Positions 1-44,275 of a stretch of 44,275 nt of DNA are shown here, piece by piece (positions within the stretch are counted from its first letter, which is position 1; every line of letters starts with the position of its first letter). The translations under genes and the position numbers were made by a program. The DNA lies in assembly GCA_017506175.1 (NCBI GenBank), contig JAFVNW010000053.1, positions 1-44,275 on the forward strand. Reading direction: 5' to 3'. The notes below the pieces were generated by a model, which was given only the letters and a program-made list of their open reading frames with translations, was not told where the DNA came from and ran no database searches. The stretch comes from Bacteroidales bacterium. Lineage in GTDB: Bacteria; Bacteroidota; Bacteroidia; Bacteroidales; WCHB1-69.

Positions 1-18
1 AGCATACGATAAATTGTG

Positions 19-117
19 TATCTTTGCGTTTCATTTAGGTGTTGCATGTCATTTTATTTTTGGTCGAACAAAATTACATTTTAACACCAATCTGGCTGGC
101 TTCGGTCAGCCTTTTTT
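19..117 (+). ncRNA. Candidate short leader transcript or small RNA with terminator
   Basis: A Bacteroidota-type -7 box (TATCTTTG, 19-26) is followed about 70 bases later by a strong intrinsic terminator (94-117), so a transcript of roughly 85 nt is predicted. Between them lies a possible 12-codon ORF (46-84, peptide MSFYFWSNKITF), in which five of twelve residues are aromatic. It ends 9 nt before the terminator stem, an arrangement like a leader-peptide attenuator. No gene follows on this strand for over 600 nt, so it could be a stand-alone small RNA, an orphaned attenuator, or chance. The -33 element would lie outside the window. Confidence 0.35.
94..117 (+). terminator. Intrinsic terminator
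   Basis: The stem GGCTGGC (94-100) and GTCAGCC (105-111) is closed by a UUCG tetraloop and followed by six T residues. This is a textbook rho-independent terminator reading rightwards. Confidence 0.85.
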
Positions 118-147
118 ATAACTTTTTTACTTGAACTTATAATGAAG

Positions 148-179
148 AGATGAAAAGATTAAAGGATGAAAGGATGAAG
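148..179. repeat. Tandem octamer repeat, four units
   Basis: There are four consecutive 8-bp units: AGATGAAA, AGATTAAA, GGATGAAA and GGATGAAG. A similar five-unit array lies at 9458-9497. Both are intergenic. Their function is unknown. Confidence 0.7.
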
Positions 180-190
180 GAGGGATGTAG

Positions 191-264
191 GGCTGTCATA
201 TTATGGCAGCCAATCTGAGAATTGAAGGTTAAGATTATGTAGGGCCGTCGTAGCATGGCGGCCC
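191..264. repeat. Two short imperfect palindromes
   Basis: A 21-bp imperfect palindrome at 191-211 (arms GGCTG and CAGCC) and a 23-bp one at 242-264 (arms GGGCCG and CGGCCC) are each preceded by GTAGG. They look like two diverged copies of the same small palindromic repeat. With the composite element at 287-384 they fill the intergenic space left of the restriction-modification gene. No coding signal is seen here. Confidence 0.6.
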
Positions 265-286
265 ATTGATAAATGGGAGGATTCCA

Positions 287-384
287 CCCCGAAGGGGTGA
301 TATTCCAGTAACCTCAGACAAGGCCTCTTGAGGCCGCAGTCTGGGGTAGGGAAGTGCAGGGGGAGTGGCGTGTGGAAGACACGC
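287..384 (+). repeat. Composite palindromic element, left copy
   Basis: Three parts occur in order: a hairpin CCCCGAAGGGG (287-297), a 47-bp imperfect palindrome starting CCAGTAACC and ending CTGGGGTAGGG (305-351), and a hairpin with arms GCGTGT and ACACGC (368-384). The 47-bp core is repeated in inverted orientation, with the same length, at 4816-4862 beyond the restriction-modification gene, again between two hairpins. The family is not identified; it resembles REP or MITE-like interspersed palindromes. Confidence 0.7.
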
Positions 385-434
385 TACCTTCAGGAAAACA
401 CCCACTTTCTTGCATTTTTTTCATTCCTTTTCTC

Positions 435-475
435 GCAATTTTTGGCTCTAAAATTGCAAAAAAATGGTAAATTTG
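435..475 (+). promoter_or_regulatory. Predicted promoter with operator-like inverted repeat, upstream of the R-M gene
   Basis: A -7 box TAAATTTG (468-475) lies 23 bp from a TTTG (441-444), a somewhat long spacing for the Bacteroidota TTTG / TAnnTTTG promoter. A perfect inverted repeat, GCAATTTT (435-442) and AAAATTGC (450-457) with a 7-bp spacer, overlaps the -33 element and could be a repressor site. The promoter would give a 5' leader of about 270 nt. Confidence 0.4.
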
Positions 476-568
476 CAGCCGAAAATTTTACTAAAAACAA
501 TCGAAAAAACACAAAATAAAGGAAAAGAAGATAATTAATTATAATTGAGCTTTACGCTCTTATTCTCT

Positions 569-681
569 CACGGAAAATCGGCAAATTTTAAAGTGAAAGC
601 GGGAATTAAGTAGCGAAAGCTGCGCTCAAGGGCGTGGGCTTTTGTCTTATTTCGCTTTCTGGCTTTGCCGAGCCGTCCGTG
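569..681 (+). other. Nested inverted repeat, predicted structured 5' leader of the R-M gene
   Basis: Three helices nest inside each other: CACGGA (569-574) with TCCGTG (676-681), CGGCAAA (579-585) with TTTGCCG (664-670), and GAAAGCG (595-601) with CGCTTTC (653-659). The inner part extends with further imperfect pairing. All three pair in the correct nested order over 113 nt, which is unlikely by chance. It lies between the predicted promoter and the start codon at 755. It could be a regulatory RNA leader or the remnant of a small mobile element. Confidence 0.55.
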
Positions 682-754
682 AAAATAGGGCAAGTAAAAA
701 AGTTCCACGCTTTTTTATTACTGTCCGAGGATAAAATTATTAGGCAGTGATACA

Positions 755-3700
755 ATGATAACAAAAGATAATTTAGCAAATCTTCTAACACACTTCGGCT
801 TCTCGGAAAGCAACAATATTTACACGAAATCATATACCACAGGTGCAAGCATTGAAGTCAACTTCAATACGCAAAAAATCACTTACGCACCATTAGATGA
901 TACTCTTACTGAAGGACAATTTCCATCTAAAGAAAAAACTGCAAATGGATTTGTGGTTCACCGTGATACAACGCTGAATTTCAATGCTAAAGAGAATTTT
1001 GTCTGCCTTGTCTGCGTGCATCTTCTGCTTGAAAAGGGTTATGAAGCAAAGCACATTGTTTTTGAACCTGCATTCAAGGTCGGGCATGTGAACAAACCAT
1101 CATACGGCGATATTCTTGTTTTCGACAAGGAGTATAAACCGCTTGTGCTGATTGAAAACAAGACCTACGGCAGCGAGTTCAGCCACGAATGGAACAATAT
1201 GCAGAAAGACGGAGGACAGCTTTTCAGTTACCTCGGTCCGCTTGTGAACGAACTTGGCTTCTGCGAAAATCTTGTGCTTTTTGCGGCTGATTTCGAAGAT
1301 AAATTGATTCTGAAAAATCATATCATCACGCTGAAGGACAATGAGAAGCGTATTGCCGATTTGGACAATCCGAAAACATTCGGCAACGCACAAGGCAAAT
1401 ATTTCGATGTATGGAATGAAACTTATGCAAAATCATTCGAGACAAAAGGCTTGTTCGAGCCCGATATTGCCGCTTATTCCATTGGGAAACTGAAATATAC
1501 GGTTGCCGATTTGAAGGAGCTCTCGCACGCTGAAATCCGTCCGATTTACCATGAGTTCGCCACCATCTTGCGCAACCATGCCATAACCGATTTTGAGCAT
1601 TCGTTCTACATTCTGATTGATCTGTTTCTCTGTAAAATCACCGACGAGCGCAACAATCCCGATGATTTGCAATTCTATTACAAAGGCATCACACGCGACA
1701 CGCCAAAGGATTATTGCAACCGATTGTTGAAGCTATATCAGGAAGGCAAAAAACAGCTTTTCAATGTCGAGGTCGTGAACAAGGAGGAAAGCGATATCAA
1801 GCAGATTTTTGAGGACACAAACCGCTCTGTAACAAATGGTCTTTTCGCTGGAATCAAGGAGCTGTTTGAGGAAATAAAATTCTATAACATCAAGAAATTC
1901 AATTTTATAGATGTAGAGAATAAAGAAGATTTTGAAAAGAACTTCCAAATTCTCATCAAGATTGCCGCGCTTATTCAAGATATAAACTTGAGCAACAGCG
2001 AAACGAACCACTTCTTTGGCGATTTGTTTGAAGGTTTGCTCTCTAAAAATGTGCATCAGACGGAAGGTCAGTTCTTTACGCCGCTTCCGATTGTGAATTT
2101 CATCATCAAATGTCTGCCAGAGTTTCCTAATTCAAGTAATGTGAAAGTGCTTGATTATGCTTGCGGTGCGGGGCATTTCCTTACGGAGTTTATAAAGAAC
2201 TATCCCGCCGCCAAAGCATACGGCATTGAGAAAAGCCAGACACTCAGCCAAGTGGCTAAAATAGCAACCATCATCAACGGCAGCAAGGATGCCCGTATTG
2301 TTTTCAAAGATTCGCTTAGTGTCCTCAACACGCAGGAAATCCGTTTTCAAGGGTTCGACAATGATAGTTTCGACTGCATCATAGCCAATCCGCCGTATAG
2401 CGTGAAAGGCTTTTTGAACACGCTGACCGTCAACGACCGTCAACAATTCGACCTTATCCGTTTTGTGGAGGAAAAAGCATACGGCGCGAATAACAGCATC
2501 GAGTGTTTCTTTATTGAACGCACAAAGCATTTTCTGCGTTCAAACGGATTTGTCGGCATCGTTTTACCGAGCTCAATCCTTTCAAACGGCAACCTTTACA
2601 TAAAGACGCGTGAACTGCTATTCGCCCATTTCAACATCTTGGCTATTGTGAACTTGAACAGCCGCACTTTCGGTTCTACTGGCACAAATACCATTGTCCT
2701 TTTCGCCCAAAGAGTGAAGAACAAAAATTCACACGGGCTTTTAGAGACATTTATAGCAAAGAAGGATTACACGCAATACACGACGTATAAAGCAATTGAG
2801 AATTATATTCAAAAGCAAGGTTACGATGAATCGGCATATTTCGAGTTTATGCAAGATGATGAGTTGTCCGAAGAACTCGAACAACATGAAATATTTGCCG
2901 ACTACAAACGGAATTTCACATCGTCGCCGATAAAGAAGACCGTTCAAATGGAATGGTTCAAGGCTTCGACGTTTTTCAATGATGAAGTAAAGGAAAACAG
3001 CAAAGAATACAGAAAACTCTTTGCCGATTTTTGCCAAAGCAACGAATATAAAACGCTGGAAAAGAGAGAACAATGCAAACAGTTTATTGCCTTTGCAAAG
3101 GCGATAGAATGCGACAAACTCAATACTTTCATTCAGATAGAGAACAACCAAGTTGCCATTCTGCAATCGCCGCCCGACAAAGTTGGGAACAAAAGCAACA
3201 AAGCGCAGATTGTCAAATTCTTGGGCTACGATTGGAGCAATCGCAAAGGCGATGAGGGCATAAAATATGTGACCAACAAATCCTTTGTTGAAAATGGCGA
3301 AGACGCGATCGACAACGATGACAGCGATACAGAAGCGGTAACTGCCATCAACTCAATAAAATATATCGACACGCCGCTGTACAATCCTAACGATGCGTGG
3401 GACTGCTCGAAGTTCGCGTTTGCCATCCGCAAGCATATTTACGGGCAATGCCGCAAATTCTCTTTCGGCGAAAACGAGAAAGAAATAAATGCCGACTTCA
3501 ACGGCGAAATGGGCGAGCTGTTTTCATTCGCCAAATTGTCGGATATGGTTGATTTCAGCCGAACGGAGTTCGACAAGGCGATAAAACTAACGGCAGACAA
3601 GAAAATTGAAATTGTGAGCAAGTATCCGTTGGTTAGGTTGGGTGGAGATGATGGTGTCTGTAACATTTTGATTGGTGGCACACCTTCAAGAAAAAATGCT

Positions 3701-4741
3701 GCATATTTTACAGGTAATAATTTGTGGGTTTCTATTGCAGAAATGAAAGGACAGGTTATTACAGATACTAAAGAAAAAATCACTGATGCAGGAGTAAAAA
3801 ATTCAAATGTTAAACTAATACCCAAAGGAACCACTCTTTTAAGTTTCAAACTCAGCATTGGCAAGACTGCTATTGCTGGTGTGGATTTATATACAAACGA
3901 AGCGATAGCCGCATTAATCCCTAAGGAAACAAATCCTAATTCAGAAAAATATGTCTCAGATGAATATCTTTTCGCATTATTCAATGGCAAATTAATTGAC
4001 CTTGAAAATGTTGGGAATAAGGCTTTTGGGAAGAGTTTGAATAGTGCATACTTAAACAATGAGGTCAAAATTCCTCTTCCGCCTTCCGATATTCAACAAA
4101 AAATCGTTTCCGAATGCGAAACAGTTGATGAAGAATACAACAACAGCCGAATGAGTATAGAGGAATACAAAAAAAAGATTGCAGAAGTGTTTGAGCGTCT
4201 TGAAGTTATAAGTAAAATGGGGGGGGTAACTTGCAGATTATCAAATAGTTATATTTTTGATATTTCTATCGGTCGCAGAATACTTAACACGGAAGTTAAT
4301 CCGAATTATGACATCCCTGTTTATAGCGCAAACGTATTTGAACCATTCGGAATGATAGACAAACTTCTGATAGAAGATTTTTCTAAGGAATCTGTGCTGT
4401 GGGGGATAGATGGTGATTGGATGGTAAATGTGATTCCAGCCAATAAACCGTTTTATCCAACAGACCATTGTGGAGTGTTGCGAATAAAAACAGATGACAT
4501 TTTGCCCAAATATATGGCTCACTTGTTGGAGGAAGAAGGTAAAAAAGTAGGTTTTAAACGCAGTTACCGTGCTTCAATTGACCGAATAGAAAGTTTGTCG
4601 GTGAAAGTTGCTCCAATAGAAGAACAACGAAAAGCAGTTTCCGAAATCGAATCCTACGAAGCCGAAATCGCCAAAGCAAAAGCAGTGATGGCAGGTTGTG
4701 CCGAGCGGAAAAAGCAGATTTTGGAGAAGTGGCTGAGATAA
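755..4741 (+). CDS. Single-chain restriction-modification enzyme (Type IIG / fused Type I-like R-M-S)
   Basis: This 1328-residue enzyme should cut DNA and methylate adenine at a specific site. The N-terminal part carries a PD-(D/E)xK nuclease signature (D119, E134-N-K136), followed by QLFSY at 155-159, which resembles the QxxxY motif of HsdR nucleases. The N6-adenine methylase domain has an S-adenosylmethionine motif (VLDYACGAGHF, 465-475) and the catalytic NPPY (548-551). The C-terminus holds two HsdS-type target-recognition domains (about 957-1125 and 1165-1328) joined by a charged, probably coiled-coil segment. No helicase motor is seen, so it is not a classical Type I restriction subunit. 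A run of eight G residues (4219-4226) lies between the two recognition domains. The recognition-domain region looks more AT-rich than the rest, as expected for exchanged specificity modules. Inverted composite repeats flank the gene. Its specificity cannot be deduced. Confidence 0.9.
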   Translation: MITKDNLANLLTHFGFSESNNIYTKSYTTGASIEVNFNTQKITYAPLDDTLTEGQFPSKEKTANGFVVHRDTTLNFNAKENFVCLVCVHLLLEKGYEAKHIVFEPAFKVGHVNKPSYGDILVFDKEYKPLVLIENKTYGSEFSHEWNNMQKDGGQLFSYLGPLVNELGFCENLVLFAADFEDKLILKNHIITLKDNEKRIADLDNPKTFGNAQGKYFDVWNETYAKSFETKGLFEPDIAAYSIGKLKYTVADLKELSHAEIRPIYHEFATILRNHAITDFEHSFYILIDLFLCKITDERNNPDDLQFYYKGITRDTPKDYCNRLLKLYQEGKKQLFNVEVVNKEESDIKQIFEDTNRSVTNGLFAGIKELFEEIKFYNIKKFNFIDVENKEDFEKNFQILIKIAALIQDINLSNSETNHFFGDLFEGLLSKNVHQTEGQFFTPLPIVNFIIKCLPEFPNSSNVKVLDYACGAGHFLTEFIKNYPAAKAYGIEKSQTLSQVAKIATIINGSKDARIVFKDSLSVLNTQEIRFQGFDNDSFDCIIANPPYSVKGFLNTLTVNDRQQFDLIRFVEEKAYGANNSIECFFIERTKHFLRSNGFVGIVLPSSILSNGNLYIKTRELLFAHFNILAIVNLNSRTFGSTGTNTIVLFAQRVKNKNSHGLLETFIAKKDYTQYTTYKAIENYIQKQGYDESAYFEFMQDDELSEELEQHEIFADYKRNFTSSPIKKTVQMEWFKASTFFNDEVKENSKEYRKLFADFCQSNEYKTLEKREQCKQFIAFAKAIECDKLNTFIQIENNQVAILQSPPDKVGNKSNKAQIVKFLGYDWSNRKGDEGIKYVTNKSFVENGEDAIDNDDSDTEAVTAINSIKYIDTPLYNPNDAWDCSKFAFAIRKHIYGQCRKFSFGENEKEINADFNGEMGELFSFAKLSDMVDFSRTEFDKAIKLTADKKIEIVSKYPLVRLGGDDGVCNILIGGTPSRKNAAYFTGNNLWVSIAEMKGQVITDTKEKITDAGVKNSNVKLIPKGTTLLSFKLSIGKTAIAGVDLYTNEAIAALIPKETNPNSEKYVSDEYLFALFNGKLIDLENVGNKAFGKSLNSAYLNNEVKIPLPPSDIQQKIVSECETVDEEYNNSRMSIEEYKKKIAEVFERLEVISKMGGVTCRLSNSYIFDISIGRRILNTEVNPNYDIPVYSANVFEPFGMIDKLLIEDFSKESVLWGIDGDWMVNVIPANKPFYPTDHCGVLRIKTDDILPKYMAHLLEEEGKKVGFKRSYRASIDRIESLSVKVAPIEEQRKAVSEIESYEAEIAKAKAVMAGCAERKKQILEKWLR
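4219..4226 (+). repeat. Poly-G tract (8 G) between the recognition domains of the R-M gene
   Basis: Eight consecutive G residues encode the end of codon M1155, two glycines and the first base of the next codon. With seven G the next codon is TAA. With nine G the frame reaches TAG after about nine codons. Either change would remove the second recognition domain. Such tracts are classic sites of slipped-strand mispairing. Confidence 0.9.
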
Positions 4742-4745
4742 TTCC

Positions 4746-4770
4746 ATTCGCGCAATTCGCGCAATTCGCG
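4746..4770. repeat. Short tandem repeat of ATTCGCGCA
   Basis: Nearly three 9-bp units (ATTCGCGCA, ATTCGCGCA, ATTCGCG) start 5 nt after the R-M stop codon. Their function is unknown. Confidence 0.8.
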
Positions 4771-4780
4771 GTCAATAGTC

Positions 4781-4883
4781 GCGTCTCTCCGAGACGCTAT
4801 GGCCCTACCGCGCATCCCTACCCCAGACTGCGGCCAATTTGGCCTTAGTCTGGGGTTACTGGGAGTGCGTTCCTCCGGAACGC
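4781..4883 (-). repeat. Composite palindromic element, right copy, inverted
   Basis: A hairpin with arms GCGTCTC and GAGACGC (4781-4797), a 47-bp imperfect palindrome (4816-4862) and a hairpin with arms GCGTTCC and GGAACGC (4867-4883) occur in order. The core is the inverted counterpart of 305-351: on the minus strand it again starts CCAGTAACC and ends CTGGGGTAGGG. Together the two copies bracket the R-M gene. The rest of the stretch to 5044 is AT-rich and holds a weak hairpin at 4980-5010 that may end the permease transcript. Confidence 0.7.
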
Positions 4884-5044
4884 AAAAGGATGAAGGGTCA
4901 CGTTATTGCATTGACAATCAAGTATTTTGAAATGTGGATTATCGCAACAGTACTATTCCGCGTCTTACAAGCTAAAAGTAGATAATTCCCCAATTTTTTT
5001 AGGGTTATCTGCAAGAAAACAGTAAATGAAAAACCGCTTGCCGC

Positions 5045-6121
5045 TTACGCCGTCTTGACCCGCGGGTCGAGCCAGCCGTAGATGATGTCAACGATGATGT
5101 TGATAATCACAAGGATGACGGAAACGTAAAGGAGAGAGCCCATCACAACCGGGAAATCATATTTGTCGAGGGCATCTACAATCACCACGCCCATGCCTTT
5201 CCAATCGAAGATGTACTCCACGAAGACGGCACCCGCCAGCAGGGAGGCAAGCCAGCCGGAAACGGCGGTCACCACTGGGTTCAGCGCGTTTTTCAAGGCG
5301 TGGCGAAGCATAATCATGGATGGAGCAACGCCTTTCGCCCGCGCCGTACGGATATAGTCCTGTGCCATCACGTCCAGCACCGAGTTCTTCGTCAGTTCTA
5401 TTACAATGGCTAATGGCCTGATTCCCAATGTAATGGCGGGTAGTATGATGTTTTTCAAGTCCAAATACATCCCGCTTCCGTAATTGTCCACGGTGTAGAG
5501 GCTGCCGAACATGCTCAAGCCGGTGTAGTCGGCCAACAGGAAGGCGAAGATCCAGGCAAAGAGGATGGCTGCGAAAAACGAGGGTACCGACATGCCTAAA
5601 ACAGAGAAGAAAAGCGCCGACTTGTCGAACCATGTCCCCTGGTAGATGGCGCACAGGATGCCGATGAAGATGCCGACGAAGATGGCGAAGAGGATGGCGA
5701 CGATGGCGAGGAGAAGGGTCTTTGGGAACGCTTCAACGATGATTTCACCCACCGGTCGTTTGCTCTGGTAGGAGCGGCGGAGGTAGGGCTTTTTCAGTAC
5801 AATAGAAGATTCATCGAAAGATAGTATCTTGACGTAGTGGTAGTTGCGGTCGTTGAGGTAGAAAAACGACTCGGTGTCCTTGGTCTTGTGCCAGGAGATG
5901 GGGGAGAGGTCGTTGAGGTAGGCGAGGTACTGCACGCCGATGGGCAAATCCAAACCGAGTTCCTTTCGGATGGCCTCTTCGGTTGCAATGTCGCTGCGTT
6001 GCCCCATCATCACACGGGCCGGATCGCTCGGAAGAACTGTGAAAAGGAAAAACACGAGGGTGATTACTCCGATGAGAAGTAAAAACCCATAGCCTATGCG
6101 CTTGAGAATGAACCGCAGCAT
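5045..6121 (-). CDS. ABC transporter permease, DppB/OppB type
   Basis: This is an integral membrane subunit of a peptide/nickel-type ABC importer. The 358-residue chain begins with a basic stretch and a transmembrane helix (about 10-32) ending in FTVLPSDPAR, the usual start of DppB-family permeases. An extracytoplasmic region of about 100 residues follows, then five or so helices. The cytoplasmic loop carries DYIRTARAKGV, the EAA-type motif that contacts the ATPase. It starts 6 nt after the response-regulator stop codon, so it is probably cotranscribed with the two-component pair. The usual DppC partner does not follow; the R-M region lies downstream. Substrate is unknown, and peptide uptake is inferred from the family only. 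Confidence 0.88.
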   Translation of the reverse strand: MLRFILKRIGYGFLLLIGVITLVFFLFTVLPSDPARVMMGQRSDIATEEAIRKELGLDLPIGVQYLAYLNDLSPISWHKTKDTESFFYLNDRNYHYVKILSFDESSIVLKKPYLRRSYQSKRPVGEIIVEAFPKTLLLAIVAILFAIFVGIFIGILCAIYQGTWFDKSALFFSVLGMSVPSFFAAILFAWIFAFLLADYTGLSMFGSLYTVDNYGSGMYLDLKNIILPAITLGIRPLAIVIELTKNSVLDVMAQDYIRTARAKGVAPSMIMLRHALKNALNPVVTAVSGWLASLLAGAVFVEYIFDWKGMGVVIVDALDKYDFPVVMGSLLYVSVILVIINIIVDIIYGWLDPRVKTA

Positions 6122-6127
6122 GCGAAC

Positions 6128-6838
6128 CTACATCACTAATTTGAATCCCACGCCGTGAACGTTGATGATCTTGACGTTGGGGTCGCTCTCCTTGAATATC
6201 TTACGAAGTTTGGTGATATAGACATCCATGCTCCGGGCGTTGTAGTAGCTGTCGTCGCCCCAGATTTTCTTGAGTGCGAAGCTGCGTTCCAGCACTTCGT
6301 TCTTCTTTTGAATCAGCATGGTGAGCAGCTCCGCCTCGCGGGTGGTCAACTCCTTCGGCTCCCCGTTGATGATGAGGTTTTGGCTGGGCGCATTGAAAAC
6401 GATCTTGTCGCTGATTCTGTAGTCTTGAACCTCTTCTTCCTCTTTGCCGGAGCGGCGGAGCAGCGCTTGGATGCGGGCCAGCAGGATTTCCATGGCGAAG
6501 GGTTTCGTCAGGTAGTCGTCACCGATGGAAAGCCCTTCGATGATGTCATCCTGCATGTTTTTGGCTGTGATGAAGATGATGGGCATGTGTTTGTCCATTT
6601 TCCGAATGCTCTTGGCGAGGGTGAATCCGTCTTGGATGGGCATCATTACATCCACCAGACAGATGTCGAAATCCTTGGAACAGAACATCTCGTAGGCTTG
6701 TTCGCCGTTGTTGGCATGTTCCACGATATAATTCTTGGCTGTCAGGTAGGTAGTGAGGACTTTGCCGAGGTTGACATCGTCCTCTGCCAATAAAATTCTG
6801 CACTCCTTCTTGGCTTCTTGTCTCTTCTCTTTTTCCAT
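6128..6838 (-). CDS. OmpR-family response regulator (RprY-like)
   Basis: This is a DNA-binding response regulator of 236 residues. The receiver domain (about 12-130) has the acidic pair E19/D20/D21, phospho-acceptor D63 in LVDVMMP, T91 and K112 in TKPF. The C-terminal winged-helix domain (about 140-236) has the usual LTTREAELL and MDVYITKLRKIF features. It lies 6 nt after the histidine-kinase stop codon and is its likely partner. The overall arrangement resembles the RprX/RprY pair of Bacteroides; target genes cannot be deduced. The first 11 residues are charged and not part of the fold, so a start a few codons later is possible. Confidence 0.92.
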   Translation of the reverse strand: MEKEKRQEAKKECRILLAEDDVNLGKVLTTYLTAKNYIVEHANNGEQAYEMFCSKDFDICLVDVMMPIQDGFTLAKSIRKMDKHMPIIFITAKNMQDDIIEGLSIGDDYLTKPFAMEILLARIQALLRRSGKEEEEVQDYRISDKIVFNAPSQNLIINGEPKELTTREAELLTMLIQKKNEVLERSFALKKIWGDDSYYNARSMDVYITKLRKIFKESDPNVKIINVHGVGFKLVM

Positions 6839-6844
6839 AATATT

Positions 6845-8317
6845 TTATTTTTCAGGTAAATAAATCGTAAACGTGCTACCTTGTCTCAGCTCGCTTTTTA
6901 CTTCGATGCGGCCGCCGTGCAAATCCACGATTTTCTTAACGTAATTCAGCCCCAAACCATACCCCTTGGTATTGTGCACATTTCCCTGCGGCACACGGAA
7001 GAATTCGTCAAAGATGTGCTTGAGGTTCTTCTTGGATATGCCGATGCCGTTATCTTGAATGGAAACAACGAACATGTTCTTTTGATTGTAGGTTGTGATT
7101 TCAATAACGGGTTTGGACGGTGTATATTTTAGGGCGTTTTCAATAATGTTGACAAAAATGTTCTCAATGTGGGATTTGTCTGCAAAAATCACGTGGTTTT
7201 CTGCATTGTAATGGGTGATGAGCTGCCCGCCGTTACTGTTGATCTGAAGGGAGATGTTCTTGCTGATGTTTTGCAGAAGTTCGTGAGTGTCAATTTCCTC
7301 CTTGTTCAGTGTCAGCTGCCCTTTCCTGAGGCGGGCCAATTGCAGAATATTGTTCACCATTTTTTGCAGGCGGTCGTTTTCGTCTTTGATGATATCCACA
7401 TAGGCCTTGCGCGTGTCGGGGTCGGTGTGGATGCTTTCATCGCTCAATGCTTCGCAAGCGAGTGAAATGGTGGCTAACGGCGTCTTGAACTCATGCGTCA
7501 TGTTATTAATGAAGTTGTTTTTAACTTCTTGATTCCTACGTTGTTGTGAAATAAGAAGAATCATGACGACAATCAGAATGGCGATGAGGATGATGAGCCC
7601 GATGATAGGGATCAGGATTTGGCGCATGTTGCGCATGAAGTAGGACCGCTGTTCGGGGAATGTGAGAATGAGGTAGTGGGTGCAGACTTTGTTGCTGTTG
7701 GTTGTCAGGGCGAATACGTAGCCCTCGTTCCAGATGTTGGCGTGCCGGTACATGGAGGGAAGGCAGAAGGTGTCGCTCGGCAAATTGTAGATGCAGTAGT
7801 CGAAGTTGATGTCCAACTTATTGTCCAACAGTATTTTCCTAATGCACAAAGTGATGGAGTCGCGGTTGATTTTGCTGATGATGGAGTCGGTGTAAACGGT
7901 GTAATTGTTGATGGTGGTATCCACTATCAACACATTTTTGTTCTTTTTGTTGTCTTTGCTCTCGAGTGTGTCTCTGTCGAAGTAGGTGGTGTCGCGGGAA
8001 AGGATGACCATGGAGCCATGGTAGTCGGCGATGGTTTCCGCGATGAGGGCATACGGTCGGCCCTCCACAGCCACTACGGTGCGTTGAACGCTCATCACCG
8101 TGCTCGTGTCGGCGAGGTATTCAGAGTTGATTTTCTCGTTGATGCTGTCGGTAATGGATTTGCCCGCAATTAATACTTTGCCGGTAAATGCGATTTTCTG
8201 CGCCTTTTCCGCCTGCTCGTAAAGTTTGAAAATACTCAAAAACAAGCCTCCGATGACTACTACGGCAAGTGCCACCCATACAATGGAAAATATGTTTCTT
8301 TTGTGCTTGACTTCCAT
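6845..8317 (-). CDS. Membrane sensor histidine kinase (RprX-like)
   Basis: This 490-residue sensor kinase has a transmembrane helix near 12-31, an extracytoplasmic sensor region of about 200 residues, and a second helix near 232-255. The dimerisation and phospho-acceptor domain has H275 in MTHEFKTPLA. The ATP-binding domain has an N box (NIIENALKY, near 390), a G1 box (DNGIGIS) and a G2 box (GYGLGLNYVKKI). It is the first gene of a three-gene unit with the response regulator and the ABC permease. The sensor region has no domain I recognise, so the signal is unknown. Confidence 0.92.
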   Translation of the reverse strand: MEVKHKRNIFSIVWVALAVVVIGGLFLSIFKLYEQAEKAQKIAFTGKVLIAGKSITDSINEKINSEYLADTSTVMSVQRTVVAVEGRPYALIAETIADYHGSMVILSRDTTYFDRDTLESKDNKKNKNVLIVDTTINNYTVYTDSIISKINRDSITLCIRKILLDNKLDINFDYCIYNLPSDTFCLPSMYRHANIWNEGYVFALTTNSNKVCTHYLILTFPEQRSYFMRNMRQILIPIIGLIILIAILIVVMILLISQQRRNQEVKNNFINNMTHEFKTPLATISLACEALSDESIHTDPDTRKAYVDIIKDENDRLQKMVNNILQLARLRKGQLTLNKEEIDTHELLQNISKNISLQINSNGGQLITHYNAENHVIFADKSHIENIFVNIIENALKYTPSKPVIEITTYNQKNMFVVSIQDNGIGISKKNLKHIFDEFFRVPQGNVHNTKGYGLGLNYVKKIVDLHGGRIEVKSELRQGSTFTIYLPEK

Positions 8318-8336
8318 TTTTCAAAAAAAAGATGTG

Positions 8337-8344
8337 CAAAAGTA
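8337..8344 (-). promoter_or_regulatory. -7 box for the histidine kinase operon
   Basis: TACTTTTG on the minus strand, 20 nt before the kinase start codon, matches TAnnTTTG. No TTTG is seen at the expected -33 distance. Confidence 0.5.
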
Positions 8345-8424
8345 CATTTTTTTAGTGATTGATGATGAATGAAGAACGATTAATTTTAGAACTTTCACTT
8401 TTGATCAGGTGAGAGAATCGACGA

Positions 8425-9390
8425 TTAGGCAGTTTGACAATTTGAAAAGACGGCTTCGCATTCGGCCAGTGTCTGTGCAAGCATCAGTTTCACTTTTTTC
8501 TCCTTGAAATTGGGAACGCCTCTGAAGTAGGCGGCATAGTGACGGCGCATCTCCAAAACGGCTGTGCGTTCGCCCTTCACCATCACGGCATCTCGCAGGT
8601 GTTTTAGGCAGATTTCCACTCTTTTTTCGTAAGAAAATGTCGGGATTTCTTCACCTGCAAGATATTGCTTGATTTCCGTAAAGATGAACGGGTTGCCGAT
8701 GGCGGCGCGTCCAATCATCACTCCATCCACCCCGTAGCGTTCGCGATACGCTTTCGCCTTTTCGCCTGAGTTGATGTCGCCGTTGCCTACAATCGGAATC
8801 CTCATCCTCGGATTCTCCTTTATTTTGCCTATTAAAGTCCAGTCGGCGGTGCCGGAATACATTTGCGACCGTGTCCTTCCGTGTATAGTAAGCATCTGTA
8901 TGCCAATGTCTTGCAACATTTCCGCCACCTCCACGATGGGCTTGCTGCTCTCGTCCCAGCCGAGGCGTGTTTTCACCGTCACGGGTACCTTCACCGACTT
9001 CACCACGGCGGTGGTCAGTTCTATCATCTTGGGAATGTCCCTGAGAATGCCGGAACCCGCGCCCTTGGTCACAATTTTCTTCACCGGACACCCCCAGTTG
9101 ATGTCGATGAAGTCGGGACGGCAGGCTTCAGCAATCTCAGCCGCCCCGCGCAGCGACTCCTCGTTGTGCCCGAAAATCTGGATGCCGAAAGGACGCTCGT
9201 CCTCCTCAAACAGCATTTTCCGTTGACTGTCAACGATGTCGCGGACGAGTGCGTCGGAAGAGATGAACTCCGAAATCAGAACATCCGCTCCAAACGACTT
9301 GCAGAGACGGCGGAATGCGGCATCGGTCACCGCCTCCATAGGAGCCAGAAAAATCGGGAAGTCGGTTGTTTGAAACGGGAATGTCGCCAT
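8425..9390 (-). CDS. dusB: tRNA-dihydrouridine synthase (DusB family)
   Basis: This FMN enzyme reduces uridine to dihydrouridine in tRNA D-loops. The 321-residue product opens with FPIFLAPMEAVTDAAFR, the family's FMN-binding start. It has the catalytic cysteine in INWGCPVKKI and the later HGRTRSQMYSG and VMIGRAAIGNPFIF motifs. I chose the start at 9390 (MATFPF) because the in-frame upstream ATG at 9447 would add 19 residues without family similarity and would read across the predicted -7 box at 9404-9411. The gene stands alone. Confidence 0.92.
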   Translation of the reverse strand: MATFPFQTTDFPIFLAPMEAVTDAAFRRLCKSFGADVLISEFISSDALVRDIVDSQRKMLFEEDERPFGIQIFGHNEESLRGAAEIAEACRPDFIDINWGCPVKKIVTKGAGSGILRDIPKMIELTTAVVKSVKVPVTVKTRLGWDESSKPIVEVAEMLQDIGIQMLTIHGRTRSQMYSGTADWTLIGKIKENPRMRIPIVGNGDINSGEKAKAYRERYGVDGVMIGRAAIGNPFIFTEIKQYLAGEEIPTFSYEKRVEICLKHLRDAVMVKGERTAVLEMRRHYAAYFRGVPNFKEKKVKLMLAQTLAECEAVFSNCQTA

Positions 9391-9403
9391 GGTTTTTTCC
9401 GCT

Positions 9404-9411
9404 GCAAAAAT
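9404..9411 (-). promoter_or_regulatory. -7 box for dusB
   Basis: TATTTTTG on the minus strand fits TAnnTTTG and lies 13 nt before the start codon at 9390, implying a very short 5' leader. No -33 TTTG is obvious. Confidence 0.45.
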
Positions 9412-9457
9412 ACGACATTTATCCGTAAATGCCCGCGTTGAAGGCAATTAAATCGAA

Positions 9458-9497
9458 AGATTAAAAGATGAAGAGATTAAAAGATTACAAGATGATA
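9458..9497. repeat. Tandem octamer repeat, five units
   Basis: There are five consecutive 8-bp units (AGATTAAA, AGATGAAG, AGATTAAA, AGATTACA, AGATGATA), of the same family as 148-179. They lie between the divergent dusB and ATPase genes. Confidence 0.7.
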
Positions 9498-9508
9498 GAT
9501 ATCCTTAC

Positions 9509-9590
9509 AAATTTGTGGATTCGGCAATTTCCAGCGTATAAAAATTTGTGGATTTGTCATGGTTTTATCGATAAAAATTTGTGGATTCGG
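9509..9590 (+). repeat. Three direct repeats at exact 33-bp spacing upstream of the ATPase gene
   Basis: AAATTTGTGGATT occurs at 9509, 9542 and 9575, so the repeat starts are exactly 33 bp apart, about three helical turns. Copies one and three extend to AAATTTGTGGATTCGG. A perfect palindrome TTTTATCGATAAAA (9563-9576) joins copies two and three. The third copy contains the -33 element of the ATPase promoter, so the array may bind a regulator, or the repeats may be iterons. Confidence 0.8.
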
Positions 9591-9608
9591 GAAATATTCG
9601 TACTTTTG
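9578..9608 (+). promoter_or_regulatory. Promoter of the ATPase gene
   Basis: TTTG (9578-9581) and TACTTTTG (9601-9608) are separated by 19 bp, a near-perfect Bacteroidota -33/-7 promoter. Transcription would begin near 9614, some 20 nt before the start codon. Confidence 0.75.
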
Positions 9609-9634
9609 CACCGACTTTGAAATAATTTAACGAT

Positions 9635-10966
9635 ATGATTTTCAGAAGAAAACTATACGAAAGAATGCTTGAATGGAAAGAAAAATGGGGCGGCGAATAC
9701 GCGCTGCTGATAAAGGGCGCCCGTCGTGTGGGGAAATCCACCCTTGTGGAGGAGTTCGCCAAGAAGGAATATCGCAGCTATATCCTCATAGACTTTTCAA
9801 AAGCATCAAAACAGGTGGATGAGGTGTTTGACGACTACATGGATCTCGATTATTTCTTTCTTCAACTACAAACCATTTTCAATGTTACATTATATAAACG
9901 GGAATCGGTTATCATATTCGATGAGGTTCAGTTCAAGCCCCGCGCAAGACAAGCCATCAAGCATCTGGTCAAAGATGGCCGGTACGATTACATTGAAACT
10001 GGGTCTCTTATTTCAATAAGAAAAAATGTGGAAAACATCCTAATTCCAAGCGAGGAGATGCATCTGACCTTGTATCCTATGGACTGGGAAGAATTTTATT
10101 GGGCGACAGGGAATGAAGTCACACCTGATCAGATTCGGCAAGTCTATGGTATGAAACGGGCGATGGGCAATGTCGTGCATCACAGATGGATGCGAGATTT
10201 GCGGCTATATATGCTCGTCGGGGGTATGCCGCAATCGGTAAATGCCTATTTGTCAACAAATAACCTTCAAGAGGTGGATCGTGTAAAACGGCAAATCATA
10301 GAATTATACGATACCGATTTCAATAAAATCGACCCGTCGGGAAGAGCATCAAAAATGTTCAAACACATACCGGCCCAACTTTCAAGCAATGCCTCCCGTT
10401 ATATGATTGAGACAGCTTTGGGGGAGAAGAAACCCGAAAATATTGATACAGTCGTGTATGAGATGGGAGAAAGTATGGTGGTCAACCTGTCCCAGCACGC
10501 CAATGACCCCAATGTCGGTCTCGGTCTCAACGGCAGTCTCAACACCTACAAAATGTATCTGGCTGATACAGGTCTGTTTGTAACGCTGGCATTCTGGGAC
10601 AAAAATTTCACAGAGAACATCATTTACCAAAAATTATTGAGCAACAAGTTGGACGCCAACCTTGGTTATGTATATGAGAATCTTGCCGCACAGATGCTTC
10701 GTACAGCAGGCAACGGGTTGTTTTACTACACATTCCCTACAGGTAATGGAAATAAGAACTACGAGATAGACTTCCTTTTGTCAAGGGGAAACAAGATCGT
10801 GCCCATCGAGGTGAAATCGTCGGGGTACCGCACCCACAAATCATTAGATGAATTTTGTAAGAAGTTCTCCTCTCGCATTGGAGAGAGAATCCTACTCTAT
10901 ACGAAAGATTATAATCAAGACGGACAAACCACCTGTTTGCCAGTATATTATACAGGATTATTATAA
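9635..10966 (+). CDS. ATP-binding protein, AAA_14 / DUF4143 family
   Basis: This 443-residue P-loop ATPase has Walker A GARRVGKST (28-36) and Walker B SVIIFDEVQ (91-99). The C-terminal DUF4143 region contains EIDFLLSRG (377-385) and PIEVKSSG, with D379, E392 and K394 spaced like a PD-(D/E)xK nuclease centre. Proteins of this family occur in many copies in Bacteroidales genomes and their cellular role is not established. The gene is monocistronic, with its own promoter inside a 33-bp-spaced repeat array and a palindromic repeat downstream. It may be a mobile or selfish element or a regulatory ATPase; I cannot tell which. Confidence 0.9.
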   Translation: MIFRRKLYERMLEWKEKWGGEYALLIKGARRVGKSTLVEEFAKKEYRSYILIDFSKASKQVDEVFDDYMDLDYFFLQLQTIFNVTLYKRESVIIFDEVQFKPRARQAIKHLVKDGRYDYIETGSLISIRKNVENILIPSEEMHLTLYPMDWEEFYWATGNEVTPDQIRQVYGMKRAMGNVVHHRWMRDLRLYMLVGGMPQSVNAYLSTNNLQEVDRVKRQIIELYDTDFNKIDPSGRASKMFKHIPAQLSSNASRYMIETALGEKKPENIDTVVYEMGESMVVNLSQHANDPNVGLGLNGSLNTYKMYLADTGLFVTLAFWDKNFTENIIYQKLLSNKLDANLGYVYENLAAQMLRTAGNGLFYYTFPTGNGNKNYEIDFLLSRGNKIVPIEVKSSGYRTHKSLDEFCKKFSSRIGERILLYTKDYNQDGQTTCLPVYYTGLL

Positions 10967-10987
10967 ATAGTGGTTCTTTACCTAATT

Positions 10988-11020
10988 CCCCTTCTTCGAA
11001 AGAAGGGGTGCCCGTAGGGC
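10988..11020. repeat. Palindromic repeat downstream of the ATPase gene
   Basis: A stem with arms CCCCTTCTT and AAGAAGGGG (10988-11008) is followed by a second small hairpin GCCCGTAGGGC (11010-11020). It may act as a transcription end between the converging ATPase and propeller genes, or be an interspersed REP-like element. No T-run follows. Confidence 0.6.
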
Positions 11021-11104
11021 GGGGTAGTTGTATTAAAATACCTTGTTTTGCGATAGTTGCGCAAAAAAACGGAAAAAATAACAGATTGTGGCGAAGTCAG
11101 GAGG

Positions 11105-13165
11105 TTACCTCTTCTTCAAGCTTTCCATCCACAGGCAGTGTGCTGACTGCATCAGGAAACTTGCATTGTCGAACCACTCTTTCCCGTAGAATTCTTTGGG
11201 AATAATGTCGTTCACCCATTGCGACAGCGCAGGAAGATAGCATCGGAAATGGATGCCGTTGTATGTCACCGACCATGGGAGAAACCAAGCGTAATTTCCA
11301 TTATGATAAACGTTCGAAAAGAGCAAACTATCCCCGTTCTCATTGGTGATCTGCACCTCGAACCAGTCTGCGCCGCCCGTGCTAAACCAGTGGTCGTCTT
11401 TGTATAAAATATTGGACATCGTCTCCGTCCCCAATGTGTCAATGTGTTCAGACACAGACAGGTAGAATTCTTTGAAATAGAGAAGAGCCTCCACAAAAAT
11501 CTCAATAGGTATGTCGGAATGTATGAGGTCGTTCATCAAGTCAGTGTAGTCTGCCTTTTTCACCCTGTCTGCAAATTGTTCTTTGTCGGCACGGGTGATG
11601 TGGAACTCCGCGATGGCGGGCATTTGCTCGGGCCGCCGGTCAATGTCGGCAAGGATGTCACGCAGTTCCCGACTGTTTACCTCTTTTTTTATCCGAACTC
11701 GTTGGCGTTTGATTCGGTAGGGTTCCTCATCGTAATGATGTTTCCTGTAAAAATGGGTCAGAAGGGCGTGCCCCGCCCGTAATGTGCTGTCGCTGTTGGC
11801 GGTAAGTCGGAGCGTGTCTTGCCTGTAAACGAAATAGCCTGAGTTGATAATGACCGATTGAATGGGGGAGGAGAGGAAGTCGTGTAAGGGTTCTTTAAGC
11901 GTATAGGGTTCCGTCTCGCCGTCCCGAAGGGTGCAGGTGTAGTGGCGCTCCCCATCCCAGAACATCGCTACGGTGTCATTTAAAAGCGTTATGTCACTGA
12001 CATCTTTTTGAAAACGAAAATGCCGGTACCATTCCCTGTCTTGTTTGCCGGCGACATAGAGTACTCCATCGTCAATCCCCCACAGGATTTTTTCTCCTTC
12101 TATCACTACTCTTGGGTCTATTTTCTTTTCGTAGGTATAATAATCGGATACGTAATCCACGTGGGTGCTGTCGGCCTTGCATAGGATGCGGTCCCTTGCG
12201 TAAACGTACAAAATGCCGTTGCGCATGGTGGCTTCCACGGGGCGTGCGGGCAGCGGCTCTTCGCAAAACAGCCGGTACTCCGTGGGCGAAGTGAAAATCC
12301 TCACCTGCAAATCATCGGTGACGGCGATCAGGTTCCCGCTTTCATGGTCAAGGAAGAAGTCCACGATGTTCAAAGGAAAATGATTCCATTCCACTTTTGC
12401 CGATGAGGTGTAGAAGACTTCGTTATGAATTCGGACAATCCAAAAATCTTTCCAAATCAGTGCCTTGTCAATTTGTGTGAGGTGTTCCTTGTTCTGCGGA
12501 GACGGGATTCTGCGGACAGAAGCCCAGTTGTCATCGGTGAACAGAAGTGTTTGTCCATCAAAGTGATCATGACTGCCGGTTAATCCGAAACGTCCGTCTT
12601 TCATGTCAATAAAAGTCAGACAAAGCGTAGTGTCCTCTACGGGCAAGTGCAGCGTCTGGAACGTCTGCCCGCGGTCTTCGGAGTAATAGATGGCGCTCTT
12701 CCTGCTGGCCAGCCACAGGCGTTTTTGGTCATCCAAGCATCCATATCGGATGGCGGTGGATTCCCCGAAATCCCGTTTCGACCAAGTGCGGCCGCCGTCC
12801 ACGGTAAGGTAATAGTAGTTTGTAGGATCCCATGTTCCCGGAGTGAGCAAGGCGGTATCTGGACTGAAAAAGAATAGTTTGTGCTCCACAAAACCGTTAT
12901 AGGGTTCTCTCTGGCAGACCTGTGTAGCGCTGTGCCATTCCGATTCAAAGTCGTTGGAGAAGTAGGCGAGTCCGTAGTTGGAAACGACCCAGTATTTCCC
13001 GTCGGGTGCGAAAGCGAAGGCGGTTTGTCCACTAAGGTCAATGCTGGCGCGCTGGTTCTTCCTGCACACATTCACGCCCAACTGCTTCAGAAGCATAGTG
13101 TCCTGCCCTTGCAAGGAGGTGGCAAGGACGAGGCATAACAGAAGGAGCAGACGTCTGGGGTGCAT
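11105..13165 (-). CDS. Secreted beta-propeller protein with BNR/Asp-box repeats
   Basis: This is a secreted protein of 686 residues. A signal peptide (residues 1-20, RRLLLLLCLVLATSLQG) is followed by repeats with Asp-box signatures, such as VDGGRTWSKRDF and SEDRGQTFQTL, typical of sortilin- or YCF48-like propellers. The last third is alpha/beta-rich and unlike any family I recognise. The reading frame stays open upstream to an ATG at 13441, but that extension runs through the tmRNA gene and its terminator, so I place the start at 13165. A -7 box lies 28 nt before it. Function is unknown; no catalytic motif is visible. Confidence 0.8.
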   Translation of the reverse strand: MHPRRLLLLLCLVLATSLQGQDTMLLKQLGVNVCRKNQRASIDLSGQTAFAFAPDGKYWVVSNYGLAYFSNDFESEWHSATQVCQREPYNGFVEHKLFFFSPDTALLTPGTWDPTNYYYLTVDGGRTWSKRDFGESTAIRYGCLDDQKRLWLASRKSAIYYSEDRGQTFQTLHLPVEDTTLCLTFIDMKDGRFGLTGSHDHFDGQTLLFTDDNWASVRRIPSPQNKEHLTQIDKALIWKDFWIVRIHNEVFYTSSAKVEWNHFPLNIVDFFLDHESGNLIAVTDDLQVRIFTSPTEYRLFCEEPLPARPVEATMRNGILYVYARDRILCKADSTHVDYVSDYYTYEKKIDPRVVIEGEKILWGIDDGVLYVAGKQDREWYRHFRFQKDVSDITLLNDTVAMFWDGERHYTCTLRDGETEPYTLKEPLHDFLSSPIQSVIINSGYFVYRQDTLRLTANSDSTLRAGHALLTHFYRKHHYDEEPYRIKRQRVRIKKEVNSRELRDILADIDRRPEQMPAIAEFHITRADKEQFADRVKKADYTDLMNDLIHSDIPIEIFVEALLYFKEFYLSVSEHIDTLGTETMSNILYKDDHWFSTGGADWFEVQITNENGDSLLFSNVYHNGNYAWFLPWSVTYNGIHFRCYLPALSQWVNDIIPKEFYGKEWFDNASFLMQSAHCLWMESLKKR

Positions 13166-13192
13166 AGTGGTGGATTGAACATAATCAGGCAG

Positions 13193-13200
13193 CAAACTTA
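13193..13200 (-). promoter_or_regulatory. -7 box for the beta-propeller gene
   Basis: TAAGTTTG on the minus strand matches TAnnTTTG and lies between the tmRNA terminator and the start at 13165. It supports the downstream start codon. Confidence 0.5.
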
Positions 13201-13282
13201 CATAAAAAAGTCGAATTTTATGCCAGTTAATAAAGTCCGATTTCTTTAGAGCAAAGATACCATATACATCGGATGTTTCATT

Positions 13283-13320
13283 AAAAAAAGAGATTTGCCG
13301 ACATGAATCGGCAGATCTCT
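13283..13320 (-). terminator. tmRNA terminator
   Basis: On the minus strand the near-perfect stem AGAGATCTGCCGA / TCGGCAAATCTCT is followed by seven T residues. It begins 9 nt after the tmRNA 3' end. Confidence 0.9.
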
Positions 13321-13329
13321 CTTTTTCAG

Positions 13330-13714
13330 TGGAGCCGGCGGGAGTCGAACCCGCGTCCAAACTTGCTGCAGAGGTGCTTTCTACACGTTTAGTCGCCGTT
13401 TGTTTGTCGGCCTTGGGCAGGTACGGGACCAACCAGGACAAGGCTTATCTTCTAAAATTTCGCTCACGCATCGAAGCCTGCGCTCGCTATCCATCCCTTT
13501 ACGATACTTCTTGCCGGACGCCGGACGGCGGGGCTTCCGGGGAAGCACCCGGTGCTATAGACCTGGTCTATGCTCCGAGATTCGCCACGGTTAGGCAGCG
13601 AAAGCATAAGAGTTGCCATTTATTGGCTAAGAGAGTTAGTTTTTAACGGAACCGTCTCACAACCTCCGACGTGCTTACAAATCCACACACATGCTGTCAA
13701 AACCAAACGACCCC
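13330..13714 (-). ncRNA. ssrA: tmRNA (transfer-messenger RNA)
   Basis: tmRNA rescues ribosomes stalled on broken mRNAs and tags the nascent protein for proteolysis. The 5' end GGGGTCG (13708-13714) pairs over seven positions, including G-U pairs, with CGGCTCC before the discriminator A at 13330. The T arm GGGTTCGACTCCC is intact. The 5' segment TTTGGTTTTGACAGC is typical of bacterial tmRNA. CCA is not encoded. The tag reading frame (13591-13617) encodes GNSYAFAA and a TAA stop, with the usual AA ending that proteases recognise. The RNA is about 385 nt and a strong terminator follows. Its 5' end lies 12 nt behind a DUF1573 stop codon. Confidence 0.95.
13591..13617 (-). other. tmRNA proteolysis-tag reading frame
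   Basis: GGC AAC TCT TAT GCT TTC GCT GCC TAA reads G-N-S-Y-A-F-A-A-stop. The related Bacteroides tag is commonly given as GENNYALAA, so this one is one residue shorter and has F for L. The resume codon (GGC) is inferred from comparison with that tag. Confidence 0.8.
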
Positions 13715-13726
13715 TGTATGTGTCAG

Positions 13727-14122
13727 CTACTTCACCTCGCCGGCCAGACGCAGAATCACGCGGTCTGTCTCTGCATTCGACATTACCGTGACCCATTTGC
13801 TGATTTTGCCGGAGTTTTTCGCTGTATATGTTGCTTTGATGGTACCGGTCTTGCCCGGCATCACCGGCTTCTTGCTCCAGTCCAGAACCGTGCAGTCGCA
13901 GTTGGAGACCACATTGTCCAGGATCAGAGGCTTTTTGCCCGTGTTTGTAAATGTAAATGTTCCCACTTTCACATCCCCGACATTCAGCGTCCCGAAATTC
14001 AATGTGGATTTGTCGAATGAAATTTCGGCGCCGGTAACCGTTTTTGTGGTTTGTGCGTTGGCCGAAAGCATTCCCAATCCGCAAACGAGAACTATTACGA
14101 TGAAAATGTGTCTTGCTTTCAT
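13727..14122 (-). CDS. DUF1573 secreted protein (second copy)
   Basis: This 131-residue exported protein has a signal peptide (about 1-22, ending SANAQ) and one DUF1573 domain, an immunoglobulin-like fold related to ASH/HYDIN domains. Family marks are FGTLNVGDVKVGTFTFTNTG, the NCDCTV cysteine motif and MPGKTGTIKATY. It is a paralogue of the next gene upstream, 63 nt away. I chose the start at 14122 because the upstream ATG (14173) would put 17 polar residues ahead of the signal peptide. The role of DUF1573 proteins is not established; a structural envelope role is only a guess. Confidence 0.85.
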   Translation of the reverse strand: MKARHIFIVIVLVCGLGMLSANAQTTKTVTGAEISFDKSTLNFGTLNVGDVKVGTFTFTNTGKKPLILDNVVSNCDCTVLDWSKKPVMPGKTGTIKATYTAKNSGKISKWVTVMSNAETDRVILRLAGEVK

Positions 14123-14185
14123 ATTATTGCTTTTATAGATGATTTGTGATGTGATTGGCAATCGGAAGATCAAAGTCGTCAGGTG

Positions 14186-14644
14186 TTATTGTGCTTTCAT
14201 CATCGGTTGCTCCTGTGCGGGAACCGACTGGGCGGGTTTTTCGCTGATGTAGCCCTTGATGTGCAATACCACACTGTTGTTCACCGCATTAGAGGTTACT
14301 GTGATGGATTTGTTGAAGTTCCCCAAGCGGTTCGTGTCGTATTTTACTTGAATGACGCCTTTTTTACCGGGAGCGATGAGCTCTTTCGGCCACGAAGGAA
14401 CCGTGCAGCCACAGGATGCACGGCAATTTGTGATTTGCAGGGGGGCTTTGCCTGTGTTTTTGAAAGTGAATTGGCAAACGCCGTTGTCGCCCTTGTAGAT
14501 ATTTCCATAGTCGTAATCCAATGATTCAAATGTGATTTCGGCTACTTTTTGCTTTTTTGCCGGTTTGGCTGTCTGATCTTGTGCCTGTGCACTGAATGAT
14601 GCGAAGAAAATGGCAATCAGAGTAAAACAAATGATTCTTTTCAT
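14186..14644 (-). CDS. DUF1573 secreted protein (first copy)
   Basis: This 152-residue protein has a signal peptide (about 1-21, ending SAQAQ), a short lysine-rich segment and one DUF1573 domain. The domain has YDYGNIYKGDNGVCQFTF, the SCGCTVPSW motif and IAPGKKGVIQVKY. The tail is Gln/Pro-rich. It pairs with the neighbouring copy as a tandem duplication on the same strand. Function is unknown. Confidence 0.88.
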   Translation of the reverse strand: MKRIICFTLIAIFFASFSAQAQDQTAKPAKKQKVAEITFESLDYDYGNIYKGDNGVCQFTFKNTGKAPLQITNCRASCGCTVPSWPKELIAPGKKGVIQVKYDTNRLGNFNKSITVTSNAVNNSVVLHIKGYISEKPAQSVPAQEQPMMKAQ

Positions 14645-14718
14645 ATCGTTGATTATTTTTTTGTTTTAGTTGTTTTCGCGAAATAAACGGAACTTAGACC
14701 AATTTATTTTTTTCGAGT

Positions 14719-15135
14719 TTAATTATTAATAAAAGATTGCAAGGCCAGTTCGTAGCCCTTCAATCCGAAGCCGGATATGAAACCGGAGCAACAACTCGAT
14801 AAACAACTTTTGCGTCGATATTGTTCACGAGAAAAAAGATTCGATATGTGAACTTCTACTACGGGGGGCTTCACCGCCTTCACTGCATCGGCCAGTACGA
14901 TGGAAGTGTGTGTATAAGCACCTGGATTTAGGATGATTCCGTTGAAATCGGCGGCGTTCAGAATGTGGTCCACGATTTCGGCAACATCGTCGGACTGAAA
15001 ATATGCGAGTTCAACATCGGGGTGCTTCTTCTGCAATTCGGCGAAATACTCCTCAAAGGAGACATTCCCATATACATCAACCTCACGAGTTCCCAGACAT
15101 CCCAGATTTACGCCGTTCAATATTAATATTTTCAT
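14719..15135 (-). CDS. aroQ: 3-dehydroquinate dehydratase, type II
   Basis: This cytoplasmic enzyme of the shikimate pathway converts 3-dehydroquinate to 3-dehydroshikimate. The 138-residue chain has the usual length. It carries NGVNLGCLGTRE (substrate-binding Asn and Arg kept; the usual NGPN proline is Val), the catalytic Tyr in VDVYG, NPGAYTHTSI, VEVHISN with the catalytic Glu/His, and the late Arg in REQYRR. The segment SCLSSCCSG is unusually rich in cysteine where the family normally has a YLS-type stretch. It is the last gene of the cell-wall and division operon, 15 nt after the DivIC-like gene. Confidence 0.93.
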   Translation of the reverse strand: MKILILNGVNLGCLGTREVDVYGNVSFEEYFAELQKKHPDVELAYFQSDDVAEIVDHILNAADFNGIILNPGAYTHTSIVLADAVKAVKPPVVEVHISNLFSREQYRRKSCLSSCCSGFISGFGLKGYELALQSFINN

Positions 15136-15150
15136 AATCGCAAATTGTTT

Positions 15151-15465
15151 TTACTCGTCTATAATGAAAACGTCTTCGTTGGGTTTTTTCATATTCAGCT
15201 CCTCACGGATGTATTTTTCCATCAGTCGGGGGTTTTGTTGAATCTCTTCGTAGGTGTATTGGTTGCTGAGATAGCCACGGGCCTGGTCGATGGCTTCCTG
15301 CGTTTTTTTCGCCTCGGAGCGCAGAGACTGATGCTTCTTGAAATTGCTTTCGGAAAAGAAAAAGACATAGACTAATGGAAGCAAAAAGGTCAGGATATAG
15401 GCTATGATTTTTATCTTCCGCTTGTTTTCCGGGGTGATGACTATTTTTTTTCTTTCCTTTTTCAT
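15151..15465 (-). CDS. Septum-formation initiator (FtsB/DivIC-like)
   Basis: This small bitopic membrane protein of 104 residues has a basic cytoplasmic N-terminus (1-19), a single transmembrane helix (about 20-37) and a coiled-coil stretch (about 42-70) ending in LMEKYIREELNMKKPNEDVF. That ending is typical of FtsB/DivIC proteins, which form the division complex with FtsL and FtsQ. It sits between ftsW and aroQ. The start at 15465 gives the expected topology; a longer overlapping frame here is a shadow. Confidence 0.85.
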   Translation of the reverse strand: MKKERKKIVITPENKRKIKIIAYILTFLLPLVYVFFFSESNFKKHQSLRSEAKKTQEAIDQARGYLSNQYTYEEIQQNPRLMEKYIREELNMKKPNEDVFIIDE

Positions 15466-15491
15466 ATATGATGGTGAGGACTTTAGTTGAG

Positions 15492-16715
15492 TTATGCGTT
15501 TTCTTCCACTTCTTCGTCCTCGTCCCAGTCGTTCTGCTTGGCAATGTTGATGAGGATGCCGATGGCTGCAGAGGTCACAATCAGGTTGGTGAGGCCGCGG
15601 CTGATGAAGGGAAGTGTTTGCCCGGTGGCCGGAATCATTCCGACGTTCACGGCAATGTGAATCAGAGCCTGTCCCACAATGAGCACGCCTATGCCAACGG
15701 TAAAGTAGCAGGCAAAGGTGCCTGGTTTGACTCGTCGGGAGATTTTCAGCGATATGTTGAACAAGATGATATATAGTAGAATGATGAAAATGCCTGCGAC
15801 GATGGTGAACTCCTCGCAAATCATGGCGAATACGAAGTCGTTCTCGCCTTCCGACATTTTGCCCTTCATCATTCCCTTTCCTGGGCCGGCGGGGCGGGTG
15901 AGCGAGCGGGCAATGGCGGTCTTGGCCATTACCATCTGGCGACCGTAACCCTCCACATCGCTTTCTCCTGTGAAGAAGAACTTGATTCGGTTGAAGCCGG
16001 TTGCGCCGCGCGTCTTCACCTCCTTGTCTGCCACTTCGGTGTCCTGCTTCGCCCGATCGTGAAGGGTGTCGTACGTGAGGTAGATGCCTCCGCATATACC
16101 CATGACAAGAACAAAAAATAAGATGTATTTAAACCTGATATTCGTTACGAATAGAATTGACAACCCTGTGATTGATAGTAAAATAGCAGTGGAGATGTTT
16201 CGCATTGCAATCATGGCGATGAAAATGGCGAGAACAATCATGGCCGTAAAATAGAGTTGGTTTCCCACCTGTTCTTTTTGAAATTCGCATTCTTTGTTGG
16301 ACAGGTTCCTGATTTTTGCCTCTTTGTCGATACGGGCAAATTTCCGTGGAAGCCGGGCGAGAAAGGCCGACATGTAGAATACGACAATGATGGTGACGAT
16401 GTAGAGGGTTTGTATCTTTGCTCCGCCGATGCTCAGGCTTCGACCGCCGCCACCTGACCCGAAAATCAGGGTGATGACGAGCAGGACAAAGGCCAGTAGC
16501 AGGGCGATGGTTGAGAATTTGTTGAGGAATTTATAGGATATTTTGGAGAATAGAATCATAATTCCCAACCCTACAAGCACGTTGATGAGGGAGGTGAGTA
16601 TTTTGCCTGTCAGGCTATAGGACGCGCACAGTGAAATCAGCGACAGGAACGCGTAGCAGGCGTAGATGCCGTAATGTAATTTCGTTGTCTGGGTAGATGG
16701 CGTTTTTTCTGGCAT
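15492..16715 (-). CDS. ftsW: Lipid II polymerase FtsW (SEDS family)
   Basis: This polytopic SEDS protein of 407 residues polymerises septal peptidoglycan together with its penicillin-binding partner. About ten hydrophobic helices are visible. The long extracytoplasmic loop carries the conserved region around GRQMVMAKTAIARS and GEGENDFVFAMICEE-like residues (here SEGENDFVFAMICEE). The C-terminal motif reads GMIPATGQTLPFISRG, close to the family's PVTGxxLPFxSxG. The tail is acidic. It begins 1 nt after the murD-like stop codon, so translation is probably coupled. murG and murC, which often follow, are absent here. Confidence 0.92.
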   Translation of the reverse strand: MPEKTPSTQTTKLHYGIYACYAFLSLISLCASYSLTGKILTSLINVLVGLGIMILFSKISYKFLNKFSTIALLLAFVLLVITLIFGSGGGGRSLSIGGAKIQTLYIVTIIVVFYMSAFLARLPRKFARIDKEAKIRNLSNKECEFQKEQVGNQLYFTAMIVLAIFIAMIAMRNISTAILLSITGLSILFVTNIRFKYILFFVLVMGICGGIYLTYDTLHDRAKQDTEVADKEVKTRGATGFNRIKFFFTGESDVEGYGRQMVMAKTAIARSLTRPAGPGKGMMKGKMSEGENDFVFAMICEEFTIVAGIFIILLYIILFNISLKISRRVKPGTFACYFTVGIGVLIVGQALIHIAVNVGMIPATGQTLPFISRGLTNLIVTSAAIGILINIAKQNDWDEDEEVEENA

Positions 16716-16716
16716 G

Positions 16717-17274
16717 TCAGAGTTGGGCTACTGCTTTTTTGAATTGGGTTCCGCGTTCTGCCGTGCTTTCGTTGAATCGGGCATCGGCAGGGATTCCAGG
16801 GGAGAAGAGAATCTCGTCGCCCGACGGGGTGCTGTAAAACGCTATTCTCACCGCCGTTTCCAGATCATTGCACCAGTCGTGATTGATGTTCAGTGCATCA
16901 AAAAAGATGCGGCTCTCCTCGTTGTTGTCTCCGAAGAAAATGATGTGGTTGACTTTTTCCACGATGAGTTGGAGAAGGTTCAGTTCGATATCGCTCCAAT
17001 GGGTGAATGAAGTTATCCAAGTGACCTGCTTGGTCGCGTCGGACAGTGCCAGGAAAATGCCGTTCTGGTTGGTGCAGGCGGAGTCGTTCACGAAATCCAC
17101 GCCGCGGATGTTCTTCACGAACTCCATTTTGTGCTCGTGGTAGTTCTGGGCCTCCATGTTGTTCAAACCTGCCCAACGGCTGTCAAGCAGCTCCTGAAAA
17201 TCGCGGACTTCCGCAGTGTTTCTGGAGTATCCGATTCCGTACTCTCCTTTGATGCTGTTTCTGTTTTTGCTCAT
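16717..17274 (-). CDS. MurD C-terminal domain-only protein
   Basis: This gene sits exactly where murD is expected, between mraY (2 nt gap) and ftsW (1 nt gap), but encodes only 185 residues instead of about 440. From residue 48 it matches the MurD C-terminal Rossmann-like domain: HKMEFVKNIRGV, then NDSACTN in place of the usual NDSKATN, and at the end SPGIPADARFN and ERGTQFKKAV. The UDP-binding N-terminal domain and the central ATPase domain with its P-loop are missing. The family's lysine in NDSK is Ala, and the GGxDKGxD lysine loop reads TSFTHWSD, so substrate-binding residues are changed too. The frame is intact and tightly coupled, arguing against simple decay. It cannot ligate D-glutamate alone; a regulatory or scaffold role is a guess. 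Confidence 0.82.
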   Translation of the reverse strand: MSKNRNSIKGEYGIGYSRNTAEVRDFQELLDSRWAGLNNMEAQNYHEHKMEFVKNIRGVDFVNDSACTNQNGIFLALSDATKQVTWITSFTHWSDIELNLLQLIVEKVNHIIFFGDNNEESRIFFDALNINHDWCNDLETAVRIAFYSTPSGDEILFSPGIPADARFNESTAERGTQFKKAVAQL

Positions 17275-17276
17275 AA

Positions 17277-18533
17277 CTATCTGAGTTTTAGGGTTACAAG
17301 GGTCAATACGACCAATAATATGCTAACTACGATGAATCTCTGGACGATTTTATTCTCGTTCATCCCTTTCTTTTGGTAATGATGGTGTATGGGGGACATC
17401 AGGAACACACGTTTCCCTTCACCGTACTTTTTGCGAGTATAGACAAAATATCTGTTTTGAATGATGACCGAAAGGCTTTCAATGAGGAAGATGCCGCATA
17501 GCAGTGGGATGAGCAGCTCTTTGCGGATGATGACGCAGGAGACGGCGATGATGCCGCCGAGTGTCAGGCTGCCGGTGTCGCCCATGAAGATTTGTGCAGG
17601 GTAGCAGTTCCACCAGTAGAAGCCGATGAGCGAGCCAATCAGTGCGGCGGCGAAGATTACCAGTTCGCTGATGTGCGGGATGTACATGATGTTCAGGTAA
17701 TCCGCGAAAATGACGTTGCCGGACACGTAGGCGAGTATGGCGATGCCCACAGCCACTGGCGCCGATGTCCCCGTAGCCAGTCCGTCGAGCCCGTCGGTGA
17801 GGTTGGCTCCATTGGAAACGGCCACAATGATGAAGATGATGATCGGAATGTATAGCAGAAACGACCAGCGCCCGTCCTCATCTCCAAGCCATTGTGTAAG
17901 CCACGCATAGTCGAATTCGTTGTTCTTCACAAACGGAATGGTGGTTTTGGTGGAATGGATGGCCGGCGTTTTTCCCATCTCTACCGTGCTGCTGCTCCCA
18001 TTGTTGGCCCTCAATATTTCATCAGAGGTGATGGCAGTCGTCCTGACGTGTACATCTTCTTGAATCACTGCATCGGGATGGAAGTACATCACCACTGCCA
18101 CGACGAACCCTAAAACAACCTGCCCGATCAGTTTCGCCTTTCCAGTCAATCCTTTTTTGTTGTGTTTGAAAACTTTGATGTAATCATCGATGAAGCCCAG
18201 TACGCCAAGCCATATCGTCGTGAAAATCATCAGGATGATGTAGATGTTGTCCAGTCGGTTGAGCAACAGTACGGGGATGAGGATGGCGGCGATGATGAGC
18301 AGTCCCCCCATCGTAGGAGTCCCCGCCTTTTCGCTTTGGCCGGCCAGTCCGAGGTCGCGAATTGTCTCTCCGATTTGCTTTTTCCTCAGGAAATTGATGA
18401 ACGATTTGCCGAACACCATGGCGATAATGAGCGACAGCACAAAAGCAATTGCTGCGCGGAATGAAATGTACTGGAACACCCCCGCTCCCGGAAAATTCTT
18501 TGTTTCAAGCCAATCGAATAAATAGTATAGCAT
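17277..18533 (-). CDS. mraY: Phospho-MurNAc-pentapeptide translocase
   Basis: This membrane enzyme makes lipid I from UDP-MurNAc-pentapeptide and undecaprenyl phosphate. The 418-residue chain has about ten helices and the catalytic aspartate motifs FIDDYIKVF and [12 protein letters not shown], followed by FMGDTGSL and the histidine-rich [13 protein letters not shown] polar insertion of some 60 residues (about 150-210) precedes the TDG motif, as is usual in Bacteroidota. It starts 4 nt after the murE stop codon, within the operon. Confidence 0.95.
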
Positions 18534-18537
18534 AGTC

Positions 18538-20019
18538 TTACTTTTTTAATTCCCAGTTGATTTCCACCTCTTCGACATCGTCGAAGTGATGTTTTACGCC
18601 TTTAATATCTTGATACTTCTCGTGTCCTTTCCCCGCAATCAGCACCACGCCATGGTCGCGCATCATCATGCAAGCCGTCTTGATGGCCTCATGGCGGTTT
18701 TCAATGATGAGCACCCTGTTTTTGGTATCTGCGGGAATGCCGGCTTCCATGTCTTTGAGGATGGCGTCGGGTTCCTCAAAGCGGGGGTTGTCGGAGGTGA
18801 GAATGACCTTGTCGCTGTAGCGGCAAGCGAGTTCCGCCATTTCCGGTCGTTTAAGTGCGTCGCGGTTGCCGCCGCATCCCACAACGGTCATCACCTCTTC
18901 GCCCGGACTGGTGATGTCGCGGATGGTGGACAGCACATTCTGGAGTGCGTCGGGCGTGTGTGCGTAATCGACGATTGCCACGCCCCCCTGCGGGTTGCGG
19001 ATGACGTGGAAGCGCCCTTCGGCGGAGCCCAGTTCGCTCATCTTGACGAGCACTTCGTCAGAAGGAATCCCCAAGAGAACTGCCGTCGCGTAAATCGCCG
19101 TCAGGTTGTAGGCGTTGAATTTGCCCGACAAACGGAAATAGGACTCTTGCCCGTTGATGTTGAGGTGTAGCCCTTCGAAACTGTTGTCAATGATTTTTGT
19201 CTTGAACTCCGCATCCGTCCGGAGTGCGTATCTATACACTTTCGCTGGGGTGTTCTGTACCATCACCATTCCGTTTTTGTCGTCGATGTTGGTGAGGGCG
19301 AAGGCTGTGGCAGGCAAATGGTCGAAGAAGGCCTTTTTAGCTTGAATGTAACGGGCGAATGTCTTGTGGAAGTCGAGATGGTCGTGGGTGATGTTGCTGA
19401 AGATGCCCCCTGTAAAGTGCAGACCTTCAATGCGATGTTGGCAGATGGCGTGCGAACTGACTTCCATAAAGCAGAATTCGCATCCTGCATCTACCATCTG
19501 GCGCAACAAGCTGTTCAGTTCCAATGCGTCGGGTGTGGTGTGAGTGGAAGTGATTTCCTTGTCGCCGATTTTGTTCACTATGGTGGAAAGAAGTCCAGTG
19601 GGGTAGCCGAGGTTGGAGAACAAACGGTGCAGCAGGGTGACGGTGGTTGTTTTGCCGTTGGTGCCTGTGATGCCCACCAGTTTCAACTGCTGGCTGGGGA
19701 AGTCGTAGTAGGCGGAGGCCAGTTGCCCTAATGCGATGGAGGCGTCTTTTACCAGAATGTAGCCGACATTGTCAGCCAGTTTTTCCGGCATTTTCTCGCA
19801 AACGATGACGCCGGCGCCAGCTGAAATCGCCTGCGGGATGTAGAGATGTCCGTCGGTCTGGGTGCCGCGTTGCGCCACGTAGATGGATGTAACGCTTTGA
19901 TTGTCAAATTTCTGTACTTTTCTAGAATCAAAGGTGAGGCACGCCGCTGTCACGTCGGGGGCAATGCCGTTGATATCTACATAGTCGATATAATTCAGTA
20001 AAAACGATAGCTTTTTCAC
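18538..20019 (-). CDS. murE: UDP-MurNAc-tripeptide synthetase
   Basis: This cytoplasmic Mur ligase adds the third amino acid of the stem peptide. In 493 residues it shows the N-terminal UDP-binding domain, the P-loop [11 protein letters not shown] (near 117), the central domain with EVSSHAI, and the C-terminal domain with the motif [13 protein letters not shown] at that point is the signature of enzymes using meso-diaminopimelate, so a DAP-type wall is inferred. It lies 77 nt after ftsI in the same operon. Unlike its neighbour murD, it keeps all three domains. Confidence 0.95.
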
Positions 20020-20096
20020 GTATCAGTAAAGGTTTTTCAATAAGTTGGTATAATGGTCAGGAGGGCAAAAGGTGAACAACAAAAAGGTGTTTGCCG

Positions 20097-22340
20097 CTAA
20101 CCGGGACTCAGCGTGAGCATGACGGTATTGTTTCCAGGGTTATAGGATTGGCTTTTTACGATTCCATAGCCCGACATTTGCACGTTGTAGCCGCGGTTGC
20201 GTAGTTCGCAGACGGCATCGGCAGCGCAAAGGCCGGTCACAACGGGGATTTTCCCGTTCATGGGCAACTTGTATGGGATGATGGTTGTTGGGGTCTCTTT
20301 TTTTGAGATCCAGTATCCGTTGGAAGTGGGTCGGGTGAGGTGGATCGACCAGCTTTCGGCTACGCTGGCGAGCTCTTTGGAGAGGATGGGGTGACGGAAG
20401 GAGATGTGGTGTCGCGACTCTTCGAAATTCTGGGGTTGTGCCATGATTTGGTTGGCGATTTTCGCAAAAACTTCGACTGCTTCACCGCTGCCGGCCTGTC
20501 CCACGTCGAACAGATAGACGATACAGGTGTATTGGGGGGCGTTGGCTGGAAAATAGCCGCAGAAGGAGATGCAGTTTCCTCCTTGGTCGTATCCTTTCCC
20601 TTTCCGATAGACGTCGCGGGTGCCAGTTTTGCCGGCTATGTCCACGTTGGGGGCATATAGTTTGCTGCGGGCGTAGGCGGTTCCGGGCTCTTCTGCGGCC
20701 ACTGCGTGCAGGAACTGCTTGGCGATGGCGATTGTTTTTGCGCTGGCTATCTGCTTGTTGATGACTTTGGTGGGGTATTCAATCTCCTTCCCTCCGATGC
20801 TCGCTTTCGACACGAAGCGAGGTTGAACCATGGTGCCGTTGTTGGCCACGGCATTGTAATAGAGCAGGGTCTGCATCGGGGTCATTGTGAAGCTGGCACC
20901 GAAATAGTGCGCGTATTGGTCTGTGAAATAGCGGCTGTTGGGGAGCATGGAAGCAATGGCGAGCGGTCCCACCTGTCCGATTTGCGCGTTGCACGAGATT
21001 GTGATGTAGAGCGAGTCGATTTTGCGGACATAATCCTTGTAACTCGGAAAAGCATCCTGCATCATCATGGCGATGCCGACATTGGAAGAGCGTTGGAAAA
21101 CCTCCTTGATGCTGGCATTGGTTTTCTCGTCGTGGTTTTTGGAGTGCGAGTCGTGCTGTGTATATCTTTTCCCTCTGAATGTGAAAGTGTGGTGGAAGAC
21201 GGAGTATCGGCGGGTAGTGTCGCCTTTCATTTGTTCCAGATAGGCGAGCATGGAGGCGAGTTTGAAGGTGGAACCGGGTTCTGCTGAGCTGGGAAGCATG
21301 GCGTAGTTGCGGTCTTCGCGGTAGGAGAGTGTGCCGTTTGCGGTGTCAATGCCCAGGTTGCAGATGGCTTTGATGTCGCCGGTCGCTGTCTCCATCACGA
21401 TGGCGCAACCCCACTTCGCATGAAGTTGTTTGGCTTTTGCAGTCACCTCCTTGTGCACGATTTTTTGTATGTCAACATTGAGTGTGGTGTAGAGGTCGCC
21501 TCCGCTGACCAGCGGATTGTCCACTTCCAGCGGAACCGCGATGCCGTTCACGTGCAGTGTCCGGCGGATGCCGGGGGTGCCTGCAAGAATGGAGTTGAAT
21601 GTGTCGCAGCCGTCAATGCCGTTTTTGTTCTCCATGCTGCCCAATATGCGGCCGGCAAGGTCGCCGTAGGGATGCAGGCGAACCGTCAGGTGCCGGCTGC
21701 CCTTGTCTAAGATGAAGGAGAATCTGTAGTTTTTGGTTGAGTCCAGACCGTAGCGGGGACAGTCCTTCGGTGTGATGGTCCCGCTGAGTACGGGCAGTTT
21801 GCGGATTATGGCTATGTCTTTGTCAAAGACCATCTTGTTGCGTTTGCACACGTTTTCTTCGGTGAAAATCTGCACGCGTTTGCGGTCTTTGAAGGCTTGT
21901 TCGAATTTCGCCTTGTATTTTTCCACCGTCATGTTGGGGTAGCGGTTGTGGAATTGTCGGTAGAAGGCGCGCGACAAGTCCATGATCAGCGTGTCGAGGT
22001 AGGGTGATGTCTTCGGGTTGGGGAAAATCTTGTCGTTCTCGTTGAAGTTTTTCCCGTCGATGCCGATGGGATAGACGCGTACGTCGGAGACCAGCGGGCG
22101 GCTCTTCTCATCGTAGATGACGCCTCGCATCGGCTTCAACTGGTCCTCCACCACGCAGTTCGCCTGTTGCTCGTGTGACAGCCTCAGGAACGAGTCGGTC
22201 GAGTACACGGTGTACATCTCTTCATCGCCGCTGTATTTCTCGTTTTGGAAAACGGTCAGGTAAAACATCCCCAGCATGCAGGCGCAGAGTCCTCCGACGA
22301 AGATTCCCAGCAATAGTTTGATTTTCCCTTCTAATTTCAC
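20097..22340 (-). CDS. ftsI: Division-specific penicillin-binding protein with PASTA domain
   Basis: This is a class B transpeptidase of 747 residues that cross-links septal peptidoglycan. A short cytoplasmic N-terminus and one transmembrane helix (about 8-28) anchor it. The dimerisation region starts at MRGVIYDEKSRPL. The transpeptidase domain has the active-site S357-T-F-K, S418-S-N and K571-T-G motifs, all intact. A C-terminal PASTA-like domain (about 690-747, KIPVVTGLCAADAVCELRN) follows. Its place between ftsL and murE is the standard one. Confidence 0.95.
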   Translation of the reverse strand: MKLEGKIKLLLGIFVGGLCACMLGMFYLTVFQNEKYSGDEEMYTVYSTDSFLRLSHEQQANCVVEDQLKPMRGVIYDEKSRPLVSDVRVYPIGIDGKNFNENDKIFPNPKTSPYLDTLIMDLSRAFYRQFHNRYPNMTVEKYKAKFEQAFKDRKRVQIFTEENVCKRNKMVFDKDIAIIRKLPVLSGTITPKDCPRYGLDSTKNYRFSFILDKGSRHLTVRLHPYGDLAGRILGSMENKNGIDGCDTFNSILAGTPGIRRTLHVNGIAVPLEVDNPLVSGGDLYTTLNVDIQKIVHKEVTAKAKQLHAKWGCAIVMETATGDIKAICNLGIDTANGTLSYREDRNYAMLPSSAEPGSTFKLASMLAYLEQMKGDTTRRYSVFHHTFTFRGKRYTQHDSHSKNHDEKTNASIKEVFQRSSNVGIAMMMQDAFPSYKDYVRKIDSLYITISCNAQIGQVGPLAIASMLPNSRYFTDQYAHYFGASFTMTPMQTLLYYNAVANNGTMVQPRFVSKASIGGKEIEYPTKVINKQIASAKTIAIAKQFLHAVAAEEPGTAYARSKLYAPNVDIAGKTGTRDVYRKGKGYDQGGNCISFCGYFPANAPQYTCIVYLFDVGQAGSGEAVEVFAKIANQIMAQPQNFEESRHHISFRHPILSKELASVAESWSIHLTRPTSNGYWISKKETPTTIIPYKLPMNGKIPVVTGLCAADAVCELRNRGYNVQMSGYGIVKSQSYNPGNNTVMLTLSPG

Positions 22341-22362
22341 GATGGCGGATGTTTGTTGATGA

Positions 22363-22767
22363 TTATTCTTCCTCGTCGGCCGTTTCGGCTTTCGGGGTGC
22401 TTATTCTATAAAATTCGTTGGCATTGGCGGCCTCGAAGCCTTGTTCGGCGGCCTGTTCGCGCAGTGCCTCCTCCTCTTCGGTGTATAGTACCTCGTTCAT
22501 CGACTTGAGATCGTGCATGACGGTTTCCTCCTCTTTCTGCAGTTCGAGTACCCGTTGTTCTTCCTGTTCTATTTTGCGTTCATTGAACACGCAGAGCAGG
22601 ATCACCACGACAAAAAGCGCCACCCATGCCACGAGGGATTTCCACGAGCGCACCAAATGCCGACCCTCGAACATCTCGCGGATGAAGCGGTTGAATTTCT
22701 TCGCTCCCTCCTTCTTCGGTTTGTCCGGCCTCTTTTCTGCCTGTGTTTTTTTTGCCGCTTGGTACAT
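22363..22767 (-). CDS. ftsL: FtsL-like cell division protein
   Basis: This small bitopic protein of 134 residues has a lysine-rich cytoplasmic N-terminus, one transmembrane helix (about 46-63, SLVAWVALFVVVILLCVF) and a glutamate-rich coiled coil (about 67-110). The topology, length and position between rsmH and ftsI match the Bacteroidota FtsL family, which bridges FtsB/DivIC and FtsI/FtsW in the divisome. Sequence conservation in this family is low, so the call rests mainly on context. Confidence 0.8.
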   Translation of the reverse strand: MYQAAKKTQAEKRPDKPKKEGAKKFNRFIREMFEGRHLVRSWKSLVAWVALFVVVILLCVFNERKIEQEEQRVLELQKEEETVMHDLKSMNEVLYTEEEEALREQAAEQGFEAANANEFYRISTPKAETADEEE

Positions 22768-22797
22768 GTCGCTTATTGTTTTATTCGTTGTCCGATG

Positions 22798-23694
22798 TCA
22801 ATTTCTCTTTTCGGCGATTCTGAGCTTGGCGCTTCGAGCGCGGGGGTTTTCGACAATCTCCCTTTCTTCGGGGACAATTGCTTTTTTAGTGATGATGTTG
22901 AACGGGGTGAGCGGGTTGCCGTAGAAGTCCTTTTCAATATTCCCGTCGAAGTTGCCGGATTTCATGAAGTTTTTCACAAGTCGGTCTTCCAAAGAGTGGT
23001 AGGAGATGATGGCGAGTCGTCCGCCGGGCTTGAGTGCGTCGGTGGTTTGTGACAGGAAATCGCGGAGCACGTCGAGTTCGTTGTTCACTTCGATGCGCAG
23101 GGCTTGGAAAATCTGTGAAAGCGTTTTGTTTTCCTTGTTGTGGGGCAGGAGGGAGGTCAGGATATCGACAAGTTGTGTGGTGGTGGTGATTGGGGTTTCG
23201 CGGGCTTTGTCGATGTGCAGGGCAATCTGCCTTGCGTTAGGCAGTTCGCCGTACTGCCGGAAGATGTCGGTGAGTTTCTGCGCGGGGTACTCATTGATGA
23301 TTTGGGCGGCAGAGAGGCCTTTGTTGCGGTTCATGCGCATGTCGAGTTCGCCGTCGAAGCGATGGGAGAAGCCTCGTTCGGGGGTGTCGAACTGGAAGGA
23401 GGAGACGCCGAGATCGGCAAGGATGGCGTCAACGGGGTATGCTTGGTAGTATTGGAGGAATTTCTTCAAGTGGCAGAAGTTGTAGGGGACGAACTGGAAT
23501 CGGCTGTCTTGCAAAGTGTTGCGTGCGGCATCCGGGTCCTGGTCGAAAGCGATGAGCCGGCCGTTCTCGTTCAATTGCTCAAGAATGCGTGCAGAGTGGC
23601 CTCCTCCTCCGAAGGTTACGTCCACGTAGATTCCGTCGGGCCGTATGTTCAGCCCGTCGATGGAGGTTTGAAGGAGTACGGGATTATGATACAC
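22798..23694 (-). CDS. rsmH: 16S rRNA m4C1402 methyltransferase
   Basis: This S-adenosylmethionine-dependent enzyme (MraW) N4-methylates C1402 in 16S rRNA. The 298-residue product begins MYHNPVLLQTSIDGL and has the cofactor-binding loop VTFGGGGHSARIL, DLGVSSFQFDTPERGFS, RMNRNKGLSA and the late ISYHSLEDRLVK. All are standard for the family. Its start overlaps the mraZ stop by 11 nt, the usual mraZ-rsmH coupling. Confidence 0.95.
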   Translation of the reverse strand: MYHNPVLLQTSIDGLNIRPDGIYVDVTFGGGGHSARILEQLNENGRLIAFDQDPDAARNTLQDSRFQFVPYNFCHLKKFLQYYQAYPVDAILADLGVSSFQFDTPERGFSHRFDGELDMRMNRNKGLSAAQIINEYPAQKLTDIFRQYGELPNARQIALHIDKARETPITTTTQLVDILTSLLPHNKENKTLSQIFQALRIEVNNELDVLRDFLSQTTDALKPGGRLAIISYHSLEDRLVKNFMKSGNFDGNIEKDFYGNPLTPFNIITKKAIVPEEREIVENPRARSAKLRIAEKRN

Positions 23695-24172
23695 TGTCGT
23701 CCTCCTTTCGGTTCAGGTTGAACTTGCCGGAGTGCATTTCTGCATTCATGGCGGCGAAATCGTCCGGGGTGATGGCATCGCATTCCGCGTTGAAATCGTC
23801 CACATTCCAGATTTCAATCTGTCCGTGGTCGAGCACGAGGACGGCATTGTTTTTTATTCCATATTTTTCCAGAAGGTTTTTCGGCAGCACGATTCGGTTC
23901 TGGGAGTCGCATTCCAGGTAGGCGCTTTGGCGGAGCAGGATGTTGCGGTATCTCTTCACTTCGACCATGTTTCGGTCCAATGAGTCCAGGAAAGCAGCCT
24001 GCGCTTTGTACGCGCTTTGCGTCCAAAGCATGATGTGCTTGCCAAAACCCACTGTGGCCCAGAAAGTACTCCGGTCATCCTCGTTCAACTCCTTCAGCAA
24101 AGCGGTGGGCAGCTTCAACCGCCCGTACTTCTCAAGGGTGACTTCAAACCATCTGTACTTTAAATCCGACAT
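23684..24172 (-). CDS. mraZ: MraZ transcriptional regulator
   Basis: This DNA-binding regulator of the dcw cluster has 162 residues and two SpoVT-AbrB-type half domains. The two motif regions read VTLEKYGRLKLPTALL (residues near 11-26) and CDSQNRIVLPKNLLEKYGI (near 89-107). The first has Glu where the family's DxKGR motif has Asp; the second keeps D-x-x-x-R. It is the first gene of the operon and usually represses it. No GGGTG-type MraZ boxes are evident in the AT-rich region upstream, so its own operator may differ here. Confidence 0.88.
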   Translation of the reverse strand: MSDLKYRWFEVTLEKYGRLKLPTALLKELNEDDRSTFWATVGFGKHIMLWTQSAYKAQAAFLDSLDRNMVEVKRYRNILLRQSAYLECDSQNRIVLPKNLLEKYGIKNNAVLVLDHGQIEIWNVDDFNAECDAITPDDFAAMNAEMHSGKFNLNRKEDDSVS

Positions 24173-24647
24173 ATTATTGGAAAATTAGAGGCGACAAAAT
24201 TATAATTAAATTTCGAATTTTCCACAATTTTATAATTATTTTTCAAAAAAAGTTAAAAAATATACTTAATCTATTGATTATCAATATGGAACAAAATGGA
24301 GATTTTAAAAATAAAATTTAGTTATAAACACTAAATTATTGATAATTTTGAAGTTAACTGAATTTTTTCAATGGTTTTATAACTATTTTATTATCAATAA
24401 TTTATTATTTTTAGTGGATGATAATTCTTCGGAATCTGGTTTTTTATGGAAAAAAATGGAGTAAAAAGGAGCGGAAAGGAGATTTTTGGAAGGGTTCGGT
24501 TCCTGTTACGCGTTTCGCCTGAATTCAAGTGCTTTGTGCAGGCATTTTTGCAATCCGATAATTCTTCTTTAAAAAAAGAGGGATTGTTATGTGGGTTTTG
24601 GAATAATATTCTTATTTTTGCACTCTAATTTTAAATATAATTAAAAG
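24173..24647. promoter_or_regulatory. AT-rich divergent intergenic region with mraZ -7 box and inverted repeats
   Basis: This 475-bp stretch between mraZ (leftward) and the T9SS cargo gene (rightward) has no convincing ORF. It holds a minus-strand -7 box TAATTTTG (24195-24202) for mraZ. It also holds a perfect 15-bp inverted repeat, TAAATTATTGATAAT at 24332-24346 with its complement at 24390-24404, and a related palindrome ATTGATTATCAAT at 24273-24285. TTTTCCACA (24219-24227) resembles a DnaA box with one mismatch. The region is strikingly AT-rich compared with its flanks. Confidence 0.55.
24613..24620 (+). promoter_or_regulatory. -7 box for the T9SS cargo gene
   Basis: TATTTTTG matches TAnnTTTG and lies 27 nt before the start codon at 24648. 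A -33 TTTG at the normal distance is not seen. Confidence 0.5.
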
Positions 24648-25364
24648 ATGAAAAAAATAGCTGTTTTTGTATTGTTCTTGTTTTGTGTAAGTGCTTATTC
24701 TCAAGGACTTAAGTTTTTTTATCATGGAGAGGAATTGGGTGACACGCTGAACGTTTCCGTGCCGGCGAGCGACGCTGAGAATGAAATCACCATCCAAATC
24801 CTGAACGATTCCCCCGATACTGTTAGAATCATGCTCCGTAAGGAGATCATCACCGACCTTGGCGGGGACTCTTACAACACTTTCTGCATAGGCACATGTG
24901 TGGACCCCTCCACGATGCAGTCTTTCGTTCCCCTTGTGTTAGCCCCAGGAGAAACCTCCACCAGCGACCAATTCCATCTCCTCTACAACCCTGCGGGTTT
25001 GACCGGGGTTTGCACCGTGAAGTACACCTTCACCGCTCGTTCGGAATATGTCATCGTGGTTAACTATATCAGCGGCGAGGTGAGTGTTGCGGATGCACCC
25101 GCCACCCTCGGCTCTTTCAGTGCTTATCCGAATCCCGCCACCTCCTCCGTTACGTTTCAGTACACTCTTGCCAACCGCAGCGCCTCCGATGCCGCCAACA
25201 TCGTTATCACCAACCTCATCGGCAATAAGGTGCGCGTCATCCCTGTTGCAGGCAACAGCGGCAAGAAAACCATCGACCTCTCCAACATGGTCGCCGGTAT
25301 CTATTTCTATTCAATGGAAATCAACGGAAAACCCGTATCAACCAAAAAGTTGATCGTCAAATAA
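24648..25364 (+). CDS. Secreted protein with type IX secretion C-terminal signal
   Basis: This 238-residue exported protein has a signal peptide (about 1-19, ending SAYSQ), a beta-rich middle part of unknown family, and a C-terminal sorting domain of the type IX secretion system (about 158-238). That domain has the hallmarks FSAYPNPATSSVTFQY, NLIGNKV, DLSNMVAGIYFY and the final TKKLIVK. It implies that the organism has a T9SS, and that this protein is released or anchored at the cell surface. It ends 12 nt before the acyl-CoA synthetase gene, so the two may be cotranscribed. The molecular role is unknown. Confidence 0.88.
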   Translation: MKKIAVFVLFLFCVSAYSQGLKFFYHGEELGDTLNVSVPASDAENEITIQILNDSPDTVRIMLRKEIITDLGGDSYNTFCIGTCVDPSTMQSFVPLVLAPGETSTSDQFHLLYNPAGLTGVCTVKYTFTARSEYVIVVNYISGEVSVADAPATLGSFSAYPNPATSSVTFQYTLANRSASDAANIVITNLIGNKVRVIPVAGNSGKKTIDLSNMVAGIYFYSMEINGKPVSTKKLIVK

Positions 25365-25376
25365 TCAGCAGCTGTA

Positions 25377-27140
25377 ATGGAAGTTACTCGCATTTTTGAC
25401 ATTCTTCCTCACTATGCCATCCACTTTCAACGTGACGATGCATTGAACGGTAAGGAAAATGGTGCGTGGCATCACTACAGTATCAACCAGTACATTGCCA
25501 CCGTTAATAACATCAGCTATGGGCTGATGCAGTTGGGAATCAAGCGCGGGGACAAAATCGCGTCCATCAGTTCCGGTCGCCCCGAATGGAATTTCCTTGA
25601 TATGGCCATCATTCAGATTGGCGCCATCCATGTCCCCATCTATCCCACCATCAGCGAAAACGACTACAAGTACATCCTTCATCACGCGGACGTGAAGATG
25701 GTGTTTGTTTCCGGTTGGGACATTCTCCGCAAAATCGAAAACATCATCGCTGAAATCCCCAATCTGAAGGATAACGTCTATACTTTCAGGAACTTGCGCG
25801 GCTACCGCCACCTCAATGAGGTTATCGCGTTGGGCAGCGCCAACCCCAGCCCTCAATATCTCAACGATATCAAGGACCGCATCTCTCCTGACGATGTGAT
25901 GACCATCATTTACACTTCAGGCACCACCGGCACTATGAAAGGCGTTCAGCTCACCCATCGCAACATCATCAGTAATTTTAAGGCCATCTGCCCGATTGTG
26001 CCTGTGCACGCCCAAACACGCGTGCTGAGCTATCTGCCATTGTGCCACGTATATGAACGAATGATGATTTATGCCTGGCAGTATCTCGGCATCCCGATTT
26101 ATTACGCCGAAAGCTTAGGCACCATCGTCAACAATATCAATGAGGTTCATCCCACCATTTTCACCACCGTACCCCGCTTGTTGGAAAAGGTTTACGACAA
26201 GGTGATTGCCACCGGTCGCAAACTGCCCAAGGCGAAAAAGAAGATTTTCTTTTGGGCGGATGAGGTGGCCAGTCGCTATGAATTTGGCGAACAGTCCAGA
26301 AAGTACCGCCGTCAGTTGAAGTATGCGCGCAAGCTCGTGCTTCACAAGTGGAAAGAGGCGTTGGGCGGAAATATCGAAGTGATTGTTTCTGGCGGCGCGG
26401 CCATCCAGCCCCGTCTGGCCCGGATTTTCTGGGCGGCTGAAATGCCAGTGCTTGAGGGCTATGGTTTAACGGAAACCTCCCCCGTGATCGCCGTGAGCAA
26501 CTTCTTTGAAAACGGCCTGAAGTTCGGTACTGTCGGTCCCGTGCTGCCTGGCACTGAGGCGAAAATCGCCGAAGATGGCGAAATCCTGACTCGCGGTCAC
26601 TGCGTCACCAAAGGTTATTACAAGGCCGACGACCTCACCAAGGAGGCCATTGACGAGGAAGGCTGGTTCCATACCGGCGACATCGGTCATTTTGAGCCGG
26701 AAGGGCAGTTGCGAATCACCGGGAGAAAGAAGGAGATGTTCAAAACCGCCTTCGGCAAATACGTGGTGCCGACCCTTATTGAAGGCAAGCTCTGCGAGGA
26801 TCCGTTGATTGACAATGTCATGGTCATCGGGGAAAACAAGAAGTTTGCAGCGGCACTCATCGTGCCCAATTTCTCCGATTTGCGCTCGTGGTGTGCCCGT
26901 CACGACATCGCCTACACGACCAACGAAGAGATGATCAAGCATCCTGAGGTGCTCCAGAAGTTCAAGCGCGTGGTGGATAAATACAATGCGCAATTGGGTG
27001 AGACCGAGCAGGTTAAGAAGTTCGCACTGATTGATTACGAATGGGGTATCTCTACCGGTGAACTGACCGCGACCCTCAAGTTGAAACGCAATTTCATTAC
27101 ACAGAAATTCTCCGAGAAAATCGAAAGTCTTTTTGAATGA
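25377..27140 (+). CDS. Long-chain acyl-CoA synthetase (AMP-forming)
   Basis: This 587-residue ANL-superfamily enzyme activates fatty acids to acyl-CoA via acyl-AMP. It shows the AMP-binding P-loop IIYTSGTTGTMKGVQLTH (residues near 177-194), LSYLPLCHVYER, the EGYGLTETSPV motif, and the C-terminal hinge GWFHTGDIGHFEPEGQLRITG with catalytic-loop residues KEMFKTAFGKYV. Length and motifs fit the long-chain FadD-like branch. It may load exogenous or recycled fatty acids for membrane synthesis. The META-lipoprotein gene starts 9 nt after its stop codon. Confidence 0.93.
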   Translation: MEVTRIFDILPHYAIHFQRDDALNGKENGAWHHYSINQYIATVNNISYGLMQLGIKRGDKIASISSGRPEWNFLDMAIIQIGAIHVPIYPTISENDYKYILHHADVKMVFVSGWDILRKIENIIAEIPNLKDNVYTFRNLRGYRHLNEVIALGSANPSPQYLNDIKDRISPDDVMTIIYTSGTTGTMKGVQLTHRNIISNFKAICPIVPVHAQTRVLSYLPLCHVYERMMIYAWQYLGIPIYYAESLGTIVNNINEVHPTIFTTVPRLLEKVYDKVIATGRKLPKAKKKIFFWADEVASRYEFGEQSRKYRRQLKYARKLVLHKWKEALGGNIEVIVSGGAAIQPRLARIFWAAEMPVLEGYGLTETSPVIAVSNFFENGLKFGTVGPVLPGTEAKIAEDGEILTRGHCVTKGYYKADDLTKEAIDEEGWFHTGDIGHFEPEGQLRITGRKKEMFKTAFGKYVVPTLIEGKLCEDPLIDNVMVIGENKKFAAALIVPNFSDLRSWCARHDIAYTTNEEMIKHPEVLQKFKRVVDKYNAQLGETEQVKKFALIDYEWGISTGELTATLKLKRNFITQKFSEKIESLFE

Positions 27141-27149
27141 TTATTGATT

Positions 27150-27614
27150 ATGAAAAAGTTATCCCTTATTTTAGTTGCAGTTCTATTACTCTCATGCTCC
27201 TGTAAGACCGCGGAAAACGCGGAAGCGAAGGGGGCTTCTTCGCCAGCCACAGAGGAAAAAACCACTCCCAAGGTTCAGGGGAAACCGCTGCTTCAGACCT
27301 ATTGGGTGCTGACACACATCAATGGAGAGCCCATCGGTGCGGCGCCCAAGGAAGCGAGCATCTCCTTCAATGACGAGGGACGCGTGAGCGGCACTCTCGG
27401 CTGCAACAACTTTTTTGGCACATACTTCGTTAAAAAAGACAAAATGTCTATTGATTACACGGGGGCTACCAAGATGCTTTGCAGCGAAATGAGCGTGGAG
27501 GAAAAGTATCTTGCAGCTCTCAAATCCGATATTACTCACTATGCTATTCACGATAGTGAGCTGACAATCTATGCTAAGAATCAGGAAGTTCTACGTTTTC
27601 ATGCCGCTGAATAA
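27150..27614 (+). CDS. META-domain lipoprotein (HslJ-like)
   Basis: This is a probable lipoprotein of 154 residues. The signal peptide ends in a lipobox LLLSC (Cys16), followed by an Ala/Glu/Lys-rich linker and one META domain (about 50-150). Family marks are YWVLTHINGEPI, ISFNDEGRVSGTLGCNNFFGTY and the MLC motif in TKMLCSE. META-domain proteins such as HslJ are linked to heat-shock or stress resistance, but their biochemistry is unclear. I use the ATG at 27150 rather than a TTG two codons earlier. Its stop codon overlaps the nadC start by one base. Confidence 0.85.
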   Translation: MKKLSLILVAVLLLSCSCKTAENAEAKGASSPATEEKTTPKVQGKPLLQTYWVLTHINGEPIGAAPKEASISFNDEGRVSGTLGCNNFFGTYFVKKDKMSIDYTGATKMLCSEMSVEEKYLAALKSDITHYAIHDSELTIYAKNQEVLRFHAAE

Positions 27615-28453
27615 TGATGAATAGAGAAGAAATCATTCGACAGAGCATTTTGGAAGATGTGGGCGATGGCGACCATTCCTCATTGGCTTGTATCGACCCG
27701 AATCTGCAGGGTTCCATGAAACTGCTCGTCAAGCAGGACGGCATCCTCGCAGGCGTTGAGGTCGCGAAGGAGGTGCTGAACATCATCGACCCCAATATTA
27801 AAATGGAGCAATTGATGCATGACGGCGATGAAATCCGCAAGGGCGACATCGTCTTCTTCATCCACGGCTCCGCTCAGAAAATGCTCACCGCCGAGCGCAC
27901 CGTACTCAATTTCATGCAGCGGATGAGCGGAATCGCCACCTCTGCAAGGCATTATGTCAATCTGGTAAAGGGCACGAAATGCACGATTCTTGATACGCGT
28001 AAGACTACACCCAATATGCGACTATTTGAAAAGCAGGCTGTGAAAACGGGTGGGGCTTCCAATCACCGTTTTGGCCTGTTCGATATGATTATGTTGAAAG
28101 ACAATCATATAGATTTTGCAGGCGGCATTGAAAAGGCTATCGACAAAACCCATGCCTATCTGCAAAAAAACAATTTGAATCTCAAAATTGAGATTGAAAC
28201 CCGCTCGATTGATGATGTGAAGCGAGTGCTCAAACATGGCGGCGTGCATCGTATCATGTTGGACAACTTTACGGTTGAACAAACTCGCGAAGCACTGCAA
28301 CTGATTGACGGTCAATACGAAACGGAATCTTCTGGCGGAATTACAGATGAAACCATCCGTAGTTATGCCGAAACGGGTGTCGATTTCATCTCCGTCGGCG
28401 CATTGACACATCATATTAATAGTCTGGATTTGAGCCTCAAATTTGTCGACTGA
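27614..28453 (+). CDS. nadC: Nicotinate-nucleotide pyrophosphorylase (carboxylating)
   Basis: Quinolinate phosphoribosyltransferase forms nicotinate mononucleotide from quinolinate and PRPP in de novo NAD synthesis. The 279-residue product shows LEDVGDGDHSS near the start, LNFMQRMSGIAT, the substrate-binding DTRKTTPNMRLFEKQAVKTGG region, MLKDNHI, and late SSGGITDE and SVGALTHH motifs. All fit a complete enzyme. The start overlaps the preceding stop in a TAATG junction; the next codon is also ATG. nadA and nadB are not in the window. Confidence 0.95.
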   Translation: MMNREEIIRQSILEDVGDGDHSSLACIDPNLQGSMKLLVKQDGILAGVEVAKEVLNIIDPNIKMEQLMHDGDEIRKGDIVFFIHGSAQKMLTAERTVLNFMQRMSGIATSARHYVNLVKGTKCTILDTRKTTPNMRLFEKQAVKTGGASNHRFGLFDMIMLKDNHIDFAGGIEKAIDKTHAYLQKNNLNLKIEIETRSIDDVKRVLKHGGVHRIMLDNFTVEQTREALQLIDGQYETESSGGITDETIRSYAETGVDFISVGALTHHINSLDLSLKFVD

Positions 28454-28493
28454 CATCGACGTCGTTCTTAACATTAACATAAATAATTCCCAA

Positions 28494-30782
28494 ATGCCTG
28501 TTGCTAAATCCTTGGATTCTGAGGGAAATGCCTCAAAATTTCCCCCCCGCAAAAGAAAAAGAATCGTCCTGAAAGCCGCCGTCAAAATTCCTTTGATAAT
28601 TGTAGGAGTTCTGTTTGGACTTTTCCTTCTATTGGCGATTTTCATCTCACCCATTGCTGAATATATCATTGAAAAACACAGCAAGGAGATTTGCCATCGT
28701 ATAGTCACGATGGATGACTTGACCATCAATTTGTTCAGGGGAAGTGTTGATATAGAGGGGTTTAAGGCTCTGGAAGAGAACGATAAAGACGTCTTTATCA
28801 CATTCGACGAACTCTATGTCAATATGTCGCTCTATCGGCTGTTGGGGAAGACAGTCCGGTTGGATGAAATCACCCTGAATTCTCCAGATATTGTTGTGAT
28901 TCAGAATGGTAGGAAATTCAATTTCACCGACATCATTGAATTCTACAAGTCGGACAAGCCGAAGGACAAGGACAAGAAGAGTCCGTGGGAGGTGGATTTG
29001 CGCAATATCACGATTAAGAAGGGCAAGATCGTTTATCGCGATGCGCAAGTGAAGAGCAAATTCGACCTTCGTGAGCTGGCCATCGCCGTTCCGCGCATCT
29101 ATTTCAGCACGCAGAAAACGGATATCGGTCTCGACCTCAAGTTCGCCGATGGCGGGGATTTGGCTGTGAAACTATTGTACGGGCTTGAAAACAACCAGTA
29201 TAATCTAGATGTCAAACTCCATAATTTCGCCTTGTCCAGCGTGACGCCCTACCTGACCCAGTTTTTGAACATCCATAGTTTTGATGGAAGACTCACTACA
29301 TCGCTCAATATTCAGGGGAATATGGATCACATACTGGATGTCGTTGGCAAAGGGGATGTCTCCATTGCCAACATGTATGCTACCGATTTGCATGACAAGC
29401 GAATAGGGAAAGTGGATAAATTGGATGTCAATATTAAAAATGTGGATGTAAAGAACAAAATTTACCAGTTGGGGAATGTAACGGTCAATGGATTGACGAC
29501 GACTTACGAGCAATTTGCGGAAACGCACACTTTCAGCAATCTGGTAAAAGGTTCCCAAACGGATGATGCCGCTGAGGAGAAGGGGGAAAGCGATAGCACC
29601 AAAGTGAAAACCGAGGCCGACCCGTCAGCAAGGGTGAAGTTCAGCATTGACAACATCGCTGTCGTCAATTCCGCGTTTACTTACATTGACCACACCATGC
29701 GTGAGGAAGCGACGATTCCGATTACGAATATCAATGTGCAGATGCAGAATTTCGCATTGGACAATCCCCTCGCTTTGAAATTGAATGCGCTCATCGGCGA
29801 AACCGGCGAGCTTCATGCGGATTGGACAGGCTCCCTTTCTGACTTCAAGAATCAGACAGTCAATGTGTTCATCAAGAATGTCAAGCTGCCCATTGGCTCG
29901 CCCTATTGTATGGAATACCTCTCATATCCGATTGAGGACGGAGTGTTGTCTCTCGTCAGTCGTAGTACGATTAAGGATAATATCATCACCAGCAAAAACA
30001 AGGTTGATATTTTTAACTGTGTAGTCGGCAAGAAGAACAAGGTCGCGAAGCCGGAGTACAATATCCCGTTGCGTGCAGGCATCTATGTCCTCTCCGACCG
30101 CAAGGGCCGAATCCAGTTTGATTTGCCGATCACCGGCGACCTAAGTTCCCCGAATTTCTCCTATCGAAAAATCATCTTCAAGGCCATTGGAAATCTGTTG
30201 GTCAAAATTGTGGCGGCTCCTTTCGATTTGATTGCCAAGAGCTTGGGTAAAGATTCCGACATTTTTGCCGATATCCAATACGATATCCGTCCGCAAGGGC
30301 TGGGCAGCGAGGCCGCCGACCGCCTCAACAAAGTTGCCGATGCCATGAAGGAGAAGCCGGAACTGGTGCTCACGCTTCAGCAATCCGTTGATATTGGCGA
30401 GAATATGAAGGCGTATGCGTTGTTTAATGTAAAACGCGACTATTTTGAGCAGAAGAACGGCAGAAAACCTTCGTTGGATGAATTTGAGGATGTGCTCAAA
30501 ATCAAGAATACCGATGCCAAGTTTGTTGATTATGTGAACTCAAAAGCGGAACCGTTGCACGCGGTTGGGGATATCAGCCAAAAGTGTGTGGCGATTTGTG
30601 GTCCCGAAGTGGTTGAGGCACAAGTGAAATCCAACATTGAACGTCGTTACCAGTCGGTCGTCAATCATTTCACCACCCAAGGCATTCCGGCCTCCCGTCT
30701 GAAGGTGTTGGAACTGGGCAGCAAGCAGACGCCTCCAGGCAAGACCTTGCTCTCATTCGGCATTGATATGGTCGAGGAATAG
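28494..30782 (+). CDS. AsmA/DUF748-like membrane-anchored protein
   Basis: This is a large envelope protein of 762 residues. A basic cytoplasmic N-terminus (RKRKR) and one transmembrane helix (about 32-55) are followed by a long, beta-rich periplasmic region resembling DUF748/AsmA proteins: LNSPDIVVIQNGRKFNFTDII, KKGKIVYRDAQVKSKFDL and later FDLPITGDLSSPNF. Proteins of this superfamily are thought to bridge the periplasm or move lipids to the outer membrane. The frame is open from a TTG at 28443 inside nadC, but the ATG at 28494 fits better. A run of seven C (28542-28548) lies near the start. Lipid transport is inferred only from the superfamily. Confidence 0.8.
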   Translation: MPVAKSLDSEGNASKFPPRKRKRIVLKAAVKIPLIIVGVLFGLFLLLAIFISPIAEYIIEKHSKEICHRIVTMDDLTINLFRGSVDIEGFKALEENDKDVFITFDELYVNMSLYRLLGKTVRLDEITLNSPDIVVIQNGRKFNFTDIIEFYKSDKPKDKDKKSPWEVDLRNITIKKGKIVYRDAQVKSKFDLRELAIAVPRIYFSTQKTDIGLDLKFADGGDLAVKLLYGLENNQYNLDVKLHNFALSSVTPYLTQFLNIHSFDGRLTTSLNIQGNMDHILDVVGKGDVSIANMYATDLHDKRIGKVDKLDVNIKNVDVKNKIYQLGNVTVNGLTTTYEQFAETHTFSNLVKGSQTDDAAEEKGESDSTKVKTEADPSARVKFSIDNIAVVNSAFTYIDHTMREEATIPITNINVQMQNFALDNPLALKLNALIGETGELHADWTGSLSDFKNQTVNVFIKNVKLPIGSPYCMEYLSYPIEDGVLSLVSRSTIKDNIITSKNKVDIFNCVVGKKNKVAKPEYNIPLRAGIYVLSDRKGRIQFDLPITGDLSSPNFSYRKIIFKAIGNLLVKIVAAPFDLIAKSLGKDSDIFADIQYDIRPQGLGSEAADRLNKVADAMKEKPELVLTLQQSVDIGENMKAYALFNVKRDYFEQKNGRKPSLDEFEDVLKIKNTDAKFVDYVNSKAEPLHAVGDISQKCVAICGPEVVEAQVKSNIERRYQSVVNHFTTQGIPASRLKVLELGSKQTPPGKTLLSFGIDMVEE

Positions 30783-30817
30783 GGATAAAGAATCATGCGT
30801 CAGCCTTTAATCCCTAT
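30779..30817. terminator. Hairpin between two convergent genes
   Basis: ATAGGGATAAAG (30779-30790) pairs with CTTTAATCCCTAT (30805-30817), with one bulged base. It spans both stop codons of the converging genes. No T-run follows, so it is a plausible shared 3' end rather than a classic terminator. Confidence 0.5.
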
Positions 30818-32254
30818 CGCCTCACTCACCTTGGGGTTGATGGGAAGCAGATAGTATTTGCACTCTTTGTCTTCGTAGAAAAGTTGTGCGCCCCAGCGTT
30901 TCCAATACTCGTGCGTTTTCAGGTGGTGCATGACGGGAACAAAGATGAAGTCGTATTTTTTCAGTTCGGGGGCGATGTTCATCATCATGTCGAAATTCAG
31001 CGTGGTGCCGCGGCGTTCGGGTGCGACGATGAACGAGAACACCGCTGTGTAGCGATACTGGTTGAGCGCCTTCAACAGGTTGGGCTTTTCAATTGCCATC
31101 TGCACCGTTTCCTCCTCTATCCGATAGTCGCTCATAGTGAGCAGGCCGATGGTCTGACCATCTTCGTCCACTGCTTTTACAGAAAGGGGCCAGTTGATGT
31201 GGAGGTTCTCAAGCCAAAACCGCACTTCTTCGCGCTCGAATCCATATTGGCGCACCATCCACTCCAGCGTTTCCGGCAAATCGTCGGGGGTGCTGCGGTG
31301 CAGGCAGTAACGTTTGGAATGGGAATCGCTATCTTCTTTGTTTTCATTGAATTGAATGATATTATAACTTAAAAGAAGTTCAGGATGATAGCTGCTTTTG
31401 GCTTGCCGCAGGCCCTCCAAGCCCATATCCTCCTCACGATTTACATAAATATAATACTCAGGCAGATGTCGGCAGAACTCCTGATTGATGACGGTGAACG
31501 CCCCTTCGTAGTTCGTGTCGGCCTTTTCCACACTCACATCGAAAGTGGTGGCGGTGATGGCGCTCCCGTAAGTGAATGCGACCATTTTGCCCTCTACGAA
31601 AAGCGCGCCACCAAGCGTGTGCAAGTCGTCCCAATGGTCGAAAGTGAACTGCATTACGCGCTGTTCTGCCGCGAGGGTATCGAAATTCTCGTAAGGAGAC
31701 TTGTGGCTGGGATCGCCGTGCCAAAGGTTCTCTACTTCAATGCATTGCGCAAACAAGTCGGGGGTAAGCTCGCGGTATTCGTAATGGGGGTACAAGGAAC
31801 GGAAGCGGTTGGCGTGGTTGCGCTTCGCCTGCATGTGGCGTCCTCTGAGCGATGCAAGAGATTCCCTTCGATAGATGTAGTCTTGGCTACTGCGGATGGC
31901 TTCAACGGTGACCTGGCCGCCGAAAGCGCGCCTGAGGATGTCTGCGTCCTCATTTTCCATACCCACTATCTCCAACTCCTCGTGAATGCTGTCGGCATAC
32001 TGCCACGTTTGAAGCACATTCTCCAAGACTGCCTCGTAGTTGTGGTCGGTAAACACCAGCATATAGGCAGCGTGGTCGTCAAAAGTGTATCGGAGAACGA
32101 GAGCATTGTCGGTAGTGGCAAACTGTGTATTAAAAATGGGCTGCCATGCGGCAAGGTTGGCGAATGACAAATTGCAATTGCGCTGGCCGGAGTGGAAAAT
32201 GTAGTTGCGTAAGGTATCCCGGTCGGCAATCGTGAGGGGGCGGAACGAGAGCAT
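30800..32254 (-). CDS. DUF2156 (LPG-synthase C-like) protein fused to a GNAT-like domain
   Basis: This cytoplasmic protein has 484 residues. The first ~295 match the DUF2156 / phosphatidylglycerol lysyltransferase C-terminal fold, itself a double GNAT fold: MLSFRPLTIADRDTLRNY, RESLASLRGRHMQAKRNHANRF, and the late NREEDMGLEGLRQAKSSYHP. The last ~170 residues look like a further acetyltransferase domain, with VKAVDEDGQTIGLL and SFIVAPERRGTTLN. Stand-alone DUF2156 proteins of about 300 residues are common in Bacteroidota, so the C-terminal extension is the unusual part. It may transfer aminoacyl or acyl groups; the substrate is unknown. It starts 3 nt after lpxC. Confidence 0.8.
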   Translation of the reverse strand: MLSFRPLTIADRDTLRNYIFHSGQRNCNLSFANLAAWQPIFNTQFATTDNALVLRYTFDDHAAYMLVFTDHNYEAVLENVLQTWQYADSIHEELEIVGMENEDADILRRAFGGQVTVEAIRSSQDYIYRRESLASLRGRHMQAKRNHANRFRSLYPHYEYRELTPDLFAQCIEVENLWHGDPSHKSPYENFDTLAAEQRVMQFTFDHWDDLHTLGGALFVEGKMVAFTYGSAITATTFDVSVEKADTNYEGAFTVINQEFCRHLPEYYIYVNREEDMGLEGLRQAKSSYHPELLLSYNIIQFNENKEDSDSHSKRYCLHRSTPDDLPETLEWMVRQYGFEREEVRFWLENLHINWPLSVKAVDEDGQTIGLLTMSDYRIEEETVQMAIEKPNLLKALNQYRYTAVFSFIVAPERRGTTLNFDMMMNIAPELKKYDFIFVPVMHHLKTHEYWKRWGAQLFYEDKECKYYLLPINPKVSEAIGIKG

Positions 32255-32257
32255 GAA

Positions 32258-33166
32258 TTATTGATGTAAAAGGGATTTTACGAATTCCGTGTTGGCAAAA
32301 TGTCCCGGCTTGGTGGCGAATACGTGTCCTCTGACCGGCTTCCCTAATAGGTAGAGGTCACCGATGAGGTCGAGCAGTTTGTGGCGGGCAGGCTCGTTCG
32401 GATGGCGCAGTTCGATATTGTTCAGCGTGTGGTTGGCGGAAACGGTCAGGTCGCTCTTGTGGAAGAAGTCTGCGAGTTGCTGCATTACCTTGGGTTCTGG
32501 AATTTCGGAAACAAAGACGATGGCGTTGTCCACATCGCCACCACGCACCAAGTTGTACTGAATCAAAGGCAGGAGCTCGTGCAGGAAAACGAACGTGCGG
32601 CAGTTGTAAAGTTCGGGGACAAACTGCTTGATGTCGGTTAATGCTGCATTTTCTTTGGATAAAACCTTTGTCCCGTAATCCACTTCCACGAAAGCCTGGA
32701 AGTCGTCGGCTGGCTCCATGCGGATTTCGATGCCATTCTCAGGAACGGTGAAAGTGGCGGGTTCCTTAATCGTAAAGTATTCTCTTTCAGCGTCTTGTTC
32801 TTGACGGCCGGCTTTCTGCAGTGCTTCCACATAGAGGCGTGAACTGCCGTCTAAAATGGGTGTTTCGCCGGCATCGATTTCAATCATCAGATTGTCGATT
32901 TCCATTCCGGCGAGGGCGGCCATCAGGTGCTCAATGGTGCGCACCTCGGCATTGTTTTCCTTGATGGACGTTCCTCTGGAAGTGTCAAATACGTTGGTTC
33001 CCAATGCTTTAACAATGGGCTTTCCAGGCAGGTCGATGCGTTGGAAGAATATGCCGTGATGGATTGGTGCGGGCTTGAAGGTCACGGTGACATGTTTTCC
33101 TGTGTGCAGACCTTTGCCGGAAATGGAGATGGGAGTAGAGATTGTTGTTTGTTTTCTCATTTGCAT
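32258..33166 (-). CDS. lpxC: UDP-3-O-acyl-GlcNAc deacetylase, unfused
   Basis: This zinc deacetylase carries out the committed step of lipid A synthesis. The product of about 300 residues has ISGKGLHTGKHV at the start, E79-H80 in VRTIEHLMAAL, the zinc ligands in NEPARHKLLDLIGDL and the C-terminal GHVFATKPGHFANTEF. Most Bacteroidota carry LpxC fused to FabZ in one chain of about 460 residues; here the frame stops right after the deacetylase. An alternative start is the ATG at 33160. A terminator separates it from lpxD, but no promoter match is visible in the 135-bp gap. Confidence 0.94.
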   Translation of the reverse strand: MQMRKQTTISTPISISGKGLHTGKHVTVTFKPAPIHHGIFFQRIDLPGKPIVKALGTNVFDTSRGTSIKENNAEVRTIEHLMAALAGMEIDNLMIEIDAGETPILDGSSRLYVEALQKAGRQEQDAEREYFTIKEPATFTVPENGIEIRMEPADDFQAFVEVDYGTKVLSKENAALTDIKQFVPELYNCRTFVFLHELLPLIQYNLVRGGDVDNAIVFVSEIPEPKVMQQLADFFHKSDLTVSANHTLNNIELRHPNEPARHKLLDLIGDLYLLGKPVRGHVFATKPGHFANTEFVKSLLHQ

Positions 33167-33261
33167 ATATGGTTTGTGGAATGTGATTGGCGAACTGAAA
33201 TTTCGGGAATAATGGTGTTTCTTTTCTAAATACTCGGTTTGCAGTTTATTGATAGCAATAA

Positions 33262-33290
33262 TAAAAATCCCTCTCAGTGAAATGAGGGGG
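33262..33290 (-). terminator. Terminator after lpxD
   Basis: On the minus strand the arms CCCTC and GAGGG around a 10-nt loop are followed by TTTTTATT. It separates lpxD from lpxC. Confidence 0.65.
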
Positions 33291-33301
33291 ACTCGGGTGA
33301 A

Positions 33302-34324
33302 TTATTTTTCTGATAATTTTTTCTCTAATTCGGAAACGCGTTTATACAATTCCGGTAGTTTTTTCCGATAGATGATGAGGCGTTTTTCCTCGTTGAATGG
33401 GATGGCGGGCTGGCCGAGTACAATCTGGCCGCCTTGTAATGAATGGGTTACGCCGGCTTTGGCGCCCACCATGATTTTGTCGCCCAAGGCAATGTGTCCG
33501 GCCACAGCCGATTGACCGCCCATGATGCAGTGCTTGCCGACTTTGGCGGAGCCGGCGATGCCGACTTGCGCGGCGAATGCGGAGCCCTCGCCGATTTCCA
33601 CATTGTGGGCAATCTGGATGAGGTTGTCGAGTTTGACGTTCTGATGGATGACGGTGGAACCCATGGTGGCACGGTCGATGCAGGTGTTTGCGCCGATTTC
33701 CACGTTGTCTTCAATCACCACATTGCCGATTTGCGGTATCTTGATGAAGTTGTCGTCTTGCGGGGCGAAGCCGAAACCATCGGCACCGATGACCGCCCCC
33801 GCATGGATGATGCAGTTGCTACCGATAACGCACTCGGCATAGACCTTTACGCCGGCATTGAGCACGGTGTTGCTGCCCACTTTGGCATTGTCGCCCAGAC
33901 AAACCTGCGGGAAAATCTGCGTATTGTCGCCTACCACCACGTTCTCGCCGATGCTGACGAACTCGCCGATATAGACGTTCTCGCCGATTTTGGCAGACTC
34001 GGCGATGCAGGCATGCTTGGAAATCCCGCGTTTGACCGGTTTGGACTTGATGTAGAAATCAAGCAGCTTGGCGAAGGCGGAGTAGGAGTCCGCAACCTTT
34101 ATCAAGGTACACTTCACCGGATGTTCGGGTACGAAACTTTGGTTGACGATGGCAGCCGTCGCCTCGGTTTCGTAAATGTAGTGAGTGTATTTGGGATTGG
34201 CCAAAAAGGTGAGTCCGCCTTTGAAGCCCTTTTCAATTTTGCAGACGGTCGTAATCACGGCCTCTTTATCTCCGACCACTTCAGCGCCCAACAATTCTGC
34301 AATTTGTGCAACTTTAAATTCCAT
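33302..34324 (-). CDS. lpxD: UDP-3-O-acylglucosamine N-acyltransferase
   Basis: This lipid A pathway enzyme adds the second hydroxyacyl chain. In 340 residues it has the N-terminal uridine-binding domain (about 1-100), a long left-handed beta-helix of hexapeptide repeats, the HAGAVIGADGFGF segment, and the catalytic H240 in IQIAHNVEIG. The C-terminus is a helical, charged tail. It has its own -7 box and terminator. In Bacteroides, lpxD is commonly followed by lpxC-fabZ and lpxA; only lpxC follows here. Confidence 0.95.
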   Translation of the reverse strand: MEFKVAQIAELLGAEVVGDKEAVITTVCKIEKGFKGGLTFLANPKYTHYIYETEATAAIVNQSFVPEHPVKCTLIKVADSYSAFAKLLDFYIKSKPVKRGISKHACIAESAKIGENVYIGEFVSIGENVVVGDNTQIFPQVCLGDNAKVGSNTVLNAGVKVYAECVIGSNCIIHAGAVIGADGFGFAPQDDNFIKIPQIGNVVIEDNVEIGANTCIDRATMGSTVIHQNVKLDNLIQIAHNVEIGEGSAFAAQVGIAGSAKVGKHCIMGGQSAVAGHIALGDKIMVGAKAGVTHSLQGGQIVLGQPAIPFNEEKRLIIYRKKLPELYKRVSELEKKLSEK

Positions 34325-34339
34325 GATTCAAATTTTGCG

Positions 34340-34347
34340 CAAAGATA
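34340..34347 (-). promoter_or_regulatory. -7 box for lpxD
   Basis: TATCTTTG on the minus strand lies 16 nt before the lpxD start codon and matches TAnnTTTG. No -33 TTTG is seen. Confidence 0.5.
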
Positions 34348-34390
34348 CAATTTTTTGGCGGGGAGGTTTTATTAAAAAAACTTAAAAGGG

Positions 34391-36766
34391 CTAATCCTTC
34401 AGGCATCTTACCGAGCGACCGGCATCTTGGAAATCGCTAAACAGTTTTGCCTCAGGAGAATTGTAGCCGATTTGAACCACAAATGTCTTGTCGTCTTCCG
34501 CGGTGCAGCTCCAGAAGTTGGCAAATGTGCCGATGTCAACGTAGTTTTGGCAGAAAACGCCTGCCGGCGTGGCGGAAAAGTTGGTCACGTTGTTCAAATT
34601 CCTGTTGTGCCCGACGTTGTTGTTCTTGTCGTCCTCGTCCCAGCCTGATTGAGAAGCCAGTGCCTTGCCGATGTTGTCGGGATTGCCGCTGAATGCGTAT
34701 TGGCTGGCTACGTAATTGCGGAGTTGCTCCCATTCGGCTTGGGTGGGGATGTGCCATCCGTTGGGGCAGATGCCTTGGTGGTGCGTGGTTGTCGAGTCGG
34801 AATTCACTTTGCGCGCCACTGCATACCAATTGTAGAGGTAACCGTAACGGCTTTGAGAGTAGTAGGCCGGACTTTTCACATCGCTACGCAATGAGGTTCC
34901 CACGGCTGTTCCGTCAGCATAAGTCTTGGTGCGCAGATTCTCTTTCATCCAACACTGTTTGCCAATGAGTACCGTTTTGTATCTATTTCCTTCAATGTCA
35001 ACGAGTTCTGAACAAGGCTGGCCGTCTTTGCCTACCGGGCTTGTGCGGGCCGGCGTCTCATTTTCATCGCTGTTCTCATCGGAAGTCCCAATGAAATTAT
35101 CACGCTGGTTGATGCCGTTATTGCCGTCAGAGATTGCTTCTGTGTTTTCCTCTCCTTTGGAACAGGTGGACAAACCGATGATTATTCCAATGATAATCAA
35201 TGCAATTACAGCAATTACAATTGCGCGCTTTTTTCGTTTGTTGTCTTGGTTTTCTGTCATAAATGGGGAACTGAATGCTGGTTCTGTCGTAATTGGGGCG
35301 GTTGCTTTTGGGGTCGCGTTTCCCGCTTCTCCTGCGTCGGGCGTGGAATTTTTTGGGGGTGCAGAAGATGTGGAATCGACCAAATCGCGTAGGCTGGTCG
35401 GCTTGGCATCGTTATTGCTTGGTTGTGTGTGCACCAAGTCCATCAGACTGCGTTTGGTTGAAACGGGTTTTTCTGTTTCTTGCGGTTCGAGAGTTTGTTC
35501 GGTTGCAACCACCTCTTCCGAAATAGGCGTCGCTTGCTCCTCCTCAACACGCTCTTCACTCTCTTGTGCGGTTTCGTTTTCCGGTGTGGCTTCCGAATCG
35601 ATGATTTCAAATTCAACAGGAGCTTCGCTGTTTGTCTCGTTGTCGGGTGTTTCCGCTTCCTCGCTTGCGGTTTCTATGTTTTCAGGAGCGACCGTCTCTT
35701 GGGAAGTTTCCGTTTTTTCCGCCGATTCTGATTCCGAAATACTCTCTTCTTCGGGAATGCTTTCAACTTCTTCATCGGGTGCTTCGTCGGTGATTTTCTC
35801 GTTCTCAGGATTTTGATTGACTGATGCGGGGAAATTCATCTCTTCGGATGAGGCGGACGGCTCTTCTATTTCAGCGACATTTGTCGCTTCTTTAGTAGGA
35901 ATGGGAACTTCGTTGGGAGGGGTTTGCACGATAGGGGGAAGGGAGGCTATGGCTGAAGGGAGAATGGTGGTGGCGGAAAGAATGGCAAACAGCTCCTGCG
36001 TATTTTGCGTGCGGAGTGCGGGATCGGGTATCAGGCATCTTTTGAGGATCTCGTTCCACGGCGACTCAATGTGATTCAGCTTTGGGGTGAATCTGTTCTC
36101 GTTCATTTGCAAAATAAGGCTTTCGCGTACTTCATCCAAAGTGCGCATACCTTCGATGTCAAAAAGAGGTTCTCCAGTAAGTATTTCATACACAATGGCT
36201 CCGTAGCTCCAGAGGTCGGTGTTGTACCTCAGATTCTGCCCGCTTAAATATTCGGGAGAGTTGTAGCGAAGCGCTTCCAGCTCCGGTCCTTTCCCGAGCC
36301 CGAATACAACTTTGGGAATGAGGCTATGGTTGTTTCTGACCACCCAGATATCATTTGGATTCAGGTCGCAATGGAGAAGTCTGTGCGAATGCAGAAAACG
36401 GATGGCTTCCAGCAGGTCGGTTGCGAGCTGATTTCGCTGAGCGTCATCTATATCCGAAGCAAGTGTTTCAGCAAGGGGGGCATCTTGGAGGTACGGGAGT
36501 ATAGCAAAATCGAACACTCCTTGAGGCGTATTGAAAGTGTATAGCGCTTCGTAATTCGACACGTTCTGATGACGCGGAAGCATCCGCAGTGCTTCATATT
36601 CATCGTGTAGAGGAGAAGCGTCTTGGGTTACCGGAGCAATTCGGATGAGCACGATACGTTGGGTCAGACGGTCGTATCCTTTATAAACGGAAGTCCATCC
36701 GTGACCATCTATTCTGTCAGTGCGGATGTCGTATTGATAGCGTTTGAAAAAATCTTTAGGATCCAT
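34391..36766 (-). CDS. Membrane pseudokinase with FISUMP domain
   Basis: This 791-residue protein has four parts. A Ser/Thr-kinase-like domain comes first (about 10-265), with a glycine-rich loop GHGWTSVYKG and the later DLWSYGAIVYEILTGEPLF. Then come a Glu/Pro-rich acidic linker (about 285-500), one transmembrane helix (about 512-533), and a C-terminal FISUMP domain (about 575-791, with VLIGKQCWMKENLRT and CPNGWHIPTQAEWEQL). The kinase core is degenerate. The VAIK lysine is R42, the catalytic loop reads HCDLNPND instead of HRDLKPEN, and DFG reads V154-F-G. Only D134 remains, so it is probably inactive or atypical. The topology suggests a cytoplasmic kinase-like domain coupled to an extracytoplasmic FISUMP domain. 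Its ligand and partners are unknown. Confidence 0.82.
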   Translation of the reverse strand: MDPKDFFKRYQYDIRTDRIDGHGWTSVYKGYDRLTQRIVLIRIAPVTQDASPLHDEYEALRMLPRHQNVSNYEALYTFNTPQGVFDFAILPYLQDAPLAETLASDIDDAQRNQLATDLLEAIRFLHSHRLLHCDLNPNDIWVVRNNHSLIPKVVFGLGKGPELEALRYNSPEYLSGQNLRYNTDLWSYGAIVYEILTGEPLFDIEGMRTLDEVRESLILQMNENRFTPKLNHIESPWNEILKRCLIPDPALRTQNTQELFAILSATTILPSAIASLPPIVQTPPNEVPIPTKEATNVAEIEEPSASSEEMNFPASVNQNPENEKITDEAPDEEVESIPEEESISESESAEKTETSQETVAPENIETASEEAETPDNETNSEAPVEFEIIDSEATPENETAQESEERVEEEQATPISEEVVATEQTLEPQETEKPVSTKRSLMDLVHTQPSNNDAKPTSLRDLVDSTSSAPPKNSTPDAGEAGNATPKATAPITTEPAFSSPFMTENQDNKRKKRAIVIAVIALIIIGIIIGLSTCSKGEENTEAISDGNNGINQRDNFIGTSDENSDENETPARTSPVGKDGQPCSELVDIEGNRYKTVLIGKQCWMKENLRTKTYADGTAVGTSLRSDVKSPAYYSQSRYGYLYNWYAVARKVNSDSTTTHHQGICPNGWHIPTQAEWEQLRNYVASQYAFSGNPDNIGKALASQSGWDEDDKNNNVGHNRNLNNVTNFSATPAGVFCQNYVDIGTFANFWSCTAEDDKTFVVQIGYNSPEAKLFSDFQDAGRSVRCLKD

Positions 36767-36807
36767 TGTACAGTGCTTTTAACGTATTTCTTGCCAAAAT
36801 CAGCGCG

Positions 36808-36815
36808 CAAAGTTA
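36808..36815 (-). promoter_or_regulatory. -7 box for the pseudokinase gene
   Basis: TAACTTTG on the minus strand fits TAnnTTTG, 42 nt before the start codon at 36766. Confidence 0.5.
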
Positions 36816-36916
36816 CAAAACAATGCACAATTTTGTATGTGATTCTGAAACTATTTTTGACAAACAAGAACCATGAACCCATAGCATCATAGTCAATGGT
36901 CTTTAGTCAACTTTCT

Positions 36917-37777
36917 CTATTTCAATCTGATTTTCTGGCCGATTTGGAGGGTGCTTGTTTCTGTGAGGTTATTCAAAGAGTAGAGTTTTTGGAGCGGGAT
37001 GTTGTATTTCCGTCCGATGGCGGATAAAGTTTCACCCGGTTTCACCGTATGGTAACTGACATTTGGATCGGTTGTATTTTGAGTCTCATTCTCTTCCGCT
37101 GCAACGGATTCAAATTCTTTCTTGCTGATAGTCAATACGTTGCTATTGAGTTCTTCTTCTTCGAAATCAATCATCTTGGCAGGATTGAAATGTTCGTAAA
37201 GGAAGCGGGTTTCAAAATGGAGGTGGTCGCCGCTGGTCCGTCCGCTATGTCCGCCGAAGCCGATGACTTGTCCTGCCTTGACCCTCTCGTTGGATTGTAC
37301 GGCGATGGTGTTCAGGTGTGCATAAACGGTTTCCAGTCCGTTGTAATGCCGTATCACCACCACATTGCCATACGCGCCGTAATTTTTCGCCATTCTGACC
37401 ACGCCATCGAAGCAAGAAAAAATCGAGTCGTTCAGATTGATGTCAAGGTCAACGCCGGAATGCATCTGACCTTTACGGTGGCCGTAATTTGAAGTGACCA
37501 CTGCGTCGCGGCATGGCATGGAAAACGGACTGTTGTCGTTTTCAACCAGTATGATTTTGATGTCCGCATTATCGCCCAAAGAGACGCCGAGCGACTTCAA
37601 CCTGATGTGGTCGTGATTCCAATCTTGTTGGTAAAGGTTATAGGATGGAATGAGGTAATCTTCTGTAATGCAGTTCGGGCAAGGTGTCGAAGCGGAATCT
37701 GCAAGGGACTGTGCTAAGCAGTTTGTTGTTAAAATGCTGATAATGAATAAAATAACAACGATAAAGGAATTTTTCAT
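36917..37777 (-). CDS. Secreted M23 peptidase with LysM domain
   Basis: This is a probable peptidoglycan endopeptidase of 286 residues. A signal peptide (about 1-22) precedes the LytM/M23 zinc domain, which has H106-x3-D110 in MHSGVDLD and H185-L-H187 in GDHLHFE. One C-terminal LysM domain (about 241-286, YHTVKPGETLSAIGRKYNI) would bind peptidoglycan. All zinc ligands are present, so it should be active in wall remodelling or daughter-cell separation. It is the last of three closely spaced genes with the heptose adenylyltransferase and the LPG-synthase-like protein. Confidence 0.92.
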   Translation of the reverse strand: MKNSFIVVILFIISILTTNCLAQSLADSASTPCPNCITEDYLIPSYNLYQQDWNHDHIRLKSLGVSLGDNADIKIILVENDNSPFSMPCRDAVVTSNYGHRKGQMHSGVDLDINLNDSIFSCFDGVVRMAKNYGAYGNVVVIRHYNGLETVYAHLNTIAVQSNERVKAGQVIGFGGHSGRTSGDHLHFETRFLYEHFNPAKMIDFEEEELNSNVLTISKKEFESVAAEENETQNTTDPNVSYHTVKPGETLSAIGRKYNIPLQKLYSLNNLTETSTLQIGQKIRLK

Positions 37778-37803
37778 TTCAAATTTCTTTCAACAAAGGT
37801 TAT

Positions 37804-38310
37804 TTAGTGTGATTGGTGGAAGTCCCTGCCTATTTTTTCAATCATATTTGATGTGGAGTAGCCGTCAACGAAAGGGATGGTTTCTACCAACCCGCCTCGT
37901 TTCAGCACAAAATCGGCACCGACAATTTCATCCAGTTCGTAGTCGCCGCCCTTCACTAGGATATCGGGCTTGACGATGTGGATGAGTTCTTCCGGCGTAT
38001 CCTCTTCAAACAGAATGACGTATGAAACGAAGCAGAGTGAGGCGAGTTGAAGGGCGCGGTCGTTTTCGGCGTTGATGGGTCTGTCCGGCCCTTTCAGCCT
38101 GCGCACCGACTCGTCGGAATTCAGCCCTACCACAAGGCAGTCTCCCTGCGAGCGTGCCTGCGCAAGATATCTGATATGCCCATGATGCAGAATGTCGAAG
38201 CATCCGTTGGTAAAGATGACCGTTTCGAACTCGTTGCGCTCGCGCTCGGCGGCCCACTCTTCCGCGTCAATAATCTTCTTGTTGATGATAAACCAAAAGT
38301 CTTCTGCCAT
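37804..38310 (-). CDS. rfaE2: D-glycero-beta-D-manno-heptose 1-phosphate adenylyltransferase
   Basis: This nucleotidyltransferase makes ADP-heptose for the lipopolysaccharide core. The 168-residue product is the stand-alone C-terminal half of HldE. It has the signature [17 protein letters not shown] with the HxGH motif, [20 protein letters not shown], and the late [16 protein letters not shown]. The kinase half (RfaE1) is not adjacent. I place the start at 38310; the frame is open further upstream, but that part is a shadow of the neighbouring gene. Confidence 0.93.
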
Positions 38311-38327
38311 AATGCATTGATTAATAG

Positions 38328-39392
38328 TTATTTCTCTTGTTCTTGGACATTCATCTTCCTTTTGGTGAGTGAAGCGGCAATCATACAGCAGGTGCCTACG
38401 CTCACCACCATCAAGGTCTGTACGCCCCAGCCGACCCAGCCTGTCGCCAACCCTTGTGTGTAGTTGACGTTGTAAAGCACAAGTGTTGCCGCCACTAAAA
38501 GCGGATATGCGCCCAGACCTCCGGGGCCAATCAAAAAACCGATGTTGCCCATCGCGAAAACTGTGAAAATGGCCATGAGCGGCAGCCCGTTCAAAAATGG
38601 AAATGCTTGAACGCAGGCAAGAACCTCCGCAAAATAGAGTATCCAGATGAGCAGGGTATATACTATAAACAGCCACGGCTTCTCCAAATCCTTGATGGAA
38701 ATCAGCCCTTGCCAAATGCCCTCAAAGAATTTTTTGATTTTGGCGAAAAATCCGATCTTGCCCCAGCGGTTCCGTGTGAGATAGGCCACCACACATAGAA
38801 TGATGATGACACCTACAATGATGAAAAACTTGTAGTTGTGAATCCAATTGTTGAAGGTGCTGCTCAGGCTTTCCCCGAGGGAAGTGCCTTGGTCATCCAC
38901 GATTAATTCCGACAACACCCTTGTATTCAATAAAATAGCAGAAATCAGCACAATTAAGAAGCAGATGAAATCCACAGCGCGCTCCGTGATGACCGTACCC
39001 AACGTCTTCTCGAAAGGCACCCTGTCGTAGTATTGGAGGTAGGTGCATCGGAGCACTTCGCCCAAACGCGGGAAGGCCAGATTCGCGAGGTAGCATACCA
39101 TCACCGAGTTGAAAACCGAGGAGGAGCGGACGTTGTAACCGAGCGGTGTCAGCAGCTGCTTGTTCCGTAGTGCGCGGATGACATTGTCGGTGAGCCCGAT
39201 GACAAACGCCAGACATAGGAAAACCCAGCCTCCGTTTTGCATTGCCACTGCAGCGCTGGATTTGAGGTCGTTCCATTGCTCTGCGTTCAAATCTTTAATT
39301 GAGAGGTAAACAAATAATATCCCGACACCGAAAAAAAGAATGAATTTCACAATTTTCTTCGTGATTTCCAATGCTTTAGATTTCTTTTCCAT
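38328..39392 (-). CDS. LPG-synthase transmembrane-domain protein (UPF0104 family)
   Basis: This polytopic membrane protein of 354 residues, with about eight helices, resembles the membrane half of MprF. Family features are [35 protein letters not shown] and the glycine-rich [10 protein letters not shown] near the C-terminus. Such proteins are thought to act as lipid flippases or transport components. The start at 39392 (MEKKSKAL) lies 17 nt after a well-formed promoter; an upstream in-frame ATG at 39428 would read across that promoter. Confidence 0.85.
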
Positions 39393-39408
39393 AATTAGAA
39401 TTTGACCG

Positions 39409-39440
39409 CAAAGATACAATATTTTCATTGATTGCCCAAA
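39409..39440 (-). promoter_or_regulatory. Promoter of the LPG-synthase-like gene
   Basis: On the minus strand TTTG (39437-39440) and TATCTTTG (39409-39416) are spaced 20 bp apart, a good Bacteroidota promoter between maf and the next gene. Confidence 0.7.
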
Positions 39441-39446
39441 GCGAGG

Positions 39447-40034
39447 TCAGGGCAGCTTTTCCAGCATTTGCCAGAGCATTTGGGTAGGAAGCCCCATCAC
39501 ATTGTAGAATGAACCGTCGATGTATTCAATGCCTACATAGCCAATCCATTCCTGCACGCCGTAAGCACCAGCCTTGTCAAAGGGTTGATAATGAACGATA
39601 TAGTATTCGATTTCTTCATCGGTAAGGGAACGGAATTTCACTTTCGTCTCCTGATGGCGCGTCTCTTTGTGGGTGGCGGTCATCACGGTCAGTCCGCTGA
39701 TGACGGTGTGCTCCTTGCCGGAGAGTTCTTGCAAAATCCGCAAGGCATCTTCTTTGTCTCTGGGTTTTTCAAGGATTTTATCGCCTAAAACAACAATCGT
39801 GTCACAGGCGATGAAGAGGGTGTTCGCTGGGAATCTGCTGAAATCGATGGTGGAAAGTTTGAGTTGCGACAAGTACTCCGCCACTTGCGCCGGTGCGAGG
39901 TCGTCGGGGTGGATTTCGGGTACATTGGTGGGCATCACTTCAAAGTCGAACCCCATTCCGCGCAGCAGTTCGTTGCGGCGGGGCGATTTGGAAGCGAGGT
40001 GGATTCTGTATTTTTTTAGATTGTCAATCAGCAT
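39447..40034 (-). CDS. maf: Maf-type nucleotide pyrophosphatase
   Basis: This house-cleaning enzyme hydrolyses non-canonical or methylated nucleoside triphosphates. The 195-residue product has the expected length and motifs: HLASKSPRRNELLRGMG at the N-terminus, ACDTIVVLGDKILEKP, and the later DKAGAYGVQEWIGYVGIEYIDGS. It starts 1 nt after the lon stop codon and is probably translated from the lon mRNA. Confidence 0.93.
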   Translation of the reverse strand: MLIDNLKKYRIHLASKSPRRNELLRGMGFDFEVMPTNVPEIHPDDLAPAQVAEYLSQLKLSTIDFSRFPANTLFIACDTIVVLGDKILEKPRDKEDALRILQELSGKEHTVISGLTVMTATHKETRHQETKVKFRSLTDEEIEYYIVHYQPFDKAGAYGVQEWIGYVGIEYIDGSFYNVMGLPTQMLWQMLEKLP

Positions 40035-40035
40035 G

Positions 40036-42465
40036 TTACGGTAAAACGATATAGTCGATGGCCTCTTTCATCGAATCAAAGTAGTGGAATCGCATGTTCT
40101 CAATGTAGGTCTTGTCAATTTCGTCGATGTCCTTTTTGTTGTCGGAAGAGAGCACGATGTCGTAGATGCCAGCGCGTTTGGCGGCCAGCACCTTCTCGTT
40201 GAGTCCGCCGACGGGCAGCAGTTTCCCGCGCAGCGTGATTTCTCCCGACATGGCGATTTTGTTTCTGATTTTTCTTCCTGTGAAAGTGGAAATGATGGAG
40301 GAGAGAATGGTGATGCCGGCAGAGGGGCCGTCTTTCGGGGTGGCACCCTCAGGAACATGTATGTGGATGTTTTTTTTCTTGATGAACTCTGCATCTATAT
40401 TGAAATCAGCGGTATGTGACTTGACGTATTCGTAGGCGATGGTCGCGGATTCTTTCATTACGTCGCCTAAGTTTCCGGTCATCGTCAGTTTCCCGTCGCC
40501 CTCACTGATAACGGATTCGATGAACAGGATCTCGCCGCCCACGGAAGTCCAAGCCAAGCCGGTGGCGATGCCGCAGATGTCGTTGCTGATGGCCTTGTCG
40601 CGTTGGAAAATCGGGGCGCCGAGGATGTCAACCAAGTCGTTTTCAGAGATTTTCTTTTCCAAAGTTCCTTCTTGAACGTAAAGAGCCGCGCGATGACGGA
40701 TGATCTTCGCGATGGTCTTTTCCAATCCGCGAACACCGGATTCCCGCGTGTAATTGCTGATGATGTGTTCGATGATTTTGTCGGAAAAAGAGATGGATTT
40801 CTTTTCAAATCCATTTTCTTTCATTTGTTTGGGGATCAGATGCTTCTTGGCGATGTTGATTTTCTCTTCCAGGAAATAGCCGGAAATGTCAATTACTTCC
40901 ATTCTGTCAATCAGTGCCGGCGGGATGGTGCTCAAACTGTTTGCGGTGGCGATGAAGAGGACTTTGGAGAGGTCGTAGCCGACTTCAAGGTAGTTGTCGT
41001 AGAAGGTGGAGTTCTGTTCGGGGTCCAGTACTTCAAGCAGCGCAGCGGACGGGTCGCCTTGTACGTTCATTCCCAATACTTTATCAATTTCGTCGAGTAC
41101 GAAAACGGGGTTGGAGGTGCCGGCTTTCTTAATGCTTTGGATGATGCGTCCGGGCATGGCGCCGATGTAGGTGCGGCGGTGTCCGCGAATCTCGGATTCG
41201 TCGCGCAATCCGCCCAGCGATACGCGAACGTATTTGCGTTTCAGCGCGCTGGCAATCGATCGGCCCAATGAAGTCTTGCCTACTCCTGGAGGACCAACCA
41301 AGCAGATGATGGGCGATTTCATGTCGTTGCGCAGTTTCAGTACGGCCATGTACTCAATGATGCGCTGTTTCACTTTCTCCAAGCCGAAGTGGTCGGTGTC
41401 CAGCACTTTACGGGCGCGTTTCAGATCGAAATCGTCTTCCGAGTATTCATTCCACGGCAAATCCACGATGAGCTCCAAGTAGTTGACCTGCATGGAGAAG
41501 TCGGGTGCCATGTGGTTGGATCGTTGTAGCTTCTCCAACTCGCGCTCGAATAGTTCCTGCACCGTCTTGTCCCACTTCTTGTTCGCCGCTTTCTTCTTCA
41601 AATCTTCGCAAACCCTATCGACCGGCGATTCGCCCAACTCTTTCTGTATGGTCTTAATCTGCTCATTCAGAATGTATTCTTTCTGTTGACGGTCGATTTC
41701 CTTCTTGGATTTGTCCTGTATGTTGGCCTTGATTTCCAGAATTTGCAACTCTTTATACAAATACTTCTGTACTTTATCAGCACGTTCGATCAGGTCTGGA
41801 ATTTCCAGAATCTGTTGTTTTTCAGGTATTTTCAGTCCGCCGTACGAGGCCATAAAGTGAACGAGGAAGGAGGGGCTCTCTATGTTGTTGATGGCGAACA
41901 TAGCCTCGCGCGGGAATTGCCCCGCCAGTTGAATCATTTTCTCGGCGGTTTCTTTGAGAGAGGCGACTAATGCCTTGAGGACCTTGCGATTACGTACGTT
42001 TTTGTCGAAATCGTTGGTCGGATAGTCCTGGACTTTCGCCACTAAATAGGGCGTGGTTTCCGTCAGTTCCAGCAGTTCAAAGCGTTTGAGCCCTTGCACG
42101 ATGACGGTTGCGTTTCCATCTGGTAAGTTAATGTATTTCAGTATTTTAGCAAAAGTTCCGATGTGGTATAAATCCGCCAAATCGGGGTCTTCCACCTCCG
42201 TATCTCTTTGCGTGACAATGCCGATGGGCTGATCGTGATGGGAGAAGTCATGACAAAGGTGGATGGATTTGGCGCGTCCGACGGTGATTGGAATAACAAG
42301 CCCTGGAAAGAGCACGGTGTTGCGCAGGGGCAGGATTGGGAGTGTGTCGGGCATTTTCATTTTCCGCATTCTGTCCTCGTCTTCCGCGGTGAAAAGGGGT
42401 ATGAAGTTGGCGTCGCCGGAACTGATGATTTCGCTCATAAGCTGTTCTTTATTTAGGAAGTCCAT
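40036..42465 (-). CDS. lon: ATP-dependent protease Lon
   Basis: This is a cytoplasmic AAA+ serine protease of 809 residues. The N-terminal substrate domain (about 40-240), a coiled-coil linker, the Walker A GPPGVGKTSLG (near 390) and the protease domain with S715 in PKDGPSAGI and K758 form a complete catalytic dyad and motor. It lies 11 nt after the glmU-like gene and is coupled to maf. Lon degrades damaged proteins. A direct role on tmRNA-tagged proteins here is not shown. Confidence 0.96.
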   Translation of the reverse strand: MDFLNKEQLMSEIISSGDANFIPLFTAEDEDRMRKMKMPDTLPILPLRNTVLFPGLVIPITVGRAKSIHLCHDFSHHDQPIGIVTQRDTEVEDPDLADLYHIGTFAKILKYINLPDGNATVIVQGLKRFELLELTETTPYLVAKVQDYPTNDFDKNVRNRKVLKALVASLKETAEKMIQLAGQFPREAMFAINNIESPSFLVHFMASYGGLKIPEKQQILEIPDLIERADKVQKYLYKELQILEIKANIQDKSKKEIDRQQKEYILNEQIKTIQKELGESPVDRVCEDLKKKAANKKWDKTVQELFERELEKLQRSNHMAPDFSMQVNYLELIVDLPWNEYSEDDFDLKRARKVLDTDHFGLEKVKQRIIEYMAVLKLRNDMKSPIICLVGPPGVGKTSLGRSIASALKRKYVRVSLGGLRDESEIRGHRRTYIGAMPGRIIQSIKKAGTSNPVFVLDEIDKVLGMNVQGDPSAALLEVLDPEQNSTFYDNYLEVGYDLSKVLFIATANSLSTIPPALIDRMEVIDISGYFLEEKINIAKKHLIPKQMKENGFEKKSISFSDKIIEHIISNYTRESGVRGLEKTIAKIIRHRAALYVQEGTLEKKISENDLVDILGAPIFQRDKAISNDICGIATGLAWTSVGGEILFIESVISEGDGKLTMTGNLGDVMKESATIAYEYVKSHTADFNIDAEFIKKKNIHIHVPEGATPKDGPSAGITILSSIISTFTGRKIRNKIAMSGEITLRGKLLPVGGLNEKVLAAKRAGIYDIVLSSDNKKDIDEIDKTYIENMRFHYFDSMKEAIDYIVLP

Positions 42466-42476
42466 GGTTTCAAAAT

Positions 42477-43688
42477 TTATTTTTCAAGGCGAAGTGCGAT
42501 TTCATAAACTTTTTTCAGGAGATTTTGTTCAATGGCATCCAAACTTTTATGTCGGCGTTGCATCATCATGTCGGCTGTAACCATCGCTTTGTCGAGGATA
42601 TAGTGTTCGTAGGCGTGGCTGGCGTTTCCAAAAGAGAAGGAGGGGACGAATTTCGGGTGGAGATTGGTGCCGAAAAGGCAGGTGCACACACCGATGGTGG
42701 TGCCAGTGTTGAACATCGAGTTGATGCCGCATTTGGAGTGGTCTCCCATGATCAGGCCGCAGAATTGCTGGTCGGTCTCTTCCATCCTGTGTGTGAAATA
42801 GTCCCATAGGCGGACATTGGAGTAGTTGTTCTTGAGGTTGGAACAGTTGGTGGCGGCGCCGAGGTTGCACCACTCGCCGATGACGCTGTTGCCGAGGAAG
42901 CCATCGTGCGCCTTGTTGGAGTAGCCGAGAAAGACCACGTTGCTCAGTTCGCCACCCACTTTGCTGTAAGGTCCGATGGTGGTGGCTCCGTAAATTTTGG
43001 TGTCGAGTTTGGTGACGGCGTGTTCGCAAAGGGCGATCGGACCGCGCAAACGGCATCCTTCCATCACTTCCGCATCCTTTCCGATGTAGATGTAACCTTC
43101 CCTAACATTGAGGGTTGCGTCTTCCACAACCGCACCTTCTTCAAGGAAAATCCGGTTGGCATCACCGATGACGACATTGGTGGGACTGAGAGGTTGGGAG
43201 GTGCGACCGTGCGTGATCAATTCAAAATCGCGGGTGATTTCCTGTTCGTTATACAAGAAAATATGGAAGGGACGGGAGATGAGCTGGTAATTCCCGTTGA
43301 AAGTCTTTTGATGGTAGGGGAGGGAGGATGATTCGATTTGGAGGTAGCTGTCGTAGAAGTTGCGCAGATTCTCGGCATCATCGGTGCGGAAGGCGAGCAG
43401 ATGGTTCTCGTCGTAGAGGGCTTCGCCGATTTTCAGGTCGAGGATGGCGGCGATGAGTTCGTCGTTAGGAAGCAAAGAACTTGCAATCAGCAGGTTGTCG
43501 TTGGCTGTGTGAAGCGGGAACTTTTCTTGAAGGTAGATTTGGGTAAGGGTGGATGAGTTTTGTCCGAGAAGTCTTTCCCATTTTTCGCGGATGGTGAGGA
43601 TGCCCACGCGCAGTTCGGATGCCGGACGAGTGTAGGTGAGCGGCAGCAAGTGCGGACGGCACCAATTGTCGAAGAAAATCAGGTTCAT
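42477..43688 (-). CDS. GlmU-like putative sugar nucleotidyltransferase
   Basis: This 403-residue protein matches the alternative GlmU family of Bacteroidota. It begins IFFDNWCRPHLLPLTYTRPASELRVGILTIREKWE, where the family's divergent nucleotide-binding region lies. The C-terminal half is a left-handed beta-helix with hexapeptide repeats (IGDANRIFLEEGAVVEDATL, VIGEWCNLGAATNCSNLKNNY). It may supply UDP-GlcNAc or a related sugar nucleotide for wall and lipid A synthesis. It heads an operon with lon and maf. Confidence 0.85.
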   Translation of the reverse strand: MNLIFFDNWCRPHLLPLTYTRPASELRVGILTIREKWERLLGQNSSTLTQIYLQEKFPLHTANDNLLIASSLLPNDELIAAILDLKIGEALYDENHLLAFRTDDAENLRNFYDSYLQIESSSLPYHQKTFNGNYQLISRPFHIFLYNEQEITRDFELITHGRTSQPLSPTNVVIGDANRIFLEEGAVVEDATLNVREGYIYIGKDAEVMEGCRLRGPIALCEHAVTKLDTKIYGATTIGPYSKVGGELSNVVFLGYSNKAHDGFLGNSVIGEWCNLGAATNCSNLKNNYSNVRLWDYFTHRMEETDQQFCGLIMGDHSKCGINSMFNTGTTIGVCTCLFGTNLHPKFVPSFSFGNASHAYEHYILDKAMVTADMMMQRRHKSLDAIEQNLLKKVYEIALRLEK

Positions 43689-43703
43689 ATTGCTCTTTTT
43701 TTA

Positions 43704-43739
43704 CAAAAAAAAGAGGCTTTTTTAGTGAAAAAAAGCCTC
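43704..43739 (-). terminator. Terminator after the L31 gene
   Basis: On the minus strand the arms GAGGCTTTTTT and AAAAAAGCCTC are followed by eight T residues. It lies between rpmE2 and the glmU-like gene. Confidence 0.8.
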
Positions 43740-43765
43740 CACATTATGATGAAAATGGATTGTTC

Positions 43766-44029
43766 TTAGTCTTTCTTGGCAGGATGTTTTGCATATTTGT
43801 TGCGGAATTTATCCACACGGCCGGCGGTATCCACCAATTTCATCTTACCAGTGAAGAAAGGATGTGAGGTGTTGGAGATTTCCAACTTGATTAACGGATA
43901 TTCCTTGCCGTCTTCCCATACAATCGTATCTTTGGTTTGAACGGTTGATCTGGTCAAAAACGCGGTTTCATTTGACATATCTTTGAAAACAACCGCTCTG
44001 TACTCCTTAGGATGAATGTCTTTTTTCAT
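43766..44029 (-). CDS. rpmE2: 50S ribosomal protein L31, type B
   Basis: This 87-residue ribosomal protein starts [20 protein letters not shown] and has the [21 protein letters not shown] region. It lacks the paired zinc-binding cysteines of type A L31, so it is the zinc-free type B form. The frame is open to an upstream ATG at 44101, but the start at 44029 fits the family and lies after the predicted promoter. Confidence 0.96.
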
Positions 44030-44067
44030 TACTTTTCGCTTTATATATTCTTTAAAATTTCGGACTG

Positions 44068-44096
44068 CAAAAATACAACTTTTTTTTATACGCAAA
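44068..44096 (-). promoter_or_regulatory. Promoter of rpmE2
   Basis: On the minus strand TATTTTTG (44068-44075) and TTTG (44093-44096) are 17 bp apart, slightly short of the usual 19-20. Confidence 0.5.
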
Positions 44097-44133
44097 ACCA
44101 TGTTGATAAAAATTTTTTTTGGCTGGTTTTCAC

Positions 44134-44183
44134 AAAAAAAGGGGGTGACTAAAAAGTGATTTTTTTATTCACCCTCTTTTTTA
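44134..44183. terminator. Bidirectional terminator upstream of rpmE2
   Basis: GGGGGTGA (44141-44148) pairs with TCACCCTC (44169-44176), flanked by an A-run on the left and a T-run on the right. It could end transcripts arriving from either side. The remaining ~90 bp to the window end hold no recognisable gene. Confidence 0.65.
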
Positions 44184-44275
44184 TTACTAAAGTTCTGTGA
44201 TGGATCTTCAAAGTGAAGGGGCGGGATTATTGTCGGCGGATGGGTGTGACTTATGGGAGGGGGAACGAGATTTAA

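Follow-up and report, generated by a model that had tools for sequence, protein, structure and literature searches.

The window, that is the whole analysed stretch of 44,275 nucleotides, carries a gene for a single-chain restriction-modification-specificity enzyme (Table 1). In a profile search, PADLOC PDLC03624 (REase_MTase_IIG) matches residues 1-1327 of the 1328 with an E-value of 4.8e-273, and the same match to 755-4741 was recovered by a whole-genome search. An NCBIfam search returned no family above its cut-off. The nuclease-like region was located with Pfam PF13588 at residues 90-144 (E 0.00031, under the curated cut-off); the HSDR_N_2 score of 21.2 bits against a cut-off of 25 is a weak match. 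When six family members are aligned, D119, E134 and K136 show no variation. The nuclease domain expected of an AloI/TstI-type enzyme is presumably of the PD-(D/E)xK kind. The methyltransferase domain contains the motifs DYACGAGHF and NPPY.

For residues 936-1328, the specificity module, a model based on 55 aligned modules reached a mean pLDDT of 92.8 and a pTM of 0.83. The model gives the order TRD1, CR1, TRD2, CR2, with two recognition domains (TRDs) each followed by helical CR elements. The best Foldseek match of the module is the Type I HsdS structure 1yf2_A (E 5.2e-22); it also matches 8w0p_C (E 1.6e-10), the S subunit from BsaXI, a Type IIB enzyme. The DNA after the joint between CR1 and TRD2 is 77% identical to relative L080 over 459 nt and 74% identical to L124 over 401 nt.

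Table 1. The enzyme gene, its domains and the features of the poly-G tract, in window positions
Feature	Position	Strand	Basis or content
Single-chain restriction-modification-specificity gene	755..4741	+	ORF, 1328 aa
Nuclease-like region, HSDR_N type	977..1339, limits approximate	+	PF13588 and alignment
N6-adenine methyltransferase domain	2006..2896	+	PF02384, residues 418-714, E 6.1e-31
TRD1	3560..4084, limits from model	+	PF01420 residues 967-1129, model, HsdS folds
CR1, 46-residue helix closing the TRD1 half	4085..4222	+	Model: helix 176-221 of module
G8 tract	4219..4226	+	Met1155 (third base), Gly1156, Gly1157, Val1158 (first base)
TRD2	4226..4615, limits from model	+	Model
TAA in frame after loss of one G	4227..4229	+	1157-aa product (ATG GGG GGG TAA)
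TAG in frame after gain of one G	4246..4248	+	1164-aa product
CR2 helices	4616..4738	+	Model: helices 353-378, 380-392

The window gene has R, M and two TRDs in the AloI/TstI order on one chain of 1328 aa. AloI, TstI and CjeI have R-M-TRD1-TRD2 on one chain of about 1250 aa, like the 8-G layout; unlike for the window gene, the accessible parts of the sources note no inter-TRD homopolymer in them (PMC3874165, PMC4027205). The earlier note on this DNA had called the enzyme Type IIG-like. The PDLC03624 match agrees with that label, but by domain order AloI/TstI-like (single-chain Type IIB) is a better description of the layout than plain Type IIG. The specificity part is fused to the chain and is not a separate S gene of the BcgI-like kind. 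The accessible text of the BsaXI paper (PMC11997821) describes RMS enzymes that have TRD1-CR1-TRD2-CR2 on a single chain. Other S-like stretches in the same genome (contig 71, E up to 1e-10) accompany a separate methylase gene.

Imperfect 53-nt inverted repeats (77%) at 305-357 and 4810-4862 flank the enzyme gene and represent the longest repeat in window positions 1-5100. The 16-nt core of this repeat occurs at one other site of the genome (contig 28), and a piece of it adjoins L003, a relative from the same genus; it is therefore probably an interspersed intergenic element. Shuffling of TRDs by recombination was rejected, since the repeat search of window positions 1-5100 found no repeat linking TRD1 with TRD2.

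In the frame of the gene, the eight G are read as ATG GGG GGG GTA. Sequence and model bear out the claim of the earlier note that this run, at 4219-4226, is coding and stands exactly between the two recognition domains, with TRD1-CR1 before it and TRD2-CR2 after it. The modelled CR1 helix reaches to residue 1156 and the first TRD2 strand runs from 1158; the tract encodes residues 1155-1158 and would thus be the hinge itself. The early stops predicted in the same note are also found, TAA at once with one G less and TAG at 4246-4248 with one G more. The proteins encoded with 7, 8 and 9 G have 1157, 1328 and 1164 aa; counted from residue 1121, their remaining lengths are 37, 208 and 44. As had been claimed, the slipped products keep nuclease, methylase and one recognition domain; by translations and model, both the 7-G and the 9-G product retain TRD1 together with the whole CR1 helix.

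For comparison, 84,980 species genomes were scanned, and the best 80 of 508 relatives were taken, so the sample leans towards the closest ones. Whole-genome searches added seven loci, including that of the window, which brought the number tried to 87; of these, 83 were anchored on the conserved residue E1121 and four (L031, L035, L085, L090) were not placed. A duplicate (L023, the same as L101) was removed, as were three contigs that stop at the joint or shortly past it (L025, L105, L119), which have no run in the sequence present before the contig end. The resulting set comprises 79 genes, the window's included. The joint was taken as 75-134 nt after the anchor, and the flanks were counted up to 3,400 nt upstream and 600 nt downstream, only while the anchor's frame stays open. 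Owing to these limits, a G14 near the start of L078 and parts of genes whose frame is broken elsewhere (e.g., L100, L107, L110) are uncounted.

In the 79 genes (best 80 of 508 relatives plus seven loci), 15 runs of at least eight G fall in 4,740 nt of joint, compared with 2 in 285,572 nt elsewhere, so the joint is about 450 times denser in such runs. Runs of C, A and T lack this pattern there, except for one C19. A G or C run of 7-33 at the joint is carried by 18 of the 79 genes, as G in 17 cases and as C in one. By their record names, these 18 genes from the same sample span Bacteroidota, Campylobacterota, Bacillota, Pseudomonadota and Spirochaetota; among those listed, Pseudomonadota is represented by one gene, from Moraxella boevrei DSM 14165, and Spirochaetota by one Treponema MAG, which carries the C19. 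Named strains also include, e.g., Helicobacter canis CCUG 32756T and Streptococcus sp. sy004. One linker class, delimited after the tract genes had been seen, comprises 29 of the 83 placed loci and holds all 18 tract genes, and the other 54 loci hold none. A tree was built of 72 RM parts from this sample, 15 with the tract, leaving out seven in-frame-short genes, three with the tract. On it the tract requires 8 changes, at least 7 of which are forced by well-supported branches according to a quick method.

Outside the 79 genes, runs at the joint were seen in L169 (G9) and in L144, a contig from a viral collection (G8). The latter (L144:8226, IMG/VR) is a frame-broken relative whose TRD2 is 48.6% identical to that of the window enzyme. 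Within the best 80 of 508 relatives plus seven loci, the nearest relatives of the window gene come from gut and rumen Bacteroidales. The nearest by RM part (L076, 90%) has no tract, and among the five nearest by tree path only L073 has one. A profile search at E 1e-100 gave matches in 9 of 395 genomes, the own one included, and the eight further Bacteroidota relatives have no G or C run at the joint. A search of 13 genomes of the genus, the own one included, found one other relative, L003, again lacking the tract. At E 1e-30, the phage search gave no match to the window enzyme and the plasmid search gave two records, both distant Lactobacillus gasseri genes; viral contigs contained 7 relatives. 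A second allele of the window gene was not found among the 13 genus genomes (own included), phages, plasmids and viral contigs, so that tract variation at the window locus is inferred from relatives and not from the gene itself.

The relatives bear a further mark at the joint. Both alternative frames are closed within 7 codons of the tract in 16 of the 18 tract genes (best 80 of 508 plus seven loci). The same closure is found at the matching place in 23 of 61 tract-free genes (Fisher p 1.3e-4 against the tract genes, approximate because the sequences are related) and at 21% of upstream positions in the tract genes. At present, 10 of the 18 genes read through the joint, 7 are out of frame, and L137 has no long frame behind the tract. 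In all seven out-of-frame genes the downstream frame is open for at least 168 codons; L089, which belongs to these seven, is interrupted by a stop ahead of its tract as well.

Helicobacter sites with similar flanks carry G10, G14, G15, G15 and G17. L100 and L137 have G15 and G14, respectively, although the two genes share 98.5% identity across 2,908 nt, and 93.7% across 223 nt by the joint. Such differences are not proof, since the assemblies are drafts and long homopolymers can be miscounted. Variation of tract length across related genomes, on which the earlier note had staked its reading, is thus suggested by Helicobacter relatives (G10-G17, drafts), whereas of the window gene itself one allele is seen; its G8 falls at the short end, since many Helicobacter relatives have G13-G15. 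Three genes (L063, L072, L111) end naturally just after CR1, with 33-40 residues from the anchor on. In L063 and L111, an apparent remnant of the CR2 tail, read by eye, lies behind the stop, as if TRD2 had been deleted. These three genes suggest a viable one-TRD enzyme, but gene decay could explain them as well. As judged from their sequences, the relatives support selection for a slippery tract at this joint.

Specificity switching by a slipping poly-G is itself already known, and the comparisons below follow the accessible parts of the cited papers. The earlier note held the present arrangement to be little described. This stands for the single-chain inter-TRD version: within the literature reached by targeted searching, no single-chain R-M-TRD1-TRD2 enzyme with an inter-TRD homopolymer was recognised. 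The note missed, however, the closest precedent, HpyUM032XIII of H. pylori (PMC4450513), and its own example, NgoAV, is more distant. What is new here is the single-chain version and its recurrence across phyla.

HpyUM032XIII, a BcgI-like RM+S system, resembles the window enzyme in having poly-G between TRD1 and TRD2 and a fused nuclease-methylase; it differs in its separate S gene and G12/G11 tract, whereas the window enzyme has R, M and both TRDs on one chain and G8. When G12 was shortened to G11, the motif methylated in E. coli became CYAN7TTC in place of CYAN7TRG, the one-TRD form reading the palindrome CYAN7TRG and the two-TRD form the asymmetric CYAN7TTC (PMC4450513). The comparison with NgoAV of N. 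gonorrhoeae drawn in the earlier note, of poly-G, truncated S and altered specificity, holds: the truncated S reads GCAN8TGC and the fused form GCAN7STCA (PMC9577141). NgoAV shares with the window gene a poly-G in the specificity region and a truncated one-TRD form with symmetric specificity (PMC9577141, PMC6789123), but it is a Type I system with separate subunits and not a single chain. A laboratory fusion of half an HsdS to HsdM formed dimers and methylated the palindrome ACCN5GGT (PMC6158711). HaeIV carries one TRD on its single chain and has a symmetric site, and this layout with a palindromic site is what is predicted for the 7-G or 9-G product; HaeIV has one TRD as such, with no switch noted in the accessible text (PMC3874165). 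In the H. pylori Type IIG enzymes JHP1272 and HP1353-HP1354, a homopolymer changes the specificity of a single chain (PMC3936762), but there an MmeI-like TRD carries a small C-terminal add-on domain and no TRD1/TRD2 joint exists. The accessible parts of PMC6211672 and PMC6789123 leave this picture unchanged.

The explanation of the window tract that we favour, with moderate confidence, is that slipped-strand events switch the specificity of this single-chain restriction-modification enzyme. By sequence and model, 8 G gives R-M-TRD1-CR1-TRD2-CR2, and 7 or 9 G would give a stop right after CR1, leaving R-M-TRD1-CR1. Slippage at replication would alter the tract length often enough for a population to hold both forms. 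The two-TRD form would read an asymmetric bipartite site (TRD1 plus TRD2), and the one-TRD form, by analogy, would pair CR1 with CR1 and read a palindrome built from two TRD1 half-sites. Since neither form loses its nuclease or methylase, a change in cutting would be matched by the same change in protection. A slip would in this way interconvert two known natural layouts, that of AloI/TstI (one RM, two TRDs) and that of HaeIV (one RM, one TRD). TstI is a homotetramer, and since AloI-type enzymes are tetramers (PMC4027205), the one-TRD form may behave differently from that of HpyUM032XIII.

The same slip might instead serve as an on/off switch, the one-TRD product being inactive or degraded so that 7 or 9 G turns the enzyme off. 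Cj0031 of C. jejuni (Type IIG, G9), a single chain with poly-G like the window enzyme, does behave in an on/off manner and not by changing specificity (PMC4889913), and in one Type I system no methylation was obtained with TRD1 by itself (PMC3936762). Because not every half works, as seen with JHP1422, where one of two single-TRD constructs was inactive (PMC3936762), this explanation keeps a minor but real share of probability and is regarded as unlikely. It sits poorly with the position of the cut, which falls exactly after CR1 and leaves a complete half unit. A tract for on/off control would serve upstream too, whereas 15 of the 17 counted runs of at least eight G in the best 80 of 508 relatives plus seven loci are at the joint. 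The one-TRD relatives L063, L072 and L111 also argue against inactivation, though possibly decaying genes.

If the tract were a static Gly-Gly linker, the G8 would be a chance run of GGG codons and no biological switching would take place. In favour of this view, the G-runs of the window match shuffles: seven-G runs give 3 matches against 4.19 expected and are not over-represented. The 2.46-Mb genome contains 12 distinct runs of at least eight G (14 overlapping matches). Several of the other 11 sit in long ordinary-looking frames, and around them no other R-M gene was recognised in the first 70 residues of the longest frame. One, at contig 64:46335-46342, is a G8 inside the KGGVGKTT motif of a ParA-like gene, which is a caution against taking every G8 for a switch. 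The absence of the tract from four of the five nearest relatives (best 80 of 508 plus seven loci) points in the same direction. By arithmetic from the genome rate, a G8 in a given 60 nt is an event of about 1.5e-4, and random synonymous recoding of the same peptide produced a G8 in 2.4% of trials, a value that speaks against a linker acquired by chance. For nine in-frame relatives the recoding values ranged from 0.035% to 60%, being high where the peptide is a long Gly run. On its own the G8 exceeds chance only modestly, and the tract length alone is unremarkable; it is the comparison with relatives that appears to decide the matter. The approximately 450-fold enrichment at the joint over 79 genes (best 80 of 508 plus seven loci) and the clean closure of both other frames make a static linker distinctly improbable.

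Slippage of RNA polymerase or ribosome, giving both forms at a fixed ratio from unchanged DNA, would probably yield the same outcome from a G8 with stops in both other frames, but the DNA tract lengths differ between close relatives, and this explanation is very improbable.

Poly-G tracts are also found at other places in the family. Two L. gasseri plasmids (L149:3858, NZ_CP072179.1; L150:3858, NZ_CP118066.1) each have a copy of a distant single-chain relative. The two copies share 99.2% identity across 3,745 nt, but the run that lies between their nuclease and methylase parts is G9 in one and G8 in the other. Annotation splits the G9 copy into two genes, so that slippage may detach the nuclease and leave a methylase-specificity protein. 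In Helicobacter-type relatives, poly-G lies near the gene start (G14 at ORF nt 13 of L078, G13 at L167:1516, G9 at L169:1665), and L129 has G13 at ORF nt 2568, near the methylase-specificity joint. Seven relatives from rumen Bacteroidales and Prevotella (L066, L067, L068, L069, L071, L074, L075) are about 1490-1530 aa long, with 387-410 residues from the anchor on compared with the usual 195-235; this length would fit an extra TRD.

For the specificity switch proposed here, a wider generalisation can be put forward tentatively. Slips would interconvert two architectures, the tract having been gained and lost repeatedly in five phyla, and the family may be a domain scaffold shuffled by slippage. 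That poly-G occurs also at other joints of the same family is the ground for this reading, which would include a methylase without nuclease.

The action of AloI-type enzymes, with one RM for two TRDs, is called a mystery in a review (PMC3874165). The one-TRD and two-TRD forms would directly test this puzzle, because the same RM chain would be present at 1:1 and 1:2. If the switch is true, the annotation of short alleles as broken genes might be wrong. A single slip would then change what one protein cuts and protects, both here and in relatives in five phyla, which would matter for defence against phages, for the uptake of genes and for epigenetic switching in bacteria other than the usual pathogens.
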